Source: Lishizhenia tianjinensis (lineage in GTDB: Bacteria > Bacteroidota > Bacteroidia > Flavobacteriales_D > Crocinitomicaceae). Taken from it: a stretch of 64,000 nucleotides of DNA. Where the stretch lies: positions 1,126,085 through 1,190,084 of the forward strand of contig NZ_FPAS01000001.1 of the NCBI RefSeq assembly GCF_900116425.1, in the 5' to 3' direction. Positions 1 through 64,000 of this stretch are shown in pieces (the first letter of the stretch is position 1; every line of letters begins with the position of its first letter). A program made the translations under genes and the position numbers. The notes beneath the pieces were generated by a model that was not told where the DNA came from, did not search any database, and saw only the letters and a list, made by a program, of their open reading frames with translations.

Positions 1-54
1 GAATGCCATAGTTAAGGACATAACGATTAGTACGCGAGTTAGGGTGTTAAGCAT
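1..54 (-). CDS. Secreted or envelope protein, N-terminal fragment cut by window edge
   Basis: Reading on the minus strand from the ATG at 54, eighteen open codons run off the window edge. They start MLNTLTRVLIVMSLTMAF: a short polar stretch, one arginine, then an unbroken hydrophobic run, which is what a Sec signal peptide looks like. The rest of the protein lies outside the window, so no function can be given. It is on the same strand as the hydrolase gene that ends at 210, with about 155 bases between them containing a structured element. The call rests only on the signal-like start. Confidence 0.55.
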   Translation of the reverse strand, partial: MLNTLTRVLIVMSLTMAF

Positions 55-148
55 GGATTAAATGTAGTAAAAGTTTTTTAGATTTTTAGACAGTTATGAG
101 TGTGAGTAAGGAGCGTGGATAAATGGATAAGAAAAAGTTTTTTCAAAC

Positions 149-206
149 AAGGATAGGATGGAAAGTCCCCAAGATGCTTGGGGACTGGAAGGATAGCCTG
201 GCCGTT
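149..206 (+). repeat. GGATAG element, copy 1 (minimal form)
   Basis: A GGATAGGATGGAAAGTCCCC-type left end and a GGGGACT...GGATAGCC right end face each other across a 9-base loop. AGTCCCCAAG (164-173) and CTTGGGGACT (177-186) form a perfect 10-bp hairpin. The ends match copy 4 (45262-45407), but the inner CGAC/GAAG hairpin is missing, so this is a trimmed member. It lies just past the stop of the minus-strand hydrolase gene. It could act as a terminator there, but there is no good T-tract. Confidence 0.6.
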
Positions 207-209
207 TGC

Positions 210-1103
210 CTAATTCGTAATAAAATCTTCCAAAGCTTTGATGTAATTCTCGTAGCCCATAATTGCCGGGGGATTGTTGTGATCTCCACCTTCTACGCGA
301 ATGGCTGTTTTATCTCCACTTTTATTGGCATAAACCAATTCTCCGTGCGTCTTTATAGACAAGAAATCATCGTCGGTTCCATGTATCCATAACAAGGGAA
401 TATCTACCTTTTTGATTTCCTCCGCGTTGTCGATTTTAAGGTTCACAAAATAACTACCGGGCATGTCTAGCGCCGCAGCATCTTGCACCATCACCTCGGC
501 ACTGGCAAAAGGCGACTCTAAAATGAGTTTTGTGGGTTCCAAGGGATAATCGGCTTTGTTAGCTGTTAACTCACAGGCCGCGGCGCTTCCCAAGGAATAA
601 CCGCACATGATGAGTTTTTGACTGGTTACGCCCTGATCTTTTAACCACTGCATGGCCAAGGCAACACTTTGGTACATGTTCTCTTCGGTTGGGGCGCCAC
701 CTGACATTCCATAACCGGGATAATCCATCATGAGAACCCCAAAACGGTTAAGTCCGCCGACATTGGCCAACAATTTTTGACGAGGCCAGTAATAGTCCAT
801 GTGATCTCTATTTCCATGACAATATAAAATCACGGTATCTTGGTTTATGGTTGACAAATCTCCGGCATACACCATGTGAATTTCTTCGTTTACGCCCTCG
901 ACATCCATTTCTAAGGCGAAAGGATGAATGGCGTTGACAGGTACAGCATAATCATCTCCTACCTCTAGGGCAACTTCACCGCTATAATTATCTAATTTGT
1001 ATTCTGTAAGTTCTGCATTGTTGAAGAGAAAACTGTCTAAACGCTTGCGACAAGAAGTCAAGGCAAGCAAGGCTATTCCGCTAAATATGATACACTTTTT
1101 CAT
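210..1103 (-). CDS. Alpha/beta hydrolase lipoprotein
   Basis: A 297-residue serine hydrolase of the alpha/beta fold, probably anchored in the envelope. The signal peptide ends in a lipobox (LTSC, Cys18). After it come the oxyanion-hole HG (96-97), a DYPGYG motif typical of BAAT/prolyl-peptidase-like hydrolases, the nucleophile elbow GYSLG (Ser170), an HGTDDDF segment with the likely acid residue (Asp244-246), and GGDHNN with the catalytic His275. The triad therefore looks complete. The substrate cannot be told from sequence; esterase or peptidase activity are both possible. The gene starts one base before the stop of the upstream minus-strand gene (1105-1821), so the two are probably co-transcribed. 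Confidence 0.8.
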   Translation of the reverse strand: MKKCIIFSGIALLALTSCRKRLDSFLFNNAELTEYKLDNYSGEVALEVGDDYAVPVNAIHPFALEMDVEGVNEEIHMVYAGDLSTINQDTVILYCHGNRDHMDYYWPRQKLLANVGGLNRFGVLMMDYPGYGMSGGAPTEENMYQSVALAMQWLKDQGVTSQKLIMCGYSLGSAAACELTANKADYPLEPTKLILESPFASAEVMVQDAAALDMPGSYFVNLKIDNAEEIKKVDIPLLWIHGTDDDFLSIKTHGELVYANKSGDKTAIRVEGGDHNNPPAIMGYENYIKALEDFITN

Positions 1104-1104
1104 T

Positions 1105-1821
1105 TTAAAATCTTTTGATTACACCTATGTAAATTCCTGTTGCACCTCTTTCTCCGGTGATACTTTTATAGTCGAGCACGATATCCTGGTTACTCATGTA
1201 GGGCACCATCATTTTGAGTTCTGTAGAGAAACTCCATTTGTTGCGTCGAAATGTATGTCCGACCTGCACCATAGGAAAGGCCCAATTGTTTTGAGGTTGA
1301 TCATGGGCTCTAGTTCGCGACAATTCGAACCACGACCCTACTCCAGCATACACAAAATTGTATTTGATTTTTCTGTTGGAAAGTAAATCTGCTTGCACCA
1401 CACCTTGTTGGTTGTATTTCCAATAATAATTGGCCTCTAAGATGGGCCATAGTTTTGTGTTTTGTTCGAACACGTCGCGGGCAAAATTAACACTTGGTGT
1501 AATGCTTATTCCCATGTGTCTGTCTCTATTGTACCACACCTCTTTTACCAAACCTAAGTCGAACTGCGCCACCCCAAAAACGGCAGCTGTAGTGTGCCAA
1601 CTTCCGTAAATCGTTGCGCTGTGTGTGAGTCCTCTCCCATAAGTCAAACTAGAAAACGGCAACGGCATGGTTGCCACACCCGGGACATTGACTAGTGGTC
1701 CGCCAAAATCAGCACTCACCGCATTTTGTTTTTTCGTCAGCGGTTCCACAAATCGGGAGCTAGAGCAGGAGAAGAGGAAGGTAGAAATGGTAAGGGGGAA
1801 GATGAGAAGTTTTCGTTTCAT
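1105..1821 (-). CDS. Putative envelope lipoprotein or outer-membrane protein of unknown function
   Basis: I do not recognise the family. The frame is open further upstream, but the start at 1821 is preferred because it begins MKRKLLIFPLTISTFLFSC, a signal peptide with a lipobox-like cysteine (Cys19). The extra upstream residues are proline-rich and look non-coding. The 238-residue product has alternating aromatic and polar residues (for example WYNRDRHMGISITPS, LEANYYWKYN) and ends in the aromatic residue Phe, as outer-membrane barrels do. It is directly followed by the hydrolase gene with a 1-base gap. The upstream region is purine-rich and holds the left end of the first IS1595-like element. 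Confidence 0.55.
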   Translation of the reverse strand: MKRKLLIFPLTISTFLFSCSSSRFVEPLTKKQNAVSADFGGPLVNVPGVATMPLPFSSLTYGRGLTHSATIYGSWHTTAAVFGVAQFDLGLVKEVWYNRDRHMGISITPSVNFARDVFEQNTKLWPILEANYYWKYNQQGVVQADLLSNRKIKYNFVYAGVGSWFELSRTRAHDQPQNNWAFPMVQVGHTFRRNKWSFSTELKMMVPYMSNQDIVLDYKSITGERGATGIYIGVIKRF

Positions 1822-1917
1822 GTCGGGGTATTTTTGGTAAGGGGAAGATAGGGGAATTTTTTGGGAAATTTGGGGGGAGGGTGGATTAAAAGGGGGAAGA
1901 AGTGGTGAAAAATAATA

Positions 1918-1940
1918 TTGGTTAGTCGCATCCTTGCCAA
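1918..1940 (+). repeat. Left terminal inverted repeat of element 1
   Basis: Starts TTGGTTAGTCGCATCC and ends in CTTGCCAA. It pairs with 2815-2837 at 22 of 23 positions. Confidence 0.85.
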
Positions 1941-2004
1941 CCAAATTTATTTGATTTCAATTTTAATTTATCGTAACTTATTAGTCAACCTAATCTAATA
2001 AATC

Positions 2005-2814
2005 ATGGATCTAAACGAATTTATCACTCGTTTTGGGACGGAAAAGAAGTGCATTTCCTTCATTAAAAACCACCGCGAAAAGAAAGGAATCTGTTGTCCC
2101 AAATGTAAATCTGAAGTAAAAAACTGGCGTGCTAAACACCTTTATTGGAGGTGCAAATGTGGTCGAAAAATCAGTTTGAAAAGTGGAACCATTATGGAAG
2201 CTACTAAACTCGAATACACCACCTGGTTTAAGGCTATCTTTCTAATGACTCATATTAAAAAATCTTATTCCATCCTAGAATTATCAAGGCTTTTGGGGAT
2301 AAAGAGGTACAGAACTGTTTGGTACCTTACCATGAAAATCAGAATGGGAATGGGGAAAAATTTGTTAGCAAAAGAATATTTACAATTCTTCTACATACTG
2401 TCCAATTCGAGCGAAAATGAATACAATATAAACGAACTGAAACATCATTCAATATCTGCGATACATAATACTTCTACTAAAGGTGAAGATGAAATCAATT
2501 TAATTGCTCCTCTACAATTACAGTGGAATGTAAATGCTGAGGAAAATAGGTTACGAAAAACGGGGTATCGGTGCCTTAAAATCCTTGGGGCCCAGAAAGA
2601 CATTGAATTTAAAAATCCAATTACACCGATTAAAACCTCCATTCAATCGTGGATGAATAAACTACTTTCTAATTCAAATCGAATATTAAAGGGAGCCCAT
2701 CATGGCGTGAGTTATCTACATATCCAGAAGTATATGTTTGAATTTTCTTTCAACTACAATGGTCGAAGGAAGGATAAGTTTGAACCCCTGATAAGTAGTA
2801 TATTGGAAGATTAA
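2005..2814 (+). CDS. IS1595-like transposase, non-canonical catalytic region
   Basis: A 269-residue protein. Residues 1-115 match the IS1595 N-terminal module: a zinc ribbon (CCPKC at 30-34, CKC at 50-52), then SLKSGTIMEATKLEYTTW and a helical segment LLGIKRYRTVWYLTMKIRM, the region that normally leads into the ISXO2-type DDE domain. The C-terminal end also fits (KGAHHGVSYLHIQKYMFEF, then NYNGR). Between them I cannot find the usual VE(V/I)DE(T/S)Y motif or a clear second aspartate. The frame is intact, so either the catalytic residues have diverged beyond recognition or the protein has lost strand transfer. A diverged relative with the same architecture is at 54012-54848. Confidence 0.7.
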   Translation: MDLNEFITRFGTEKKCISFIKNHREKKGICCPKCKSEVKNWRAKHLYWRCKCGRKISLKSGTIMEATKLEYTTWFKAIFLMTHIKKSYSILELSRLLGIKRYRTVWYLTMKIRMGMGKNLLAKEYLQFFYILSNSSENEYNINELKHHSISAIHNTSTKGEDEINLIAPLQLQWNVNAEENRLRKTGYRCLKILGAQKDIEFKNPITPIKTSIQSWMNKLLSNSNRILKGAHHGVSYLHIQKYMFEFSFNYNGRRKDKFEPLISSILED

Positions 2815-2837
2815 TTGGCAAGGATGCGACCAACCAA
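2815..2837 (-). repeat. Right terminal inverted repeat of element 1
   Basis: Starts directly after the transposase stop codon (2812-2814). It is the reverse complement of 1918-1940 with one mismatch. Confidence 0.85.
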
Positions 2838-2904
2838 CATTTTTAATTGAAACACATCAAATAAATCCCCCACCAACCCCACCCTTATCTCACCCAAACT
2901 CCTT

Positions 2905-2912
2905 ATCTTTGC
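2905..2912 (+). promoter_or_regulatory. Promoter -7 box for mtaB
   Basis: TATCTTTG matches the Bacteroidota TAnnTTTG box. It sits 8 bases before the ATG at 2921, which implies a nearly leaderless mRNA and decides the start codon. Confidence 0.7.
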
Positions 2913-2920
2913 AAAATCTT

Positions 2921-4228
2921 ATGAATCAGTATAAAAAAGTTGCGTTCTACACGCTTGGATGTAAATTAAATTTCTCTGAAACTTCTACCATAGCCAGAGA
3001 TTTTGAAAATGCAGGGTTTGCAAAGGTCGACTTTGACGACACCCCTGATATTTATGTAATTAACACCTGTAGTGTTACTGAAAATGCCGATAAAAAATGT
3101 AAGCAATTGGTCAAAAAAGGGTTGAAAATTAACCCCAATGCCTTTGTGATTATTATTGGTTGTTACGCGCAATTGAAACCTGAGCAAATTTCGAGCATTC
3201 CTGGGGTAGATCTAGTGTTAGGTGCCAACGAGAAATTCAACATACTCGAACACCTAGAGGCCATGGATGCCAAAGCCGAAACGGCACAAATGAAATTTGA
3301 AAACATCAAAGAAACCAAAGAATTTGTTCCTTCTTTCTCTTACGGTGATAGAACGCGTTCTTTCTTGAAAGTTCAGGATGGTTGCGACTATTTCTGTACT
3401 TTCTGTACCATTCCTTTGGCACGTGGTAAAAGTAGAAATGCCTCAGTTGCTGAAACGACTTTGGAAGCGCAAAAAATCGCAGATACTAAAATCAAAGAGG
3501 TTGTATTAACAGGGGTAAACATTGGAGATTTCGGACAAAATGGAGAGGAAAACTTCTTCGATTTGGTAAAGTCTTTAGATGAAGTGGAAGGCATAGAACG
3601 CTTCCGTATTTCATCTATAGAACCCAACTTACTTTCGGACGAAATCATAGAATTTACACTTGCTAATTCTAAACGATTTGTACCGCATTTCCACATTCCG
3701 TTGCAATCTGGTTCGGATACCTTGTTGAAGGCTATGCGTCGTAAATATTTGAGTGAATTGTACGTGAATCGCGTCAATAAAATCAAAGAAATTTACCCGG
3801 ATGCGTGTATAGGTGTGGATGTAATTGTAGGGTTCCCTGGCGAAACGGATGAGGAGTTTATGGTGACTTACAATTTATTGAAAGACCTCGACATTTCTTA
3901 CCTCCACGTATTTACTTACTCAGAAAGAGCCAACACTGGAGCCCTTAAAATGAAGGATGTGGTGCCTATGAATGTGCGTAAAGACAGGTCTAAAATGTTG
4001 CATATTCTTTCGGATAAAAAGAAACGTAAATTTTACGAGGAGAACCTAAACAAAGACTTTACAGTACTTTGGGAAGGAGAAAACGACAACGGTTTTATGT
4101 ACGGTTTTACAGAAAACTACGTAAAAGTAACCCAACCCTATAACGAAGCCGATATCAATGAAATGCGTAAAGTGAATTTAAAACGTATCAATGCGCAAGG
4201 AATTGTTGAAGTAGAAACGTTGGCGTAA
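2921..4228 (+). CDS. mtaB: tRNA threonylcarbamoyladenosine methylthiotransferase MtaB
   Basis: A radical SAM methylthiotransferase expected to add a methylthio group to t6A37 of tRNAs reading ANN codons. At 435 residues it has the normal length. The N-terminal MTTase domain has the three cluster-binding cysteines (Cys14 in TLGCKLN, Cys50, Cys81). The radical SAM motif CDYFCTFC gives Cys145, Cys149 and Cys152. A C-terminal TRAM-like domain follows. The TLGCKLNxxE opening is typical of MtaB rather than MiaB. An alternative TTG start at 2909 lies inside the promoter -7 box, so the ATG at 2921 is the real start. It is transcribed alone and followed by a strong terminator. Confidence 0.9.
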   Translation: MNQYKKVAFYTLGCKLNFSETSTIARDFENAGFAKVDFDDTPDIYVINTCSVTENADKKCKQLVKKGLKINPNAFVIIIGCYAQLKPEQISSIPGVDLVLGANEKFNILEHLEAMDAKAETAQMKFENIKETKEFVPSFSYGDRTRSFLKVQDGCDYFCTFCTIPLARGKSRNASVAETTLEAQKIADTKIKEVVLTGVNIGDFGQNGEENFFDLVKSLDEVEGIERFRISSIEPNLLSDEIIEFTLANSKRFVPHFHIPLQSGSDTLLKAMRRKYLSELYVNRVNKIKEIYPDACIGVDVIVGFPGETDEEFMVTYNLLKDLDISYLHVFTYSERANTGALKMKDVVPMNVRKDRSKMLHILSDKKKRKFYEENLNKDFTVLWEGENDNGFMYGFTENYVKVTQPYNEADINEMRKVNLKRINAQGIVEVETLA

Positions 4229-4246
4229 AACCCTAAGAACGATATA

Positions 4247-4287
4247 CAAAAAAAGTAGCCCGATATTTTCGAAGGCTACTTTTTTTA
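4247..4287 (+). terminator. Rho-independent terminator after mtaB
   Basis: AAAAAAGTAGCC pairs with GGCTACTTTTTT around a 13-base loop and continues into a T-run. It lies 18 bases past the mtaB stop. Confidence 0.85.
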
Positions 4288-4330
4288 TGTCTTCTATTTT
4301 TTGGCCATTCCTTTTTATTCAAAATAAAAA

Positions 4331-4460
4331 GTCGGGCTAAACGCTATAGTCCTCTCCCAAAAAGCAATTCAAAATAAAGTAGGATAAAAAGCTTCTTATA
4401 GTCGCTTTCCCCTACTCTTTTTCATTCCCTTTTGTGCTGCGGGCTGCCGCTTATATCCCT
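4331..4460 (-). repeat. GGATAG element, copy 2
   Basis: Read on the minus strand it begins GGGATATAAGCGGCAGCCC and ends GGACTATAGCGTTTAGCCCG, the same end motifs as copy 4. The middle is an imperfect double stem capped by CGAC-TATAA-GAAG (4392-4404). Its left end contains the stop codon of the minus-strand gene 4451-6022, so a transcript of that gene would carry the element immediately after the coding region. Confidence 0.7.
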
Positions 4461-6022
4461 AATGGACGACGCTTTACTCTATTGTTCACTCTATACTTCA
4501 AACTAAACATTAGCGAAGATCTAGAACCTTTTGATTGAATACTTGCTGTATAGGGTTGTTCATCTCCGCGCAATAAGTAAGTCATGTCATTTTGTGAATG
4601 TTTGTATAAACCGAATTGATAGTTGTAAGCTATAGAGAAATAAGCATTTCTAGAGAGTTTTAAATCTTTCGAAACCCCTACTCTTAGAGCAGTTAAAACC
4701 TGTCGTTCTACATACTCTTTTCTATCAACTCTCCAAATCTCACCCTCGGCAATTTGTGACATAGGTACTTGATAGGTTCCTGTCATAGTATCATGATATG
4801 TTCCTGTTGTAAAACCTTGAACCAAACCTAAATTCACATTGATATAATTGTAATTTTTTGGCCCTACCACTCTGTATCCTCCACCAACAGCCAATTCATA
4901 AGAAGAATTATATTCTACGCCAAATTGTGAACCATAAGACGCTTCTCTATTGATGTTAAAACCATGTTTCAAGTATTGAAAAGAATAATTAAAGTATCCA
5001 TAAAAGTTCTTCGCTAAAACACGCTCTACGTTCATTCCCCAAGAAAAAGCAGCTCTCCCTTTTGTTTCAAAATGTTCTTCTCCTCCGCTTAAAACATCAT
5101 GTAAAAAAGAGGCTCCCATTCCTGCACTTACTAAATAAGTACCTTCAGTAATTGCTCTTTCACTTTGTCTGTTTTTCAGTAAACCTCCCTCAGGCACTGC
5201 TCTCAAATAGGCTTTTTTTGCACGCTTCCTATCCTTGTTGATCGTATACTGCAATCCTAAACTGTAATAACTGTAGATTTGGCTAAAAGTCCCATAGGTC
5301 GGTACATCAAAATTGTAAAATTCGTAAGTTCCAGTTCTAAAAACATGGTTCGAATGGTTATACCTGGCCTTAAAAAGCAATCCTGGAATACGTTTGTGTT
5401 CATAGCCTAACTCCAAAAAATAAGAGGGTGCAATACTCGGTCCATCTTCTCTACCGTACTCCTCATATCTCAAAACCGTGTAGTCTGGACCATCGTTTGA
5501 ACCTACACTATAAGATCCTGCTCCTAGCAAATTTGCATTACCCTCAGGTTTATCAAACCATAGCATTACTCCACCCGATATATGGAAAATATTATTGGTA
5601 AGAAATGGAAGTTTATATTTTACATACAATTCGGGGGCAATAGTTGGATTATCAAGACTATTATTCTCATATTGAAAAGGAAGAAAGTCAATTTTTTCAC
5701 CACTTCCATCTACCATTTGATGTTCAGCTTCATCATTGATTTCAAACCCCAGGTTCATACTGGGAAAAACAAAGTTTGCATTTACTCCCAGTTCAAGGTT
5801 CTTGTGAACTGGATAAGACCAACCAAATTGAAAATTAGGACTCATAGTTGTATTTGACCGTATAAAGTCATTTCCTGTATTTTCAAAATCTAGAGGATCC
5901 ATAAACATTACATCCGATCCAAAATGAAAATCAATTTTTGACAAAGAATTTTGAGCGAATGTAGTACTTAACAAACAAGTGGAAAGTCCCAAAAGCAAGG
6001 ACTTATTAAGTGATTTGTTCAT
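4451..6022 (-). CDS. Outer-membrane beta-barrel-like protein, full-length paralog 1
   Basis: A 523-residue protein with a signal peptide ending near TTFAQ (about residue 24). The N-terminal half contains FHFGSDVMFMDPLDF and repeated aromatic strand-like segments. The C-terminal half carries GYRVVGPKNYNYINVNLGL and VGVSKDLKLSRNAYFSIAYNYQFGLYK. Alternating strand patterns throughout suggest a barrel or two joined barrel-like domains. It is the most downstream of three minus-strand paralogs (this gene, 6125-7645 and 7664-8440). I cannot name a family; possible roles are porin-like transport or a structural outer-membrane protein. Its stop codon is inside GGATAG element copy 2. Confidence 0.6.
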   Translation of the reverse strand: MNKSLNKSLLLGLSTCLLSTTFAQNSLSKIDFHFGSDVMFMDPLDFENTGNDFIRSNTTMSPNFQFGWSYPVHKNLELGVNANFVFPSMNLGFEINDEAEHQMVDGSGEKIDFLPFQYENNSLDNPTIAPELYVKYKLPFLTNNIFHISGGVMLWFDKPEGNANLLGAGSYSVGSNDGPDYTVLRYEEYGREDGPSIAPSYFLELGYEHKRIPGLLFKARYNHSNHVFRTGTYEFYNFDVPTYGTFSQIYSYYSLGLQYTINKDRKRAKKAYLRAVPEGGLLKNRQSERAITEGTYLVSAGMGASFLHDVLSGGEEHFETKGRAAFSWGMNVERVLAKNFYGYFNYSFQYLKHGFNINREASYGSQFGVEYNSSYELAVGGGYRVVGPKNYNYINVNLGLVQGFTTGTYHDTMTGTYQVPMSQIAEGEIWRVDRKEYVERQVLTALRVGVSKDLKLSRNAYFSIAYNYQFGLYKHSQNDMTYLLRGDEQPYTASIQSKGSRSSLMFSLKYRVNNRVKRRPLGI

Positions 6023-6124
6023 ATTGATTATTTATTATTAACTAATTTAAGTTGGTTTTCTCAGCATGCCAAAATCAAACCATTTTTAAGCGATTGTAGA
6101 TGTTGAATTATATTCTAACAAAGT

Positions 6125-7645
6125 TTACCTCAATCTGTGAAATAACCCTATTGAAAAAATGAATCTACTCCCAGTCGAAATTGACTTTCCAACATTAACT
6201 TCTTCTGATCCTTTATTAAAATAGTAATAGTCTGTCCTAAAATTTTTATAGAGGCCCAAGTGATAGGTACAATCTATACTTAAAAATAAATTCTTACTAA
6301 GCTTAAAATCTTTAGAGATCCCCAAATTAAGGGTCGTATAAGTATCTCTAAGTTGAATTGAATTGTATTGCACATACCAAACCTTTCCTTCCGCAACTGT
6401 AGACATATCCACCTCATTCAACACCTTCGTGGTATCTTTATCTGGGCTACTTAAGCCTGCAAAACTCACGCTTGAATGTACATTGAGATAATTGTAATTT
6501 TTAGAATTGACCCATCGAAACCCTACTCCAGCACTTAATTCATGCGCCCTTCTGTAGGACACATTCTTTGTAGGAAAATGTGTATGCGAATTTACTATCC
6601 ATCCGTGTCTATACTTATAGTTTTGATAGTGTCCTTTTAAAAACCAATTTCCTTTCAATTCTCTTTCAGCACCTACAGAAATATTTAGCGTACCGTTATC
6701 CCCCGTTTTAATGTCATTTTTATTCCCGTATGTCCTATCCTTTAAATTGGAAATTCCTACAGACATAAATATTCTCCAAGTACCCGGTATTACTTTATTT
6801 TCTAATTGATTATTGGTCAAGCCCGTTTCATCATCTATCTTTCTCAAAAAGTTAAAGCGCTGCGCCATCTTTTTAAATGGAAGATTGTAACGCACTCCTA
6901 AACTTAGGTAGGTATAAGACTGTGTAAAACTACCTGAGCTCGTATACCCCAGATTCAACAATTTATAGCTGCCGTAAAATCGATCGAAATAGCTGTAATT
7001 AAAACGAAGATTTAAACTTAAGTCTTGCCAATGAAAAGGACGATAATTGAGTTGCGTAAACAAAGAAGGAAAAAAGGGAGTGGCGTATTCATGGGCATCA
7101 TGGGTTAAACTATACAACTGTATTTCCTCCCCGTTCGCTCCCAATAAATACTTTGCGTCCAAAAGCTCTCCTAAACTATTGTATTCGTTGAACCATAACA
7201 TAAGTCCACAGCCCAAATTCAACTCTCCTCCTCCTTTTAAACTGATACTTTTCTGGTAATAAACTTCTGGTGAAAGGTGCACGAACTTGGAGGAATACAA
7301 CCTCATACTCTCCTCTTTTAGATGTAGTGGAGATCCACTTTCATTTACAAAATTATGCCCCTCCTTCTGGTCGATTTGATAACCGACACGTATACTCGGT
7401 ACAACTAGATTTAAGCGAACCCCAAAAGCATTCCCTTTTTCAGAAAGAAAAGTGTAGCCTAAATTAATATTCGGCGCAGGAGTTACGGTACTGCGCATAT
7501 GCATTTGTCCGGAGTTATTGAATTTCACCGGTGACATGAGCAATAAATCTGTACCTAGTATAAAGTTATGTCGGTTGAGCTGCGCCCTTACTGAAAATAG
7601 CAAACATGAAAAAAGTAGGAGTAGATATAAGCTTGTACTTTTCAT
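6125..7645 (-). CDS. Outer-membrane beta-barrel-like protein, full-length paralog 2
   Basis: A 506-residue protein with a signal peptide ending near SVRAQ (about residue 22). It aligns along its whole length with the neighbour at 4451-6022: FILGTDLLLMSPVKFNNSG matches the N-terminal motif there, the mid-protein strand segment is FTQSYTYLSLGVRYNL, and the signature is VNSKNYNYLNVHSS followed by LNLGISKDFKLSKNLFLSI. Sequence identity looks low while motif order is kept, which suggests an old tandem duplication. About 100 bases separate it from paralog 1 and 18 from paralog 3, so the three are likely one transcription unit. The function is unknown. Confidence 0.6.
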   Translation of the reverse strand: MKSTSLYLLLLFSCLLFSVRAQLNRHNFILGTDLLLMSPVKFNNSGQMHMRSTVTPAPNINLGYTFLSEKGNAFGVRLNLVVPSIRVGYQIDQKEGHNFVNESGSPLHLKEESMRLYSSKFVHLSPEVYYQKSISLKGGGELNLGCGLMLWFNEYNSLGELLDAKYLLGANGEEIQLYSLTHDAHEYATPFFPSLFTQLNYRPFHWQDLSLNLRFNYSYFDRFYGSYKLLNLGYTSSGSFTQSYTYLSLGVRYNLPFKKMAQRFNFLRKIDDETGLTNNQLENKVIPGTWRIFMSVGISNLKDRTYGNKNDIKTGDNGTLNISVGAERELKGNWFLKGHYQNYKYRHGWIVNSHTHFPTKNVSYRRAHELSAGVGFRWVNSKNYNYLNVHSSVSFAGLSSPDKDTTKVLNEVDMSTVAEGKVWYVQYNSIQLRDTYTTLNLGISKDFKLSKNLFLSIDCTYHLGLYKNFRTDYYYFNKGSEEVNVGKSISTGSRFIFSIGLFHRLR

Positions 7646-7663
7646 TCTTCACGTTTACGGTGC

Positions 7664-8440
7664 TTAAAACTTATATTTCAAGCCTAGCATCAACTGCTGT
7701 TGCGTACCATCCATGAAAGCTGATGTACTTTTACTTTGCTCCTCACCGTGGAGGTAATAATCAATATTCGAAACAAATATTTTCCTAAATCCAAATTGAG
7801 TATTGTAAGCAACATTGAAATATACCCCCTTGTATAACTTAAAATCTTTAGAAAGATGAAAACTTAAGGCAGTATACCACCCCTTTGTTAAATGGTGTGA
7901 AGCAGAATAACTATAAAGATCTCCTTCTTGATAATCAGAACCTGATATACTTAAAGATGAGCCACCTAACTCACCCTTCTTTGCCAATGCGAATCCATTT
8001 TGAATTCCTACTGCAACATTGAAATAATTATAATTTTTAGGACCTATTACCCTATATCCCAAATTCAGACCTACTTGGGTAGCCCAAAAGGCATTACCTC
8101 CATCACCAGAAAAAGGACCAATTTGATAGCTGCGTTTATCCCATACTTCCATGATAGATGCTGCAGAAGACCAATAAAAATTCTTTGCCAATCCTTTTTC
8201 AACGGAGACACCATAGTTTTGTCCCATAAAACCACCGTTCTCAAATACATCAAAGGCGCCTTCCATTTTATTCAACATGCGTGCACCGCCTACATGAACT
8301 CCTATAAAGAGAGCATTTGGAGCAATATAACGTGCTTCCTGCTTAGGTTTTAATTGATTTTCTGATTCATTTTTCTGAGCAGCAATTGGGAATACCATCC
8401 CCACACTCAGGCACAAGAAAGCTAATAGCTTATTCATCAT
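7664..8440 (-). CDS. Outer-membrane beta-barrel-like protein, half-length paralog 3
   Basis: A 258-residue protein with a signal peptide (cleavage near FPIAAQ, residue 21). It corresponds only to the C-terminal half of the two downstream paralogs: GYRVIGPKNYNYFNVAVGIQ and LSFHLSKDFKLYKGVYFNVAYNTQFG are the shared signature, and the C-terminus LGLKYKF is aromatic. This shows that the half-length domain can stand alone and that the longer paralogs are two-domain proteins. It starts with a double ATG (8440 and 8437); either is possible. The function is unknown. Confidence 0.6.
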   Translation of the reverse strand: MMNKLLAFLCLSVGMVFPIAAQKNESENQLKPKQEARYIAPNALFIGVHVGGARMLNKMEGAFDVFENGGFMGQNYGVSVEKGLAKNFYWSSAASIMEVWDKRSYQIGPFSGDGGNAFWATQVGLNLGYRVIGPKNYNYFNVAVGIQNGFALAKKGELGGSSLSISGSDYQEGDLYSYSASHHLTKGWYTALSFHLSKDFKLYKGVYFNVAYNTQFGFRKIFVSNIDYYLHGEEQSKSTSAFMDGTQQQLMLGLKYKF

Positions 8441-8492
8441 TAGGATTTATTTTAGGTAAAAACGTAATCTTAGTACAGATATTGAAATCTAC

Positions 8493-9374
8493 CTAACTTT
8501 TTATCCAAAGCTTTATTTTTCTATCATCACCAGCTGAAATAAATTCTGTAGAACTTATTTTAGACAAAGAATTCACGGTATGCGTATGTCCCTTACTTTT
8601 CGCGTCTATACGTTGAAGTATTTCTAAAGTACCGGGTTCCCAAACTTTAATGGTCTTGTCAAAACTAGCACTCACGAGGGTGTCTCCCATATCTATTAAG
8701 TCGTAAACTGCATAGTTGTGTGCCGGAACTTCTTTGATGAGTTTTTCGCTTTTCCAATCCCAAAGTCTAATATAAGCGTCCTTGCCCCCTGTGTATAGTA
8801 CCTCATCTTTTACCAGGGCAACATTGGCTCCCATGCGATGAGATTTCAGAGTAACAATTTCATTGTAAAAATTACACTCTAAAATTCGGGTTGTTCCATC
8901 TTGACAAGAAAGTATAAGCAACTCTCCTTCGTCGGCTAGGGTCATGGATCTTATCTTCCCACAGTTTAAAGGAAGAATTAATTTCAAACTAAAATCCTCC
9001 GCACTCCAAACCGAAAAATACCCCTCTGCATCTGTGGCGTAGAACTCTGACTTCTTAGCGTTGTAACACAATGAAAACACACCTGTTTTATGCTGAGCTA
9101 AGTTCTTTATTTCCTGCTTTTGTTCAAGGTCAATAACATGAACATTTCCCCTAGATGAACCTATGAGTAGGTGTTTATCCTCGTTGATCAACGCTAGACT
9201 ATAAGCCGGATGATCTAATTTTATGGCAAAGGCTTCTTGTTCACCCTTTTCTAAATTCCAACGCGCAATAAACTTGTCGGCACTTGTGGTAAAAAGAAAA
9301 CCGGAGTCATCTACAATGGTATCGTAGATGGCCCCGGCATGACCTGTAATTATTTTATCTAAGCTAAATATCAT
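8493..9374 (-). CDS. WD40-repeat beta-propeller protein
   Basis: A 293-residue cytoplasmic protein made almost entirely of WD40 repeats; about seven blades can be counted, with tails such as IARWNLE, FSVWSAE, IRLWDWK, IKVWEPG and IKLWIKS. A small propeller of this size usually works as a binding scaffold. There is no signal peptide. Its start overlaps the stop of the upstream ComA-like gene by 4 bases (ATGA), so the two are translationally coupled and probably act together. The TPR gene further upstream adds a second protein-interaction module to the same cluster. The partner is unknown. Confidence 0.8.
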   Translation of the reverse strand: MIFSLDKIITGHAGAIYDTIVDDSGFLFTTSADKFIARWNLEKGEQEAFAIKLDHPAYSLALINEDKHLLIGSSRGNVHVIDLEQKQEIKNLAQHKTGVFSLCYNAKKSEFYATDAEGYFSVWSAEDFSLKLILPLNCGKIRSMTLADEGELLILSCQDGTTRILECNFYNEIVTLKSHRMGANVALVKDEVLYTGGKDAYIRLWDWKSEKLIKEVPAHNYAVYDLIDMGDTLVSASFDKTIKVWEPGTLEILQRIDAKSKGHTHTVNSLSKISSTEFISAGDDRKIKLWIKS

Positions 9375-10177
9375 TCTTCTTCTTCAGAAGCTACTTGTTT
9401 TAAACGCGTAGCGTAATCTTCTGGCAAATATTCAAAGAAAGTATCTCCTCTCAATCCTAGACGTAAACATTCTAAAGGAATCATTTCGTTGTGTGCAATG
9501 TTTCCTAAGTTAACTTCTGCTCCAAACAATTTAACGAACCAAACTTGTTGGTTTTTCTTTGGTGCTTCCCAAAGGATATCTTCTGGTTTTACTTTTGCAA
9601 TAATCTTGTTGATCAACATGGTATGTGCCGTACCGTTTGGTCTAAAAACACCCACAGTACCACTTTCTCTACCTTCAGCTATTACTTTCCAAGACCCAGC
9701 TTCTAACTCCGTACTCATCATTTTAATCCACTTATTCGGTGAAATTAAAATTCCAGAATCTTTAGAACCTACCTCAGACAAAACCGTTCTGTCTTTAGCC
9801 ATGTTGTGAATCAATTCACATTTTTCCTCGTGAGGAATGATGATAGATCCATCAGAAACTTCAGCTAAGTCTAAATCGTACTTGTCAAGTAATCTTAAAT
9901 AATCGTTATGCATTCCACGTGCGTAAAATGCTTCGAATAACGTTCCACCGAAGTAAGGACGTATGTTAGCCTCCTTATACAACTTTAACTTTTCTTCCAA
10001 GTCTGGAGTCACGAAAGAGGTTCCAAAACCAAATTTTACGATGTCTGTAAGATGTCCTGACGCTTGTATAAAGTTTTCTACCTCGTTAATGCTCAACCCT
10101 TTGTCCATCATCATAGTTACCCCTGCGTTCCTAGGTTTTGATGATCGTTCTGGTATAAAGGATAAATTAAAATTCAT
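9371..10177 (-). CDS. Phosphosulfolactate synthase-like protein (ComA family)
   Basis: A 268-residue TIM-barrel protein of the ComA family, whose known archaeal member joins sulfite to phosphoenolpyruvate to make phosphosulfolactate. The family opening (PRNAGVTMMMDKGL), the TDIVKFGFGTSF motif, a YFGGTLFEAF segment and a VIAEGRESGTVG segment can be seen. In Bacteroidota a sulfonate of this kind could feed sulfonolipid head-group synthesis, but no other gene of that pathway lies here, so the role is inference. It overlaps the WD40 gene by 4 bases and starts 8 bases after the TPR gene. Confidence 0.75.
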   Translation of the reverse strand: MNFNLSFIPERSSKPRNAGVTMMMDKGLSINEVENFIQASGHLTDIVKFGFGTSFVTPDLEEKLKLYKEANIRPYFGGTLFEAFYARGMHNDYLRLLDKYDLDLAEVSDGSIIIPHEEKCELIHNMAKDRTVLSEVGSKDSGILISPNKWIKMMSTELEAGSWKVIAEGRESGTVGVFRPNGTAHTMLINKIIAKVKPEDILWEAPKKNQQVWFVKLFGAEVNLGNIAHNEMIPLECLRLGLRGDTFFEYLPEDYATRLKQVASEEEE

Positions 10178-10185
10178 AAGTGTGT

Positions 10186-11583
10186 TTAATTTTCTATTCG
10201 GTCCCGAAAACCACTAATGTTTTTAGCTTCGGGGTAGTGCAAAAATAACTTTTTAGCCAAATCTGCATCTGTATTTATAATATTATCTAAGATTAGATAT
10301 GCGTTTGTATATTCCTGATTCTGATAGTAAGCGTAAACTCTAATAAGGTCAAGCTCTGGCATGTTATGAAAACCTGGATTGCTCTCGTAAATGGATTCTA
10401 CAAGATAAGGTGCCTCTCCTGCCAAGAACTTTAAGTAGTCCAACGCTAAGTCTTCATTGGTATCATCCAATTTCACACCCTTTTCATAGACTTCCAAAGC
10501 ATCTTCCATGCGTTCTTCTTTTTCTAAAATACCTGCAAGAACATGGTAAAAAGAAGCATTATCAGGAGCCAGGTCTATGGCTTTTGTTACCAATTTAATG
10601 GCCTCCTCTGCTTTTCCTTCCAAATCATTCACGATACCCATTCCCAACCAAGCTTCTGGCAATTGTGGGTTTAAAATGGCAGATCTATTGTAACAATTCA
10701 TGGCCAAATTCAATTCGCCCAAATCCTCGTAACATTCTCCCATGTAGCTTAATATCAAGGCATCTTCTCCTTCTACTTCCAAACACTTCTCAAAGCATTC
10801 TAGCGCTTTACGCGGTTTACTACTCGATAAATAAGCATTTCCCAAGTTGAAGTAAGCAGGTGGGAAATCATCATTGATAATTATGCTGTAATCATAAGCC
10901 CAAATTGCTTTTTCAAAATTGTCTACTTTCAAATAAGCGTTGGCCAAATTGTACCATGCTGTAAAACTGTAAGGGTTCTCGTCTATGTAATCTTTAAAGC
11001 ACTTAATGGCCTTTTTGTATTCACCTAACTGATCGTAACAAAAGGCTATTTCATAAACCGCAACCTCATTTTTAGGGTTTTCGGCTATCGCCCTTTTTAA
11101 GATTTTAACAGCCGATTTATAGTCTTTTACATTGTTGTACTCCATGGCCAAGTCTAAGTATATCTCATCCTTTTCCATATCGTCCGCCAATTCTAACGCC
11201 AAATTAAAGTAACGTATAGCGTTTTTAGAATCTCTTAATTGACTAAAGGAACTCGCTTTGGTAAGCACCAATTCCAAATTAGTTGGATCCATTTTCTCCA
11301 ATTCATTCAAGATCTCCAAGGCTTCTTTTAATTCACCATTGGCAGAAAGAATCTGCGCCTTGCGCAACAAGAACATCGTATTGAAAGGAAAATGACTCAA
11401 AGCCATTTCCACACCCCACTTTGCCTTTTTATAATTGCTAGAGATGATAAAATGATCTATCAACGCCTCCAATCTATCTGAATCCATGAATCGAAAATCA
11501 TCTTTTCTATACATGGCATTGAAAGCATTTAAATCCTCGTTGAATTCTCTTTCTGAAAAATATTCTTCCTCTTCCTCGTACAT
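10186..11583 (-). CDS. Tetratricopeptide-repeat protein
   Basis: A 465-residue protein with an acidic N-terminus (EEEEEYFSE) and roughly ten TPR units between residues 40 and 400. Typical repeat helices include AWYNLANAYLKVDNFEKAIWAYD and PAYFNLGNAYLSSSKPRKALECFEK-type segments. No signal peptide is present, so it is probably a cytoplasmic scaffold. It leads a three-gene unit with the ComA-like and WD40 genes (gaps of 8 and -4 bases). Such TPR proteins are widespread in Bacteroidota and mostly uncharacterised. Confidence 0.8.
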   Translation of the reverse strand: MYEEEEEYFSEREFNEDLNAFNAMYRKDDFRFMDSDRLEALIDHFIISSNYKKAKWGVEMALSHFPFNTMFLLRKAQILSANGELKEALEILNELEKMDPTNLELVLTKASSFSQLRDSKNAIRYFNLALELADDMEKDEIYLDLAMEYNNVKDYKSAVKILKRAIAENPKNEVAVYEIAFCYDQLGEYKKAIKCFKDYIDENPYSFTAWYNLANAYLKVDNFEKAIWAYDYSIIINDDFPPAYFNLGNAYLSSSKPRKALECFEKCLEVEGEDALILSYMGECYEDLGELNLAMNCYNRSAILNPQLPEAWLGMGIVNDLEGKAEEAIKLVTKAIDLAPDNASFYHVLAGILEKEERMEDALEVYEKGVKLDDTNEDLALDYLKFLAGEAPYLVESIYESNPGFHNMPELDLIRVYAYYQNQEYTNAYLILDNIINTDADLAKKLFLHYPEAKNISGFRDRIEN

Positions 11584-11666
11584 ACCCGTCTAAAATTAAT
11601 CAGAATTTGAGCCTGTTATACACCGCAAACTCTATAGTTATAAACAGGAAATTAACAATCTTGGGC

Positions 11667-13328
11667 TTAAACTGGGGCCACCATGGACATCAATTCAGCA
11701 CAAATTAAAGCTCCCCATGTTCCAAAGAAGTATCCTACTACTGCCATAATTACACCTACGGTTGTGAGTGCAGGGTGAAAGGCATTGGCCACTACGGGTG
11801 CTGAAGCTGCCCCTCCTATGTTTGCTTGACTACCTACAGCCAAGAAAAAGAAAGGTGCTCTAATTAATTTCGCTACTAGTATGAGTAAACCTGCGTGTAC
11901 GGCTATCCAAATTAGTCCTACAAAGATAAGCAATGGTTTACTGAAAATAGCAGAAATATCTACCTTCATACCTATCGTCGCTACCAAGACATATAAAAAG
12001 ATGGAACCAAACTTTGAAGCGCCTACACCTTCGTACTGACGTGCTTTTGTAAAACTTAAAATTAAACCGTACATCGTTGCCAAAACGACCATCCAGAAGA
12101 ACTGACTTCTCAAAGTGCTTCCTGGCTCTAAAATAGTTTCGAAAAAGCTCGATAAAACATCTCCTAAGAAGTGGGCCAACCCTACTCCTATGAAAACAAT
12201 TCCAAACATGATCATGTAATCTTTCAAGGTAGCTTTACGCTCCATTTCAGCGTTCATTTTCTCTACCCTAACCACTAAATCATCTATAGCTGTGTTGTCC
12301 GCCTTCAACCATTTGTCAATTTTAGATCGCTTACCAATTCCAAATAAAATAACAGCCATCCAAATATTGGCTACAACTATATCTACCAACACCATTCCTC
12401 CAAACAAGGTTTCTTTGTATTTGTAAACCTCCAACATTGCAGTTTGATTGGCTCCTCCACCTATCCAGCTTCCTGCTATGGTTGATAAACCTCTCCAAGT
12501 AGCTTCATTTCCGGTTCCACCTACCGTTTCTGGAGAAATGAAAGAGAATATCCATACGGCAAAAACACCACCTACAATTACTCCCACTGTTCCTGTAACG
12601 AACATGATGAAGCTTTTTGGACCTAACTTTACAAGTCCTTTTAAATCCATAGAAAGAATTAGTAAAATCAAACTGGCTGGTAATAGATATCTACTTGCCA
12701 TGTGATACAAGCCACTAAATTCACCGCTAATAATACCCAAACTACTCAAGGCAGCTGGTAACATATAACACATGAATAAGGCTGGAATTACCGTGTAAAA
12801 TTTCTTCCAAATTGAATTGTTAGAATTTGAAGTATAGAATACGAAGGCCAGAATAACCAACAACAAACCAAAAACAACCTTGTCGTTTTTTATCATAGGC
12901 TCATGTACCTCTTTTTCTAAGAAAGACATTTTAAAATTACCTTCACTGCTCTTTAAAGCTTGAGACTCTCCTTTGATGAAAGGATGAATGGCTATAGAAA
13001 TGATACCATTTGGACCTGGGTTTCTGAAAACAGCATTTCCAAAGTCTGCAAAATAACTCGTGTCTTTATTGAAGATAACTTGAACAGAGTCTGCCTTTGC
13101 AATTACCCTTCTATCCTCATCGGTAAAGTTTAAATAAAAGTAGGGAGAAGCTGTAAATTCCATTCCCTTAAATGAATAGTCTTTACTTTCTGAATCTTTT
13201 AAAACTTCGTTTGGAATTTCACTGCTCAACAAAAGCAACGAATCCTTTTCTACAACTACAAACTTTTCTGTTTGAGACCATAGGTTAACACTCAAAATAA
13301 GCGTTAGAACTGCCAATAAAATTTTCAT
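11667..13328 (-). CDS. DUF819 family integral membrane protein with extra N-terminal domain
   Basis: A 553-residue protein. The first 150 residues are a signal peptide (LSVNLWSQ) and an extracytoplasmic domain of strand-like segments. The remainder is a polytopic membrane domain of about ten helices that matches DUF819 (YjcL-like): WRGLSTIAGSWIGGGANQTAM and GSQANIGGAASAPVVANAF are its two glycine-rich half-repeats. DUF819 proteins are presumed secondary transporters; the substrate is unknown. Ordinary DUF819 proteins are about 400 residues, so the N-terminal addition is notable. It is transcribed apart from its neighbours. Confidence 0.75.
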   Translation of the reverse strand: MKILLAVLTLILSVNLWSQTEKFVVVEKDSLLLLSSEIPNEVLKDSESKDYSFKGMEFTASPYFYLNFTDEDRRVIAKADSVQVIFNKDTSYFADFGNAVFRNPGPNGIISIAIHPFIKGESQALKSSEGNFKMSFLEKEVHEPMIKNDKVVFGLLLVILAFVFYTSNSNNSIWKKFYTVIPALFMCYMLPAALSSLGIISGEFSGLYHMASRYLLPASLILLILSMDLKGLVKLGPKSFIMFVTGTVGVIVGGVFAVWIFSFISPETVGGTGNEATWRGLSTIAGSWIGGGANQTAMLEVYKYKETLFGGMVLVDIVVANIWMAVILFGIGKRSKIDKWLKADNTAIDDLVVRVEKMNAEMERKATLKDYMIMFGIVFIGVGLAHFLGDVLSSFFETILEPGSTLRSQFFWMVVLATMYGLILSFTKARQYEGVGASKFGSIFLYVLVATIGMKVDISAIFSKPLLIFVGLIWIAVHAGLLILVAKLIRAPFFFLAVGSQANIGGAASAPVVANAFHPALTTVGVIMAVVGYFFGTWGALICAELMSMVAPV

Positions 13329-13380
13329 AATCCTTCCAATTTGGAAGGCAATAATAGGAATAATAAAGTAAAGATGAGAA

Positions 13381-13959
13381 TTATGCCTCGAGGAGAACTT
13401 TGATTTTTACACTGAATAAATGTACACCATCCTCCAATTCTTCGAATGCATATTTCACGTAGTCACTCGACTTTAACACCATGGTAATAAGTCCTAAACC
13501 TGCACCTCCAAGTTCTGACATAAACCCATTGTTTAAAATCTCTATGTAGTGATTTTTGATTTCAACATCACTCATAGCCTTGAGTTCGGTAAGCTTACCA
13601 TCAATAATCTCTATGCTTTCGTCATTGACCAAGTTTGCAAACTGCATACAAACTTCTTTTTGATTATTTGCAATGAAAACATAGCCTAAACTTTCGTCGT
13701 CATCCACAAAATCACTGTGCTTTCGAATATTCTGAAGTCCTTCTATGAGTATACTAAAAACACGCTTGATGATATTCTTCTTCTGTTTTTTTTCATGAAG
13801 TTTTTGCTCCACGCTTTCGGGAATACTATTTACAATATCCTTCGAAAACTGGCCTGCATATGCAACCAGAACGTTGTAATCTTCACGCTGAAAAAGTTCT
13901 TCAGTGTCTTCAAAATAATTTTGAAGTTTCACCGCGGTTTTCTCTGTAACTTTTGACAT
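13381..13959 (-). CDS. SiaB-like histidine-kinase-fold protein (DUF6272)
   Basis: A 192-residue GHKL-fold protein. An N-box-like segment ILIEGLQNIRKHS (about residues 71-83) and a G-box GGAGLGLI (about 153-160) are visible, but there is no phospho-acceptor or sensor domain. This layout fits SiaB-type protein kinases or anti-sigma-like kinases that control biofilm and surface traits. The usual partners (a SiaC-like acceptor, a SiaA phosphatase) are not seen next to it. It lies 52 bases upstream of the DUF819 gene on the same strand. Confidence 0.7.
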   Translation of the reverse strand: MSKVTEKTAVKLQNYFEDTEELFQREDYNVLVAYAGQFSKDIVNSIPESVEQKLHEKKQKKNIIKRVFSILIEGLQNIRKHSDFVDDDESLGYVFIANNQKEVCMQFANLVNDESIEIIDGKLTELKAMSDVEIKNHYIEILNNGFMSELGGAGLGLITMVLKSSDYVKYAFEELEDGVHLFSVKIKVLLEA

Positions 13960-14124
13960 TATTTGATGTAGTGTAGTATAACTCCCTTTACAATATAAGA
14001 GAATTTAGTAAAAATCAAGTTGTTTCTTAGTCCATTAAATTTTCAAAAAACGCTAAAATAACATTTTTAAATTTAATTCAACTACTTTTTTAATACTAAA
14101 AACATTTGTAAATCAAGGCTTTTA

Positions 14125-14625
14125 CTACCTACTCAAGTTAGATTCTATGGTTTTAAAAATTCTCGCTACAGCCGGACAAATTTCTGAATTTTTCAAAGTA
14201 AGGTCTAAGATAGGATCCATTCTCTTTCTGTCTGTATGAGGATACTCTCTACACGCTAAGGGTCTAACCTCATAAATAGAACAAGCATTGTCATCCCCTA
14301 AAAAAGCGCAAGGACTCGTCAACAAAACCAAATCATCATCTTCATCCCTTTTCAAGTACTGTTTTTCAAATTCAACCGGCTTCATTCTAAAATGCTTAGA
14401 GATTCTTTTCACATCTACATCTCTGAAAATAGGACTCGTAGTTGCACAACAGTTTCCACAATTCAAACAATCAATTTTCTCAAACTGTCTGTCATGTTCC
14501 TCATTAATAAGGTTGTCTAACTTCTTGGGTTTCATCTTTTTGAACTTACGCACTAACTTCACGTAATCTTGATGTTTTTCCTGTGCCTCGTTTAGGTCTT
14601 CTCTGTACTCCTCGTTCATTGCCAT
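14125..14625 (-). CDS. YkgJ-family cysteine-cluster protein
   Basis: A 166-residue protein with the cysteine pattern of YkgJ/Fe-S oxidoreductase-like proteins: CLNCGNCC, then CAFLGDDNAC, then CREYPH and a final Cys. It is expected to bind zinc or an iron-sulfur cluster; its substrate is unknown. The frame is open to 14709, but a TATCTTTG -7 box at 14634-14641 lies between that position and the ATG at 14625, so translation must start at 14625 (or at the second ATG, 14619). The gene is divergent from the Lpd-like flavoprotein gene. Confidence 0.75.
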   Translation of the reverse strand: MAMNEEYREDLNEAQEKHQDYVKLVRKFKKMKPKKLDNLINEEHDRQFEKIDCLNCGNCCATTSPIFRDVDVKRISKHFRMKPVEFEKQYLKRDEDDDLVLLTSPCAFLGDDNACSIYEVRPLACREYPHTDRKRMDPILDLTLKNSEICPAVARIFKTIESNLSR

Positions 14626-14633
14626 ATCTCGTA

Positions 14634-14641
14634 CAAAGATA
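14634..14641 (-). promoter_or_regulatory. Promoter -7 box for the YkgJ-like gene
   Basis: TATCTTTG on the minus strand, 8 bases before the start codon. It rules out the longer reading frame. Confidence 0.65.
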
Positions 14642-14736
14642 GGGGCTTCACATTTAATACTACTGTTTAAAAGAATAAATGAAGTATAAAATTCAAAATC
14701 TAAAATCACTTATTATATTTAATGCAACGAAGTATT

Positions 14737-16227
14737 ATGGAAAAATTTGACCTAATAGTAATTGGTGGTGGTCCTGCAGGATACGCAGCGGCCATGCGAG
14801 CTATTGATTTTGGACGATCTGTTTGTTTAATTGAGAAGAAGAGAGTGGGTGGTGCGGGTGTTTATAACGGAGCACTTTCCTCTAAAACATTGTGGGAACT
14901 TTCACAGCGCGTTAGAAACGTAAACGAAACCATATACTCTTTTGGAAGAGAACCTTTTGAACCTTCTTGGCAAGAAATTAAAAAAACCTTGGATGAAGCT
15001 GTATTCGAGCGCAAATTTCAATACAGCTGTCATATTAAACTCCTCCAAACCGAATCCATGAATCAATCCTTTCATTATGAACGTGGACATGGAACGTTAT
15101 TAAATAAAAATGAGGTTGAGATAGACCACGATGGTTTTAAAAAAACTATTTGGGGTGAAAACATAATACTCGCAACAGGAAGTTCTCCAAGAAAACTTCC
15201 CAACATGAATGTAGACGAAGATGTTATCCTAACCTCAGACGGAATTGATGACATTAAGGACTTTCCAGAAAGTATCGTAATCGTTGGTGCCGGGGTGATT
15301 GGTTGTGAATACGCAACGATTTTTGCCAATTTTGGAAGAACCAAAGTATACTTGATTGACCGCCAAGACAGAATTCTGCCTTTCGAGGACGAAGACATTT
15401 CTACCATGGTTGCAGGAAACCTGGAGAAAAGAGGTGTAACCATTCACCATGAGGCGCAGTTAGAACGCCTAGAAAACATTGGTGGAAAAGTAGAGTATGA
15501 ATTATCCTACCCCGACGGAAGTAGAGAAACTATACAGGTTGAAAAAGCATTACTATCAGTAGGTAGAACTCCAAATATCAAAGGATTGGGTATAGAAAAT
15601 GCCGGAGTAGAAATGTCGAAACGAGGGGTGCACATTGGAGACAATGACACACAAACCAATATTCCAAACATATACGCTGTAGGTGATTTATCTGGAAGAA
15701 TAGCGCTTGTAAATATGGGAGAAATTGAAGCCAGACATGCGGTAGAACGCATTTTTGGTGAGGTTAAAAAACCCATTAGTTACGATAACGTGTGTACCAT
15801 CATGTTCTTAAACCCTGAGGTAGCCGCGGTTGGTGTGAATGAAAAAGAATGTATAGAACAAAACATACCGGTTAAGGTTGTAAAAATCGACTACAGTGTT
15901 ATTGCAAGAGCTATAGCCATGCGTAAAACGCAAGGATTCTTCAAAATCATTGTTACCAATGATGATGAAATGAAAATTCTGGGAATGCGTGCCGTGGGTG
16001 AACATGCTTCAACAGCTATACAAGCGGTTGCCTTGTTGATACAAATGAATGAAGGTATAGAGGTGTTGGCCGAATTGGTTCACCCCCACCCTTCTATTGT
16101 TGAAGGTATACAAGAGTGTGTGCGTATGTTATTGAATAAGTCCATATTTAAGAGCTCAGTTTTTAAAGATAAATTGGCTTGTTATAGTTTGGTTGATGGT
16201 GTTAAAACACCTTTAGAAAGATTGTAA
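14737..16227 (+). CDS. Lpd/SthA-like FAD-NAD(P) oxidoreductase lacking the redox disulfide
   Basis: A 496-residue class I pyridine-nucleotide disulfide oxidoreductase-like flavoprotein. It has an N-terminal FAD site (GGGPAGYAAAMRA), an NAD(P) site (IVGAGVIGCEYATIFANFG), the GDLSGR FAD motif and the C-terminal dimerisation domain ending in HPHPS. Where active members have CxxxxC, it reads GVYNGALSSK, with no cysteine. The disulfide exchange reaction is therefore impossible, and a transhydrogenase-like or electron-transfer role (as in SthA) is more likely. A 5-codon longer start (14722) exists; MEKFDLIVIGGG at 14737 is the usual N-terminus. The ABC exporter pair follows on the same strand. Confidence 0.8.
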   Translation: MEKFDLIVIGGGPAGYAAAMRAIDFGRSVCLIEKKRVGGAGVYNGALSSKTLWELSQRVRNVNETIYSFGREPFEPSWQEIKKTLDEAVFERKFQYSCHIKLLQTESMNQSFHYERGHGTLLNKNEVEIDHDGFKKTIWGENIILATGSSPRKLPNMNVDEDVILTSDGIDDIKDFPESIVIVGAGVIGCEYATIFANFGRTKVYLIDRQDRILPFEDEDISTMVAGNLEKRGVTIHHEAQLERLENIGGKVEYELSYPDGSRETIQVEKALLSVGRTPNIKGLGIENAGVEMSKRGVHIGDNDTQTNIPNIYAVGDLSGRIALVNMGEIEARHAVERIFGEVKKPISYDNVCTIMFLNPEVAAVGVNEKECIEQNIPVKVVKIDYSVIARAIAMRKTQGFFKIIVTNDDEMKILGMRAVGEHASTAIQAVALLIQMNEGIEVLAELVHPHPSIVEGIQECVRMLLNKSIFKSSVFKDKLACYSLVDGVKTPLERL

Positions 16228-16282
16228 ATCAACCCACTACTTGAGTGGAATGGTATTTGAAACTCAAGACAAAAATTCAAGG

Positions 16283-16924
16283 ATGAAAATAAGCTTTAAA
16301 AATGTGATGCCCCAACACTTGGCAGATGTTCAACATGATGCAGATAGTATTTGGGGCAATAGTTTTCAGATAGAAGCGCAAAGCAAAGTTGTGCTTAATG
16401 CTTCATCTGGAAAGGGAAAAACTACTTTTACCACAACACTTTTAGGGATTAGAAATAATTATTCGGGCGACATACATTTCGGAGATGTAGCCCTGAAGAG
16501 CTTGAGCAAAGAAGACTGGGCCACTTATAGGAGTTCTAAAATTGCCGTGGTCTATCAGGACTTACAATTGTTTCCAGAACTTACGGTTTTGGAAAATCTC
16601 GAAATCAAAAATCAACTTCACAAAACATTTAGCGAAAGCGAGTTGCAAAACATGCTCGATGAACTGGGCGTTGGAAATAAAACCCATGAAAGATGCGCCA
16701 ACCTTTCCTTGGGTCAACAGCAACGTGTTGCTATCATACGCGCTTTGTGTCAGCCCTTTCAGTGGATCATATTAGACGAACCTTTTAGTCACTTAGACGC
16801 TGAAAACGCACGCAAGAGTTTGGCTTTGATCGATAGGATATGTGACCAAGAAAAAGCTGGATTTATACTCACCACTTTGGGAGATTTTTACGGTTACAAT
16901 TACCAAGTAGAATTAAAACTTTAG
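16283..16924 (+). CDS. ABC transporter ATP-binding protein, LolD/MacB-like, altered motifs
   Basis: A 213-residue ATPase. Walker A reads ASSGKGKTT (Ala in place of the first Gly). The Q-loop is VVYQDLQLFPELTVLENL, the signature LSLGQQQR (consensus LSGGQ) and Walker B WIILDEP. The usual switch histidine after Walker B is not evident; the segment reads FILTTLGDF. An earlier ATG (16250) is in frame, but MKISFKNV at 16283 is the standard opening. The permease starts 3 bases after the stop, so they form one exporter. The altered signature and missing histidine suggest slow or regulatory ATP hydrolysis. Confidence 0.75.
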   Translation: MKISFKNVMPQHLADVQHDADSIWGNSFQIEAQSKVVLNASSGKGKTTFTTTLLGIRNNYSGDIHFGDVALKSLSKEDWATYRSSKIAVVYQDLQLFPELTVLENLEIKNQLHKTFSESELQNMLDELGVGNKTHERCANLSLGQQQRVAIIRALCQPFQWIILDEPFSHLDAENARKSLALIDRICDQEKAGFILTTLGDFYGYNYQVELKL

Positions 16925-16927
16925 GCT

Positions 16928-18103
16928 ATGTTAAATCAGATATTATTTAAAAATCAGTCGAGGTTACAATTAATTCTTGCCTTTCTTGGCGCCTTTTTAG
17001 GTTTTACATTTTTAATCACCTCTTTTCACTACCTTATACGTGTAAACGAGTTTGGAGAAGAAGAAGAAATCTTAGGGAGCAACACCCTTATTGTTCAAAA
17101 AAAGGTGAGTAATTACAATTCCATTGCCTTAGGAAAAACAGATTTTGGAAAGGTTGAAATCAAACATTTAGAAGGTAAAGATTTCGTGGAAAGTGTTTCC
17201 CCCATACTTAATAACAGCTTCGATATTTCAATTAAAACTGACAGTGAGTTAATTCCTTACTTCAGTACCGACATCTTCGTACAAACCGTTGATCATAACT
17301 TTATAAAAGTGGATGATGCAAGCTGGCAATGGAAGCCTGGTGATGAATTTGTGCCCGTGATTATGCCCCGAGAATTTTTAGTGATGATGAATACCTTTGC
17401 ATCCGCGAAGGGTATTCCACAAGTTTCAGACGAATTAGCGAAAAGTGTAAAATTTAAGTTTACAGTCTCTAATGAAAATCAAAAAGAAAAGTTTGCGGTT
17501 AAAATTATAGGGTTCACCAATGAAATGAGCTCAATTTTGGTTCCAACAGCGTTTATGGAATACGGAAACGAGAACTTTCCGAGCACAGTGCCTGCAAAAG
17601 TAACGCACTTGATGACCTCCATTAAGGAAGGACGATTTGGCGAATTTGAAAAATACATGGAAGCCAATCATTTGGAACCCAAAGAAAGCTCTGTCTTAAT
17701 CGGTAAGTTAAAAAGTATAGCAGGAACCCTTTTTAGCATTTTGTTCTTCATCAGTTTACTGACTATTTTCCTTTCCATATTGGTACTTTTACAATATGCC
17801 CAATTGTTAATGGCTAAAAATAAATATGAAATTACCACGCTCTTAAGAATTGGCTACTCTCCTGCTTTGATTACCCAAAAAATCAGTCGTTATTTCATCA
17901 AAGTTTTTGCCCTTATTACCCTAAGCAGTATTGTTGTATTTGGGCTTGCTAAATTCTTTATAGACAAGTTGTTTGTGAAAGGTGGAATATTGATAGACAA
18001 CAATTTCACCTGGCAAAGTATACTCGCAGTGTTGGTGGTCTTTGGACTCTATAGTTTATTCAACCATACCAATGCTAAAAAAGTAATACAGAAAACGCAG
18101 TGA
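16928..18103 (+). CDS. FtsX/LolE/MacB-type ABC permease
   Basis: A 391-residue permease with the MacB layout: TM1 at residues 13-38, a periplasmic domain of about 215 residues, then three helices at the C-terminus (around 255-285, 310-335 and 355-380). It pairs with the ATPase just upstream (3-base gap). Proteins of this type move lipoproteins or peptides through mechanotransmission rather than classical transport, or control periplasmic hydrolases. The substrate is unknown. Confidence 0.75.
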   Translation: MLNQILFKNQSRLQLILAFLGAFLGFTFLITSFHYLIRVNEFGEEEEILGSNTLIVQKKVSNYNSIALGKTDFGKVEIKHLEGKDFVESVSPILNNSFDISIKTDSELIPYFSTDIFVQTVDHNFIKVDDASWQWKPGDEFVPVIMPREFLVMMNTFASAKGIPQVSDELAKSVKFKFTVSNENQKEKFAVKIIGFTNEMSSILVPTAFMEYGNENFPSTVPAKVTHLMTSIKEGRFGEFEKYMEANHLEPKESSVLIGKLKSIAGTLFSILFFISLLTIFLSILVLLQYAQLLMAKNKYEITTLLRIGYSPALITQKISRYFIKVFALITLSSIVVFGLAKFFIDKLFVKGGILIDNNFTWQSILAVLVVFGLYSLFNHTNAKKVIQKTQ

Positions 18104-18204
18104 CAAACCAGGGATATTAAATCGTTAAAATTGTGTTAAAATAATATCCCTTTCTTATTTTGCCGCGTCTTAACTGTAACTTCAAAATATTCAAATTTTA
18201 TAAC

Positions 18205-19767
18205 ATGAAAAGATTATTGCTAATACTTACCCTATTAATGGGATACATTCTTCCAGGACAGGCACAAATGATGAAGTTTAAACTCAATGGAATTGAGGAT
18301 ACCACAGTCTTCTTAGTGCGCTACGAAGGTTCTAGCATGTATTACGCAGATACGGCTCAAATAAAAAATGGTGCATTTAGTTTTGATGGTTCTAAACAAG
18401 AACCAGGGATGTATACCTTCTCTATCAAAGGTGCCAGATATTTTGATTTCATTTTTAATAATGAAGAAGTACATATAGAGGCAGGTACAAGTAATCTATC
18501 TGAAACGATGAACATTAAAAAGTCGGAAGAAAACAAAGTATTCTACGACTACCAAGATTTCTTTAGCGAGAAAAGAAAACAAGCCAATATTCTCAACGAG
18601 CAATTAAAAGGATTAGCAGAGGATAATGAAGCTGGTAAAAAAGCAATAGCAGATCAACAAGCGGCAATTACAAAAGAGGTTGTTGATTACCAAAAAAGTA
18701 TAGTAGAAAACCACCAAGATTTATTGGTTTCTAAAATCATTAAAATGGCCATGGACATAGAAATTCCTGAAGCGCCAAAAGACGAAGAAGGAAATCCGAT
18801 TGACCCTACTTTTACTTACTACTATGAGTTAAATCACTTTTTTGACAATGTAGACTTTACAGATGATAGATTGGCAAGAGTACCTTTGATTCAATCTAAA
18901 ATTGAATACTTCTTCTCTAAAAAACACATGGTTCAAAACCCTGATACTATTGTTAAATACATGGCTCCTTACATCAACCAAGTTGATCCGAGCTCAACGA
19001 TGTACAAGTTATTGGTATTTAGAACTACCCTTCATTTCCAACGTTCTAAAGTAATGGGAATGGACAAAGGATACCACCACATGATCTTAAACTACTGGTG
19101 TCCGAAAAATGAAAAAGGAGAACACTTGGCGTATTGGTACCCTGCAGATAAAATGGAGGAAGCTTGTGAAAATGCTGCTAAAAAAGCAGTTACTGATTTA
19201 GGAAGTGTTGCTCCCAATATCATCTTAAGAGATACTACAGACGTAACATGGAAAGCACTTCATGATGTGAATGCTGAATACACTATACTTTACTTCTGGG
19301 ATCCAGAATGTGGGCACTGTAAGAAAGAAACTCCAAAACTTGCTAAGTTATACAACGAAAAAATGCAAGCGAGAAATGTTGAAGTTTTTGCCGTAGGTAA
19401 AGCAACTGGTGATGATTTTGAAAAATGGAAAGCTTTTATTGAAAAGCATGATATGAACTTTATCAATGTGGGTATGTCGCAAAACTTATACGATTCGGTT
19501 ACGGCAAATCCATATGCTTTTATACCGCGTTACACAACAGTTGAATCTTTAAACTATCAAGACACTTATGACATCTACAGCACACCGCAAGTGTTTGTAT
19601 TGGATAAGGACAAAAAGATCGTTGCCAAGCAATTGTCGATTGCGCAATTAGAAATGTTCTTAGACCAAAACCAAGGTAAAGCTGATGCTGAGAAGTTATT
19701 CGACGTGGAAGAAGAAAAGAAGCGTATAGAAGAACAGCAGAAAAAAGCAGAAGAAGCGCAACACTAG
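18205..19767 (+). CDS. Secreted TlpA/thioredoxin-like protein with DUF4369/DUF5106-type domains
   Basis: A 520-residue periplasmic protein. The signal peptide ends near GQAQ (residue 21). A DUF4369-like beta domain (residues 22-115) is followed by a helical middle region and a C-terminal TlpA-like thioredoxin fold with the redox motif WDPECGHCKKE (CxxC near residue 370) and a cis-Pro loop STPQVFV. The last 25 residues are a charged E/K/Q-rich tail. The role is probably thiol-disulfide exchange in the envelope. The start at 18205 (MKRLLLIL) is chosen over an upstream in-frame codon because it begins the signal peptide. It is followed by a terminator. Confidence 0.8.
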   Translation: MKRLLLILTLLMGYILPGQAQMMKFKLNGIEDTTVFLVRYEGSSMYYADTAQIKNGAFSFDGSKQEPGMYTFSIKGARYFDFIFNNEEVHIEAGTSNLSETMNIKKSEENKVFYDYQDFFSEKRKQANILNEQLKGLAEDNEAGKKAIADQQAAITKEVVDYQKSIVENHQDLLVSKIIKMAMDIEIPEAPKDEEGNPIDPTFTYYYELNHFFDNVDFTDDRLARVPLIQSKIEYFFSKKHMVQNPDTIVKYMAPYINQVDPSSTMYKLLVFRTTLHFQRSKVMGMDKGYHHMILNYWCPKNEKGEHLAYWYPADKMEEACENAAKKAVTDLGSVAPNIILRDTTDVTWKALHDVNAEYTILYFWDPECGHCKKETPKLAKLYNEKMQARNVEVFAVGKATGDDFEKWKAFIEKHDMNFINVGMSQNLYDSVTANPYAFIPRYTTVESLNYQDTYDIYSTPQVFVLDKDKKIVAKQLSIAQLEMFLDQNQGKADAEKLFDVEEEKKRIEEQQKKAEEAQH

Positions 19768-19787
19768 AAATATTTAAACAAAAATAT

Positions 19788-19822
19788 AAAACGGGTATCT
19801 TTTGAAGGTATCCGTTTTTTTT
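19788..19822 (+). terminator. Rho-independent terminator
   Basis: AACGGGTATC pairs with GGTATCCGTT (two wobble pairs) over a 7-base loop and runs into eight Ts. Confidence 0.85.
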
Positions 19823-19865
19823 ATGCGGATACAAATTATCCTGAGGCGGAAGAACTCACTTCCCT

Positions 19866-20010
19866 GCCCTAGATAGAAATGGATAGCTTTTTGGTTAGCT
19901 TTACTGGTGCATTTTAGGGATAACTTTACGACCAGCGGAAGTGAAGGAAGACCTTAAATTGACCGTAAAGCTGGACAAAAACTATGAATGGATAGCTAGA
20001 TAAGGCAGCC
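19866..20010 (+). repeat. GGATAG element, copy 3
   Basis: The left end is GATAGAAATGGATAGC and the right end GAATGGATAGC. The outer stem is AGCTTTAC (19897-19904) with GTAAAGCT (19965-19972), extended by GGT/ACC. The inner stem TTTTAGG/CCTTAAA leads to CGAC-CAGCG-GAAG (19929-19941). The stem sequences differ from those of copy 4 while the pairing is kept. It lies between two convergent genes and fills most of the 366-base gap. Confidence 0.7.
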
Positions 20011-20027
20011 TAGACACCTATTTAATA

Positions 20028-20130
20028 TTTAAAAATTTAAGACTGAACTTGCGTTCATATTTAAAGATTTAAAAACGATTTAAGGGATAAAATCTAAAAG
20101 TCTAACGGTCTAAAAGTTTAAACGTCTCAA
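20028..20130. repeat. AT-rich degenerate short repeats
   Basis: Short units such as ATTTAAAAATTTAA, GTCTAACGGTCTAA and AAGTTTAA recur in an irregular way just before the pseudouridine synthase stop. No open frame or promoter is seen. Confidence 0.4.
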
Positions 20131-20133
20131 ACA

Positions 20134-20832
20134 CTACTTCCCTACTTCTTTTTCGAAAAACTGCCAAAGGGCATCTTTTGGAACGGGAGCCGTGATGTTG
20201 ATTCTCTCTTTGGTTGTGGGATGATTGAATGACAAATGTCTAGCGTGTAAACTGATACTCGCATCTTTGTTCGAACGTTTTGCACCATATTTCAAATCAC
20301 CTTTAATGATGCAACCTATATTTGATAATTGCACACGAATTTGGTGGTGACGTCCTGTTTTTAGCACCAATTCTACCAAGTGGTACTTGTCTGAACTTGC
20401 GAGTAATTTATAGTCTAACTCGGCACGTTTGGCACCTTCCACCTCCGTATCGTAAACGTAAGATTTGTTTTGCTTTTCGTTCTTTTTTAAGAAATTGACA
20501 AGGGTACCTTCTTTTTGTTGTGGAGCTTTTTCAACGATGGCCCAGTAGATTTTCTGAACTTCCCTCCCTTTGAATTGTTGCGATAAACGCGAAAGGGCTT
20601 TGGAGGTACGCGCCAAAACAAGGGCTCCTGAAGTGGGTCTATCTAAACGATGTACCAATCCACAAAACACTTCTCCGGGTTTGTTGTACTTCTCCTTTAA
20701 ATACGCTTTGGTTAAATCTATGAGGGATTTGTCTTTGGTTTTATCGCCTTGAACGAGCTGTCCGCTTTGTTTATTGATAACAATAGTGTGGTTGTCTTCG
20801 TGTAAAACTTGTTGGTGAAATGTGTTGGACAT
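20134..20832 (-). CDS. RluA-family 23S/tRNA pseudouridine synthase
   Basis: A 232-residue pseudouridine synthase. The catalytic motif HRLDRPTSG carries the nucleophilic aspartate, and the RluA-family segments KIYWAIVEK and GRHHQIRVQL follow. There is no N-terminal S4 domain, so it resembles the short RluA/TruC-like members. The RNA target cannot be assigned. Directly upstream is a hairpin terminator (20864-20903), so its own transcription start must lie in the 30 bases before the ATG or depend on readthrough. Confidence 0.85.
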   Translation of the reverse strand: MSNTFHQQVLHEDNHTIVINKQSGQLVQGDKTKDKSLIDLTKAYLKEKYNKPGEVFCGLVHRLDRPTSGALVLARTSKALSRLSQQFKGREVQKIYWAIVEKAPQQKEGTLVNFLKKNEKQNKSYVYDTEVEGAKRAELDYKLLASSDKYHLVELVLKTGRHHQIRVQLSNIGCIIKGDLKYGAKRSNKDASISLHARHLSFNHPTTKERINITAPVPKDALWQFFEKEVGK

Positions 20833-20863
20833 GAACGTGAAAATTTACCAGGTACCTAAAAAC

Positions 20864-20903
20864 AAAAAAAGGAATAATCTGTTCTGAAACTATTCCTTTT
20901 TTT
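20864..20903. terminator. Bidirectional rho-independent terminator
   Basis: AAAAAAAGGAATA and TATTCCTTTTTTT form a long stem with an A/T-run on both sides. It would stop the minus-strand metal-uptake operon, and also any RNA from the promoter at 20962-20969. Confidence 0.8.
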
Positions 20904-20955
20904 GCTAAACCATGCTAAAACTATAAAACCCAATGCTTATCTATATAAGCTTTGC
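20864..20955 (-). ncRNA. Candidate small RNA of about 90 nt
   Basis: A canonical promoter (TTG, 19-base spacer, TATTTTTG at 20962-20969) faces a terminator only about 90 bases away, with no gene between them. The predicted RNA starts with a hairpin (GCTTAT-ATAG-ATAAGC), has a U-rich middle, and ends in the strong stem above. It could be a stand-alone sRNA or a 5' attenuator of the pseudouridine synthase gene that starts at 20832. I recognise no known family. Confidence 0.4.
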
Positions 20956-20961
20956 TGGGGC

Positions 20962-20969
20962 AAAAATAC
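20962..20969 (-). promoter_or_regulatory. Promoter -7 box of the candidate small RNA
   Basis: TATTTTTG on the minus strand with a TTG 19 bases upstream, the best-formed Bacteroidota promoter in this gap. Confidence 0.55.
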
Positions 20970-21055
20970 ACAGTCTTTTTCTTTCCACAATGCTTTTTTG
21001 AAACTTTTTTCAAATTATTTTAAAAATAATTTTCAAACACTTGAAATACAACATT

Positions 21056-21934
21056 TTACACTTCGGATAATTTTTCAATTTTCTTAGATTTGGTCATGAT
21101 AATTTTGCCCGACCAAGTCAACAAGAACAAAATTCCAGCAACACTTACGATCATTCCTGAGATGGTAACATCTAAAGTCAAGGCCAAGAGCGTACCTCCT
21201 ACTGCTGAAAGCAGAGTAAATACAACAGAGAGCCATAGCATTTTACTCAAGTTATTGGTAATTAGGTAGGCACTTGCAGGAGGAATGGTTAAAAAACCGA
21301 CTACTAAAACAGCGCCTACCGCTTCGAAGGACAATACAGCGGTGATGGATACTAACATCAGTAAGGCGTAGTTCCATGCATTTACATTTATACCCAGTGC
21401 TTTTGCGTAGTCTTCATTAAAAGAAGTTAAACGCAAACCTTTCATTCCAAAAACAACGAAGAGAATCACAATGAGTAAAACGGGGGCTATGGTTAAAATG
21501 GAACGTGTACCAACAAAATATCCATTCACAAAAATTTTATCGAGGTAAGTACTGGCAATTTCTCCAAACAATACACAATCTTGGTCTATATCTACATTTC
21601 CACCTGTACTCAAAGCTATCATAATTACCCCCAAGGCAAAAAAGAAGGTAAAGCTTATCCCTATAGCAGCTCCCTCTTGCACGTTTGATTTGCGCTGTAA
21701 AAATTGTATAAACATGGTGGTTAAAACACCAAATACAGCTGCACCAATGAGAATGGGCAAAGCAGCTCTTTCTTCGGTAAAGATGAAGGCCAATACAATT
21801 CCTGGTAATACGCTGTGAGAAATAGCATCCCCTATCATTACAGATTTTCTTAGGATGAGAAAACTTCCCAGCAATGAACAAGAGGTTCCAATTAACACGG
21901 CCGTTAGCATGACCAATAAATTATTCAAATCCAT
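21056..21934 (-). CDS. Metal ABC transporter permease (ABC-3 family)
   Basis: A 292-residue inner-membrane permease of the TroD/MntB/ZnuB family with about eight hydrophobic helices. The family motif at the first cytoplasmic loop (SVMIGDAISHSVLPGI) and the EAVGAVLVVGFLTIPPASAYL segment are clear. It is the last gene of the five-gene operon 25581-21056 and follows the other permease by 1 base. The two permeases probably form a heterodimer. It imports manganese, iron or zinc with the ATPase and lipoprotein encoded upstream. A bidirectional terminator follows. Confidence 0.85.
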   Translation of the reverse strand: MDLNNLLVMLTAVLIGTSCSLLGSFLILRKSVMIGDAISHSVLPGIVLAFIFTEERAALPILIGAAVFGVLTTMFIQFLQRKSNVQEGAAIGISFTFFFALGVIMIALSTGGNVDIDQDCVLFGEIASTYLDKIFVNGYFVGTRSILTIAPVLLIVILFVVFGMKGLRLTSFNEDYAKALGINVNAWNYALLMLVSITAVLSFEAVGAVLVVGFLTIPPASAYLITNNLSKMLWLSVVFTLLSAVGGTLLALTLDVTISGMIVSVAGILFLLTWSGKIIMTKSKKIEKLSEV

Positions 21935-21935
21935 C

Positions 21936-23213
21936 TTAATAAGGTATTTTACTTTGGTGAGGATCTTGCGTTGGATAATCCAATTCTTTTAATAAATCCT
22001 TTTCAATTTCTGGGGTAATGATATGCTCCATACTTTCGGCCAACCCGTGTATGTGATCTTCTTTATAATTCATGCGTTTGGTGAGGTACAATTCCCACAA
22101 ACGGTGCAAACGAACAACGCGTTTGGCCTCTACCATCCCCTCTTCGGTTAAGGAATAAATATTTCCTTTTCTTTGCACCAATCCTTGGTGTTTAAGTTTG
22201 TGTAAAGTGGCTTCCAACACACGCGGAACGAAACTTCGCTTTTCTAAAATGAGTTGCGTATTAATTTGCTCAGCACCGTGTTCCATTAAATTATAAAAGG
22301 TCTTGAGTACATTTTCTCTATTGATTTTATTGGCGTTGATACGCTTTTGTTTCAATTTAGAAAGAATCCCATTTTTTGGGGCGATGAAAATGGAAAGTAA
22401 GGCAAAGAAAGTAAGAAAAACAACAAACCAAGGTCCCGTTGGCATATTCACCGCCGCATAAGAAACATAGGCTCCAAAAATACCTGAAAGCGCTCCAAAG
22501 ATTCCGGCGATCAGCATTAAATGTTGTAGTTTATGGGTCCATAAACGAGCTGTTGCAGCTGGGGTTATTAATAGAGCCGACATCAACACTACACCCACTG
22601 CCTGTATACCTACTGCCACAGCAACTACCGTCATTGTTGTCAGTAAAAAGCGATAGAATTTGACATTATAACCTAAACTGGCTGCGTAATCTTCATTAAA
22701 AGAAATGAGCTTAAAAACCTTGTAATAGGTAAGAACTAAAAGAATGAGCAAAAGACTAATGACCCCAAAAACCGCTAAATCAAATTGGGTGATATTGGCT
22801 GCTTTTCCCAGTAAAAAATCGTGTAACCCCGTTTGAGCCGCAGAGCCTGACTTTTGGATATAGGCCAAAAACACGGTTCCTAAGCCAAAGAAGAAGGTTA
22901 AAATAAAGGCTTGAGCTGTATCTGTTTTAAGTTTAGTTTTAGCAACTATGGCATCCATTAACACTAAAGCTATCCATCCTGCTGCGATGGCTCCCAACAT
23001 TAGGAAAATTGGATTTTTAGAACCCGATAAAACAAAGCCCAAACAAATGCCTGGAAAAATAGCGTGGGCTACCACATCTCCCACCAAAGAACGCTTTCTC
23101 AAATAGGTATAGGTTCCTACAATAGATGAACAAACTGCTATTAAAACAGTACCCAACACAACGGTTCTTACTGTTGGATTGGTAAATGAGAAAAATTCTA
23201 ACAAATTATTCAT
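21936..23213 (-). CDS. Metal ABC transporter permease fused to a DtxR-type domain
   Basis: A 425-residue fusion. Residues 1-285 are an ABC-3 permease (RSLVGDVVAHAIFPGI and IQAVGVVLMSALLITPAA). Residues 300-425 repeat the plan of DtxR/MntR: a winged-helix segment (PRVLEATLHKLKHQGLVQRKG) followed by the metal-binding dimerisation helices (VVRLHRLWELYL, HGLAESMEHIITPEI, DPHQSKIP), with His and Glu ligands kept. This tail could sense intracellular metal at the transporter itself. The separate DtxR-type regulator encoded upstream (24910-25581) shares those motifs. It overlaps the ATPase stop by 4 bases (ATGA). Confidence 0.85.
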   Translation of the reverse strand: MNNLLEFFSFTNPTVRTVVLGTVLIAVCSSIVGTYTYLRKRSLVGDVVAHAIFPGICLGFVLSGSKNPIFLMLGAIAAGWIALVLMDAIVAKTKLKTDTAQAFILTFFFGLGTVFLAYIQKSGSAAQTGLHDFLLGKAANITQFDLAVFGVISLLLILLVLTYYKVFKLISFNEDYAASLGYNVKFYRFLLTTMTVVAVAVGIQAVGVVLMSALLITPAATARLWTHKLQHLMLIAGIFGALSGIFGAYVSYAAVNMPTGPWFVVFLTFFALLSIFIAPKNGILSKLKQKRINANKINRENVLKTFYNLMEHGAEQINTQLILEKRSFVPRVLEATLHKLKHQGLVQRKGNIYSLTEEGMVEAKRVVRLHRLWELYLTKRMNYKEDHIHGLAESMEHIITPEIEKDLLKELDYPTQDPHQSKIPY

Positions 23214-23995
23214 CGCTTTTCAAATCCTTTTTCACGTATAGGGAATTCTTTTTCCTTGATGATGGATTGGATTTTAGACAACAAGGTTAATTGTCCCCCA
23301 TAGGCATTGCTTAAGTTCTCTTGGGTCAATACCTCTGCGGTTGGACCACAAGCAATGACACGTGTATTTAACAACACCAAATGATCAAAATACCCTGAAA
23401 CCGTTTGTAAATCGTGGTGAACAATAACGACGGTTTTCCCCTCATCTCGCATGGTAGTTAAAAGATCTAAAATTGCCGTTTCTGTTGTTGCATCTACTCC
23501 AACAAAAGGTTCATCCATAAAGAAGATATCGGCTCCTTGCGCCAAGGCACGTGCTATAAACACACGTTGTTGTTGTCCTCCAGAAAGTTGAGAAATTTGT
23601 CTATCCTTAAAAGCTGTCAACTTCACCTTTTCTATGGCATTAGCTACAATTTCTTTATCGGTTTGTGTTAATCTCCTAAACAAGCTGTTTTTTCTGTAGC
23701 GTCCCATCTCTACAACATCTTGTACACTTGCCGGGAAATCCCAATCTACAGATTCTCTTTGCGGCACATATGCAACGCGCTGTCTTACTTCATCTAAATC
23801 TTGTTCGAATACTTTAACATAACCACTGGCTGGTTTGATCAGTCCCATAATGGTTTTGAGCAAAGTAGTTTTACCCGAACCGTTGGGACCAATTATACCA
23901 ATGATTTTTCCTGTAGGTAACTCAAAATCTATATCCCATAACACAGGAACTTTATCGTATGCTACCGTAAGGTTATGTGCTTCTAAACTAATCAT
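23210..23995 (-). CDS. Metal ABC transporter ATP-binding protein
   Basis: A 261-residue ATPase of the TroB/MntA/ZnuC type. Walker A is GPNGSGKTT, the Q-loop YVPQRESVDWDFPASV, the signature LSGGQQQR, Walker B FFMDEPF and the switch His VIVHHD; all are intact. The SVDWDFP Q-loop is typical of Mn/Fe/Zn uptake ATPases. It overlaps the binding-protein gene by 8 bases and the fused permease gene by 4, showing tight co-translation. Confidence 0.9.
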   Translation of the reverse strand: MISLEAHNLTVAYDKVPVLWDIDFELPTGKIIGIIGPNGSGKTTLLKTIMGLIKPASGYVKVFEQDLDEVRQRVAYVPQRESVDWDFPASVQDVVEMGRYRKNSLFRRLTQTDKEIVANAIEKVKLTAFKDRQISQLSGGQQQRVFIARALAQGADIFFMDEPFVGVDATTETAILDLLTTMRDEGKTVVIVHHDLQTVSGYFDHLVLLNTRVIACGPTAEVLTQENLSNAYGGQLTLLSKIQSIIKEKEFPIREKGFEKR

Positions 23996-24908
23996 GACTC
24001 AAAATTCCTTTATTGATGCGTTGTGCATTTGCCTTTAGCATTCCTGGATAAGTACCTTCTGGAGATCCTGCGGCTCCCATAGCATCTGAAAACAACTCTT
24101 CACCAAAAGCAACGGTGTAACCTTGAGCTGCACAATTTTCTTTTACAGATTTCAAGGCTTTTTGAGAAACACTACTTTCCACAAAAATGCATTTTACTTG
24201 ATGGGCTATAATGAAATCAACCAAATTACTAACCTCCTTAATCCCTGCTTCGCTCAACGTTGAGATACCTTGTAAAGCCTTCACCTCTACGCCAAATCTT
24301 CTGCCGAAATAATTAAAGGCATCATGAGAAGTAACCAAAACTCTTTCCTCTACAGGAATCTCAAACATTGCTTCTTCAACAAAAGTTTCTGCAGCTTCAA
24401 CTTCCTTTTTGTAGTTTGCAAAATTGGTAGACCAAGTTGCTTGGTATTCGGGATATAATTTATTCAAACTATCAACGGTAGCCTGCAATGCCTCTGCCCA
24501 CATCTGCGGATCGAACCAAAAGTGAGGATCTATAGCATTTGCAAATTCTGTAGCTGCGTGTGCCTTCTCCTTTACAAAATCACCCAAAGCAATTACCTTT
24601 TTGGTGCGGGCTAATTTTTCAAACTTATCTACAAACTTACCTTCTAAATGAAAACCGTTGTAAATGATAACATCCGCTTCATCCAAGGCTTTTAAATCGC
24701 TTGGTCGGGCATCATACAAGTGAGGATCTACACCAGGCCCCATCAACACTGTTACCTCGGCCATACTATCCAAGACTGCTAAAAAACAATCTCCTATCAT
24801 GGAGGTCGTACACACCACCTTTAACTTTCCGTCATTCTTGGCTTGATCTTCTAATTTACAGCCTACAGCTAGACCAAGAATCAGTATTAATACTACTATC
24901 TTTTTCAT
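23988..24908 (-). CDS. Metal-binding lipoprotein of ABC transporter (TroA/ZnuA-type)
   Basis: A 306-residue cluster A-I substrate-binding lipoprotein. The signal peptide ends in a lipobox (LAVGC). Metal ligands expected for the family are visible: His in GVDPHLYDARPSD, His in DPHFWFDPQ, His in LVTSHDAFNYFG, then FVESSVSQKAL and a late Asp. There is no His-rich loop of the kind common in zinc-specific members, which favours manganese or iron. The start at 24908 (MKKIVVLIL) gives a proper signal peptide and leaves a 1-base gap after the regulator gene. Confidence 0.85.
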   Translation of the reverse strand: MKKIVVLILILGLAVGCKLEDQAKNDGKLKVVCTTSMIGDCFLAVLDSMAEVTVLMGPGVDPHLYDARPSDLKALDEADVIIYNGFHLEGKFVDKFEKLARTKKVIALGDFVKEKAHAATEFANAIDPHFWFDPQMWAEALQATVDSLNKLYPEYQATWSTNFANYKKEVEAAETFVEEAMFEIPVEERVLVTSHDAFNYFGRRFGVEVKALQGISTLSEAGIKEVSNLVDFIIAHQVKCIFVESSVSQKALKSVKENCAAQGYTVAFGEELFSDAMGAAGSPEGTYPGMLKANAQRINKGILSHD

Positions 24909-24909
24909 C

Positions 24910-25581
24910 TTATTTCTCCAATCGTTCAACACAAATTTTAGAAGCTGCCGTTTTCGACAAGTTCAATTCTCTCTCTCCCATACCTATGCGTACCGACTCA
25001 TCAAAATCAAAAAGGTCGAGCACCTTTAACTCTGTTCCCAATTGAATTTTGTTTTGATCTAAATACTGTAAAAAAGAAGGATTTCCATCCGCAACACCTA
25101 TCACAACGGCAACATCTGCTACTTCCAGCTCGTTTAACTGAACCATTTTTGTTCGCAATTCTAAATTCCCATCTCTGTCTGGAATAGGATCGCCATGTGG
25201 GTCGTACTTTGGGAATTCTAAAAACTCGTCGAGCTTTTCCGTTAATTTAACTGAGCGTATGTGTTCTAATTGTTCGGCAATGACGTGAACCTCATCCCAG
25301 CCAAAACCTAATTTATCTACTAAAAACACTTCCCAAAGTCTGTGCTTACGTATCACTTTTAGGGCCGACTTCTCGCCTTCTGGCGTTAAAGAACACCCCT
25401 TGTATTTTTTGTATTTCACCAATTTTTTATCGGATAATTTCTTTACCATATCCGTTATACTACTGGCTTTTGTATTCATTTTGTCGGCCAACTCATTGGT
25501 AGAAACAGTTTCTATTTCACCTTGAGTAGTGTTGTAAATAGCCTTTAAATAATTCTCCTCACTGTGTGATAAATCTTCCAT
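24910..25581 (-). CDS. DtxR/MntR-family metal-dependent repressor
   Basis: A 223-residue three-domain regulator. The N-terminal winged helix (MNTKASSITDMVKKLSDKKL) is followed by the dimerisation domain with metal ligands (KHRLWEVFLVDKLG, HVIAEQLEHI, DPHGDPIP) and a C-terminal FeoA/SH3-like domain (LNELEVADVAVVIGV). It heads the metal uptake operon. A perfect 9-bp palindrome overlaps its own promoter (25613-25636), so it probably represses the whole operon when metal is plentiful. Specificity for Mn or Fe cannot be fixed from sequence. Confidence 0.88.
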   Translation of the reverse strand: MEDLSHSEENYLKAIYNTTQGEIETVSTNELADKMNTKASSITDMVKKLSDKKLVKYKKYKGCSLTPEGEKSALKVIRKHRLWEVFLVDKLGFGWDEVHVIAEQLEHIRSVKLTEKLDEFLEFPKYDPHGDPIPDRDGNLELRTKMVQLNELEVADVAVVIGVADGNPSFLQYLDQNKIQLGTELKVLDLFDFDESVRIGMGERELNLSKTAASKICVERLEK

Positions 25582-25600
25582 TCAAGAAATTTATTTTACA

Positions 25601-25608
25601 CAAATATA
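25601..25608 (-). promoter_or_regulatory. Promoter -7 box of the metal uptake operon
   Basis: TATATTTG on the minus strand, 20 bases before the regulator start codon. Confidence 0.7.
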
Positions 25609-25612
25609 AGCG

Positions 25613-25636
25613 TATTTTTAGACAGGACTAAAAATA
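25613..25636. promoter_or_regulatory. Probable DtxR-type operator
   Basis: TATTTTTAG-ACAGGA-CTAAAAATA, a perfect 9-bp inverted repeat, lies 4 bases upstream of the -7 box and covers the spacer and -33 region. The TTTAG...CTAAA shape resembles DtxR/SirR-type operators. Binding here would block RNA polymerase. Confidence 0.7.
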
Positions 25637-25691
25637 GAACTAATTTTATCTCCTATGTCTTCTATATGAGTAAATTCAGTAGTCTGTAAAC

Positions 25692-25724
25692 AAAAAAAGG
25701 GGTTAAACTTTTCAGCTTAACCCT
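25692..25724 (-). terminator. Terminator of the sulfur transport unit
   Basis: On the minus strand GGGTTAA and TTAACCC pair and lead into CTTTTTTTG. It lies about 20 bases past the stop at 25745. Confidence 0.8.
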
Positions 25725-25744
25725 CTCCTTTCACCCTCACTTAT

Positions 25745-26158
25745 CTAGTGCGGTAATTTGTTTCTGAACGCTCCATATAAAAAGGTTCCAAACACCGCAC
25801 TAATTATCACTATTCCTATAGAAGCCACACCTTGCCCTAATAAAACGAACATTGGCCCTGGACATGCACCTGTCATTGCCCAACCTAATCCAAACAAGGT
25901 TCCTCCAATTAAATATCTTGGAATACTTTTGTTTTTATCTGAGAAATTAATTTGCTCTCCTTTGATGGTCTTTCCTTCTTTTTTCTTGATCAATTGCACG
26001 GCTATCATCCCTAAAATTACTGCCGAACCTATCACTCCATACATGTGGAAAGATTCAAAACGGAACATCTCGTAAATACGGTACCACGAAACGATTTCCG
26101 CCTTACTCATTACTATTCCAAATATTACTCCTACTGCTAAATAAGCTACTCTCTTCAT
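25745..26158 (-). CDS. YeeE/YedE-family sulfur transport protein, half-size (DUF6691)
   Basis: A 137-residue membrane protein with about four helices and the YeeE/YedE signature GGTLFGLGWAMTGACPGP, whose cysteine lies in the proposed sulfur relay path. This half-size form normally works with a second YeeE-like subunit, here the protein at 27490-28047. It is the last gene of the unit led by 28047 and follows the porin gene by 1 base. Expected cargo is thiosulfate or another reduced sulfur ion; that is inference from the family. Confidence 0.85.
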   Translation of the reverse strand: MKRVAYLAVGVIFGIVMSKAEIVSWYRIYEMFRFESFHMYGVIGSAVILGMIAVQLIKKKEGKTIKGEQINFSDKNKSIPRYLIGGTLFGLGWAMTGACPGPMFVLLGQGVASIGIVIISAVFGTFLYGAFRNKLPH

Positions 26159-26159
26159 C

Positions 26160-27485
26160 TTAAAAATTAAAATTCATTATTAAATTAAGGTGGTGATAAT
26201 TGGTTCTGTTCACCACGTTTGCATAATCAGGAATACTTCCTCCTGTATGCTTCATCACGTATAAAAAACGTACATCTAAACCTTCTAAGGCATGGTGAAA
26301 ATGACGCGTAATGTCAATGTTCACCTGATCATTCGACAATTCCATGTATCTGTTATTGTCAAAATCATTGGAACTTTCTAGGTGCACGTAAGACATTTTC
26401 ATATCCCAATTACACAGTTCCTTTTTTAAGGTTAGTCCAACCGCCGAGGCATCTGCCAAACCTTCTAACCAATTACGTGTAATACTGGTGTAGAAAGGAT
26501 CAACTCCCAATTCTCTTGGGAAGATATATTGTCCGCCCTCCGGTATATAACTCGCCATAAGGTCTAACTCAAAGCTATTAAATTCACCAGCGAGCTGAGC
26601 AGAAAAAACATGTGTCAACTCTCCACTTTTAAAGTACTCCTCATTGTAAGTATTGGCTCTGGTTTGTGTACTAAACTGATTGAGGTACATGAACTTTGCA
26701 GTATAATGTTCTGCAATTTCCTGACTCACATTCAACTGCGCAGTATTCATTAAGTTATCGAAGTAATAATCCCAAAACTCGATTTTTGTACCCTTTGCCA
26801 GTTTGCCCTTGTACCCTGCCATGGTTAAAAATTTTGTATCTAAATGACCGTGATAATGCAACTTGTGTCCGTGCTCATCATAACCATTGTTATAAATACC
26901 TATGGCTTCATGTAAATTAAACCATTCTACCGTAGACCTTGGCGTTGCTTTAGAAATATGATAGAACGAAAGCTCATGCTTCTTTTTCACCGTAAAACTG
27001 CTTGATATCCCAGAGAACATCTTGGGCTTCATTCTACCATCGTGTTTGTTCACAATAGGAGATTTCACCTCCATTTTACCGAACCTCAAGTTCATAAACT
27101 TGTAGTGATAGTTAAAGTATAACTCTTCCAACCTATCCAACTCATTGTAATTCGAAGGATTTTCTAAATCATACAACTGTCTTTCAAACCTAGCTGTTGA
27201 AATATCATTCGAAAATACACGGTGAATAAACATCCCTTTGAGTCCCATAGAAAAACCATAAAACTCCGCGGTTTCGTAGTGTAGAGAAGCTCCGATTGCT
27301 TGTGTGTAAAAATCAGCACCAGACCCTGCATTTACAGTCATCATGGTGTAGTCTCTAATCTGACCTTTCAAATGACCGTGGTGGAAAGCCTCTAACATAT
27401 TATGCTCAACAGTCACGGTGTCATGCTCAGTTGCCCAAGCCCCCAATCCTACTAAACAAACTATTGTAAAAACTAATCCTCTCAT
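26160..27485 (-). CDS. Outer-membrane porin-like protein of the sulfur cluster
   Basis: A 441-residue protein with a signal peptide (LGAWA, about residue 18) and many alternating aromatic/polar strands ending in LNLIMNFNF, a typical outer-membrane C-terminus. The pattern fits an OprD/OprB-like porin. The N-terminus is rich in histidine (EAFHHGHLKG, and YDEHGHKLHYHGHLD near residue 200), which may bind metal. It sits between two YeeE/YedE genes (gaps of 4 and 1 bases), so it probably lets the same sulfur ion across the outer membrane. Confidence 0.7.
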   Translation of the reverse strand: MRGLVFTIVCLVGLGAWATEHDTVTVEHNMLEAFHHGHLKGQIRDYTMMTVNAGSGADFYTQAIGASLHYETAEFYGFSMGLKGMFIHRVFSNDISTARFERQLYDLENPSNYNELDRLEELYFNYHYKFMNLRFGKMEVKSPIVNKHDGRMKPKMFSGISSSFTVKKKHELSFYHISKATPRSTVEWFNLHEAIGIYNNGYDEHGHKLHYHGHLDTKFLTMAGYKGKLAKGTKIEFWDYYFDNLMNTAQLNVSQEIAEHYTAKFMYLNQFSTQTRANTYNEEYFKSGELTHVFSAQLAGEFNSFELDLMASYIPEGGQYIFPRELGVDPFYTSITRNWLEGLADASAVGLTLKKELCNWDMKMSYVHLESSNDFDNNRYMELSNDQVNIDITRHFHHALEGLDVRFLYVMKHTGGSIPDYANVVNRTNYHHLNLIMNFNF

Positions 27486-27489
27486 TTTC

Positions 27490-28047
27490 TTACAGAATAA
27501 ATGGTAAGATCAAGTGGGTCATAATCAATCCTCCAATGAAGAATCCTACAACCGCGATTAAAGAAGGTAACTGTAGGTTACTCAATCCTGAAATGGCGTG
27601 ACCAGATGTACAACCTCCAGCGTAACGCGTTCCAAAACCGATTAACAAACCTCCAACGATTAAGAAGATCCATCCCTCAAAGGAACTCAAAGCTTCAGCT
27701 CCGAAAATTTTGTCTGGTAAAAAAGTAGACCCAGGGTTCTCAACTCCCAACTCTTGTAGGGCAGCTTGTGTTGACTCGCTGATAGCAACACTTTCATGTG
27801 GTGTTAAGTAATTAACGGCAATAAATCCTCCTATTGCTCCACCAACGATGAACAACAAGTTCCAACTTTGTTTTTTCCAATCAAAATTGAAAAAATCTAC
27901 CCAGCGTCCTGCTCCTGCTATAGAACACATAGATCTTAAGTTTGCAGAAACTCCGAACGACTTCCCTGCGTAAATCAATAACAACATAACCCCAGTAATC
28001 ATGGGTCCTGCCACGTACCATGGCCAAGGCTCATAAATCCAACTCAT
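27490..28047 (-). CDS. YeeE/YedE-family sulfur transport protein
   Basis: A 185-residue membrane protein with about five helices and the signature GFGTRYAGGCTSGHAISGLSNLQLPS, the second conserved cysteine motif of YeeE/YedE. It is complementary to the half-size protein at 25745-26158. The frame is open further upstream, but the -7 box at 28073-28080 fixes the start at the ATG at 28047. It is the first gene of the three-gene unit and carries a Crp/Fnr-type box in its promoter. Confidence 0.85.
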   Translation of the reverse strand: MSWIYEPWPWYVAGPMITGVMLLLIYAGKSFGVSANLRSMCSIAGAGRWVDFFNFDWKKQSWNLLFIVGGAIGGFIAVNYLTPHESVAISESTQAALQELGVENPGSTFLPDKIFGAEALSSFEGWIFLIVGGLLIGFGTRYAGGCTSGHAISGLSNLQLPSLIAVVGFFIGGLIMTHLILPFIL

Positions 28048-28072
28048 AACAACATTTATTTTTTTAGTGGTA

Positions 28073-28080
28073 CAAAAATA
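28073..28080 (-). promoter_or_regulatory. Promoter -7 box of the yeeE-porin-yeeE unit
   Basis: TATTTTTG on the minus strand. The Crp/Fnr-type box begins 22 bases upstream. Confidence 0.75.
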
Positions 28081-28102
28081 CCTACACCTAAATCTTCTAT
28101 CA

Positions 28103-28116
28103 GTAACCAAAGTCAC
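28103..28116 (-). promoter_or_regulatory. Crp/Fnr-type box upstream of yeeE
   Basis: GTGACTTTGGTTAC on the minus strand, a 5-4-5 inverted repeat. Its distance to the -7 box is exactly 22 bases, as at the other three sites (30503, 31368, 34167). Confidence 0.75.
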
Positions 28117-28172
28117 ACCCAATGATAAAAGTTGGAATTAGCCATGATAATTGTCACCCAAACACCAACGCA

Positions 28173-28200
28173 CAAAAAAAGGATGCCCTAAGACATCCTT
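28173..28200 (-). terminator. Terminator after the rhodanese unit
   Basis: AAGGATG and CATCCTT pair around an 8-base loop, followed on the minus strand by CTTTTTTTG. It lies 21 bases past the stop at 28221. Confidence 0.8.
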
Positions 28201-28220
28201 CCACTAAACACACTATATAA

Positions 28221-28451
28221 TCAATCTTTTTTCAACCATAAAATCCCCGAAAGCAGTAGTAAAACCCATGGTGCTCCGTGCATTAGCACATCAAACCAAT
28301 CTTGTGGGCCCATACCAACGGCTCCACCTGCTATCCATTTTATTTTTCCCCAAATATGTGGTTCTGGAGAAAATGGGGCCAAGCCCAAGGTCAGCGAAGC
28401 TATCAGCCAAAGCTTCCAATTCTCTTTGAGTTGTTTGAGATATTGATTCAT
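28221..28451 (-). CDS. Small membrane protein of the sulfur cluster
   Basis: A 76-residue protein with two hydrophobic helices (WLIASLTLGLAPF and WVLLLLSGILWL) joined by a loop EPHIWGKIKWIAGGAVGMGPQDWFD. Similar small Bacteroidota proteins next to rhodanese genes are often labelled RND transporter, which its size does not justify. It starts 2 bases after the rhodanese stop, so the pair is co-expressed. It might tether the rhodanese or pass sulfur to YeeE; this is only inferred from context. Confidence 0.65.
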   Translation of the reverse strand: MNQYLKQLKENWKLWLIASLTLGLAPFSPEPHIWGKIKWIAGGAVGMGPQDWFDVLMHGAPWVLLLLSGILWLKKD

Positions 28452-28453
28452 CC

Positions 28454-28765
28454 TTAAGGCATTACAGTTTCGTAAGGCCACGCCATCATTCCACCGGCCA
28501 TATTAATTGCATTCAAACCTTTGGTTTCCATCAACATACACGCTTGTCCAGAACGGTTACCCGACCTACAGTAGACGTAGTAATTTTTACTTTTATCAAG
28601 GCTATCAATCCCCTGAATAAAAGCGGCTGTATCCATCAAGTTCATTTGAATTGCACCTTCTACGATACCCTCCATACATTCTCCCGGAGATCTAACATCT
28701 AAAATTACTGCATGCTCATCTTGCGCAGCTGCCTCTCTCCATTCGTTTACACTTAAATTTTTCAT
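28454..28765 (-). CDS. Single-domain rhodanese (sulfurtransferase)
   Basis: A 103-residue rhodanese with the active-site loop YCRSGNRSG (catalytic Cys about residue 66) and the LDVRSPGE motif. No signal peptide is seen from the ATG at 28765 (MKNLSVNEWREA), so it works in the cytoplasm, probably taking persulfide sulfur. The six-residue active loop CRSGNR matches sulfur-transfer rhodaneses rather than arsenate- or phosphatase-like relatives. It lies next to the persulfide dioxygenase gene, separated by GGATAG element copy 6. Confidence 0.85.
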   Translation of the reverse strand: MKNLSVNEWREAAAQDEHAVILDVRSPGECMEGIVEGAIQMNLMDTAAFIQGIDSLDKSKNYYVYCRSGNRSGQACMLMETKGLNAINMAGGMMAWPYETVMP

Positions 28766-28807
28766 TTTCTTATTTCTTTTATTTGGAAAATCCACCTTCC
28801 CAAGCAA

Positions 28808-29015
28808 CTTGGTTAGCTGGCGGGTCTTCCGCTGTAGTTTTTAATCTCTTGCTTGTACAACATCGGCAGTAAAAGGGCTTCTTTCCGTCGCCCTCTTTCT
28901 ACCGTGTTTATACTAAGCAACATATTTAAAAAGCTGTCGCTCCACCCCCTATTTTGAATTTTACCTCGATATATTTTAACCACTAATACTACGAGGGCAA
29001 AGGCATCCAGCTTAA
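28808..29015 (-). repeat. GGATAG element, copy 6
   Basis: Fills the gap after the persulfide dioxygenase gene. Read on the minus strand it has a GTGGAGCGACAGC left motif, an outer stem (TTGCTT/AAGCAA with GTA/TAC and AACA/TGTT), an inner stem (GGTAG/CTGCC and GGG/CCC), the loop CGAC-GGAAA-GAAG (28878-28890) and a right end ACTACAGCGGAAG. The frame of the upstream gene stays open for about 70 codons after its stop, but codon use is unlike the neighbours, so I read the stretch as structural, not coding. Confidence 0.65.
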
Positions 29016-29019
29016 TTTC

Positions 29020-30426
29020 TTATAGAGTTGAAGGACAAACGAATTCTGACACTTCTACACCTGCTTCTTTGATAGCTGCAAATCCTCCTTGCACATCTAT
29101 GATATTGTGAATACCTCTTGATTTCAAGATAGAAGCTGCAATCATAGAACGGTATCCTCCTGCACAGTGAATGTAGTGGGTTCCACCTTCAAACTCTCCT
29201 AAGTAATCGTTCAAATTATCTAAAGGCGTGTTGGCTGCATCTAGTACGTGTTCAGATAAGTACTCAGAGTTCTTTCTCACGTCTTTCACCATTACATCTC
29301 CTGCTTTCAAAATTTCATCAAAAGTTTGTGCGGTAATTCCTTCCACGCTGTCTGTTGCAAATCCTGCAGCAGCCCATGCTTCTACTCCACCGTCAACGTA
29401 TCCTAAAATGTTATCAAATCCTACACGAGAAAGTCTTGTAATTGTTTCTTCCAATCTTGCTGGATCAACCACTAAAACCATTGGCTGTTTCACATCTTTG
29501 ATCAAAGCTCCAACCCACGGTGCAAATCCACCGTCAATTCCAATAAAGATAGATTTTGGGATGTGTGCTTTTCCGAAGTCGTTTTGGTGTCTAACATCCA
29601 ATACTAAAGCTCCTGTATTCTCAACTATATTTTCTAAATCCTCTACTTTAATTGCAGTTTTACCTCTGTTAATAACCTCTTCTACATCTTGGTAACCCTC
29701 TTTGTTCATTTGAACGTTTAAAGGGAAGTACGCTGGAGGTGTAGCTAATCCATCCGTAACTTCTTTGATGAATTCCTCTTTGGTCATATCCGCTCTTAAC
29801 GCGTAGTTTGTTGCTTTTTGATCTCCGATAGAACCAACCGTTTCTTTACTCATGTTTTTACCACAAGCCGAACCTGCTCCGTGACCAGGGTATACGATTA
29901 CATCGTCTGCCAATGTCATGATTTTCGTTCTTAAGCTATCGAATAAAGTACCTGCTAATTCTTCTTGGGTCATAGAAGCTGCTTTCTGTGCCAAATCTGG
30001 TCTACCCACATCTCCTAAGAATAAAGTATCTCCACTAAACAAAGCGTGGTCTTTTCCATTTTCGTCTATCAACAAGTAACTTACTGATTCCATGGTGTGA
30101 CCTGGTGTGTGCAACACTTTAATTTTCACATCACCTAATTCAAAGATTTGCTCGTCTTCAGCGATGATACAATCGAATTTTGGATTCGCATTTGGTCCGT
30201 AGATAATCGGTGCTCCTGTTTTTTCTGATAAAGTAACGTGACCACTTACGAAATCTGCGTGAAAATGCGTTTCAAAGATATACTTGATTTTAGCCTCATT
30301 TTTAGCTGCTTCGTCGATGTAGTCTTGCACCTCTCTTAAAGGGTCAATAATTGCTACTTCTCCTTTGCTTTCAATGTAGTATGCACCTTGTGCTAAACAT
30401 CCTGTATAAATCTGCTTAATTTCCAT
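29020..30426 (-). CDS. Persulfide dioxygenase-rhodanese fusion (MBL fold)
   Basis: A 468-residue cytoplasmic enzyme. The N-terminal metallo-beta-lactamase domain (1-245) has the ETHE1-type iron ligands: THFHAD (His54, His56, Asp58), His110, Asp133 and His182 in YPGHG. Two rhodanese domains follow. The first (about 265-355) has VVDPAR in place of the active cysteine and must be inactive; the second (about 370-460) has YIHCAGGYRS with Cys421. The fusion should oxidise glutathione- or other low-molecular-weight persulfide to sulfite and move sulfane sulfur. Its promoter has a Crp/Fnr-type box. Confidence 0.88.
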   Translation of the reverse strand: MEIKQIYTGCLAQGAYYIESKGEVAIIDPLREVQDYIDEAAKNEAKIKYIFETHFHADFVSGHVTLSEKTGAPIIYGPNANPKFDCIIAEDEQIFELGDVKIKVLHTPGHTMESVSYLLIDENGKDHALFSGDTLFLGDVGRPDLAQKAASMTQEELAGTLFDSLRTKIMTLADDVIVYPGHGAGSACGKNMSKETVGSIGDQKATNYALRADMTKEEFIKEVTDGLATPPAYFPLNVQMNKEGYQDVEEVINRGKTAIKVEDLENIVENTGALVLDVRHQNDFGKAHIPKSIFIGIDGGFAPWVGALIKDVKQPMVLVVDPARLEETITRLSRVGFDNILGYVDGGVEAWAAAGFATDSVEGITAQTFDEILKAGDVMVKDVRKNSEYLSEHVLDAANTPLDNLNDYLGEFEGGTHYIHCAGGYRSMIAASILKSRGIHNIIDVQGGFAAIKEAGVEVSEFVCPSTL

Positions 30427-30472
30427 TTTTTTATTTTTTAAAAGTTATTTTTTGATTTTTATTTTCTTACAA

Positions 30473-30480
30473 CAAAGATA
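30473..30480 (-). promoter_or_regulatory. Promoter -7 box of the persulfide dioxygenase gene
   Basis: TATCTTTG on the minus strand, 46 bases before the start codon. The Crp/Fnr-type box begins 22 bases upstream. Confidence 0.75.
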
Positions 30481-30502
30481 GATGATAGGCCTCTCTGCCA
30501 CA

Positions 30503-30516
30503 GCCACTTTTGTTAC
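30503..30516 (-). promoter_or_regulatory. Crp/Fnr-type box upstream of the persulfide dioxygenase gene
   Basis: GTAACAAAAGTGGC on the minus strand. It overlaps the last four bases of the tauE gene. The surrounding GCTGTGTAACAA...CTGTGG...CAGAGA is shared with the tauE promoter. Confidence 0.7.
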
Positions 30517-31316
30517 ACAGCAAACACTGTTTCTTTCAAGATAATATAGATTCCCATCAATAAAACGAACCATCCGAAAGCCTTCTTCAATTTAGAACCA
30601 TCTATGAACTTATTCAAATAAATTCCTAAGAAAATTCCGACTACTGCCAAGGCTGAGAAAGATCCTAAGAAGGTCCAATCGATGTCTACGTTTCCAAGGT
30701 CACCCAAAAATCCTATTAAAGATTTTACCGCAATGATCATCAGTGATGTTGCCACTGCTTTTTTCATCGGTAATTTTGCCAACAATACTAAAGCTGGGAT
30801 AATTAAGAAACCACCTCCGGCTCCAACAATTCCGGTTACTACTCCAACTACAGATCCTTCCAATAAAATCATGGGGTAATTGTATTTCACTTCTGTTTCT
30901 TCTCCACTGTCTTTCCTACCTCTAATCATTGCGATTGCCGCTGCTAACATGATAATAGCAAAGAAGACCATAATGGCGATGTTTTTGGTAAACTCAAAGC
31001 CTCCTACCGTAAACAAATGCTCGGGTATAGCTGGTATTAAAAATTTTCGGGTTAAGAACACCGCAAGCAATGCTGGAATTGCGAAAACAACACCTGTTTT
31101 AAAATCAACCATGCCTTTTTGTGCATTTCTTATCGCTCCTACTAAAGCAGATAGACCTACTATAAACAACGAATACGCCGTAGCTCTTACTGGGTCTTCT
31201 TCCAATACGTACACTAAAATCGGCACGGTTAAGATGGATCCACCTCCACCTATTAATCCTAATACTAATCCTATCAATAAGGCTCCTGCAAAACCTAAAA
31301 TCTCCATTAATTCCAT
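30513..31316 (-). CDS. TauE/SafE-family sulfite/organosulfonate exporter
   Basis: A 267-residue membrane protein with eight hydrophobic helices in two halves. Each half carries the family glycine-rich motif (LIGLVLGLIGGGGSILTVPILVY and VVGVVTGIVGAGGGFLIIPALVLL-type segments). The likely job is to export sulfite made by the neighbouring persulfide dioxygenase, avoiding sulfite toxicity. The start at 31316 is set by the -7 box at 31338-31345; the open frame upstream of that is not translated. It has its own Crp/Fnr-type box. Confidence 0.85.
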   Translation of the reverse strand: MELMEILGFAGALLIGLVLGLIGGGGSILTVPILVYVLEEDPVRATAYSLFIVGLSALVGAIRNAQKGMVDFKTGVVFAIPALLAVFLTRKFLIPAIPEHLFTVGGFEFTKNIAIMVFFAIIMLAAAIAMIRGRKDSGEETEVKYNYPMILLEGSVVGVVTGIVGAGGGFLIIPALVLLAKLPMKKAVATSLMIIAVKSLIGFLGDLGNVDIDWTFLGSFSALAVVGIFLGIYLNKFIDGSKLKKAFGWFVLLMGIYIILKETVFAV

Positions 31317-31337
31317 TTGTACAATTTTATTTGGGTA

Positions 31338-31345
31338 CAAAGGTA
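31338..31345 (-). promoter_or_regulatory. Promoter -7 box of the tauE-like gene
   Basis: TACCTTTG on the minus strand. The Crp/Fnr-type box begins 22 bases upstream. Confidence 0.75.
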
Positions 31346-31367
31346 GAGTCGTTCTCTGCCAACCACA

Positions 31368-31381
31368 GTTACTATTGTTAC
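31368..31381 (-). promoter_or_regulatory. Crp/Fnr-type box upstream of the tauE-like gene
   Basis: GTAACAATAGTAAC on the minus strand, same spacing to its -7 box as the other three sites. Confidence 0.75.
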
Positions 31382-31515
31382 ACAGCACCAACACCAAGCA
31401 AAACAACTCGAGTTAACTCCCTGTTTTGAAGAAAGATTGAACGGATAAAAAGCCGCAAAACTTCCCTCCACTTCCTAAAAACAACAGAAAAATCAAATTG
31501 TCTCAATTGAAGCAC

Positions 31516-31523
31516 TATCTTTG
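31516..31523 (+). promoter_or_regulatory. Promoter -7 box for thioredoxin-like gene 1
   Basis: TATCTTTG, 28 bases before the ATG at 31551. No Crp/Fnr-type box is found at the expected distance, so this gene is probably outside that regulon. Confidence 0.65.
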
Positions 31524-31550
31524 CCAGCCATCACAAAATCACATCTAAAA

Positions 31551-32108
31551 ATGAAATCATCTTGGGTTAAATTACTTCTAGAAACTATCGTTGTTGCACT
31601 TATAATGTTCTTTATCTTTCACCCTAGAGGCGTTAAGGCCGATGATCGAATTATCTCGGAGGAAAACATTCATTCTATAATTGATAAAAAACTCAACCTT
31701 GTATACATTTTTACCGATTGGTGTGGTGCCTGTAGAGAAACATTGCATGACTTTTACGGAAGTAAAGCTCTTAAAAACAAGGACCTAGATGTCAACATCA
31801 TTCTTATTGGAGCAAATCACGCTAAAAAGGATGAATACCTTGAGCTTAAGGAAGCTTCCGAGATAGACCTTCCTATTTACCTCCTTGAAAACACTGATTT
31901 ACTTTCTCTAAAAGCGATTACAGATCACCCTAGAATTGAAAATTTTATAAAAAGTAACTTCACGAATTACGGTGAACTGAATTTCAACGGGGTGCCCATC
32001 ACTTTTTACGCAGATGAAAACTTAACTATTATCGGACAAGGAGCTAGAACGTACAATACTTTAATGCAGGATGTAAAAAGGTTCAAAAATTCCTTTGATT
32101 TAGAATAA
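31551..32108 (+). CDS. Membrane-anchored thioredoxin-like protein with CxxC
   Basis: A 185-residue protein with an N-terminal hydrophobic helix (residues 8-23) and a periplasmic thioredoxin-like domain. The motif FTDWCGACRETLHDFYG places the redox cysteines at 58 and 61, and VPITFYADENL is the cis-Pro region. It lies on the opposite strand within the sulfur island, so a role in thiol or persulfide handling is plausible but not shown. A diverged paralog follows at 32934-33476. The in-frame TTG at 31521 is inside the promoter and is rejected as a start. Confidence 0.7.
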   Translation: MKSSWVKLLLETIVVALIMFFIFHPRGVKADDRIISEENIHSIIDKKLNLVYIFTDWCGACRETLHDFYGSKALKNKDLDVNIILIGANHAKKDEYLELKEASEIDLPIYLLENTDLLSLKAITDHPRIENFIKSNFTNYGELNFNGVPITFYADENLTIIGQGARTYNTLMQDVKRFKNSFDLE

Positions 32109-32109
32109 C

Positions 32110-32145
32110 AAAAAAAGCTGCTCAATTTAATGAACAGCCTTTTTT
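32110..32145. terminator. Bidirectional terminator between convergent genes
   Basis: AAAAAAGCTG and CAGCCTTTTTT pair around a 14-base loop, with A-run and T-run at the two sides. It would serve both the thioredoxin-like gene and the lipoprotein gene. Confidence 0.7.
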
Positions 32146-32160
32146 CAATGTATTTATTTC

Positions 32161-32811
32161 TTACTTCGCTATGGAATACTCCTTCAATTTTCTTACGCGA
32201 TAACTACAGGTATTCTCAAGCTCCACGATATATCCATATTCCATCCAAACTTTGCCTACTCCTTTGGTATAATAGGTATTTAAAGCTACGGATTGACCGC
32301 CACAAGCGTTAAAAGTAGTACCGTCTAAATAACTGTATTTAGCCTCTATATGAACCGTTTCAAAAGCACCTGCTTGTGTACTTAAATCTTGGTCTACACT
32401 TGCAACCTTTACTTCTTCATTTATTAAACCAGAAATTTCTCGACTACTAAACACCTCTCCTACTTTATTCATAGAGAAATTCACCTTTCCATGTTGGTCA
32501 ATAACATATCCATTCGAATCTCTAAGATACAGGTTGAAATAAGGATTAAAACTTCGGTAAAACACAGCGTACTCCTTTCCTTCTATCACTTCCGTTCCCA
32601 AACATTTGATGGTATCTAAAGTATTTAGAGAAGTTTCAACGCCGTTCCCGTCTACTTTATAATTGTCGTATACCCAATAAGAACCTGCTGTAGTAATGAG
32701 GTAATCCTTGGTACTCGGTTGTTCGAAGCTTGTTGAATTGCTTTCTTCTATTTCCTTCTTACAAGAAAATAGGGCTAAAGCGGCTAAAAAAAGGATGCTG
32801 TATAGTTTCAT
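32161..32811 (-). CDS. Lipoprotein of unknown function
   Basis: A 216-residue lipoprotein (signal MKLYSILFLAALALFSC, Cys17, followed by KKE). The mature part has an early YLITTAGSYWVYDNY segment and mostly beta-strand character. Two cysteines late in the sequence (FNACGG and ENTCSY) could form a disulfide. I do not recognise a characterised family; small Bacteroidota lipoproteins of this kind are common. It is convergent with thioredoxin-like gene 1 and divergent from gene 2. Confidence 0.6.
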   Translation of the reverse strand: MKLYSILFLAALALFSCKKEIEESNSTSFEQPSTKDYLITTAGSYWVYDNYKVDGNGVETSLNTLDTIKCLGTEVIEGKEYAVFYRSFNPYFNLYLRDSNGYVIDQHGKVNFSMNKVGEVFSSREISGLINEEVKVASVDQDLSTQAGAFETVHIEAKYSYLDGTTFNACGGQSVALNTYYTKGVGKVWMEYGYIVELENTCSYRVRKLKEYSIAK

Positions 32812-32933
32812 ACTCGTTAAGACAGTTTCATGTGCAATTTGTTACACCTAAAACTCAATAACTTTGAATTTATTTTATTTTTTTTCAGATAAACAGAAAC
32901 CTTGGATTATATTTAAGCTCTAAAACCACCACC

Positions 32934-33476
32934 ATGAAAGCACTATTTTACTTCCTTATTATATTGACTTCGTCTGTACTTTTGACATCTTTTCATTTAT
33001 CGAAAGACAAACCCAAAATAATAGAATCTGAGCTTACAAAAGAACTCTGTAAAGACGAAATCAACCTCGTTTACATTTTTTCGGACTGGTGTGTATACAG
33101 CAAAAAATACCTCAGAAATATTTATGGAAAGGCTATGCAAAATAGCGATTTAGACATCAACGTCATTCTTATTGGAATTGACAGTAGAAAAAGTAAAGAA
33201 TACCAAGCATTATTCGAAGCTTATAACATAGAATATCCGCTGTATGTATTAAATAACAAAACAGGTATATCTGTGGGCACATTTACTGATTATCCTAGAT
33301 TAAAACGCTTTGTTAAAAAGAACTTTTCCAACACAGATGATTTCAGCTACCATCACCTTCCTTTCACTTTTTATGCCGATGAAAATTTAAATGTAATTTC
33401 AGAAGCTGGCTATACCTTAGAACAAATTTCCCAAGAAGTAAAAGCTATAAGAGATTCTTTGAATTTAAAAAAGTGA
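32934..33476 (+). CDS. Thioredoxin-like protein, monothiol paralog
   Basis: A 180-residue paralog of 31551-32108 with the same order of motifs: VYIFSDWCVYSKKYLRNIYG, INVILIGID, FTDYPRLKRFVKKNF and LPFTFYADENL. The second redox cysteine is replaced by serine (Cys53, Ser56), so it cannot form the usual intramolecular disulfide. It may act as a monothiol exchange or persulfide carrier protein, or may simply have lost redox function. It has an N-terminal signal sequence or anchor (residues 3-20). Its stop lies 10 bases from the convergent end of the crp-like gene. Confidence 0.7.
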   Translation: MKALFYFLIILTSSVLLTSFHLSKDKPKIIESELTKELCKDEINLVYIFSDWCVYSKKYLRNIYGKAMQNSDLDINVILIGIDSRKSKEYQALFEAYNIEYPLYVLNNKTGISVGTFTDYPRLKRFVKKNFSNTDDFSYHHLPFTFYADENLNVISEAGYTLEQISQEVKAIRDSLNLKK

Positions 33477-33486
33477 TGGGTAGCTA

Positions 33487-34119
33487 TTAAAAATCCAACA
33501 CTTTAATTTTATTTCTCAAAAGCTCAATTTTACCTTCCTTTTCAAGTTTTTTAAGGATGCGAGAGATGACTACACGTGAACTATTTAAATCGTAAGCAAT
33601 TTCTTGATGCGTAACATTGAGCTCTGTGTCTTTTACTATCATTACCTTATCTCGTAAATATTTCTCCACACGCTCGGGCATATTTAAGAAAGCCAAACTA
33701 TCTATAGCTTCTAACATTTCTGTTAAACGAGAATTGTAACTCTCAAACACAAAGTTTCTCCATGTTTTATAGGTTACTACCCACTCGTTCATTTTTTCTA
33801 CAGGAATCATAATGAGTTCCACTTCAGTTTCTGCAGTAGCTCTGATTTCACTTTTCTTTTGTCCCAAACAACAAGTCATGGTCATGGCACAAGTATCTCC
33901 TTTCTCTATGAAGTACAGAAGAATTTCGTCTCCGTTATCATCCTGACGAGATATTTTAATCGCTCCTTTTAGCAGCAAAGGCATAAACTTAATGTGATCG
34001 CCAAAATCGATTAAACGATCTCCAGCTTCAACGTGTTTAATTGCGCCCAGCGCTTTAATCTCATTGATTAATTCTTCTTCGAATAAATACCCGTAGTTTA
34101 ACTCTAATAAATCTTCCAT
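33487..34119 (-). CDS. Crp/Fnr-family transcriptional regulator of the sulfur island
   Basis: A 210-residue regulator with an N-terminal cyclic-nucleotide-fold domain (residues 15-130) and a C-terminal Crp-type winged helix (about 150-205) with the recognition region VTHQEIAYDLNSSRVVISRIL. The motif KGDTCAMTMTCC gives three cysteines (77, 83, 84) placed where a thiol or persulfide, or a metal cluster, could be sensed. Residues for cAMP binding are not evident. Its own promoter has the perfect palindrome GTAACA-AA-TGTTAC, and the same type of box precedes tauE, the dioxygenase and yeeE genes. It therefore probably activates this regulon and controls itself. Confidence 0.85.
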   Translation of the reverse strand: MEDLLELNYGYLFEEELINEIKALGAIKHVEAGDRLIDFGDHIKFMPLLLKGAIKISRQDDNGDEILLYFIEKGDTCAMTMTCCLGQKKSEIRATAETEVELIMIPVEKMNEWVVTYKTWRNFVFESYNSRLTEMLEAIDSLAFLNMPERVEKYLRDKVMIVKDTELNVTHQEIAYDLNSSRVVISRILKKLEKEGKIELLRNKIKVLDF

Positions 34120-34136
34120 GTAAAAATATTGAAGGG

Positions 34137-34144
34137 CGAAAATA
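34137..34144 (-). promoter_or_regulatory. Promoter -7 box of the crp-like gene
   Basis: TATTTTCG on the minus strand, one mismatch to TAnnTTTG, 18 bases before the start codon. Confidence 0.55.
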
Positions 34145-34166
34145 GAATTCTCACCTTTGGCCTAAT

Positions 34167-34180
34167 GTAACAAATGTTAC
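34167..34180. promoter_or_regulatory. Crp/Fnr-type box upstream of the crp-like gene (perfect palindrome)
   Basis: GTAACATTTGTTAC on the minus strand, the most symmetric of the four sites and again 22 bases upstream of the -7 box. It points to autoregulation. Confidence 0.75.
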
Positions 34181-34200
34181 GCAAAGAAGGAAACAATTTA

Positions 34201-35409
34201 CTAATTCAATTTACCCGCAATAAACCCAGTAGTCCAAGCCGCTTGGAAGTTGAACCCACCTGTTATTCCGTCAATATCTAACACCTCGCCCGCAAAGTAG
34301 AGGTTGGGAAACCTCTTGGACGCCATGGTTTTAAAGTTCACCTCTGTCAAGGCAACACCTCCACAAGTAACAAACTCCTCCTTAAAGGTAGTTTTACCAC
34401 TTACCTCATACCTATCTTGGGTCAATACGGTAAAGAGTCTATTGATGGATTTTTTAGATAAATCTACCCATTTGGTTTCTTCTGAAAAACCGATTTTTTC
34501 GCACAAGAAATTCCAAATTCTATTGGTTATAGGGAAAGGATTGAATTTATTAAGTCTTTTATTCCCTGCCTCTTGAATGGCTTTTTTGATTTGAGCTCTA
34601 ACTTGTTCTTCACTGGGGTTATTCAACCAATTCACCAAAATGGCAAATTTATAATCTTTGTCGGCCAAAATCCTCGCTCCCCAGGCAGAGAGTTTTAGTA
34701 CAGCCGGACCACTCATTCCCCAATGGGTAACTAAAAGTGGACCATCACCCACGAGTTTTGTTCCTTCCACCTTAACGATGGTTTCCTCTACAACACACCC
34801 CATTAATTCACGTATGGGATTATTGGGCATATTAAAGGTAAACAAAGAAGGCACAGGTGTTTCTATTTCCAAGCCAAGATCTTGCAACCATGTGAGTCCA
34901 CTCATTTTAGGAGATCCACCTGTTGTTACAATTACTTTATTAAAAATCTTTTCCCCTTCGTCCAAAGTGAGCTTAAACGTTCCGTCTTCTAAAGGTTCTA
35001 ATTGACGTACACCACAGGATGGTTTAAGAACTACACCCAATTGCAAGGCTTCGTTCATAAAAGTATCTATGATAGTCTGTGAAGAATCTGATTTAGGGAA
35101 GATACAATTGTCGGGCAAAGTATAGGTTTCAACCCCTCTGGCACCAAACCAATCCAAGGTATCTTGCACGGCGAATTGCGAGAAGGCTTTTTTAAGTTGA
35201 TTTTTACCGCGCGGATAATGCTCGGCCAATTTTTTATTATCAAAACAATGGTGGGTTACGTTACAACGTCCCCCACCAGATATTTTTACTTTCGCTAAAA
35301 ACTTTTTTGATTTCTCGAAGAGTACAACCTCCGCATCTGGATGATGCTTTTTGGCACTTAGTGCTGAGAAAAAACCAGCGGCTCCACCACCAATTACGGC
35401 TACTTTCAT
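34201..35409 (-). CDS. BaiN/HI0933-like flavoprotein (NAD(P)/FAD-dependent oxidoreductase)
   Basis: A 402-residue flavoprotein of the HI0933/YhiN family. The N-terminal FAD motif GGGAAGFFSALSA, the family motif AKVKISGGGRCNVTHH, TGGSPKMSG and a C-terminal GEVLDIDGITGGFNFQAAWTTG segment are all present. The in vivo substrate of this family is poorly known. The ATG at 35409 is used, since the codon further upstream is a TTG inside ftsY. It starts one base after the ftsY stop, so it is probably in the ribosomal-ftsY operon. Confidence 0.85.
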   Translation of the reverse strand: MKVAVIGGGAAGFFSALSAKKHHPDAEVVLFEKSKKFLAKVKISGGGRCNVTHHCFDNKKLAEHYPRGKNQLKKAFSQFAVQDTLDWFGARGVETYTLPDNCIFPKSDSSQTIIDTFMNEALQLGVVLKPSCGVRQLEPLEDGTFKLTLDEGEKIFNKVIVTTGGSPKMSGLTWLQDLGLEIETPVPSLFTFNMPNNPIRELMGCVVEETIVKVEGTKLVGDGPLLVTHWGMSGPAVLKLSAWGARILADKDYKFAILVNWLNNPSEEQVRAQIKKAIQEAGNKRLNKFNPFPITNRIWNFLCEKIGFSEETKWVDLSKKSINRLFTVLTQDRYEVSGKTTFKEEFVTCGGVALTEVNFKTMASKRFPNLYFAGEVLDIDGITGGFNFQAAWTTGFIAGKLN

Positions 35410-35410
35410 T

Positions 35411-36370
35411 TTACTCTCCAAAGAAAGAATCTACAAAGGCTTGTTTGTTGAAGACTTGTAAATCGTCAATACCTTCACCTACACCTATGTATTTTACAGG
35501 AATTTGCATTTGATCTGAAATTCCTATTACCACTCCACCTTTTGCTGTACCATCTAATTTAGTCACTGCTAAGGCGTTGATATCCGTTGCTAAAGCAAAT
35601 TGCTTAGCTTGTTCGTAGGCATTTTGACCTGTTGAACCATCTAAAACCAACAATATTTCGTGCGGAGCTCCAGGAATCACCTTGTCCATTACGCGTTTGA
35701 TTTTAGATAACTCATTCATCAAGTTTACTTTGTTATGCAAACGACCTGCTGTATCAATAATTGCTACGTCAGCTCCTTGTGCTTTAGCAGATTGAAGGGT
35801 ATCATAAGCTACAGATGCTGGATCTGCATTCATTCCTTGTTGCACGATAGGAACACCTACTCTTTCTGACCAGATAATCAATTGATCTACGGCTGCCGCT
35901 CTAAAGGTATCGGCTGCACCTAAGACTACTTTCTTACCTTGATTTTTAAATTGATTGGCTAACTTACCTATCGTAGTTGTTTTCCCTACACCGTTCACAC
36001 CAACCACCATAATTACGTGTGGCGCATTGTCGGGATGTTTTGGAAACTCAAAATTATCGGTTACACCTGTTGTATTTTCTTTCAACAAAGATGCAATCTC
36101 TGCTTTTAAGATTCCATTCAGCTCATCTGTACTAACGTATTTATCCTTTGCGACACGCTCCTCTATACGCTCAATAATTTTAAGCGTAGTATTCACTCCC
36201 ACATCAGATGAAATTAGAACTTCTTCTAAATCATCCAATACCTCCGCATCAACTTTTGATTTACCAACTACAGTACGAGTAAGTTTAGATAGAAAGGAAG
36301 TTTTACTTTTTTCAAGACCTTCGTCTAACTTTTTCTTTTTCTCTTTCGAGAATAATCCGAATAGTGCCAT
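35411..36370 (-). CDS. ftsY: Signal recognition particle receptor FtsY
   Basis: A 319-residue SRP receptor GTPase. The N-domain (1-100) is followed by the G-domain with G1 GVNGVGKTTT, the DTFRAAA motif, G3 DTAGR and G4 TKLD, ending in the GVGEGIDDL closing loop. The long acidic A-domain found in E. coli is reduced to a short lysine/glutamate stretch (EKKKKLDEGLEK), as usual in Bacteroidota. It docks the ribosome-SRP complex at the membrane. It lies downstream of rpmB, rpmG and the DUF4295 gene. Confidence 0.95.
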   Translation of the reverse strand: MALFGLFSKEKKKKLDEGLEKSKTSFLSKLTRTVVGKSKVDAEVLDDLEEVLISSDVGVNTTLKIIERIEERVAKDKYVSTDELNGILKAEIASLLKENTTGVTDNFEFPKHPDNAPHVIMVVGVNGVGKTTTIGKLANQFKNQGKKVVLGAADTFRAAAVDQLIIWSERVGVPIVQQGMNADPASVAYDTLQSAKAQGADVAIIDTAGRLHNKVNLMNELSKIKRVMDKVIPGAPHEILLVLDGSTGQNAYEQAKQFALATDINALAVTKLDGTAKGGVVIGISDQMQIPVKYIGVGEGIDDLQVFNKQAFVDSFFGE

Positions 36371-36442
36371 AGGTATAAAATTACAAAAAGCTTTCCATCA
36401 CAATGATGAAAAGCTTATACTATTTTCGAGCTTGTCTAAACA

Positions 36443-36595
36443 TTAGTTCTTATCGAACCAATCTTTAATTCTATCGTTGTGTACAACTTCCTCTTTAAAT
36501 GTGTAAGAACCTTTTTCAGTCTTCACCATTTTAATCACTTTAGTGTGCTCTTTACCACCACCAGTTTGAAGAGATGCTACTGTTTTCTTTGCCAT
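36443..36595 (-). CDS. DUF4295 small protein
   Basis: A 50-residue protein beginning MAKKTVASLQTGGGKEHTKV and ending in RIKDWFDKN. It is a short basic protein that always lies next to rpmG in Bacteroidota, which suggests a ribosome-related role not yet proven. It starts 7 bases after the rpmG stop and ends about 70 bases before ftsY. Confidence 0.85.
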   Translation of the reverse strand: MAKKTVASLQTGGGKEHTKVIKMVKTEKGSYTFKEEVVHNDRIKDWFDKN

Positions 36596-36602
36596 GGTTC
36601 AA

Positions 36603-36785
36603 TTATTTAATTTCTTTATGAATTGTGTACTTCTTCAAGATAGGGTTAAATTTCTTAATCTCTAATCTCTCAGGAGTATTCTTTCTATTCTTAGTTGAGA
36701 TGTAACGTGAAGTTCCTGGCATTCCAGAATCTTTATGCTCTGTACACTCAAGAATCACTTGAACTCTATTTCCTTTTTTTGCCAT
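36603..36785 (-). CDS. rpmG: 50S ribosomal protein L33
   Basis: A 60-residue L33 with the usual [15 protein letters not shown] opening and [20 protein letters not shown] core. Only one cysteine remains of the zinc ribbon found in C+ forms, so this is the zinc-independent type. It lies between rpmB and the DUF4295 gene. Confidence 0.93.
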
Positions 36786-36824
36786 CTTTATAATCTTTAT
36801 AGCCGTTTCTCAACGGGAATGGTT

Positions 36825-37061
36825 CTACTTTAAAAATCCTTTTTCTCTTGCTTCTTTGATACAAGCAGAAATTCCTTTCTTATTAATATTTCTTAATGCA
36901 GAAGTACTAATACGAAGTGTAATGTATTTATCCTCATCTTGAAGATAAAATTTCTTCGTTATTAAATTCGGGTAAAATTTACGTTTTGTTCTACGCTTAG
37001 AGTGAGATACATTATTACCCACCATTACTTTTTTTCCCGTTAACTGACAAACTCGTGACAT
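36825..37061 (-). CDS. rpmB: 50S ribosomal protein L28
   Basis: A 78-residue L28 with the conserved [20 protein letters not shown] opening and KRKFYPNL segment. It is the first gene of the rpmB-rpmG-DUF4295-ftsY-BaiN unit. A good -7 box lies about 95 bases upstream (37157-37164), leaving a leader of about 90 bases. Confidence 0.95.
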
Positions 37062-37156
37062 AACTATCGTTGTTTTTCTAATTCTAAAAGCGGGTGCAAA
37101 GAAAGTGATAATTTCCTAAACATCACAATTCCTCCACCATTTTTTTTCTTGTGGCG

Positions 37157-37164
37157 CAAAGATA
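37157..37164 (-). promoter_or_regulatory. Promoter -7 box of the rpmB unit
   Basis: TATCTTTG on the minus strand. The implied leader of about 90 nt is longer than for most genes here and could hold ribosomal-protein feedback control. Confidence 0.65.
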
Positions 37165-37265
37165 GTATATCTTTTTAAGATAAAAACCTTTTTGCTAGAA
37201 ATAATTGTCCTTTTTACTTAACAATTCATCGTTGATTTCCACAAAACTAATTTTACTCTCCTTTT

Positions 37266-38510
37266 TTATGCATGTTCTGCTAATACTTTTACTCTTAAAG
37301 TATTCAACGCATGCTGTACGGTTATTTGGATGTTGCGACTCCTGTTACTTCCTAAGTGAAGACAACGTGTTTGGGTACCTTGCTCACTGGCAATGGCCAT
37401 CCAAACGGTACCTACAGGTTTCTCCTCCGTGCCTCCATCTGGACCTGCAATACCAGAAATAGCAATCGCGTAATCGGTATCCAAAACCTTTCTTCCACCT
37501 TCAGCCATTTCAATAACTGTTTGTTCACTCACGGCACCATGTTTCACCAAGGTTTCTTTTTGAACACCTACCATTTTTTGCTTCAGTGCATCTGTATAGG
37601 TTACCAAACTCCCCAGATAATAAGCAGAAGACCCTGCAATGGAAACAAACTTTGCACTCAACTCTCCACCCGTACAACTTTCAATGGCCCCAACGGTTAT
37701 ACCTTTATCTTTTAAAAGATTCCCAACGGCTTCCTCGAGCATCACATCGTCTCTACCAAAAACATGAACGGGTAAACGTTCCTCTAACTCCTGAAACAAA
37801 TCTTCTATACGCGTGGCATCTTCTTCTCCTCGAGGTGAAGTCAACCTTAATTTAACCGTACTTAAATTAGGTAGGTAAGCCAAACCAAATCCTTCTGCTC
37901 TTACCTTATCTTCCCAGTCTGCTATTTGTTCAGCTAGGAAAGACTCCCCTATTCCTTGGGTCATTAATGTTCTGTGATAAATTGCAGAGATATTTAAGCG
38001 CTTTTGCAAACGCGGCATCACCTCCTCTGTCATCAATCCTTTCATCTCGTAGGGCACACCAGGCATAGAGACTAAAATACTATTGTATTTCTCGAACCAC
38101 ATTCCTGAAGCTGTACCCTGTTTATTAGGAAGAACCGTACAGGCCTCTGGCATGGCTGCCTGTTGCACATTCACCTCCAACATCGGTCGGTTACGCTGTG
38201 CAAAAAAGGCTTCAATTCTTTCGAGTACTTCTTGGTTTATCTTTAAAGGCGTATCGAAATACTCACAAAGCGTGTGCTTGGTTATGTCATCTTTGGTTGG
38301 ACCAAGTCCACCTGTCATTAATACTAACTCACTGCGCTGCATGGCAGCATCAACTGCGGCAATAATTTCATCTTTGGTATCTGAAATAGAAGTGGTTCTA
38401 AATATGGAAATTCCATTAGAACTTAATAATTGTCCCATCCACGCAGAATTTGTATCTACGGTTTGACCAATTAATATTTCATCTCCTATTGTGATTATTT
38501 CTGCTCGCAT
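37266..38510 (-). CDS. cinA: CinA: nicotinamide-nucleotide amidase/competence-damage protein
   Basis: A 414-residue two-domain protein. The N-terminal MoCF-like domain (AEIITIGDEILIGQTVDTNS, TGGLGPTKDD, SMPGVPYEM) is followed by the PncC-type amidase domain (GAIESCTGGELSAKFVSIAGSSAYYLG, AISGIAGPDGGTEEKPVGTVW). The C-terminal domain deamidates nicotinamide mononucleotide for NAD recycling. Length and motifs are complete. It is transcribed on its own, divergently from the DUF4197 gene. Confidence 0.93.
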   Translation of the reverse strand: MRAEIITIGDEILIGQTVDTNSAWMGQLLSSNGISIFRTTSISDTKDEIIAAVDAAMQRSELVLMTGGLGPTKDDITKHTLCEYFDTPLKINQEVLERIEAFFAQRNRPMLEVNVQQAAMPEACTVLPNKQGTASGMWFEKYNSILVSMPGVPYEMKGLMTEEVMPRLQKRLNISAIYHRTLMTQGIGESFLAEQIADWEDKVRAEGFGLAYLPNLSTVKLRLTSPRGEEDATRIEDLFQELEERLPVHVFGRDDVMLEEAVGNLLKDKGITVGAIESCTGGELSAKFVSIAGSSAYYLGSLVTYTDALKQKMVGVQKETLVKHGAVSEQTVIEMAEGGRKVLDTDYAIAISGIAGPDGGTEEKPVGTVWMAIASEQGTQTRCLHLGSNRSRNIQITVQHALNTLRVKVLAEHA

Positions 38511-38549
38511 CTATGGTATCTTTTTTGAATTGACCCTAAAAATATTTCG

Positions 38550-38557
38550 TATGTTTG
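38550..38557 (+). promoter_or_regulatory. Promoter -7 box of the DUF4197 gene
   Basis: TATGTTTG with TTG 17 bases upstream (38530-38532), 16 bases before the ATG. Confidence 0.7.
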
Positions 38558-38573
38558 ACAAAAACCTATTTAT

Positions 38574-39323
38574 ATGAAAAAAAATATTGCAAAGGTTGCC
38601 TTATTGTCATTAACACTAGGACTAAGCAGCTGTGATATACTTGAAGAAGTAGCACAAACTGCGATAGATGTATCTGAAAGTGGAGCAACAACTAAACTAA
38701 CAAATGCAGAAGTTATTTCTGGTTTAAAAGAAGCCTTAACTGTTGGTATTTCCAACTCGGTAAGCTTAACCTCTGTAACAGATGGTTTTTTAGGAAATGC
38801 TGAAATCAAATTACCCTGGCCAGAGAGTGCTTTGGCCATGAAAGAAAAAGCGATTGACTTAGGACTGGATGCACAGGTAAATAAGATCGTTGAAACTTTA
38901 AACCGTGCAGCAGAAGATGCAAGCGCAGAGGCAAAACCAATTTTCATCAATGCTATAAAGAATATGAGTATAGCCGATGGATTTGCCATTCTTAAAGGAG
39001 GTGAAGGTGCAGCTACGAATTTCTTAAGAGAAAACACAACGAGTCAATTAGTAGAAGCTTTCTCTCCAAAAGTTCAAAACTCTATAGACGAGGTTCAACT
39101 TACTCAATATTGGGAACCAGTTGCAACCAAGTACAATCAGATTATGAAGTTTACAGGAGGTGAGCAAATTACAACAGACCTAAATGCTTACGTTACTGAA
39201 AAGGCCATAGATGGATTATTCATTATGGTTGAAAAAGAGGAAAACAAAATTAGACAAGACCCAGCAGCACGTGTTACAGATATTTTAAAAAGAGTATTTG
39301 GAAGTGTTGAAGCTCAACAATAA
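38574..39323 (+). CDS. DUF4197 lipoprotein
   Basis: A 249-residue lipoprotein (signal MKKNIAKVALLSLTLGLSSC, Cys20) of the DUF4197 family, recognised from GLKEALTVGISNSV, ADGFAILKGGEGAATNFLRENT and a C-terminal AIDGLFIMVEKEENKIRQDPAARVTDILKRVFG. The fold is mainly helical. The family has no experimentally known function to my knowledge. It is a single-gene unit with its own promoter and terminator. Confidence 0.85.
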   Translation: MKKNIAKVALLSLTLGLSSCDILEEVAQTAIDVSESGATTKLTNAEVISGLKEALTVGISNSVSLTSVTDGFLGNAEIKLPWPESALAMKEKAIDLGLDAQVNKIVETLNRAAEDASAEAKPIFINAIKNMSIADGFAILKGGEGAATNFLRENTTSQLVEAFSPKVQNSIDEVQLTQYWEPVATKYNQIMKFTGGEQITTDLNAYVTEKAIDGLFIMVEKEENKIRQDPAARVTDILKRVFGSVEAQQ

Positions 39324-39342
39324 TATATACCTATTATAAATA

Positions 39343-39380
39343 GAAAGACCGACGTTAAAATTTTAGCGTCGGTCTTTTTT
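39343..39380. terminator. Bidirectional terminator
   Basis: AAAGACCGACG and CGTCGGTCTTT form an 11-bp GC-rich stem with T-runs on both strands, between the convergent DUF4197 and DAHP synthase genes. Confidence 0.9.
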
Positions 39381-39404
39381 ATTCCTAAGTAAATTTAATG
39401 TTCT

Positions 39405-40487
39405 TTAATCACCCAAATTAGGATTCATCACTTTGGTTTGATGACGAATAGATTCCTGATGTAAAGCATCCATAAATTCTCTTACAAAAGCTTCACTCAA
39501 GTTTAGATCTGTAGCCTTGCTCAATCGAGTGGCAATCATCTTTTTCCAATGCTCTTGTTGTAAAATAGTAATATCGTTGTCTCTTTTAAAAACACCTATT
39601 TCCTCAGAGATGAGCATACGCGCAGTAAGGAGTTCAAATATTTTATCATCCAAGCCACTTATTTTATCGCGCATTAAGAGCATTTTGTTTTGCGCATCCT
39701 CTGAAATCAATTCTCTTCTCAGGGTTAATTGACTCAACATTTCACGCAAAGCGGTAGGCGTAACTTGTTGTCTGGCATCCGACCATGCTTTTTCTGGATT
39801 GGGATGCGTCTCTATGATCAATCCTTCAAAATTCAAATCCATAGCCTTTTGTGCAATGGGCAACAAATTTTCTCTTTTGCCAGAAATATGACTCGGATCA
39901 CAAATGATGGGTAAATCAGGTCTTTCTTCTTTCAAGGCTATAGGGATCTCCCAGTTGGGTTGATTTCTATAGCGCGGATTGTTGTATACGGAAAATCCTC
40001 TATGAATACCCGCTAAATCTGTCAACCCTGCCTTTTCCAAACGTTCAAAAGCACCTATCCATAAATTCAAATCTGGATTGATAGGGTTTTTCACCATAAC
40101 AGGGATGCCCGAACCTTTTAAGGCGTCTGCTATTTCTTGCACTGCAAAAGGGTTCACGGTAGTTCTTGCACCTATCCAAGCAATGTCAACCCCAGCTTTT
40201 AAGATAAGTTCTACATGCTTAGCGTTGGCCACCTCTGTGGTTGAAAGTAATCCGTTATTCTTTGCAGCTTCTACCAACCAGGGCAAACCAATTTGTCCCA
40301 CCCCTTCAAAGCTATCAGGGCGTGTACGCGGTTTCCAAATACCGGCTCTTAAAACTTGGGCATGGGTATTTAGAGCAATATCCCTGGCTACCATTTCCAT
40401 TTGCTCTGCCGATTCAGCACTGCAGGGGCCCGCCACTAAAAAAGGTCTATCCGACCTTTGAATTTTTTGGATTAATTTTTCTTCCAT
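39405..40487 (-). CDS. Bifunctional DAHP synthase / chorismate mutase
   Basis: A 360-residue fusion. Residues 1-260 are a class I-beta 3-deoxy-7-phosphoheptulonate synthase (FLVAGPCSAES, RAGIWKPRTRPDSFEG, WIGARTTVNPF, CDPSHISGKRENL). Residues 270-350 are a type II (AroQ) chorismate mutase (MLLMRDKISGLDDKIFELLTARM). The enzyme catalyses the first step of aromatic amino acid synthesis, and the mutase domain probably also gives feedback control by prephenate. This fusion is normal in Bacteroidota. A -7 box 10 bases before the ATG indicates an almost leaderless mRNA. Confidence 0.92.
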   Translation of the reverse strand: MEEKLIQKIQRSDRPFLVAGPCSAESAEQMEMVARDIALNTHAQVLRAGIWKPRTRPDSFEGVGQIGLPWLVEAAKNNGLLSTTEVANAKHVELILKAGVDIAWIGARTTVNPFAVQEIADALKGSGIPVMVKNPINPDLNLWIGAFERLEKAGLTDLAGIHRGFSVYNNPRYRNQPNWEIPIALKEERPDLPIICDPSHISGKRENLLPIAQKAMDLNFEGLIIETHPNPEKAWSDARQQVTPTALREMLSQLTLRRELISEDAQNKMLLMRDKISGLDDKIFELLTARMLISEEIGVFKRDNDITILQQEHWKKMIATRLSKATDLNLSEAFVREFMDALHQESIRHQTKVMNPNLGD

Positions 40488-40497
40488 AGAATAGCTC

Positions 40498-40505
40498 CAA
40501 ATTTA
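40498..40505 (-). promoter_or_regulatory. Promoter -7 box of the DAHP synthase gene
   Basis: TAAATTTG on the minus strand, 10 bases before the start codon. No clear TTG -33 element is seen. Confidence 0.5.
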
Positions 40506-40577
40506 GGAAAAAGCGGGATGTTAGAGAGGGTAAATACACAAATAAAAAAGAGAAAGTAGCACTTAAGACAAGCGACT

Positions 40578-40604
40578 ATCTTCCCTCTAGCTGGAAGATT
40601 TTTT
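40578..40604 (+). terminator. Terminator-like hairpin in a divergent promoter region
   Basis: ATCTTCC and GGAAGAT pair perfectly over an 8-base loop and run into six Ts on the plus strand. It lies upstream of the folD promoter, so it cannot end folD transcription. It may end an unannotated plus-strand RNA or insulate folD. Confidence 0.5.
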
Positions 40605-40654
40605 AAAAGTGTAGCAATCTCCCCCAAAAGCTCGGTCAGGTAAAAAAAAGCGTT

Positions 40655-40662
40655 TATCTTTG
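40655..40662 (+). promoter_or_regulatory. Promoter -7 box of folD
   Basis: TATCTTTG, 15 bases before the ATG at 40678. It excludes the in-frame TTG at 40660 as a start. Confidence 0.7.
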
Positions 40663-40677
40663 CAAAAAAATAAAGGA

Positions 40678-41556
40678 ATGCAGATCATAAACGGAAAAGA
40701 AACAGCCTTAGAAATCAGAAAAGAATTGGCCCAAGCAGTTGCATCACGCAAGGCGGCAGGTAAGAAAATCCCTCACTTAGCAGCAATTTTAGTTGGAAAT
40801 GACGGTGGGTCTATGACTTACGTAGGAGCTAAAGTAAAAGCGTGTGAAGAAATTGGTTTCGAAAGTACGTTGATTCGTTTTGAAGATAGCATTACAGAGG
40901 AGGAATTATTAAATAAGGTAAACGAATTGAATTTAGATCAAGAAATTGATGGATTCATTGTTCAATTACCCCTTCCTGCACACATCGACGAGAAAAAAAT
41001 TACTTTGGCAATAGACCCTAAGAAAGACGTTGATGGATTCCACCCAGAAAATTTGGGTAACATGGTATTGGACTTACCAGGTTTCTTACCAGCAACTCCA
41101 GCAGGTATCATTGAATTACTGAGAAGATACAACATCGAGACTTCTGGTAAAAACTGTGTTGTTGTTGGTAGAAGTCACATTGTAGGTATGCCCGTAAGCA
41201 TCATGTTAGGTAGAAACACGAACCCAGGAAACTGTACGGTAACTTTAGCACACTCTAGAACTCAAAACTTAGAGGAGTTATGTGCCAATGCAGACATTTT
41301 GATTGCAGCTATAGGAAAACCTTTATTCATTAAAGAGAACATGGTAAAAGAAGGTGCTGTTGTAATCGACGTGGGAACAACGCGTGTACCGGATGCTTCT
41401 AAAAAATCTGGATTTAGATTAAGAGGTGATGTTGATTACGATAACGTAGCTGAAAAATGTTCTTTCATTACTCCCGTACCAGGAGGTGTTGGTCCGATGA
41501 CCATTGCATCCTTGATGATGAACACCTTGAGAGCCATGGAATTGAACGGAAAGTAA
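40678..41556 (+). CDS. folD: Methylenetetrahydrofolate dehydrogenase/cyclohydrolase FolD
   Basis: A 292-residue bifunctional folate enzyme that converts 5,10-methylene-THF to 10-formyl-THF. The catalytic region [17 protein letters not shown] has the Tyr and Lys of the family; [27 protein letters not shown] and the NADP site [18 protein letters not shown] are all present, as is [19 protein letters not shown] at the end. The length is normal. It is a single gene with its own promoter and terminator. Confidence 0.95.
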
Positions 41557-41574
41557 TATAATCAAGTATTCTAT

Positions 41575-41609
41575 CAAAAAAAGGACTATTAGTTAATAGT
41601 CCTTTTTTG
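41575..41609. terminator. Terminator after folD
   Basis: AAAAAAAGGACTATT and AATAGTCCTTTTTT pair almost directly, with T-run. Confidence 0.88.
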
Positions 41610-41621
41610 TACCCAACAACT

Positions 41622-41649
41622 AAAAAAGGCCACCCGAAGGCAGCCTTTT
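41622..41649 (-). terminator. Terminator of the DUF2911 gene
   Basis: On the minus strand AAAGGCTGCC pairs with GGTGGCCTTT across a TTCG tetraloop, followed by TTTT. It lies about 23 bases past the stop at 41673. Confidence 0.85.
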
Positions 41650-41672
41650 CCTATCTTTTAAAAGTACGTTTA

Positions 41673-42572
41673 TTACTTCACTTCTTTCAATAAAGCATCT
41701 ACAACTGGAGTATTTCTCTCGTAACTGTAGTAAGATCCGTCACCATTATCTGCTTGCACTTTCGCAATCATTTTCTTTGCGTTCTCTTTATCTCCATTTG
41801 CAGCGTAAGCACGCGCTAAAGTAAAGTTCACATATCCTTTGTAGTACCCTAATTTCGCTTTTGCTTCATCGCTTAGTGCTTCCATCATAGAAACACTTGT
41901 CATTGCATACTCCAAAGCCTCATTTAACTTGTAGTTTTGGTTCAATAAGAAATCTGCAGACTGTGCATAAGCCGCCCACTTATCTCCTTCTGGAGTAGCT
42001 TTCATGATAGCAGCAAATTTATCGTCGAACTGCTCTGTTAATTTAACAGACATAGGTACATTGATTTGTGTAGTACCCCAAACTATTTCTAAAGTTCCCT
42101 TACCATCTGCTAATTCGTGGAAACGAATGTCCAAAGCTTCAACTTCTTCCTTAACTGAACCTACTTTTACTGTTGTTTCCAACACATTCAATTCTTTGTC
42201 GTATGCATAAGCTCCCCACTGGTCGGCATTTTTATTCAACATCAATTTCCAATCTCCAGATTCTTCAGGAATTAAGAACAATGCATATTTACCTGCATCT
42301 ACTCTGTTTCCTCCAACGTAGAAAGAAGTGTTCATTTCAATACTTGTAGCATTATCTGCCCCAACACGCCAAATTTTTCCATAAGGAACCAATTCACCGA
42401 ACAACTTTCTACCTTTTTTCTTAGGAGAACCGTAGTTCACTTCAATCTTTCCTAAACCGAAAGTTGAGCTTTCTGTTTTTCTAGCTGATTTCTTCACGCT
42501 CAATCCATCTTGGAATTGTGCAAATGTTAAAGAGCTGATCAAGGCCATGCTCAATACTAATAATTTCTTCAT
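41673..42572 (-). CDS. DUF2911 secreted protein
   Basis: A 299-residue periplasmic or secreted protein with a signal peptide cleaved near LTFAQ (residue 19). The DUF2911 domain covers residues 25-180 (GKIEVNYGSPKKKGRKLFGELVPYGKIWRVGADNAT and DAGKYALFLIPE segments), and the C-terminal 100 residues are helical, possibly TPR-like. The family is common in Bacteroidota and has no known function. It is divergent from the beta-helix lipoprotein gene. Confidence 0.8.
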   Translation of the reverse strand: MKKLLVLSMALISSLTFAQFQDGLSVKKSARKTESSTFGLGKIEVNYGSPKKKGRKLFGELVPYGKIWRVGADNATSIEMNTSFYVGGNRVDAGKYALFLIPEESGDWKLMLNKNADQWGAYAYDKELNVLETTVKVGSVKEEVEALDIRFHELADGKGTLEIVWGTTQINVPMSVKLTEQFDDKFAAIMKATPEGDKWAAYAQSADFLLNQNYKLNEALEYAMTSVSMMEALSDEAKAKLGYYKGYVNFTLARAYAANGDKENAKKMIAKVQADNGDGSYYSYERNTPVVDALLKEVK

Positions 42573-42660
42573 TACTTAGATTTTAAAGTTTCAATTGCGG
42601 TCAGTTTCAATATTTGAAATATTTTAGCTTCCGCAACGTTTACGCATTAAAAATAATCTT

Positions 42661-44037
42661 TTGAAACATTACATATATATCATCTTAGCTTTTCTTTCTT
42701 TGAATGTAGCTTTCTTTACAAGTTGTAAGAAAAAAGACATTTTAAGTTCGGGTGGAATAAATTTTACTACAGAAACTTTACTTTTTGATACCATCTTCAC
42801 AACCGTGGGGTCTACCACCTTAAACTTTAGAATTCACAACACTGAAAATCGTCCGGTAAAAATCGATGAAATCTTACTGATGGGCGAAAGCAATTCTAAC
42901 TTCAGAATTAATGTAGACGGAATTAGCGGAGATATGCATAAGGATGTTATCATACCTGCAAAAGACAGCATTTACACCTTTGTTGAGGTTACCTTAGACC
43001 CCAACAACGGAACAAACCCCTTGGTGATAGAAGATTCTATTCGCTTTTTGGTTAATGGAAAATACAGTTATGTATTATTGGCAGCCTGGGGACAAGATGC
43101 GTATTTCTACAATAGAGACACCATTTCGGGTATACTTCCCAACGACAAGCCCCATGTGGTTTACAGCTCGGTGCGTGTTGTAGACGGACAAGACCTTACC
43201 ATCCCAGCAGGAACAGATTTTTACCTGCACAAGAATGCTATCTTTTATGTAAGTGAAAGTGCGTTAAACATCAATGGAACAGTGGACGAACCGGTTACTT
43301 TTCAAGGTGATAGATTAGAAGATTTTTACGATGACGTTGCTGGTCAGTACTATGGTTTATACTTTGATCATGCCAAAACCTCGACCATTAACCATGCGAT
43401 CATAAAGAACGGTATTGCTGGTATTCATATTTATGAAACCCATCCCACAAACTCAGATTACACGGTAAAACTGTACAATTCGGAAATTTCTAATCATGCC
43501 AGCTACGGTTTATTTAATTTTGACGGAGGAACTATTTATGGTGAGAACCTTTCCGTTCATAGTAATGGTACATACGCTTATTTCTCTTTAAAAGGAGGTG
43601 AATTCTATTTCAAACAATCTAATTTCTTATCCTATGGTGGAAATGCCAGCGTGGCAGCAGCATTTAGAAATCATTATGAGAATGTTGGAGCGCACATAAA
43701 TGGGAAAATGTACAACTGTATCTTGGATGCTACGGGCGATAACGCTATAGGATTTGATACCTTGAATGATAACCTAAACTCTTTCATTTTTGATTTTGAA
43801 TTTGATTATTGTGCCTTAAAAGCCAAGGATGAAATTGATGACGACCCGCGCGTGAGCAACATACTTTGGAATCTTTTCCCCGGTTTTGAAAACCAAGCAG
43901 AAAAAGACTTTCATTTAACCGCTGGGAGTCCGTTCATTGATGCAGGAAGCACAAGCTTTACCCACAGCACAGGTTTGGATATAGAGGAAACACCGCGTAC
44001 TGGGGTGCCCGATTTAGGTGCCTATGAATTTCAATAA
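42661..44037 (+). CDS. Right-handed beta-helix lipoprotein, TTG start
   Basis: A 458-residue lipoprotein. The frame begins with TTG at 42661; no ATG lies upstream in frame, and the signal peptide with lipobox (AFFTSC, about Cys22) starts only two residues later, so the TTG start is likely genuine. The mature protein has an immunoglobulin-like first part (NFTTETLLFDTIFTTVGSTT) and a parallel beta-helix second part (about residues 190-440). It ends in DLGAYEFQ, as in choice-of-anchor and polymorphic-outer-membrane-like proteins. It is probably cell-surface exposed. Confidence 0.75.
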   Translation: MKHYIYIILAFLSLNVAFFTSCKKKDILSSGGINFTTETLLFDTIFTTVGSTTLNFRIHNTENRPVKIDEILLMGESNSNFRINVDGISGDMHKDVIIPAKDSIYTFVEVTLDPNNGTNPLVIEDSIRFLVNGKYSYVLLAAWGQDAYFYNRDTISGILPNDKPHVVYSSVRVVDGQDLTIPAGTDFYLHKNAIFYVSESALNINGTVDEPVTFQGDRLEDFYDDVAGQYYGLYFDHAKTSTINHAIIKNGIAGIHIYETHPTNSDYTVKLYNSEISNHASYGLFNFDGGTIYGENLSVHSNGTYAYFSLKGGEFYFKQSNFLSYGGNASVAAAFRNHYENVGAHINGKMYNCILDATGDNAIGFDTLNDNLNSFIFDFEFDYCALKAKDEIDDDPRVSNILWNLFPGFENQAEKDFHLTAGSPFIDAGSTSFTHSTGLDIEETPRTGVPDLGAYEFQ

Positions 44038-44043
44038 GTGTAG

Positions 44044-44559
44044 ATGAATCAAGGAAAAACACTCACAACGCATTTGCGAAGGTTTGATGGAAAACTTTGG
44101 AGTTACGTACTTCCTTTTGCTCAGGAAGCGGTACAAAATTTCATCACTGACGATAGAAGAATACTGCTCTACTTCAACGATAAAGATTATATACACTGCG
44201 CCTTAATGCCTGATGGCCTCGGTGATTACTTTGTGAACATCAACAAAGAGGTGCGTAGGCAATTTGATTTGGAGGAAGATATTGCCATTCAAGTAACACT
44301 TACCAAAGATGACTCTAAATACGGCATGCCCCTACCCCAAGAATTGGAAGAATTATGGAAGAATGATGTTGTTTTCTATGATTATTTTCATGCCTTAACG
44401 CCAGGTAAACAGCGAAATTTATTACACCTGGTCAACAAAATAAAGAGTGCTGATAAGAGACAAGAAAAAGCGATAGTGATATACCAATACCTAATTGAAG
44501 CCAAGGGTAAACTTGATTTTAAAGAATTGCACGCGGCATTTAAGCGAGGGGTTTTGTAG
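44044..44559 (+). CDS. YdeI/OmpD-associated family protein (DUF1905-like)
   Basis: A 171-residue protein. The N-terminal part fits a DUF1905-like beta domain (RRILLYFNDKDYIHCALMPDGLGDYFVNINKEVRRQF), and the C-terminal part matches the helical YdeI region (FHALTPGKQRNLLHLVNKIKSADKRQEKA). YdeI-like proteins are linked to bacteriocin and cationic-peptide resistance in enterobacteria; the role here is unknown. It starts 6 bases after the beta-helix gene. The next gene, carried in the inverted-repeat cassette, codes for a DUF1801 protein; DUF1801 and YdeI families often occur together. Confidence 0.7.
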   Translation: MNQGKTLTTHLRRFDGKLWSYVLPFAQEAVQNFITDDRRILLYFNDKDYIHCALMPDGLGDYFVNINKEVRRQFDLEEDIAIQVTLTKDDSKYGMPLPQELEELWKNDVVFYDYFHALTPGKQRNLLHLVNKIKSADKRQEKAIVIYQYLIEAKGKLDFKELHAAFKRGVL

Positions 44560-44567
44560 GGGATATA

Positions 44568-44608
44568 GATTTGAAATTGGAAATTGGAGATTTGAGATTG
44601 GAAATTTT
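44568..44608 (+). repeat. Short direct repeats left of the DUF1801 cassette
   Basis: GATTTGAAATTGG, AAATTGGAGATTTGAG and ATTGGAAATTTT follow one another. The first 13-mer recurs exactly at 45159-45171 on the other side of the cassette, in the same orientation. Confidence 0.6.
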
Positions 44609-44633
44609 GGTGATTATACGCTTGTTTGCCCAA
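44609..44633 (+). repeat. Left terminal inverted repeat of the DUF1801 cassette
   Basis: Core TGATTATACGCTTGTTTGCC. Matches the reverse complement of 45116-45140 at 24 of 25 positions. Confidence 0.88.
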
Positions 44634-44664
44634 AGCCTATTCGCCACCCTTTTCTGGGCACTAG

Positions 44665-44695
44665 TTGTAACAAATCAATAGAGGTGTTACCTTCG
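44665..44695 (+). promoter_or_regulatory. Promoter of the DUF1801 cassette gene
   Basis: TTG (44665-44667), a 20-base spacer, and TACCTTCG (44688-44695, one mismatch to TAnnTTTG). It lies inside the inverted repeats, so the cassette brings its own promoter. Confidence 0.55.
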
Positions 44696-44709
44696 CAAGA
44701 AACAAAAGC

Positions 44710-45093
44710 ATGAGTATAGAAGAATACATTAGCAGCCTTAATGTTCAGGACCAAAAGATTTGTCAGAAGCTAACTAATTTGATTAACGAACATTTACCCG
44801 CTACGGAGCAAAAAATATGGCATGCACATCCTGTTTGGTTTATTGATGGAAACCCTATAGTTGGTTTCAGTAAGCTTAAAATGGGAATAAGACTATTATT
44901 TTGGAGTGGTCAAAGTTTTGAAAACACACCGCTGATCGCTCAAGGAAAATTTAAAGCTGCAGAACTTACCTTTACCCATGTACAACAAATTGACGAGTCT
45001 CGTTTAATCCATTGTTTACAACAAGCAAAGGATATACAATGGGACTATAAAAACATTGTAAAACGCAAAGGGGAATTGGTGCGCTTGAAGTAA
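44710..45093 (+). CDS. DUF1801 (YdhG-like) protein, cassette passenger
   Basis: A 127-residue single-domain DUF1801 protein. The family pattern is seen in VQDQKICQKLTNLINEHLP, KIWHAHPVWFIDGNPIVGFSKLKMGIRLLFWSGQSF and the basic C-terminus DYKNIVKRKGELVRLK. Family members are small cytoplasmic proteins, some described as iron-chaperone-like; no function can be claimed here. It is the only gene between the cassette repeats. The neighbouring YdeI-like gene belongs to a family that often accompanies it. Confidence 0.8.
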   Translation: MSIEEYISSLNVQDQKICQKLTNLINEHLPATEQKIWHAHPVWFIDGNPIVGFSKLKMGIRLLFWSGQSFENTPLIAQGKFKAAELTFTHVQQIDESRLIHCLQQAKDIQWDYKNIVKRKGELVRLK

Positions 45094-45115
45094 AATTTCA
45101 TCCCCAAAAATTACA

Positions 45116-45140
45116 TTGGGCAAACAAGCGTATAATTACC
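45116..45140 (-). repeat. Right terminal inverted repeat of the DUF1801 cassette
   Basis: Starts 22 bases past the DUF1801 stop. Reverse complement of 44609-44633 with one mismatch. Beyond it lies AAATTTGAAATTG and GATTTGAAATTGG (45144-45171), mirroring the left flank. Confidence 0.88.
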
Positions 45141-45261
45141 ATAAAATTTGAAATTGCCGATTTGAAATTGGTCCTTCGACAATAAATCAGGAACCTTAAT
45201 TGAAGATTGAAAATTTAAACCGCTACATCTCCTATAAAAACATCCCCATTTGTACAACCCA

Positions 45262-45407
45262 CCCCGGATAGGAATGGCAGCTCCCCTACAACTCGTTTTT
45301 TAGTAAGCATTGCCCTATCATTACGACCTAAAGAAGTAATGGTAGGGCAAATTGCGACTTAAACTAGCTGATGGGGACTACAATGGATAGCCGGAAATGG
45401 TGGCCGA
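45262..45407 (+). repeat. GGATAG element, copy 4 (best preserved)
   Basis: Left end CCGGATAGGAATGGCAGC, right end GGGGACTACAATGGATAGCC followed by GGAAATGGTGGCCG. The outer stem uses CCCC/GGGG, CA/TG, CT/AG and GTTT/AAAC in series with small internal loops. The inner stem GCCCTATCATTA/TAATGGTAGGGC leads to CGAC-CTAAA-GAAG (45324-45336). It takes up most of the 413-base gap between the DUF1801 cassette and the next gene. Nothing else is seen there. Confidence 0.75.
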
Positions 45408-45506
45408 ATCAAGAAAATTTAAAATATTCTTCCAAAGCTCGCGTTCAACACATGTAACGATTACCTTGTTGTTCGTTATCTGAAATAACAACCACAATTA
45501 CTGCTC

Positions 45507-46001
45507 ATGAAAACAATTTTAGTACTACTCCTAGGATTGATTACCATCAACCTTTCTGCCCAAGACACCATACGTATATCAAAGAAAGATAGTAGTGATT
45601 TAATTTCTGACAACTTATACGCTACAGCGCTTGAAAAACACCTTGAATTCCGAAAAGTGCATTACAAGTACGACGAGGTAATTTATGTACAACAAGATGA
45701 TTTAACTACCTATGGACTTCCTGACAGTTTGGCTGGAAAAAGAATTGTTTTGCTTTCGGAAACAGAATTGTTGAAAGTCTTAAAAAAGAAAGAAAAATTA
45801 GAGCTTATCGTATTCGACCATATTACTGTTGGTGCTAAAGAAGTATTTCTACGGGTAGCAATTACAAAATGTCTTGCTCGAAAAAAGGGCATTTTTAATA
45901 CCGACTATTCCTTCGTAACCACAATGAAAAATAGCTCATTTGTTTATTTCACTTTGCGTGATTCTAAATACATATTTGAACGCATACAAAGAGGAGACTA
46001 G
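45507..46001 (+). CDS. Small secreted protein, tandem paralog 1
   Basis: A 164-residue protein with a signal peptide (TINLSAQ, residue 19). Its core LEKHLEFRKVHYKYDEVIYVQQDDLTTYGLPDSLAGKRIVLL aligns with the next gene product. I recognise no family; the pattern LxTYxLPxSxxGxxIxxL recurs in both. Expression is probably coupled to the paralog, which starts 1 base after this stop with a strong GAGGAG ribosome-binding site. The role is unknown; a secreted effector or envelope component are both possible. Confidence 0.6.
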   Translation: MKTILVLLLGLITINLSAQDTIRISKKDSSDLISDNLYATALEKHLEFRKVHYKYDEVIYVQQDDLTTYGLPDSLAGKRIVLLSETELLKVLKKKEKLELIVFDHITVGAKEVFLRVAITKCLARKKGIFNTDYSFVTTMKNSSFVYFTLRDSKYIFERIQRGD

Positions 46002-46002
46002 C

Positions 46003-46521
46003 ATGAAACCTTACCACTACATCCTTCTACTCTTATTATTTTCGGGGTCTTTGATGGGACAAACCGGGGGAATTCGCATTAAAATATCGAAAAAACCAGA
46101 GGTAGATACTACTACTATTTATACGCAATGTTTAGAGAAATACGTCGATTACCACTACGCTAAACTTAGTCTAGAAAACAAACTCTATTTGCTCGGTGAT
46201 AGCACTAAATACAATTTACCCAGTTCCATACGAGGCATAAAAATACTTTACCTGGATGCCTTTGAATTCCAATATATCTTAAAGAACAAACGCACACTAG
46301 AATATATAAAAATCAGTACTTCTTGGAGTAAAGCCCATCAAAACTACACACTTATGCGGCGCGTAATACGTATAGAAACTTTTGAGGGGAAATATAGACT
46401 TCGACTACAAAAACATAAACGCTATCGTACCAAGTTTAAAAAGCATTATGCTGCGTGGTTTTATTGCAAGTATTATACAGCAGAGGAAAGGTTTAACTTA
46501 ATTTTTTATAAGCTCAATTAA
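46003..46521 (+). CDS. Small secreted protein, tandem paralog 2
   Basis: A 172-residue protein with a signal peptide (SGSLMGQ, about residue 20). It shares KISKK, the LEKYVDYHYAKLSLENKLYLLGDSTKYNLPSSIRGIKIL-type core and the following LxxxLKxKxxLE segment with the upstream protein. The C-terminal third is very basic and aromatic (KHKRYRTKFKKHYAAWFYCKYY). The start at 46003 is chosen because it begins the signal peptide and is preceded by GAGGAG. The function is unknown. Confidence 0.6.
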   Translation: MKPYHYILLLLLFSGSLMGQTGGIRIKISKKPEVDTTTIYTQCLEKYVDYHYAKLSLENKLYLLGDSTKYNLPSSIRGIKILYLDAFEFQYILKNKRTLEYIKISTSWSKAHQNYTLMRRVIRIETFEGKYRLRLQKHKRYRTKFKKHYAAWFYCKYYTAEERFNLIFYKLN

Positions 46522-46551
46522 AAAGCCCCAGCTAAGAAACCGGGGCCTTTA
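46519..46551. terminator. Bidirectional terminator
   Basis: AAAAAGCCCCAG and CCGGGGCCTTT pair with a small mismatch. It serves the convergent secreted-protein and adhesin-like genes. Confidence 0.75.
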
Positions 46552-46572
46552 TAATGAGTTATTTTATTCATT

Positions 46573-48378
46573 CTAATTTCTAACAAGCTGAACAAATCCT
46601 TGTCCCTCCAGCTCCACTCCATCCAAACCTTTTCCTTTATAGATGTAGAAATAAGTACCTTCAGAAGCCTCTTTTCCATTTACTTTTCCATCCCATTTAA
46701 AATCTGGACTTGTTGAAGCAAACACTTGTTCTCCCCATCTATTAAAGATGATCAGTTCAAAATTCTCTGGATCCATATTCACCACCTCAAAGAAAAACTC
46801 ATCATTTTGATTATCTCCATTGGGGGTAAAAACATTGGCTACCTCAACATTTGCACCTGGTAATTCCACTTGGATTTCAAAAACCAAGGTTTGATAAGCT
46901 GTATCGGTGCACGCGCCATCACCTGCAACAAGCATTACTTCATAAGTTCCTTCCTGGTAGACTTGATCTGCAGGAGTTTCATCAGTGCCTGTTACACCAT
47001 TTCCTAAGTCCCATTGGAAAGAGTTAGTATTCTGACTATTGTTGGTGAAAGACACAGTTTGTGGTGCAAATCCTGTACTTGGAGTAGCTGTAAAATCTGC
47101 TATTGGTGCATTATTAATATCCACGTAAGCAGAATCATAACGCGTACATCCATCAAAACTCACCTCTAAGTAGTACCAACCCGTACCCAAGTTTCCAAAA
47201 ACAGAGGCATTGATAAAGTTACTTGTATTCTGACCTGGACCATACCATAAAAATGAAGTATTCAAATTATTCGGGTTATCCAACATCACACCTACATATC
47301 CGTCTGTAGCTTCACAGTTTGTGTTTTGTACGAAAGTTGAATCTATATCCCAGTTCATTTCTGTAATATCAACATTAGCCACATCGCTTACAGTACAACC
47401 TAAATTAGAAGTTGCTGTTACTGTGTAAGCTCCATCTGCATTCGGGGTAATGTCAGCCGTGGTCTCTGAAGTGTTCCATTCAAATTGAGCATTCGGATCA
47501 TTAGAAGTTGCCGTGAGTTGTTCGGGTTCATTTTCACAGAAATTTAAGTCGGGACCAGCGTTTACACTAATCTGATCTTCTGCAATGACAATAGTATCCA
47601 AAGAATAACAAACCTCACCAAAGAAAATATCATCTATCGCAAAATCATTACCTGAAGCTGCTGTACTGTGATTTTTAATTTCCAATTGAGCAGTTGTTGC
47701 TGAACCAGAATTCCATAAACTTCCAATTTCTCCCCAATTACAAGCAGTTGAAGTAACATTGGTGTCTCCAATTGGCACGTTGTTAATGTATAATTGTAAA
47801 TAGGAAACGGCTGGGTTATTCACTACGTTCGTTGCCCAAAAGGAGAACAAGTACCCTGTATTCGGGGTAACATTTACCGTTTGACGCCAAACTGTAGTAT
47901 TTGGTGTCCAAGATCCATTGGCAACCAACATGTTCCCTGAACCTGATGTATGATCTCCGCAGGTAACAAAATTAGAGTGTGTTAAACTTGGGTTGGTAGA
48001 GATAGCGTATTGTCCTCCATTGGATAACAATCCCCAAGTTCCTCCTTGACCAGGAATATAATCTGATGTAAATGAATTGGCAGTATTTGTATTTCCTCCT
48101 TCAAAATCTCCAAATTGAACAAGGTTGGTATTTCCATAATTACCTGCCATTAAAGTATAGGTTCCTGCTTGACTCACCCATAAGGAATCATTATCATTGA
48201 TAACGCTCCATTGGTAAAAGTCATAACCTTGTGGTCCTGATAAAACAATGGTATCGTAGCTACAAATGGTTGTATCTACTCCAAGATCGACTTCATCTAC
48301 CCCTTGACACTGCGCCAAAGAATTAGTGTTGACGCCAATTAATAAAGTAAGAATGAGAAGTGAAAGTAATTTGTTCAT
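46573..48378 (-). CDS. T9SS type B cargo protein with PKD-like and gliding C-terminal domains
   Basis: A 601-residue secreted protein. Order: signal peptide (NSLAQ, about 22); a carbohydrate-binding-like jelly-roll region (about 80-260); Ig-like strands; a PKD-like domain (about 425-500, FTATPSTGFAPQTVSFTNNS and FQWDLGNG); and the C-terminal gliding-motility domain (about 520-601, VFTPNGDNQNDEF, IFNRWGEQVF, WDGK, GTYFYI), which is the type B sorting signal of the type IX secretion system. It is expected at the cell surface or in the medium. Its presence implies a working T9SS elsewhere in the genome. Confidence 0.88.
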   Translation of the reverse strand: MNKLLSLLILTLLIGVNTNSLAQCQGVDEVDLGVDTTICSYDTIVLSGPQGYDFYQWSVINDNDSLWVSQAGTYTLMAGNYGNTNLVQFGDFEGGNTNTANSFTSDYIPGQGGTWGLLSNGGQYAISTNPSLTHSNFVTCGDHTSGSGNMLVANGSWTPNTTVWRQTVNVTPNTGYLFSFWATNVVNNPAVSYLQLYINNVPIGDTNVTSTACNWGEIGSLWNSGSATTAQLEIKNHSTAASGNDFAIDDIFFGEVCYSLDTIVIAEDQISVNAGPDLNFCENEPEQLTATSNDPNAQFEWNTSETTADITPNADGAYTVTATSNLGCTVSDVANVDITEMNWDIDSTFVQNTNCEATDGYVGVMLDNPNNLNTSFLWYGPGQNTSNFINASVFGNLGTGWYYLEVSFDGCTRYDSAYVDINNAPIADFTATPSTGFAPQTVSFTNNSQNTNSFQWDLGNGVTGTDETPADQVYQEGTYEVMLVAGDGACTDTAYQTLVFEIQVELPGANVEVANVFTPNGDNQNDEFFFEVVNMDPENFELIIFNRWGEQVFASTSPDFKWDGKVNGKEASEGTYFYIYKGKGLDGVELEGQGFVQLVRN

Positions 48379-48461
48379 TGGGTATTTTAATTGTTAAATT
48401 GTTTCTTTTCAAACGCAATAATTCACGTTCAAGTTGCATAGTTTAACAATCAAAAATAAAC

Positions 48462-48938
48462 TTATTTCACCTTAACCGAAAGCTCCAAAAGAAAACTAGC
48501 CACAATTGTCCCACTTTTGTCTTTGGCAAAAATCTCCACTTTTTCGTTCTGACGCTCACCCAAATCTTTGGCTTTCATCACCAAGTCCTTAATCTTATCC
48601 CCTTCGGTACAATGAAAAGTCACATCTGTCTCTGCCCTTTTATGAAACTGTGCTTCAAAGGATTTAAAGGCAAACGAAATCTTGAGTCCGTATCTTTCCG
48701 CAAAATAAAACGCTAAAATTCCACCCGAAACATCTGCCCCTACGCTCAAAGCTCCGAAATACATAGAACCTAAGTGATTCCTGGTTCTTCTCCTCAAATG
48801 TATACCAATTGTAACCTCTTTTTCTGAGATAGAAACTAATTTTGGTCGACAAAAAGCCAATAAGGGAATTTTAAAAATGCCCAACATCCACAACATGCGT
48901 TGCATTTTCGCTTTGGAGATTTCTTTAACCGGCTGCAT
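48462..48938 (-). CDS. DUF4442 hotdog-fold thioesterase-like protein
   Basis: A 158-residue protein with the DUF4442 hotdog pattern: TRNHLGSMYFGALSVGADVSGG is the helix of the fold, followed by FKSFEAQFHKRAETDVTFHC and the late strand KDKSGTIVASFLLELSVKVK. No clear catalytic acid can be assigned; family members are presumed acyl-CoA thioesterases. It overlaps the upstream flavin oxidoreductase gene by 14 bases, so they are co-transcribed. Confidence 0.75.
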   Translation of the reverse strand: MQPVKEISKAKMQRMLWMLGIFKIPLLAFCRPKLVSISEKEVTIGIHLRRRTRNHLGSMYFGALSVGADVSGGILAFYFAERYGLKISFAFKSFEAQFHKRAETDVTFHCTEGDKIKDLVMKAKDLGERQNEKVEIFAKDKSGTIVASFLLELSVKVK

Positions 48939-49893
48939 GGAACTCTTCTTTTAAACGATTTACGATACCAGCAACGGGTTCAACTTTATGAACGTGTTCT
49001 ATACTTGGTCCGGCACACCAAACTGTTTTGTAGGTTGCACTAAAAGCCGCACTTCTTAATTTCTTCATTCCCTTATAAAAGGTAAAGGCTTTGAACCATT
49101 TTTTCAATTTCTTGTTCTTGTTTAAAATGCGCTCTAACCAATTTTGCTGCGTTCCAATTTTCTCAACGTAAGGAGTATTAATTACGGTACAAGGAGTTCC
49201 GGATAGTTTGGTTGTCATTACTATATCTTTTGCACCATAATCTACTATAGCCTGTTTGTATTCATCAGAAACGCCGGCTTCATTCGAGGCTATAAAAATG
49301 GACCCCATAGAAAAACCATCTGCACCGAGCTCAAGTATTTCTTTCATTTGTTCTCCCGTTGCCACACCACCAGCTGAAATAACGGGTATAGAACAATTCT
49401 CTTTTAGCAGCGGAATCAATTCTTTATAAGATAAGTTTCCAGCATGTCCACCCGCCTCTTTGTTCACAGCGATGAGTGCATCTGCTCCCAAACTTTCCAC
49501 TTTCTTGGCGTATTTAACATCTGTAACATCACAAAACACTTTAATTCCATGTTGGTGTGCCTTTTTAATCGTTTCTTCGGGTGAACCTAAACTGGTAATG
49601 ATATAATCTACCCCCACTTCACACAAAACATCCAGCTGTTCTTTGTACAAGAAATTACTTTTATTCACAATAAGGTTAATACCTACAGGACCGTTTACGG
49701 TTGCCTTCATCTCTTCCAAAGCCTTGCGCAGTTCGTCTACCGTTCGAAAATTTAATGCTGGAATCGCACCAGTTATTCCACTATCAGCCGCTGCCTTCAG
49801 CATGGCAATATTAGAGACTAAAAACATAGGAGCCATAATGATAGGCATTTCTATGTTTAACATTTGAGCAAGTTTTATTTTTGAAAGATCCAT
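48925..49893 (-). CDS. NAD(P)H-dependent flavin oxidoreductase (nitronate monooxygenase family)
   Basis: A 322-residue FMN TIM barrel of the nitronate monooxygenase/enoyl reductase II family. Seen are IIMAPMFLVSNIAML, the GPVGINLIV segment, AVNKEAGGHAG (the family histidine region), PVISAGGVATGEQ and LGADGFSMGSIFIAS for phosphate binding. The start at 49893 (MDLSKIKLAQ) is the family opening; 10 more codons are in frame upstream. Substrate: alkyl nitronates or an unknown enoyl substrate. It is coupled to the DUF4442 gene by a 14-base overlap, which hints at acyl metabolism. Confidence 0.82.
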   Translation of the reverse strand: MDLSKIKLAQMLNIEMPIIMAPMFLVSNIAMLKAAADSGITGAIPALNFRTVDELRKALEEMKATVNGPVGINLIVNKSNFLYKEQLDVLCEVGVDYIITSLGSPEETIKKAHQHGIKVFCDVTDVKYAKKVESLGADALIAVNKEAGGHAGNLSYKELIPLLKENCSIPVISAGGVATGEQMKEILELGADGFSMGSIFIASNEAGVSDEYKQAIVDYGAKDIVMTTKLSGTPCTVINTPYVEKIGTQQNWLERILNKNKKLKKWFKAFTFYKGMKKLRSAAFSATYKTVWCAGPSIEHVHKVEPVAGIVNRLKEEFHAAG

Positions 49894-49983
49894 AGTAGAT
49901 TTTTTATGCGTACACAATACCAAACTCTAAATTAAAAAAGTATTCTTAACTTTCCTTCATTGGTTAAAATATTCTGTAAGCTA

Positions 49984-50568
49984 ATGATTTTAATTGTAAA
50001 CTGCGGGTCTAACAAAGTACCATATTTAGAAGATATAGTAAATGATCATATGGACTTCACTACTGTCTCCATGTACGACGTGGCAAAAACCGACTTGAGT
50101 AGCTATAAAGGTGTGATTATTTCAGGAGCACCCATACTTATTTCTCAGGTAAACCCAGATCCCTATTTAGAAGCTTTTAGTTTTATTAAGGAAATTGAGA
50201 TACCCGTTTTGGGTATTTGTTTTGGACATCAAATCCTAGGGATGGTCTTTGACGCATTTCCTGCATTAGAAAAGGAAGACAGAGATTGGCAAACCATTAG
50301 TTTTTATGAAGATAGTCCATTGCTAACCTCCATACCTAAGGAAGTTTTAATGATGGAGGACCACACAGAGAACATCAGTATTCCTCCAGGCTTTATGCTC
50401 TTAGGAGGATCGGACCAATGTGTGAATGAAGCCATGCAACACAGACAAAGGCCACTTTATGGTGTACAATTTCATCCAGAAGTTTCAGGAAATATGGGAG
50501 CGCGATTGATAGAAAACTTTGTGAACATTTGTAGAAATCATGCTCCAGCAAAAGACGAAGAAGAATAG
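49984..50568 (+). CDS. Class I glutamine amidotransferase-like protein
   Basis: A 194-residue stand-alone class I glutamine amidotransferase domain. The catalytic Cys is in GICFGHQ and the His-Glu pair in YGVQFHPE, so the triad is complete. It resembles the N-terminal part of GMP synthetase (GuaA) but has no synthetase domain, and it ends in an acidic tail. Candidates are a GuaA-like subunit or a gamma-glutamyl hydrolase-like enzyme. ATG at 49984 (MILIVNCGSNKV) is the natural start. It is divergent from the flavin oxidoreductase gene. Confidence 0.78.
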   Translation: MILIVNCGSNKVPYLEDIVNDHMDFTTVSMYDVAKTDLSSYKGVIISGAPILISQVNPDPYLEAFSFIKEIEIPVLGICFGHQILGMVFDAFPALEKEDRDWQTISFYEDSPLLTSIPKEVLMMEDHTENISIPPGFMLLGGSDQCVNEAMQHRQRPLYGVQFHPEVSGNMGARLIENFVNICRNHAPAKDEEE

Positions 50569-50639
50569 TTCATCCCTTACTGTTTATAACTCTTAGAGCT
50601 CTTTGTATATAACCGGGAAATAATTAGCAATTTTAATCC

Positions 50640-51875
50640 ATGCTTTTAAATAGACTTTGGATAGGAATGTTCTTGGTTTCCTTGGTAGTAGGGATTTTCA
50701 AACTCCTTTTTTTAGGAGAAACTTTGATCTTTAAGGAAATTGTAGACTCTTTATTTGACACTGCCAAATTAGGATTTGAAATCGCCCTTTATTTAACGGG
50801 GGCCTTGTGCCTTTGGTTAGGTATAATGGAGATCGGAGAAAAGGCCGGCGCCATTCGTATTTTATCGCGATGGGTTGCTCCTTTGTTTAATCATCTTTTT
50901 CCTGAACTTCCTAAAAATCATCCAGCCTTTGGTTCAATGATGATGAATTTCAGTGCCAACATGTTGGGCTTAGACAATGCTGCTACTCCCCTTGGTTTAA
51001 AAGCTATGAATGAATTACAAGCTTTGAACCCTCAAAAGGACACCGCTTCTAATGCTCAAATTATGTTCCTGGTACTCAACACATCAGGTTTAACTATAAT
51101 TCCAGTTTCTATTTTAGCTTATCGAAGTCAGTTTGGTTCTGCTAATGTTGCAGAAGTATTTTTGCCCATATTATTTGCCACTTACTTTGCTTCTTTGGTA
51201 GGGTTAATCGCTGTTTCTATCAAACAAAAAATCAACTTATTTAAGCCTGTAGTTCTGGCGTATCTGGGAAGTATTACTGCTTTTATCTTAGGTCTTTTGT
51301 GGTTACTCATACAATTCCCAGACTTGGTTGACCCTGTTTCAAACATAGGTGGAAACCTTCTACTTTTCGGTATCATCATAGGTTTTATTGTATTGGCCAT
51401 GCGCGCTAAAATAAATGTATACGAAACTTTTATAGATGGAGCCAAAGGAGGATTTAAGGTTGCCATAGGTATAGTTCCTTACTTGGTTGCTATTTTGGTT
51501 GCCGTAGGTGTTTTCAAAGCTTCCGGGGCCATGGAATTACTCTTTGACGGTTTAAAAGCATTACTAATATATGCAGGAGTACAAACAACCAACTTTATAG
51601 AAGCCTTACCCGTTGCCTTTATGAAGCCTTTTTCTGGAGGAGCTGCAAGAGGGTTAATGTTGGAAGTTTTTGACACCCACGGAGTAGACTCCTTCTTGGG
51701 AAAAATGGCCGCTACCTTCCAAGGATCGACAGAAACTACTTTCTATGTGTTGGCCGTTTATTTCGGTTCTGTTGGAATTAAGAAAACACGATACGCTGCA
51801 GGACTAGGGCTTCTTGCCGATTTAGCAGGAATTATCGCCGCTATAGTGATTAGTTATATCTTTTATGTGGACTAA
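50640..51875 (+). CDS. SpmA/SpmB-like fused nucleoside-recognition membrane protein
   Basis: A 411-residue polytopic membrane protein with two Gate (nucleoside recognition) domains, as in SpmA and SpmB of spore formers joined in one chain. The first half has FGSMMMNFSANMLGLDNAATPLGLKAM; the second has AFMKPFSGGAARGLMLEVF and GSTETTFYVLAVYFGSVG, the best-kept motifs. About ten helices. The transported molecule is unknown; in non-sporulating Bacteroidota the gene is common. It is directly followed (0-base gap) by the hypothetical membrane protein gene. Confidence 0.82.
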   Translation: MLLNRLWIGMFLVSLVVGIFKLLFLGETLIFKEIVDSLFDTAKLGFEIALYLTGALCLWLGIMEIGEKAGAIRILSRWVAPLFNHLFPELPKNHPAFGSMMMNFSANMLGLDNAATPLGLKAMNELQALNPQKDTASNAQIMFLVLNTSGLTIIPVSILAYRSQFGSANVAEVFLPILFATYFASLVGLIAVSIKQKINLFKPVVLAYLGSITAFILGLLWLLIQFPDLVDPVSNIGGNLLLFGIIIGFIVLAMRAKINVYETFIDGAKGGFKVAIGIVPYLVAILVAVGVFKASGAMELLFDGLKALLIYAGVQTTNFIEALPVAFMKPFSGGAARGLMLEVFDTHGVDSFLGKMAATFQGSTETTFYVLAVYFGSVGIKKTRYAAGLGLLADLAGIIAAIVISYIFYVD

Positions 51876-52853
51876 ATGAAAAAATATCTGCCTTTCCTAA
51901 ATCAATATATAGGCACTACTCTTTCCATTCTCTATGCACTTGTCATGAGGTTGGCCGCAGAAGTGGGTTGGGTAACTATTAATGGTTGGACTTATCTATA
52001 CATCATTCCTTTTATAATTGGAATAATACCTTTTTGCTTTAAAGGAAGCGTGGTCAGAAAATCCATATTTAAAGCTATAACTAGTCCTTTATTTTCCGTT
52101 TTTATCTTTCTTGTTATTTGCGTAAAACTTCGATTAGAAGATCTAATTTGCTTGGTGATTATAGGAGCTCCTTATATCGCCATCTCCATTATAATAAGTC
52201 TGCTACTTTATAACTTTTTGGAATATCGTAAGGATGATACCCTTAATAAATTCTACTTACTATTAATGATACTTCCTTTTGGCACTGGCGAGTTAGAAGA
52301 TCATATTAATTCAAATACTACAAAGCACCAAATTAGTAACTCTGTTGACATAAACTGTCCCACAAATTTTGTTTTCAAACATCTTAAACGTGTTCCTCCT
52401 TTAGATTTATCCATTATCGAAAACAATTACTTCAATGTTCCTCTCCCAACTCATAGTACTTATGATTCCATACTGAACGTAAGAAAAGGGTACTTTAATA
52501 ACGGAGTTATATTGCATGAACGTGTAGATAGTGTAGTTCCTAACCAGTTTGTTAGATTTAGTATAGACATTGACCAATCCGAGTTAAGTAACTCCCCCAC
52601 CCTAAAACATGGCTTATCTAGTGGACTGATAAAATTTCAGGCAATTACATATCGCCTAAACACCACAGAAAACGGAAATTGTCAACTCGAACTTTCGGCA
52701 AGCTTCACATTAAACACAAAACTCCAAAACTATGCACAGTTTTGGAGTTCAAAAATTATTGGTCGATTCGAGGAAAACCTTTTGATTTCGCTCAAATCTA
52801 CTTTAGAGAAAAGTTATTTTACTTCAATGAATGAAATTCCTAAAGCACGCTGA
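51876..52853 (+). CDS. Membrane protein of unknown function with soluble C-terminal domain
   Basis: A 325-residue protein. Four hydrophobic helices fill residues 10-125; after a linker, residues 150-320 form a soluble alpha/beta region (INCPTNFVFKHLKRV, FVRFSIDIDQSEL, NCQLELSASFTLNT, IIGRFEENLLISLKSTLEKSY) that resembles an SRPBCC/polyketide-cyclase-like fold, though I cannot confirm it. The ATG follows the SpmAB-like stop codon with no gap, so they form one unit. Its last 40 bases overlap the convergent DEAD-box helicase gene. Confidence 0.6.
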   Translation: MKKYLPFLNQYIGTTLSILYALVMRLAAEVGWVTINGWTYLYIIPFIIGIIPFCFKGSVVRKSIFKAITSPLFSVFIFLVICVKLRLEDLICLVIIGAPYIAISIIISLLLYNFLEYRKDDTLNKFYLLLMILPFGTGELEDHINSNTTKHQISNSVDINCPTNFVFKHLKRVPPLDLSIIENNYFNVPLPTHSTYDSILNVRKGYFNNGVILHERVDSVVPNQFVRFSIDIDQSELSNSPTLKHGLSSGLIKFQAITYRLNTTENGNCQLELSASFTLNTKLQNYAQFWSSKIIGRFEENLLISLKSTLEKSYFTSMNEIPKAR

Positions 52854-53926
52854 TAATAGCGTATCTGTTTCATTTCTTTCCCGTTAGCTATAACGAATGA
52901 GAGTCCACTTTTTCCACCTCTTGCCGTTCTACCACTTCGGTGTGTGTAATACTCGTCCTTGTCCGGTAATTCGTAATGTACCACAAAAGATAGGTTTTGT
53001 ACGTCAATTCCACGTGCAGCCAAATCGGTTGCAACGATATATTTCAAGGTTTTATTTTGAAAAGCACGCATCACTTTGTCCCTTTCCTTTTGAGTCAAAT
53101 CTCCATTAATCGCTTCCGTCTCGTGGTTCTTCGCTTTTAACTGCTTGGCCAATTTGGTTGATGCCTTTTTAGTTCTACAGAAAATTACTCCTCTGTTCTT
53201 CTTTTGACTATCTAAGAAATCAAGCAATACATCCAACTTCTCTTCATCCAACACTTGTATATACTGGTGTTGAATTTTTTCGTTGACAATTTTCTTTTTA
53301 TTCAAATGAACACCTTTAGCTATAGGCGAAAGGTATTTACGTGCAATTTCCACAATTCCATGGGGCATAGTTGCCGAGAACAACCATTTGTTTTGCGCAT
53401 TTGGAATGGATGAAAGTATCTTCTCCAAATCTTTCTGGAAGCCCATGCTCAACATCTCATCCGCTTCATCAAGCACAACTGTTTTAACATTTTCTAGACT
53501 AATAACTCCTCTTTGCATTAAATCTAATAAACGTCCAGGTGTTGCCACAATAACATGGGTAGGACGCTGTAACCTACCTATCTGAATTTCTATTCGCTCA
53601 CCTCCGTAAACACATTCGGTAAAAACCTTTTCGGTATACTTGGTAAATTTAAAGAACTGCTTGGCAATTTGCTGACCTAACTCACGTGTAGGTGAAAGAA
53701 CTAGTGCTTGAACTACTTTTCTATCAGGATTTATTTTAGTTAACAAAGGAACTCCAAAAGCCAAAGTCTTCCCTGTCCCCGTTTGTGCCTGACCAATGAA
53801 GTCAGTATTCTCATCTAAAAGAATAGGTAGGGTTTTCTCTTGAATTTCTGTAGGATCAACGATACCTAATTCCTTAAAACTTTTGATAAACTCTTTACTT
53901 ACTCCGAGTTGTTTGAAACTTGCCAT
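52814..53926 (-). CDS. DEAD-box RNA helicase
   Basis: A 370-residue core-only DEAD-box helicase. Motifs in order: Q motif (IVDPTEIQEKTLPI), I AQTGTGKT, Ia PTRELGQQ, Ib TPGRLLD, II DEAD, III SAT, V ATDLAARGID and VI HRSGRTARGG. There is no C-terminal RNA-binding extension, so it is shorter than DeaD or RhlE. Roles in ribosome assembly or cold adaptation are typical. It converges on and overlaps the membrane protein gene 51876-52853 by 40 bases, an unusual arrangement for a convergent pair. Confidence 0.9.
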   Translation of the reverse strand: MASFKQLGVSKEFIKSFKELGIVDPTEIQEKTLPILLDENTDFIGQAQTGTGKTLAFGVPLLTKINPDRKVVQALVLSPTRELGQQIAKQFFKFTKYTEKVFTECVYGGERIEIQIGRLQRPTHVIVATPGRLLDLMQRGVISLENVKTVVLDEADEMLSMGFQKDLEKILSSIPNAQNKWLFSATMPHGIVEIARKYLSPIAKGVHLNKKKIVNEKIQHQYIQVLDEEKLDVLLDFLDSQKKNRGVIFCRTKKASTKLAKQLKAKNHETEAINGDLTQKERDKVMRAFQNKTLKYIVATDLAARGIDVQNLSFVVHYELPDKDEYYTHRSGRTARGGKSGLSFVIANGKEMKQIRYYQRALGISFIEVK

Positions 53927-54005
53927 GGTGTGAATGTTATAGGGTGCAAAGTAAGTTAAAATGTGGGGGGAAAACTAGAGAAAATATCCCTCAATTAAAA
54001 AATAG

Positions 54006-54029
54006 AGTTGCTTATCCGCTTGTTTGCCC
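54006..54029 (+). repeat. Terminal inverted repeat of element 2, left
   Basis: Contains TTATCCGCTTGTTTGCCC. It overlaps the 3' end of the transposase gene: the last six codons and the stop are encoded within the repeat. Confidence 0.85.
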
Positions 54030-54848
54030 GTTGAGCAAGCTCATCTTTGTTAAAAAGATCTCAATTTTTGATTTTATTTCCTTCCTATAATTGTACTTAA
54101 AATTGTATTCATCCATTGCCTTCTGGATATGCAACAAACTAATATGATGGTAGGTTCCTTTTACTATTCTTGTAAAATTTCCAACAACATTTTTACACCA
54201 GTTGTATTTCATAACCTTGGCTCTTATCCACCTTTTTTCGGCTTCAGCATTAAACATAGGTCTACCGTAATTACTGAACAAAATCTTCAACATTTTGTAG
54301 TCTTTCTTTTTAGAGTGGACAATAGAATCAGCTAAATTCCAGCTATAGCAATCAATTTCGAGCTTTATCCTATCAAATTTTTCACCTTCAGATTTACCAT
54401 AATAAACCTCGCACATGCTCAAAGGATTTGATTTTGAATGAAGATCAAACTCCATCAAATCATTGTATTCAAAAAATTCTTTGCCTATGATATCCCCCAT
54501 TTCTATCCGTATCTTTTGAACCATATAATAAACGGTTTCATAGCGCTTCAAACTAGACTGTCTGTGTATTTCACAAATCGATGGTGACTTTTTAAAATCA
54601 CAAGTCAAATAGAGTATTTCCATCCAATTTTTAAAAGACACATGACTATCCCTCATAAACGTCACGCTTTTTAGAGATATTTTCTTTCGACAATTACAAC
54701 ACCTCCAGCCTTTGTTTTTATAACTCCATATCAGCTCATCACTTGAGCATTTAGAACAACAAAGTCCTTTATTTTCAACACTTTTCTTTAGGTAGTTGAC
54801 GCATGACTTTTCATTGGAAAATGTCCTATAGAATTCTGATAATTTCAT
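54012..54848 (-). CDS. IS1595-like transposase 2, non-canonical catalytic region
   Basis: A 278-residue protein with the same plan as the product of 2005-2814: zinc ribbon (CCSKC at 30-34, CCNC at 50-53), SLKSVTFMRDSHVSFKNWMEILYL, LKRYETVYYMVQKIRIEMG, and the C-terminal GTYHHISLLHIQKAMDEYNFKYNYR typical of the end of ISXO2-type domains. The expected VE(V/I)DETY motif is again missing; EFDLH near residue 130 and LEIDCYSW near 165 are the only acidic candidates. The frame is intact and its C-terminus is encoded by the inverted repeat itself. The two transposases are clearly diverged copies of one family. Confidence 0.7.
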   Translation of the reverse strand: MKLSEFYRTFSNEKSCVNYLKKSVENKGLCCSKCSSDELIWSYKNKGWRCCNCRKKISLKSVTFMRDSHVSFKNWMEILYLTCDFKKSPSICEIHRQSSLKRYETVYYMVQKIRIEMGDIIGKEFFEYNDLMEFDLHSKSNPLSMCEVYYGKSEGEKFDRIKLEIDCYSWNLADSIVHSKKKDYKMLKILFSNYGRPMFNAEAEKRWIRAKVMKYNWCKNVVGNFTRIVKGTYHHISLLHIQKAMDEYNFKYNYRKEIKSKIEIFLTKMSLLNGQTSG

Positions 54849-54902
54849 CGTAGGTTGATTTGATTTCTAATAAGTTACGAAATACCAATAATTAATACAA
54901 AT

Positions 54903-54926
54903 GGGCAAACAAGCGTATAATCAGCT
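54903..54926 (-). repeat. Terminal inverted repeat of element 2, right
   Basis: Read on the minus strand it contains TGATTATACGCTTGTTTGCC, which is identical to the core of the DUF1801 cassette repeats. Confidence 0.88.
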
Positions 54927-54969
54927 AAAATTCTGTGCTTTTTATTTTTTTAGCTCCCCACCAAGCCCC

Positions 54970-55110
54970 ACCTTGGTGCCGCGTCATCCACTTTATAAAT
55001 TTCACCAAAGGCAATTTCAACTACATCCAAATTGTGCTTCTACAGTCGCAAATTTGTATCAAGTTTCTCTAGCCTTTGGCTTCAATTTATGCCGTTGCTA
55101 CCGCTGGTAG
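54970..55110 (-). repeat. GGATAG element, copy 5
   Basis: Read on the minus strand: left end GGTAGCAACGGCAT, outer stem GCCAAAGGC region (CCAAAGGC 55005-55012 with GCCTTTGG 55072-55079, perfect), inner stem CAAATTTG/CAATTTGG, loop CGAC-TGTA-GAAG (55037-55048), right end AGTGGATGACGCGG. The end motifs have drifted, but the fold is intact. It lies 44 bases outside element 2 and, with the inverted repeat, explains the 304-base gap before the next gene. Confidence 0.65.
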
Positions 55111-55152
55111 TTTCCTTTATTTTAACTAACATTGAATCTTAAATCCGCAGAA

Positions 55153-56298
55153 ATGAAGGTCATCAAAGCTACCGGGCAACATTTAAAAGATATCATGGAA
55201 ATCATTGGTCATGCCCAAGCTTATTTGGCCGGACTAAACATTGATCAGTGGCAAAATGGATATCCGAATGAAGACAGGATATTACAAGATATTGCCCTGA
55301 ACGCATCTTATTTGTTACTCGATGAAAATGAAAAAATAATGGCTACTGCCATGTTCACTACTGACCCTGAACCAACCTATGCATCCATTCTCGGTGAGTG
55401 GATAACACCTCAAAATGCCAAATATGGAGTAATTCACCGTATGGCAGTACACAATGACTATAGAAAAACGGGAGCTGCTCGTAAGCTGTTCGATTACTTT
55501 GAAAATCAGCTAACTAATCTTAACATTGCCTCCATGCGCATAGATACGCACGAAGACAATTTAGGCATGCAGAAACTTTTGAAACTGAACAACTATCATT
55601 ACTGTGGCATTATACATTTAGATGATGGTGCAAAAAGATTGGCTTTCGAAAAAATTATTGTTTCTAACGAAGACCTAAAAAGAGATACCTTAAAAACTTG
55701 GGATGGTTTAGCTGCAGCCTATGCTGACAAATTTATGCACCTCGATATCTATGACGATAGTTATAAAAGCTTCTGTTCTCTTCTTCCTGAAAATGCAAAA
55801 GTCCTTGAGCTCGGTGCTGGGCCCGGTAACGTTTCTAAGAAAATACTAGAACTTCGACCGGATTTGGACTTACATGTTACGGACTCCTCCATCAACATGA
55901 TTGAAAAAGCGAAAGAATTTATTCCTGAAGTTAGAACCACCCTTCTCGATCTTTACACGCTAAATAGCCATAATGAAAAATACGACGCTATACTCTGCGC
56001 ATTTGTTCTACCCTATATCTCTTCTTCAAAATTAAAGGAGGTTATTGAAAATATTACAAGGCTTCTAAATCCAAAAGGCGTCCTATATGTGAGTTTTGTG
56101 CCTGCAACAGGGTCTAAAATCAAGCTGCACGGTGATCATGAAAAAGGACGAATGTTATTTCATTATCACGACCGTAAGGAATTAGTTGATATCTTGAATA
56201 AACTACATTTCACGATCAAAACCAATCTTTCCATTAACTATGATCTTCCGGAAGGAAATTCAGAGATTCATGAGGTATTAATTTCGGAATTGTCCTAA
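55153..56298 (+). CDS. GNAT acetyltransferase - SAM methyltransferase fusion
   Basis: A 381-residue protein with two enzyme domains. Residues 1-165 are a GNAT N-acetyltransferase (VIHRMAVHNDYRKTGAARKLFDYF is the acetyl-CoA loop, then MRIDTHEDNLGMQKLLKLNNY). Residues 175-381 are a class I SAM methyltransferase (motif I VLELGAGPGNVSKKI, then TDSSINMIEKAKE, AILCAFVLPYIS, LLNPKGVLYVSF). Each half looks complete. One chain that can acetylate and methylate is unusual and may modify the same small amine. The start at 55153 (MKVIKATGQH) is chosen over an in-frame TTG at 55132. Confidence 0.8.
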   Translation: MKVIKATGQHLKDIMEIIGHAQAYLAGLNIDQWQNGYPNEDRILQDIALNASYLLLDENEKIMATAMFTTDPEPTYASILGEWITPQNAKYGVIHRMAVHNDYRKTGAARKLFDYFENQLTNLNIASMRIDTHEDNLGMQKLLKLNNYHYCGIIHLDDGAKRLAFEKIIVSNEDLKRDTLKTWDGLAAAYADKFMHLDIYDDSYKSFCSLLPENAKVLELGAGPGNVSKKILELRPDLDLHVTDSSINMIEKAKEFIPEVRTTLLDLYTLNSHNEKYDAILCAFVLPYISSSKLKEVIENITRLLNPKGVLYVSFVPATGSKIKLHGDHEKGRMLFHYHDRKELVDILNKLHFTIKTNLSINYDLPEGNSEIHEVLISELS

Positions 56299-56396
56299 TT
56301 CTATAGGACATTTTACCTAAGAATTTACGGGCATTGATTTTTATCAATGTTACCTGGTTTTTATGCCGTAGCTTTAAACTAAACATTTTTTATAGC

Positions 56397-56846
56397 ATGA
56401 AAGCCTTCACCTTCGTATTCGTATTAGTTGTTGTAATTACAGGATGTAAACCTCAAATAATTCAACCAAATTTTGGAGATAACCACTACAAAGTAAATTA
56501 CAACCTACATGATATTTCTACAGTTAAATCAGGGGCTTACAAGTATGGGGAAAACTACGATTACAACGTAAACTTATGTAAAGATTTAACCTCTAAAGGA
56601 ATGATGGTTAAAGATGTAAAAGTTAGTAGTCACGGAAAAGGAACGGATAACAAATTGAGCATCTTATTTGACGTAAACGAAGATTTTTCTCAAGAAATAC
56701 TAGCAATTGTTTCCAATAGCAACAGTATAGAAAAAGGTAGAACGAAAACACGAACTGAGATTACAACAAAGGAAACACACTACATAGATTTCATTTTTGA
56801 TACATCCATCAACCTAGATAGAAATGACTTTATTGTATTAAAATAA
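56397..56846 (+). CDS. Small lipoprotein of unknown function
   Basis: A 149-residue lipoprotein (MKAFTFVFVLVVVITGC, Cys17). The mature protein is beta-rich and polar, with no recognised domain. The in-frame codons from 56334 lack a start that would keep the signal sequence at the N-terminus, so 56397 is used. A short hairpin (CATTGAT-TTTT-ATCAATG, 56332-56349) lies upstream, of unknown relevance. The gene appears to stand alone, with a weak hairpin terminator after it. Confidence 0.6.
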   Translation: MKAFTFVFVLVVVITGCKPQIIQPNFGDNHYKVNYNLHDISTVKSGAYKYGENYDYNVNLCKDLTSKGMMVKDVKVSSHGKGTDNKLSILFDVNEDFSQEILAIVSNSNSIEKGRTKTRTEITTKETHYIDFIFDTSINLDRNDFIVLK

Positions 56847-56890
56847 TGATTATAAACTCTTTCTAGACCTTTAATAAAACGAGCTGACCC

Positions 56891-56935
56891 AAAAGAGGAG
56901 AGTGAATCAATCAAGCGAGTTTCAAACCTCTTTTT
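56891..56935 (+). terminator. Possible terminator with long loop
   Basis: AAAAGAGG pairs with CCTCTTTT across a 28-base loop, followed by Ts. The long loop makes it a weak candidate. Confidence 0.4.
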
Positions 56936-57043
56936 ATTATGTTAACATAGCAAACAATCTTTTAACACATCCTTTAGAAACCCATAAATACTTTTCAACA
57001 ACCTTGTTATTTCTTTGCTTCGAAATTAATTATTTAAAAAAAG

Positions 57044-57925
57044 ATGAAAATTTTAACAGGGACACAGTTTGGAATTTTGGCATTTTCGGCCTTAACATTA
57101 TTCTCATGTAAAAAAGAAGAAGTAACTCCTACAACAGACACAGATACTTACCAGAGTTATGAAAAGCATGTAGAATTAGAAGGTGAAGACAACATGCGCG
57201 ATATGGGTGGTTACACAGGAGAAAACGGAAAACGCGTATTATTTAGAAAATTATTCCGTTCTGGAGAACTTTCTGGTCTAACAGAAAACGACAAACAAAT
57301 CATGCTCGACTTAGGTATTGAGCAAGTAATTGATTTAAGAACAAATACTGAGATTAATGAGCACCCAGATAACTTACCTACTGGTGTAAACTCCTTCCAT
57401 TTACCGTTAATCGATGAGGCACCTGGAAGTGGTTCAGGAACTGGTGGAAGTTACGAAGACTTTATTCAAGCCGTTATTAGCGGACAAGTAGATGCTACTG
57501 AAGTTATGATTAACTCTGCTTACAACACAATAGATTCCATTAAAATTGCGAACTGGACAACGATTTTCAATCATTTAGAAGACAACAAAGTAACCCTTTG
57601 GCATTGTACAGCTGGTAAAGACAGAGCTGGAATGACGGCAGCCTTAGTTCTCTCATCTTTAGGTGTGGATAGAGCAACTATCATCGAAGACTTCTTGGCT
57701 TCTAATGATTTCTTGGCAGATTATATCGAAGGAACCGTTGCATATATGAATGCTGAATACGGAAACAATGCAGGTGAAGCTATGCGCCCTGTATTAGGTG
57801 TTGAAATTGAATACATAGAAGCTTTCTTTACAGCTATTGAAACGAATTATGGTTCTGTAGAAAATTTTTTAAATGTCTTAGATGTTGATATCGCTAAAAT
57901 GCAAGCTAACTTCTTAGAAAAATAG
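57044..57925 (+). CDS. Tyrosine/dual-specificity phosphatase-like lipoprotein
   Basis: A 293-residue lipoprotein (LTLFSC, Cys22) of the bacterial Y_phosphatase3 family. DNMRDMGGYTGENGKRVLFRKLFRSGELSGLT is the family opening, VIDLRTNTEINEHPD holds the general acid loop region, and HCTAGKDRAGMTAA is the catalytic P-loop with Cys, Arg and the extra Lys-Asp seen in lipid- or protein-phosphatases of the MptpB type. Being exported and lipid-anchored, it likely acts on extracellular phosphate esters or phosphoinositide-like lipids rather than on cytoplasmic proteins. It is a single-gene unit. Confidence 0.82.
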   Translation: MKILTGTQFGILAFSALTLFSCKKEEVTPTTDTDTYQSYEKHVELEGEDNMRDMGGYTGENGKRVLFRKLFRSGELSGLTENDKQIMLDLGIEQVIDLRTNTEINEHPDNLPTGVNSFHLPLIDEAPGSGSGTGGSYEDFIQAVISGQVDATEVMINSAYNTIDSIKIANWTTIFNHLEDNKVTLWHCTAGKDRAGMTAALVLSSLGVDRATIIEDFLASNDFLADYIEGTVAYMNAEYGNNAGEAMRPVLGVEIEYIEAFFTAIETNYGSVENFLNVLDVDIAKMQANFLEK

Positions 57926-57944
57926 ATTTTCCCTCATCAATAGT

Positions 57945-57980
57945 TTAAGCGTGATTCTTTTTGAACCGCGCTTTTTTTTA
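57945..57980 (+). terminator. Terminator after the phosphatase gene
   Basis: AAGCGTG and CGCGCTT pair (one wobble) over a 13-base loop, followed by seven Ts. Confidence 0.8.
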
Positions 57981-58167
57981 TTTATACACCAACCTTCTAA
58001 AACTATGAAATTCAACACAAAAACTCTCTGATCAAAACCACAACTGAATGAGTTGTCTAAAAAAAAGTTAAAACATCTTACTTATAGTTGTCAGCAAATG
58101 AACTCATGTTTACTATGCTTTTCTTCTACTTAATAAACAAGTACTTTCTACGTAAAAAGAGTTAGGT

Positions 58168-58368
58168 ATGAAAAACACCATAAAAGTAGAACGTGCAAAA
58201 AAGGACATGACCCAGCAAAATTTGGCAGATGAAGTTGGTGTTTCTCGACAAACCATCAATTCGTTGGAAAAAGGCAGGTATGTTCCTTCAACAATTCTAG
58301 CACTTAAAATTTCCGAGGTTTTCAATACACCGGTTAATGAAATTTTTCAATTGGACGAAAATGATTAA
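58168..58368 (+). CDS. Small XRE/Cro-type HTH regulator
   Basis: A 66-residue single-domain helix-turn-helix protein: RAKKDMTQQNLADEVGVSRQTINSLEKGRYVPSTILALKISEVFNTPVNEIFQL covers the whole XRE fold. Such tiny YozG-like regulators are usually autoregulatory and often pair with a small membrane protein; no partner gene is seen here. The 200 bases upstream contain no other gene. Confidence 0.85.
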   Translation: MKNTIKVERAKKDMTQQNLADEVGVSRQTINSLEKGRYVPSTILALKISEVFNTPVNEIFQLDEND

Positions 58369-58393
58369 TCGTCTAAGAGGATAAAACTTTAAA

Positions 58394-58422
58394 AGCATAC
58401 ATCTTTTTTGTATGTTTTTTTT
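58394..58422. terminator. Bidirectional terminator between convergent genes
   Basis: GCATAC and GTATGT pair over an AT-rich loop with T-runs, between the HTH gene and pbpC, whose stop is 3 bases away. Confidence 0.65.
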
Positions 58423-58424
58423 GG

Positions 58425-60731
58425 TTAAAATCCCTCGAAATTCACAGAAACGCTTTGACCTCCTTCATCCATAATCATCAAAATATGATCACCGGGAATG
58501 ATGTCTACTTTCATTTGATGTTTCCCTGAGGTACTTCCCACAAAATCATCATCTAAATGCCAATACAAAACGGCATTCTTGTCTCTGTGCGTTGCTTCTA
58601 GTATCACTTGTTCGAATTCACCCTTAAAGTTTTTCGGAATGATCAATTTTGAATCATCTTGCGGGTAAATAATACCCAAATCTCTCTCCTCAAAGGCCGA
58701 GCAACCTAAATCATAGGGCGGAATTTCTTTGTATTTCTGATGTCCTCTTTTATAATAAAAAGCTGCAACGGGGTCTAAACAAAACCAAACCGTATCCTTA
58801 ACGGTTTTCCCCTGAATACAATTCCTATTCACCCTTAAGCCCTCTTCATTGATCAAGATATGTTGGTGGTAGGTACAAACACCCAAAGCCTTGGCCTGCA
58901 TGCTTGTTTCTGTTCTCACAGTAGGACAAGCAGGAGAAGGCGCCAAACCAGAGCTAGCACATAAATCAATGTATTTTAAGGCAGCCAAAGGTTTTTCAAA
59001 CCAACCCTTCTTTTCTAACTCTTGGAAAATATCAAACATTAAAGGCGCCGCTACAGAAGCTCCCGTTAAACCCGGTCTCCCCTCTCCTTCTGCATTTCCA
59101 ACCCAAATAGCCACCAAATAATTCGCGTCGTAGCCTACAGCCCAGGCGTCTCTATAACCAAAGCTCGTCCCTGTTTTCCACGCTACCTTTCGCGAAGAGG
59201 AATATTGACGCCAACTTTCCTCCATCCCTGGTCGCTGAACCTCCTTCAAAGCTTCGGTTACCATCCACCATGTACCTTCGTGGTAGTTTTTTGTAGGATG
59301 CTCATACTCCTCTCCTTTCCATACCGAAAGTCCAGCATAATTCTCTTGCTCATTTTTAATGTAATTGTTTAAACTTCTTGCTTGCTTCGAATAGGCATGA
59401 ACAACATCCCATAAACTTACTTCTGCTCCTCCAAGTATAAGAGACAATCCATAATTATCAGGAGAACGATTAATGGATGTAAAGCCCAAAGCTTTCAATT
59501 CATCATAAAAACGCAACACACTGTAATCTTTCAAAATATTGGTAGCAGGTATGTTTAAAGACCTTGCCAAAGCCTCGCTTGCGGGAACCACTCCATCGAA
59601 ACTTTTATTAAAATTAGAGGGCGAAAAACCGTGAATAGAAATGGGAACATCACGTAACAAAGTAGTATTGTGCAACATTCCTTCCTCTATGGCCGCAGCA
59701 TATAAAAAGGGTTTGAGTATACTTCCCGAACTTCTTGGAGCTTGAATTAAATCCACAAATTGAGCATTGGCTCCTTCAAAATTGGCGTTTCCTACGTAAG
59801 CTTTTACCTCGCCAGTTTGCACATCTACCACCACCGCACAGGCGTTTTTTATTTCGTTGTTTTCTAAGAATTTTACATAATTATTCAATCGCTGGGTCAC
59901 TCGCTTTTGAAGTCGACCATTCACGGTAGAATTTGTGCGCTCACCACCTTTGCCTTTACTATTGGCCAAGGTCAATAAATGAAATGCAGAATTGGGTAAA
60001 TCCATAGGTTTGCCGGGCAATGGCTCTAATAAAGACAATTCATAAGTAGAAAGATCTATTACCTGATTCTCCCATAACTTTTTGAGCAACTTATCTCTTT
60101 TGGCTTTCAACTCCTCTGAGTTCTTCCCCGGACGAATAAGTGCTGGAGCATTGGGCAACACAGCCAAAGTTGCATACTCGGCCCATGATAATTGATGCAA
60201 AGGCCTGTGGAAATATCTCCAAGCCGCTGTTTCAGCCCCTACAACATTTCCTCCATAAGGCGCATGAGAAACATACATCTTCAATACCTCATCCTTACAG
60301 TAGCTAAACTCCAAACGTATGGCTTGATAGAGCTCTATGATTTTTTCAAAATAGGTACGCGCTTTGTTTTGGCGCGACAAGCGTATGACTTGCATACTCA
60401 AGGTACTCCCTCCACTTACAACTCTTCCTTCGCTAATGTTTTGAAACATTGCCCTGAAAGTGGAAACGGGGTTTACTCCAGGGTGATAGTAAAAATATTC
60501 ATCCTCAAAGTATAGTATACACTGTTCTAATTCGTAGGGTATACTATCAACCTGCGGAAAACGCCACTGTCCGTCACTTGCAATTTGGGCTGCTAACAAT
60601 TCGCCCTTTTCATCATTTACCAAAGTTGAATAGGGCAAATCAAATAAGCGACTCGGGAATAAATAATAAAAAAGGAAGCCAAAGAGTACTAACCCTATCA
60701 ACTTCCTTTTATTTCTTTTGGTTAATCTCAT
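58425..60731 (-). CDS. pbpC: Penicillin-binding protein 1C
   Basis: A 768-residue bifunctional PBP. After a short cytoplasmic tail and one TM helix (residues 11-25) comes the glycosyltransferase domain (EDEYFYYHPG 76-85, GGSTLSMQVIR 107-117), then the transpeptidase domain with SxxK in SGSILKPF, SLN and KTGTS, and the C-terminal PBP1C-specific domain (about 690-768). All active-site motifs are intact. In many bacteria pbpC lies next to a gene for an alpha-2-macroglobulin, as here (4-base overlap), and the two are thought to defend or repair the cell wall together. Confidence 0.92.
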   Translation of the reverse strand: MRLTKRNKRKLIGLVLFGFLFYYLFPSRLFDLPYSTLVNDEKGELLAAQIASDGQWRFPQVDSIPYELEQCILYFEDEYFYYHPGVNPVSTFRAMFQNISEGRVVSGGSTLSMQVIRLSRQNKARTYFEKIIELYQAIRLEFSYCKDEVLKMYVSHAPYGGNVVGAETAAWRYFHRPLHQLSWAEYATLAVLPNAPALIRPGKNSEELKAKRDKLLKKLWENQVIDLSTYELSLLEPLPGKPMDLPNSAFHLLTLANSKGKGGERTNSTVNGRLQKRVTQRLNNYVKFLENNEIKNACAVVVDVQTGEVKAYVGNANFEGANAQFVDLIQAPRSSGSILKPFLYAAAIEEGMLHNTTLLRDVPISIHGFSPSNFNKSFDGVVPASEALARSLNIPATNILKDYSVLRFYDELKALGFTSINRSPDNYGLSLILGGAEVSLWDVVHAYSKQARSLNNYIKNEQENYAGLSVWKGEEYEHPTKNYHEGTWWMVTEALKEVQRPGMEESWRQYSSSRKVAWKTGTSFGYRDAWAVGYDANYLVAIWVGNAEGEGRPGLTGASVAAPLMFDIFQELEKKGWFEKPLAALKYIDLCASSGLAPSPACPTVRTETSMQAKALGVCTYHQHILINEEGLRVNRNCIQGKTVKDTVWFCLDPVAAFYYKRGHQKYKEIPPYDLGCSAFEERDLGIIYPQDDSKLIIPKNFKGEFEQVILEATHRDKNAVLYWHLDDDFVGSTSGKHQMKVDIIPGDHILMIMDEGGQSVSVNFEGF

Positions 60732-63700
60732 TCTTTAACTACTTCTACCCATTTACCAGCTTCGGTGGCAAAAATAGACTCATCGTACATAGGTGCACAG
60801 AAAATTGCGGGTTGATAATATTTCCCCAAGAAGGTAGCATTCAACAACACCTCTATTTCTATTCTGTCATTCTTCCCTAAATCGAAGTAAGAGTAAACTC
60901 TATCATCTCTGATGTCTTGGTACTCTACTTTTGCATTTTGCTTGTAATCATCTGCTAAACGCGAATTGATAATTTGCCAGCCAGAAGGGAAAATTTGTGT
61001 CAACGCCATTTCTTGGTAATCACCTCTTATTCCAGGATGTGAAAGGGTAACAATGGCTTTAAAGTCCTGACCTTGTTTTAACTTATCAACAGAAATTAAC
61101 TTTCCATCTAAATCTTTATAAACCACTTCCATTTTTAGGTCTTTACTCGCCGTTGTAACCTGAGATTCTGCAGGAATTCCCGATTGCTCTACATTCACAA
61201 AGAGTAAATTACTTCCCTTGTTGATTACTTCTATTTGTCCTGACCTAAATTTCTCTGTATCTACTTGATATTGATAGATGGCAGCATCTGTTGAAACATC
61301 TACGGTAGTTCCATTCACTTTTAAGCTGCACGTAATTGCAGCTCCAGCATCATCTTCACCAATTAATTTACCTATAGCCAATAAGGCATACGCTCTGGTT
61401 TGCGTGCTATGCCATCCTGTGGATAAGTCTTTGGCTATTTCTTTGGCTAACTCCGCAGCTCTGGTCTTATCCTTCAAATAAACCATAGTTTCCAAAATCA
61501 TAGCTCTATCTCTTATTCCTGAACCATAGTTATACCCCATAGATCTATATTCTGGAATTGCATAAGATTGTTGACTCAAACTTGTAGCAGCCTTGGCTTG
61601 ACCTATTATTGCATAAGCAGCCGCCAATCTCCATGCTGCAGCGGCACTTAATTCAGCATCATTTTTCAAGCGGTTCATTGCACCTACTTCTGCTTTCCCA
61701 GCTAGAGCTAGTGTATACAAACGGTAAGCTTGATCCAAATCTCCGCCGTAACGTCCCCAGTTGTATTTGCGCGTCCACTCTTTGGCTCTTTTCTTTTGGA
61801 ATTTCACCCAAGCATTTAACATACCTGCAGGTAATTCATACCCTTTATTTTTAGCCTCTAACATGAAATGTCCTGCATAGTTGGTTCCCCATTCAGATAC
61901 ATAACTAAAATTGTTTCCAGGCCAATAAGTAAAGCCTCCATCTGTGGTTTGGAAAGATTTGTATTTGATCAATGCAGCATTGATATTATCGTTCACCTTC
62001 GTCTTTTCCTCTGCCGTCATTTTCACAAAATTTGAAAGGAACAATTGAGGGAAAACAGCAGATGTTGTTTGTTCTATACACCCGTGTGGGTAGCGAATTA
62101 AATAAGAAAGTTGTTTCTCTAAATTCAAATGAGGGATGCGAGAAATCTCCACTTTGGCTGTATTCGTTCCTCGAATTCCAAAGGCAGAGTAAACGCTACT
62201 CCAACTCGTATTTCCTTCTACAGATTGTACGATAGATTTAGTCATAGGTGGATTGGCAGGTCGCACTAAAATTTCAATTTCTTCGAATGATTTTTCCTTG
62301 CCAGAAGTCACCTCTACTTTGAACTTACCAACGCCTAATTTATTCGCTACTTCATAGTCAAAGTAAACCGTCTGATCACCTTTCCCAGAAAAATTAACGC
62401 TTTGCTGCGTACTTCCTTTAGCCTGCAAGAATTCATTAGAACTCACCTTAACATTAACCTGTTTGATCTTATCGCTCATGGCAATAACATTTACAGGAAC
62501 TTTAATTTGTTCTTTAGGACCTAAAACACGCGGCAAGGTAGCTTGCACCATCAAAGGTTGTTTTACTTGTATTTCTTGTTCAGTAGAACCATATGCTCCT
62601 TTATGTGCCGCTACTACCATCACGCGTACTGCACCAATGTAATTCGGCATATTTATTTTGTGCGTAGCTTCCTCCCCTTCCTCTAAATAAAAAGGTCCGA
62701 TGTATTTTACAACAGGTTTAAATCGGTTGGCAGAAGCATCTTCTTTGTATACCAAACCTTCGTCACCACCTATGGCTAAGAGGGCCGCCATTTTACCTGT
62801 TTGCGCACTCATTACATATTTATACATGTCCCACGTACGCACACTTAAAGCTTCTTTGCTGTAGAAGTTGGGCCATAAATCAGGTGTTTCAAATCGCGTT
62901 AAAGAAAGCAAACCTTCATCCACAACAGCTAAGGTATAGGCCATAGCTTTCCCTTCTTTTTCTTTCACTTTAACGGTGTAATCGGATAAAGGCTGAACCG
63001 TTTCTGGAGCCTTAATTTCTGGGTATAAATGCGTTTCTGGATCTGAAACAGCAACTGGCGTTATACCATACATGCGTATGGGTAGAGCATTTTCGGTTTG
63101 ACCATGAGGCTGAACCAAGGTAGCACTAACATAGACATTGGGCGCCATATCCGCGGTTGTAGGTATTTCTATCACCGTAGATTTATCATCTGCTTCTTGC
63201 CAATAGGTTGCCAAAATTTGGTCACCCTTTTCTACCGTTACAAAGAATCTACCTATACCACCAGAAGGAACTGTAATTTTGGCTGTTTCTCCTACATCAT
63301 AGCTGTTCTTGTCTGTTTCTAAATTCAACATAGAAGCAGCCTCTGTATTGCCATTATCCTCTGCGTACCAACCGTAGTAATCTGCAAAGAAGCTTTGCAT
63401 AGCACTGTGACCAGATTTCTCATCTATCACGCGCAACAAGTATTTACCCCAACCTCTTTCTGGGAATTTTAAAGTGAAATTAGATTTACCATTTTTCACA
63501 TAAAAGCTTTCTGTTTTGATAAGGTCTGATGAGTTTCTCGAAACATAATTGGTCAATTCATTCTCTCCATTTCCTTCCCACCACCAGTTGTAAGAAACTT
63601 TATAAAGCTCTACTTTCACGTTGCGTGAAAGTGCATTACCATCTTCATCTACTGCAGCTATAGAAACGGCATGTTCGTCTTCTGAATTCAAGGCTGTTCT

Positions 63701-64000
63701 CCAATTTGATCCTCCCTCCATTTTGAGTCCAACATAGCTGGTGTAGGGTGAATACCTTTTAGAAGTGTAATCTTGACTAAAGTCCCCCCCTTCTTCAAAA
63801 ACTTTGGTGCTCCATCTGAGTTTTAACATTCCAGGCGCTTGTTCTGGTTTTTCCCAATCAAAGCTCACCCTTGCCCTACCATTGGCATCTGTTTTCACTT
63901 CTGCCAACAAAGGTTCGTCTAAGGCATATCTTTTCGATCTATCGTCGAATTGATAATTTTCATATCCTTTAAAAGTAGTTTGAAGGTTAAAAACATCTAA
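60728..64000 (-). CDS. Bacterial alpha-2-macroglobulin, partial (start outside window)
   Basis: At least 1090 residues, open to the window edge; the N-terminus is missing. Visible are MG-type beta domains, a bait-region-like stretch, an A2M motif region (WSTKVFEEGGDFS, YTSYVGLK), the thioester motif CIEQ in RYPHGCIEQTTSAVFPQLF (its presence indicates a reactive thioester), the alpha/alpha TED toroid with GGFTYWPGNNFSYVSEWGT, and the C-terminal receptor-binding-like domain. It traps proteases at the cell envelope. The stop overlaps the pbpC start by 4 bases (ATGA), so they are co-translated. The TTG at 63910 is an internal codon, not a start. Confidence 0.9.
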   Translation of the reverse strand, partial: LDVFNLQTTFKGYENYQFDDRSKRYALDEPLLAEVKTDANGRARVSFDWEKPEQAPGMLKLRWSTKVFEEGGDFSQDYTSKRYSPYTSYVGLKMEGGSNWRTALNSEDEHAVSIAAVDEDGNALSRNVKVELYKVSYNWWWEGNGENELTNYVSRNSSDLIKTESFYVKNGKSNFTLKFPERGWGKYLLRVIDEKSGHSAMQSFFADYYGWYAEDNGNTEAASMLNLETDKNSYDVGETAKITVPSGGIGRFFVTVEKGDQILATYWQEADDKSTVIEIPTTADMAPNVYVSATLVQPHGQTENALPIRMYGITPVAVSDPETHLYPEIKAPETVQPLSDYTVKVKEKEGKAMAYTLAVVDEGLLSLTRFETPDLWPNFYSKEALSVRTWDMYKYVMSAQTGKMAALLAIGGDEGLVYKEDASANRFKPVVKYIGPFYLEEGEEATHKINMPNYIGAVRVMVVAAHKGAYGSTEQEIQVKQPLMVQATLPRVLGPKEQIKVPVNVIAMSDKIKQVNVKVSSNEFLQAKGSTQQSVNFSGKGDQTVYFDYEVANKLGVGKFKVEVTSGKEKSFEEIEILVRPANPPMTKSIVQSVEGNTSWSSVYSAFGIRGTNTAKVEISRIPHLNLEKQLSYLIRYPHGCIEQTTSAVFPQLFLSNFVKMTAEEKTKVNDNINAALIKYKSFQTTDGGFTYWPGNNFSYVSEWGTNYAGHFMLEAKNKGYELPAGMLNAWVKFQKKRAKEWTRKYNWGRYGGDLDQAYRLYTLALAGKAEVGAMNRLKNDAELSAAAAWRLAAAYAIIGQAKAATSLSQQSYAIPEYRSMGYNYGSGIRDRAMILETMVYLKDKTRAAELAKEIAKDLSTGWHSTQTRAYALLAIGKLIGEDDAGAAITCSLKVNGTTVDVSTDAAIYQYQVDTEKFRSGQIEVINKGSNLLFVNVEQSGIPAESQVTTASKDLKMEVVYKDLDGKLISVDKLKQGQDFKAIVTLSHPGIRGDYQEMALTQIFPSGWQIINSRLADDYKQNAKVEYQDIRDDRVYSYFDLGKNDRIEIEVLLNATFLGKYYQPAIFCAPMYDESIFATEAGKWVEVVKE

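Follow-up and report, generated by a model that had tools for sequence, protein, structure and literature searches.

The locus considered here raises the question of whether a bacterial gene that lies between two facing inverted repeats belongs to a unit that moves, or once moved, in one piece. The gene encodes a DUF1801 protein and lies in a stretch of 64,000 nucleotides from Lishizhenia tianjinensis, the whole of which is called the window below. The same window holds an element with a transposase-like gene whose ends resemble the repeats. The original prediction, made from the window's letters, was that the gene sits in a transposase-less cassette and that this cassette is mobilised in trans by that element, here called element 2.

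The DUF1801 unit and the tract that it interrupts

The unit and its immediate surroundings comprise the following features:

44567-44610, + strand: left part of an interrupted heptad tract, (ATTKGRA)n (tandem-repeat family D6, motif matches)
44611-44633, + strand: left inverted repeat core, TGATTATACGCTTGTTTGCCCAA, 22/23 against the right core, with four matches genome-wide
44710-45093, + strand: DUF1801 passenger gene, 127 aa (PF08818, E 1.5e-8)
45116-45138, - strand: right inverted repeat core, TAATTATACGCTTGTTTGCCCAA on the - strand, 22/23 against the left core
45146-45173, + strand: right part of the same heptad tract (tandem-repeat family D6, motif matches)

The inverted repeats that had been predicted around a single gene are borne out: the full arms (44605-44633 and 45116-45144) are 29 nt long and 93% complementary, and their 23-nt cores agree at 22 of 23 positions. 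An inverted pair of this quality within 600 bp is expected by our estimate about 2e-4 times per 64 kb, a figure that excludes the match to element 2. The unit measures 528 bp between the outer core edges and contains one gene, with 76 bp from the left core to the ATG and 22 bp from the stop codon to the right core; a candidate promoter of the Bacteroidota type, TTG-N20-TACCTTCG, was read by eye upstream of the gene. With a passenger gene between terminal inverted repeats and no transposase gene, the unit is very probably, as far as its anatomy can be read from the letters, of the mobile-insertion-cassette type. A reading as integron attC-like was also weighed by eye and then dropped. A search of the unit regions against Rfam gave 0 matches, and subterminal hairpins in the units are weak (mean z -0.54).

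Over its first 22 nt (TGATTATACGCTTGTTTGCCCA) the left core is identical to one end of element 2, at 54901-54923, and the distance of 9.4 kb between cassette and element was also given correctly in the original prediction. When the 3.56-Mb genome was searched with a 20-mer core at up to three mismatches, four matches were obtained, one at each arm of the cassette and one at each end of element 2, and the cassette ends thus match this one resident element only. It had further been suggested that the same repeats be sought elsewhere. In the source genome no further gene was found between them among the 150 of 964 profile candidates scored, a search that may have overlooked further gene-bearing units, and an exact scan for the repeat pattern in 84,980 species genomes (source genome left out) returned a single match, in Mycoplasma, which was judged to be due to chance.

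Two facing repeats are insufficient as proof of a mobile cassette, and it is the interrupted tract that carries the argument here. The heptad repeat has the form ATTTGAA-ATTGGAA on both flanks of the cassette. Within the window the motif TTTGAAATTG has just three occurrences, at 44570, 45147 and 45161, all on one strand and lying on both sides of the unit, and the longer heptad form matches about 20 loci in the genome (reversed control, 0). When the unit is excised in silico, the joined flanks form a single period-14 array with a score of 70; taken separately at the same period, the left flank scores 54 and the right flank gives no array for the heptad tract. Because the unit splits a tract of a kind present at some 20 loci, its position very probably reflects an insertion, and the tract would very probably have existed before the unit entered it. 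Of the original prediction, a transposase-less, repeat-bounded unit with a passenger gene is supported; it was very probably inserted in a repeat tract and shares its ends with element 2 only. The nearest relatives compared belong to other genera, where the genes next to the cassette have diverged too far for alleles to be compared, and the best homologue of the gene neighbouring the cassette is 47% identical.

Homologues of the DUF1801 gene occur in 27 of the 199 genomes searched. None of those in relatives has flanking inverted repeats of this kind, and no neighbours are shared between the homologue loci and the window; therefore the gene normally resides outside cassettes and was enclosed in the source lineage.

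Element 2 and its protein family

Two elements of the family in question lie in the window:

1919-2836, + strand: element 1, the second family member (inverted repeats 1919-1941 and 2814-2836; ORF 2005-2814, P0002)
54009-54923, - strand: element 2, the sole element with matching inverted repeats (54009-54031 and 54901-54923, 20/23 identical)
54012-54848, - strand: P0001, a degenerate IS1595-like protein of 278 aa in element 2, second catalytic D absent (Pfam and NCBIfam fragments, residue alignment)

Element 2 has an unbroken ORF surrounded by terminal inverted repeats, as expected of an IS1595 element. P0001 scores 22.2 bits against the Pfam IS1595 domain (cut-off 27), with a match in the tail only, and 50.4 against the NCBIfam IS1595 model (cut-off 75), short of a full domain. 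The first catalytic D and the N..R..G.HH block are retained in P0001, and the second of the two acidic residues is missing. The term "IS1595-like" is thus apt for the ancestry of element 2 but not for its catalytic domain, which is degenerate. An AlphaFold model of P0001 from a two-row alignment reached a pLDDT of 38, too low for use. It is doubtful that element 2 could supply transposase activity to the cassette; the loss of the standard residues leaves catalysis via other residues conceivable.

The P0001 family has 17 copies in the source genome, the other 16 sharing 30-41% identity with P0001; they lie at 1919-2836 and 54009-54923 of the window and at 15 further loci. All 17 frames are unbroken, and every element is single-copy. 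Fifteen of the copies sit in elements about 0.9-1.0 kb long whose inverted repeats can be recognised; these repeats are alike inside one element and differ among elements, so that each element has private repeats on a shared plan, TTGATTAnnCGCAnTTnTGCCnAA. In the canonical relatives nearest to the family (L121, L122, L124, L125, L127) the catalytic blocks read DE.Y, SDK and ISNxKR. The second D is present in 0 of the 17 paralogues and the first in about four, element 2 included; the third block alone is retained. Differences between the closest paralogues at codon positions 1, 2 and 3 (0.29, 0.19 and 0.56) argue that the paralogues are under purifying selection.

Degenerate relatives are also present in the genomes G006, G043, G264, G010, G007 and G019. 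In the tree the 17 proteins of the source genome form a single clade (support 100/99), and the five degenerate proteins of G006 form a separate one (99/99) that groups with canonical enzymes. Given these separate clades, the loss of catalytic residues and the growth of paralogues appear to have arisen more than once.

The elements also share an unusual setting. Between 20 and 80 bp outside them, read inward from both sides, the G/C skew is 0.565 (64 flanks), with G in excess of C in 60 of the 64; control stretches downstream of other genes have a skew of 0.044, with a maximum of 0.167 in 2000 draws. A two-tetrad G4-like motif is found in 44% of element flanks and 6% of controls. The same G-rich, C-poor profile surrounds elements of other genomes (L146, L148, L149, L151-L155) and is absent around the few canonical elements with recognisable ends. 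By our own count it is also missing from the flank on the right of the DUF1801 unit, an absence in keeping with a later insertion.

The source genome contains at least 16 further facing pairs of inverted repeats, forming units of 140-257 bp that enclose neither a transposase gene nor any other. They were found with a profile of element ends (150 of 964 candidates scored) and a subsequent scan of the stretches that it had picked out, and are located at 2564-2772, 4195-4392 and 15169-15376 of contig stretch L100 and in L101-L108. Eight of the 16 have one repeat type in common, with unrelated interiors. There is a tendency for units to be close to their elements. Units assigned by repeat similarity (the cassette, C7b-d, C2b and C8d) lie 2.7-9.9 kb from their cognate elements, and three of the eight common-type units are at most 9 kb away from element L067; two C3 units were placed by nearness alone and carry no weight on the proximity of units to elements.

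Past insertion, regulation or present movement

The reading that we prefer, to which we assign a probability of about 0.6, is that the unit is a non-autonomous, repeat-bounded element of the IS1595-derived family in which a DUF1801 gene replaces the transposase, and that it records a past insertion that is now fixed. The DUF1801 gene would first have become enclosed by two ends of the element 2 type, and the enclosed gene would then have entered the heptad site as a whole, not far from its cognate element and with the help of some protein that recognised the ends. The cassette would now be fixed in the genome, because the standard catalytic residues are missing from the sole protein with matching inverted repeats, that of element 2. 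The family itself lives on in intact proteins under selection, which probably still bind the inverted repeats of their own elements.

If such binding is taken as the whole function, the protein of element 2 might be a DNA-binding regulator and the repeats its putative binding sites around DUF1801, whatever their origin. The relatives in G043 and G264, two species of one genus other than the source genus, speak for this in part. Three degenerate elements occupy matching sites in the two species, within 8-12 kb of aligned DNA of 85-88% identity, with dN/dS values of 0.10, 0.17 and 0.10, so selection retains these elements in place. Over six arms, a small number, their inverted repeats have a mean identity of 92% and the neighbouring 25 bp one of 77%. 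A fifth G264 element has suffered an internal deletion in G043, with most of the gene and the left end gone, and there the right end has decayed, as an operator bereft of its protein might; a fourth G264 element is missing at the G043 site, where the junction is not clean. In the source genome, however, the DUF1801 unit is the sole gene carrier among the 17 transposase-less units found, so gene regulation is no general role of the repeats, and we regard the regulatory explanation as unlikely.

The same relatives bear on the proposal that the cassette is currently mobile and moved in trans by the transposase of element 2. It draws on the near-perfect match between the ends, the intact ORF, the residues that P0001 retains (the first D and the N..R..G.HH block) and the insertion in a repeat tract. 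Against it, none of the 17 paralogues has the second D, the cassette, like each element, is present once in the genome, no target-site duplication was seen at the cassette, and the elements of the sister species G043 and G264 have remained in place. On this one point the original prediction is not borne out: to judge by these sequence features mobilisation by element 2 is probably not occurring at present, and the proposal as a whole is quite improbable.

Scattered half-sites do occur in other genomes. In G006 the end sequence of an element is repeated six times in a direct array, at intervals of 65-115 bp (L191, 6487-6978), and a degenerate transposase-like gene is located some 5 kb away; G010 has several direct and inverted half-sites near such a gene (L192, 7158-13625). 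Facing half-sites in G010 stand on either side of a 293-aa gene, putatively fabD as read from its sequence, so flanking by itself is no proof of a cassette. That the DUF1801 gene is likewise an ordinary gene caught between two scattered half-sites and never moved as a unit, for which the G010 half-sites around ordinary genes and the G006 array offer a precedent, is nonetheless highly improbable, since the arms lie near the gene and agree at 22 of 23 positions, the heptad tract is split around the unit, and the sites followed up in the source genome occur as facing pairs.

Relation to known systems

Mobile insertion cassettes (MICs) are known with qnrD (PMC3913671) and qnrS2 (PMC5444012). As in these, a passenger gene lies between transposon-type inverted repeats without a transposase gene, and the ends are common to a fuller element. 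The DUF1801 unit differs in that the standard catalytic residues are missing from its cognate protein, in its single copy without a target-site duplication, and in its passenger: a literature search found no DUF1801 gene in a cassette context. The cassette adds modestly to what is known: the passenger between its ends of the IS type is a DUF1801 gene.

The degenerate family matters more than the cassette itself. With the IS1595 family it shares a zinc ribbon, a helix-turn-helix region, a C-terminal N..R..G.HH..LQ..LDE.. block and a length of about 0.9-1.0 kb with terminal inverted repeats; unlike that family it lacks the second catalytic D in 17 of 17 proteins, scores under the NCBIfam cut-off, and consists of single copies with private repeats and G-rich flanks. 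No description of an IS1595-derived family that combines residue loss, private repeats and G-rich flanks was found in the literature. The family suggests that bacterial DDE transposases may repeatedly lose standard catalysis and yet stay selected together with their own ends, and, if so, it would offer a testable model of transposases turning into host DNA-binding systems.

The gene-less units resemble MITEs in being short and in having terminal inverted repeats common to a fuller element, but units with the same repeat have unrelated interiors; a literature search for IS1595 together with a MITE in Flavobacteria found no case. REP/REPIN sequences with their RAYT proteins (PMC3116915, PMC8266576) provide another comparison, in that a single-copy, transposase-derived protein under selection is accompanied by its end sequence in scattered copies that are not autonomous. 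The likeness is one of behaviour only, since the ancestry here is IS1595 and not that of a HuH tyrosine enzyme, and there are few units and many paralogues per genome. Tentatively, and at somewhat less than even odds, several lineages of the order may independently have made IS1595 transposases into catalytically degenerate families with private inverted repeats, a G-rich setting and sometimes linked short units. These families would be a selection-kept, DDE-derived counterpart of REP/RAYT, and the DUF1801 cassette would be such a system that has enclosed a gene.
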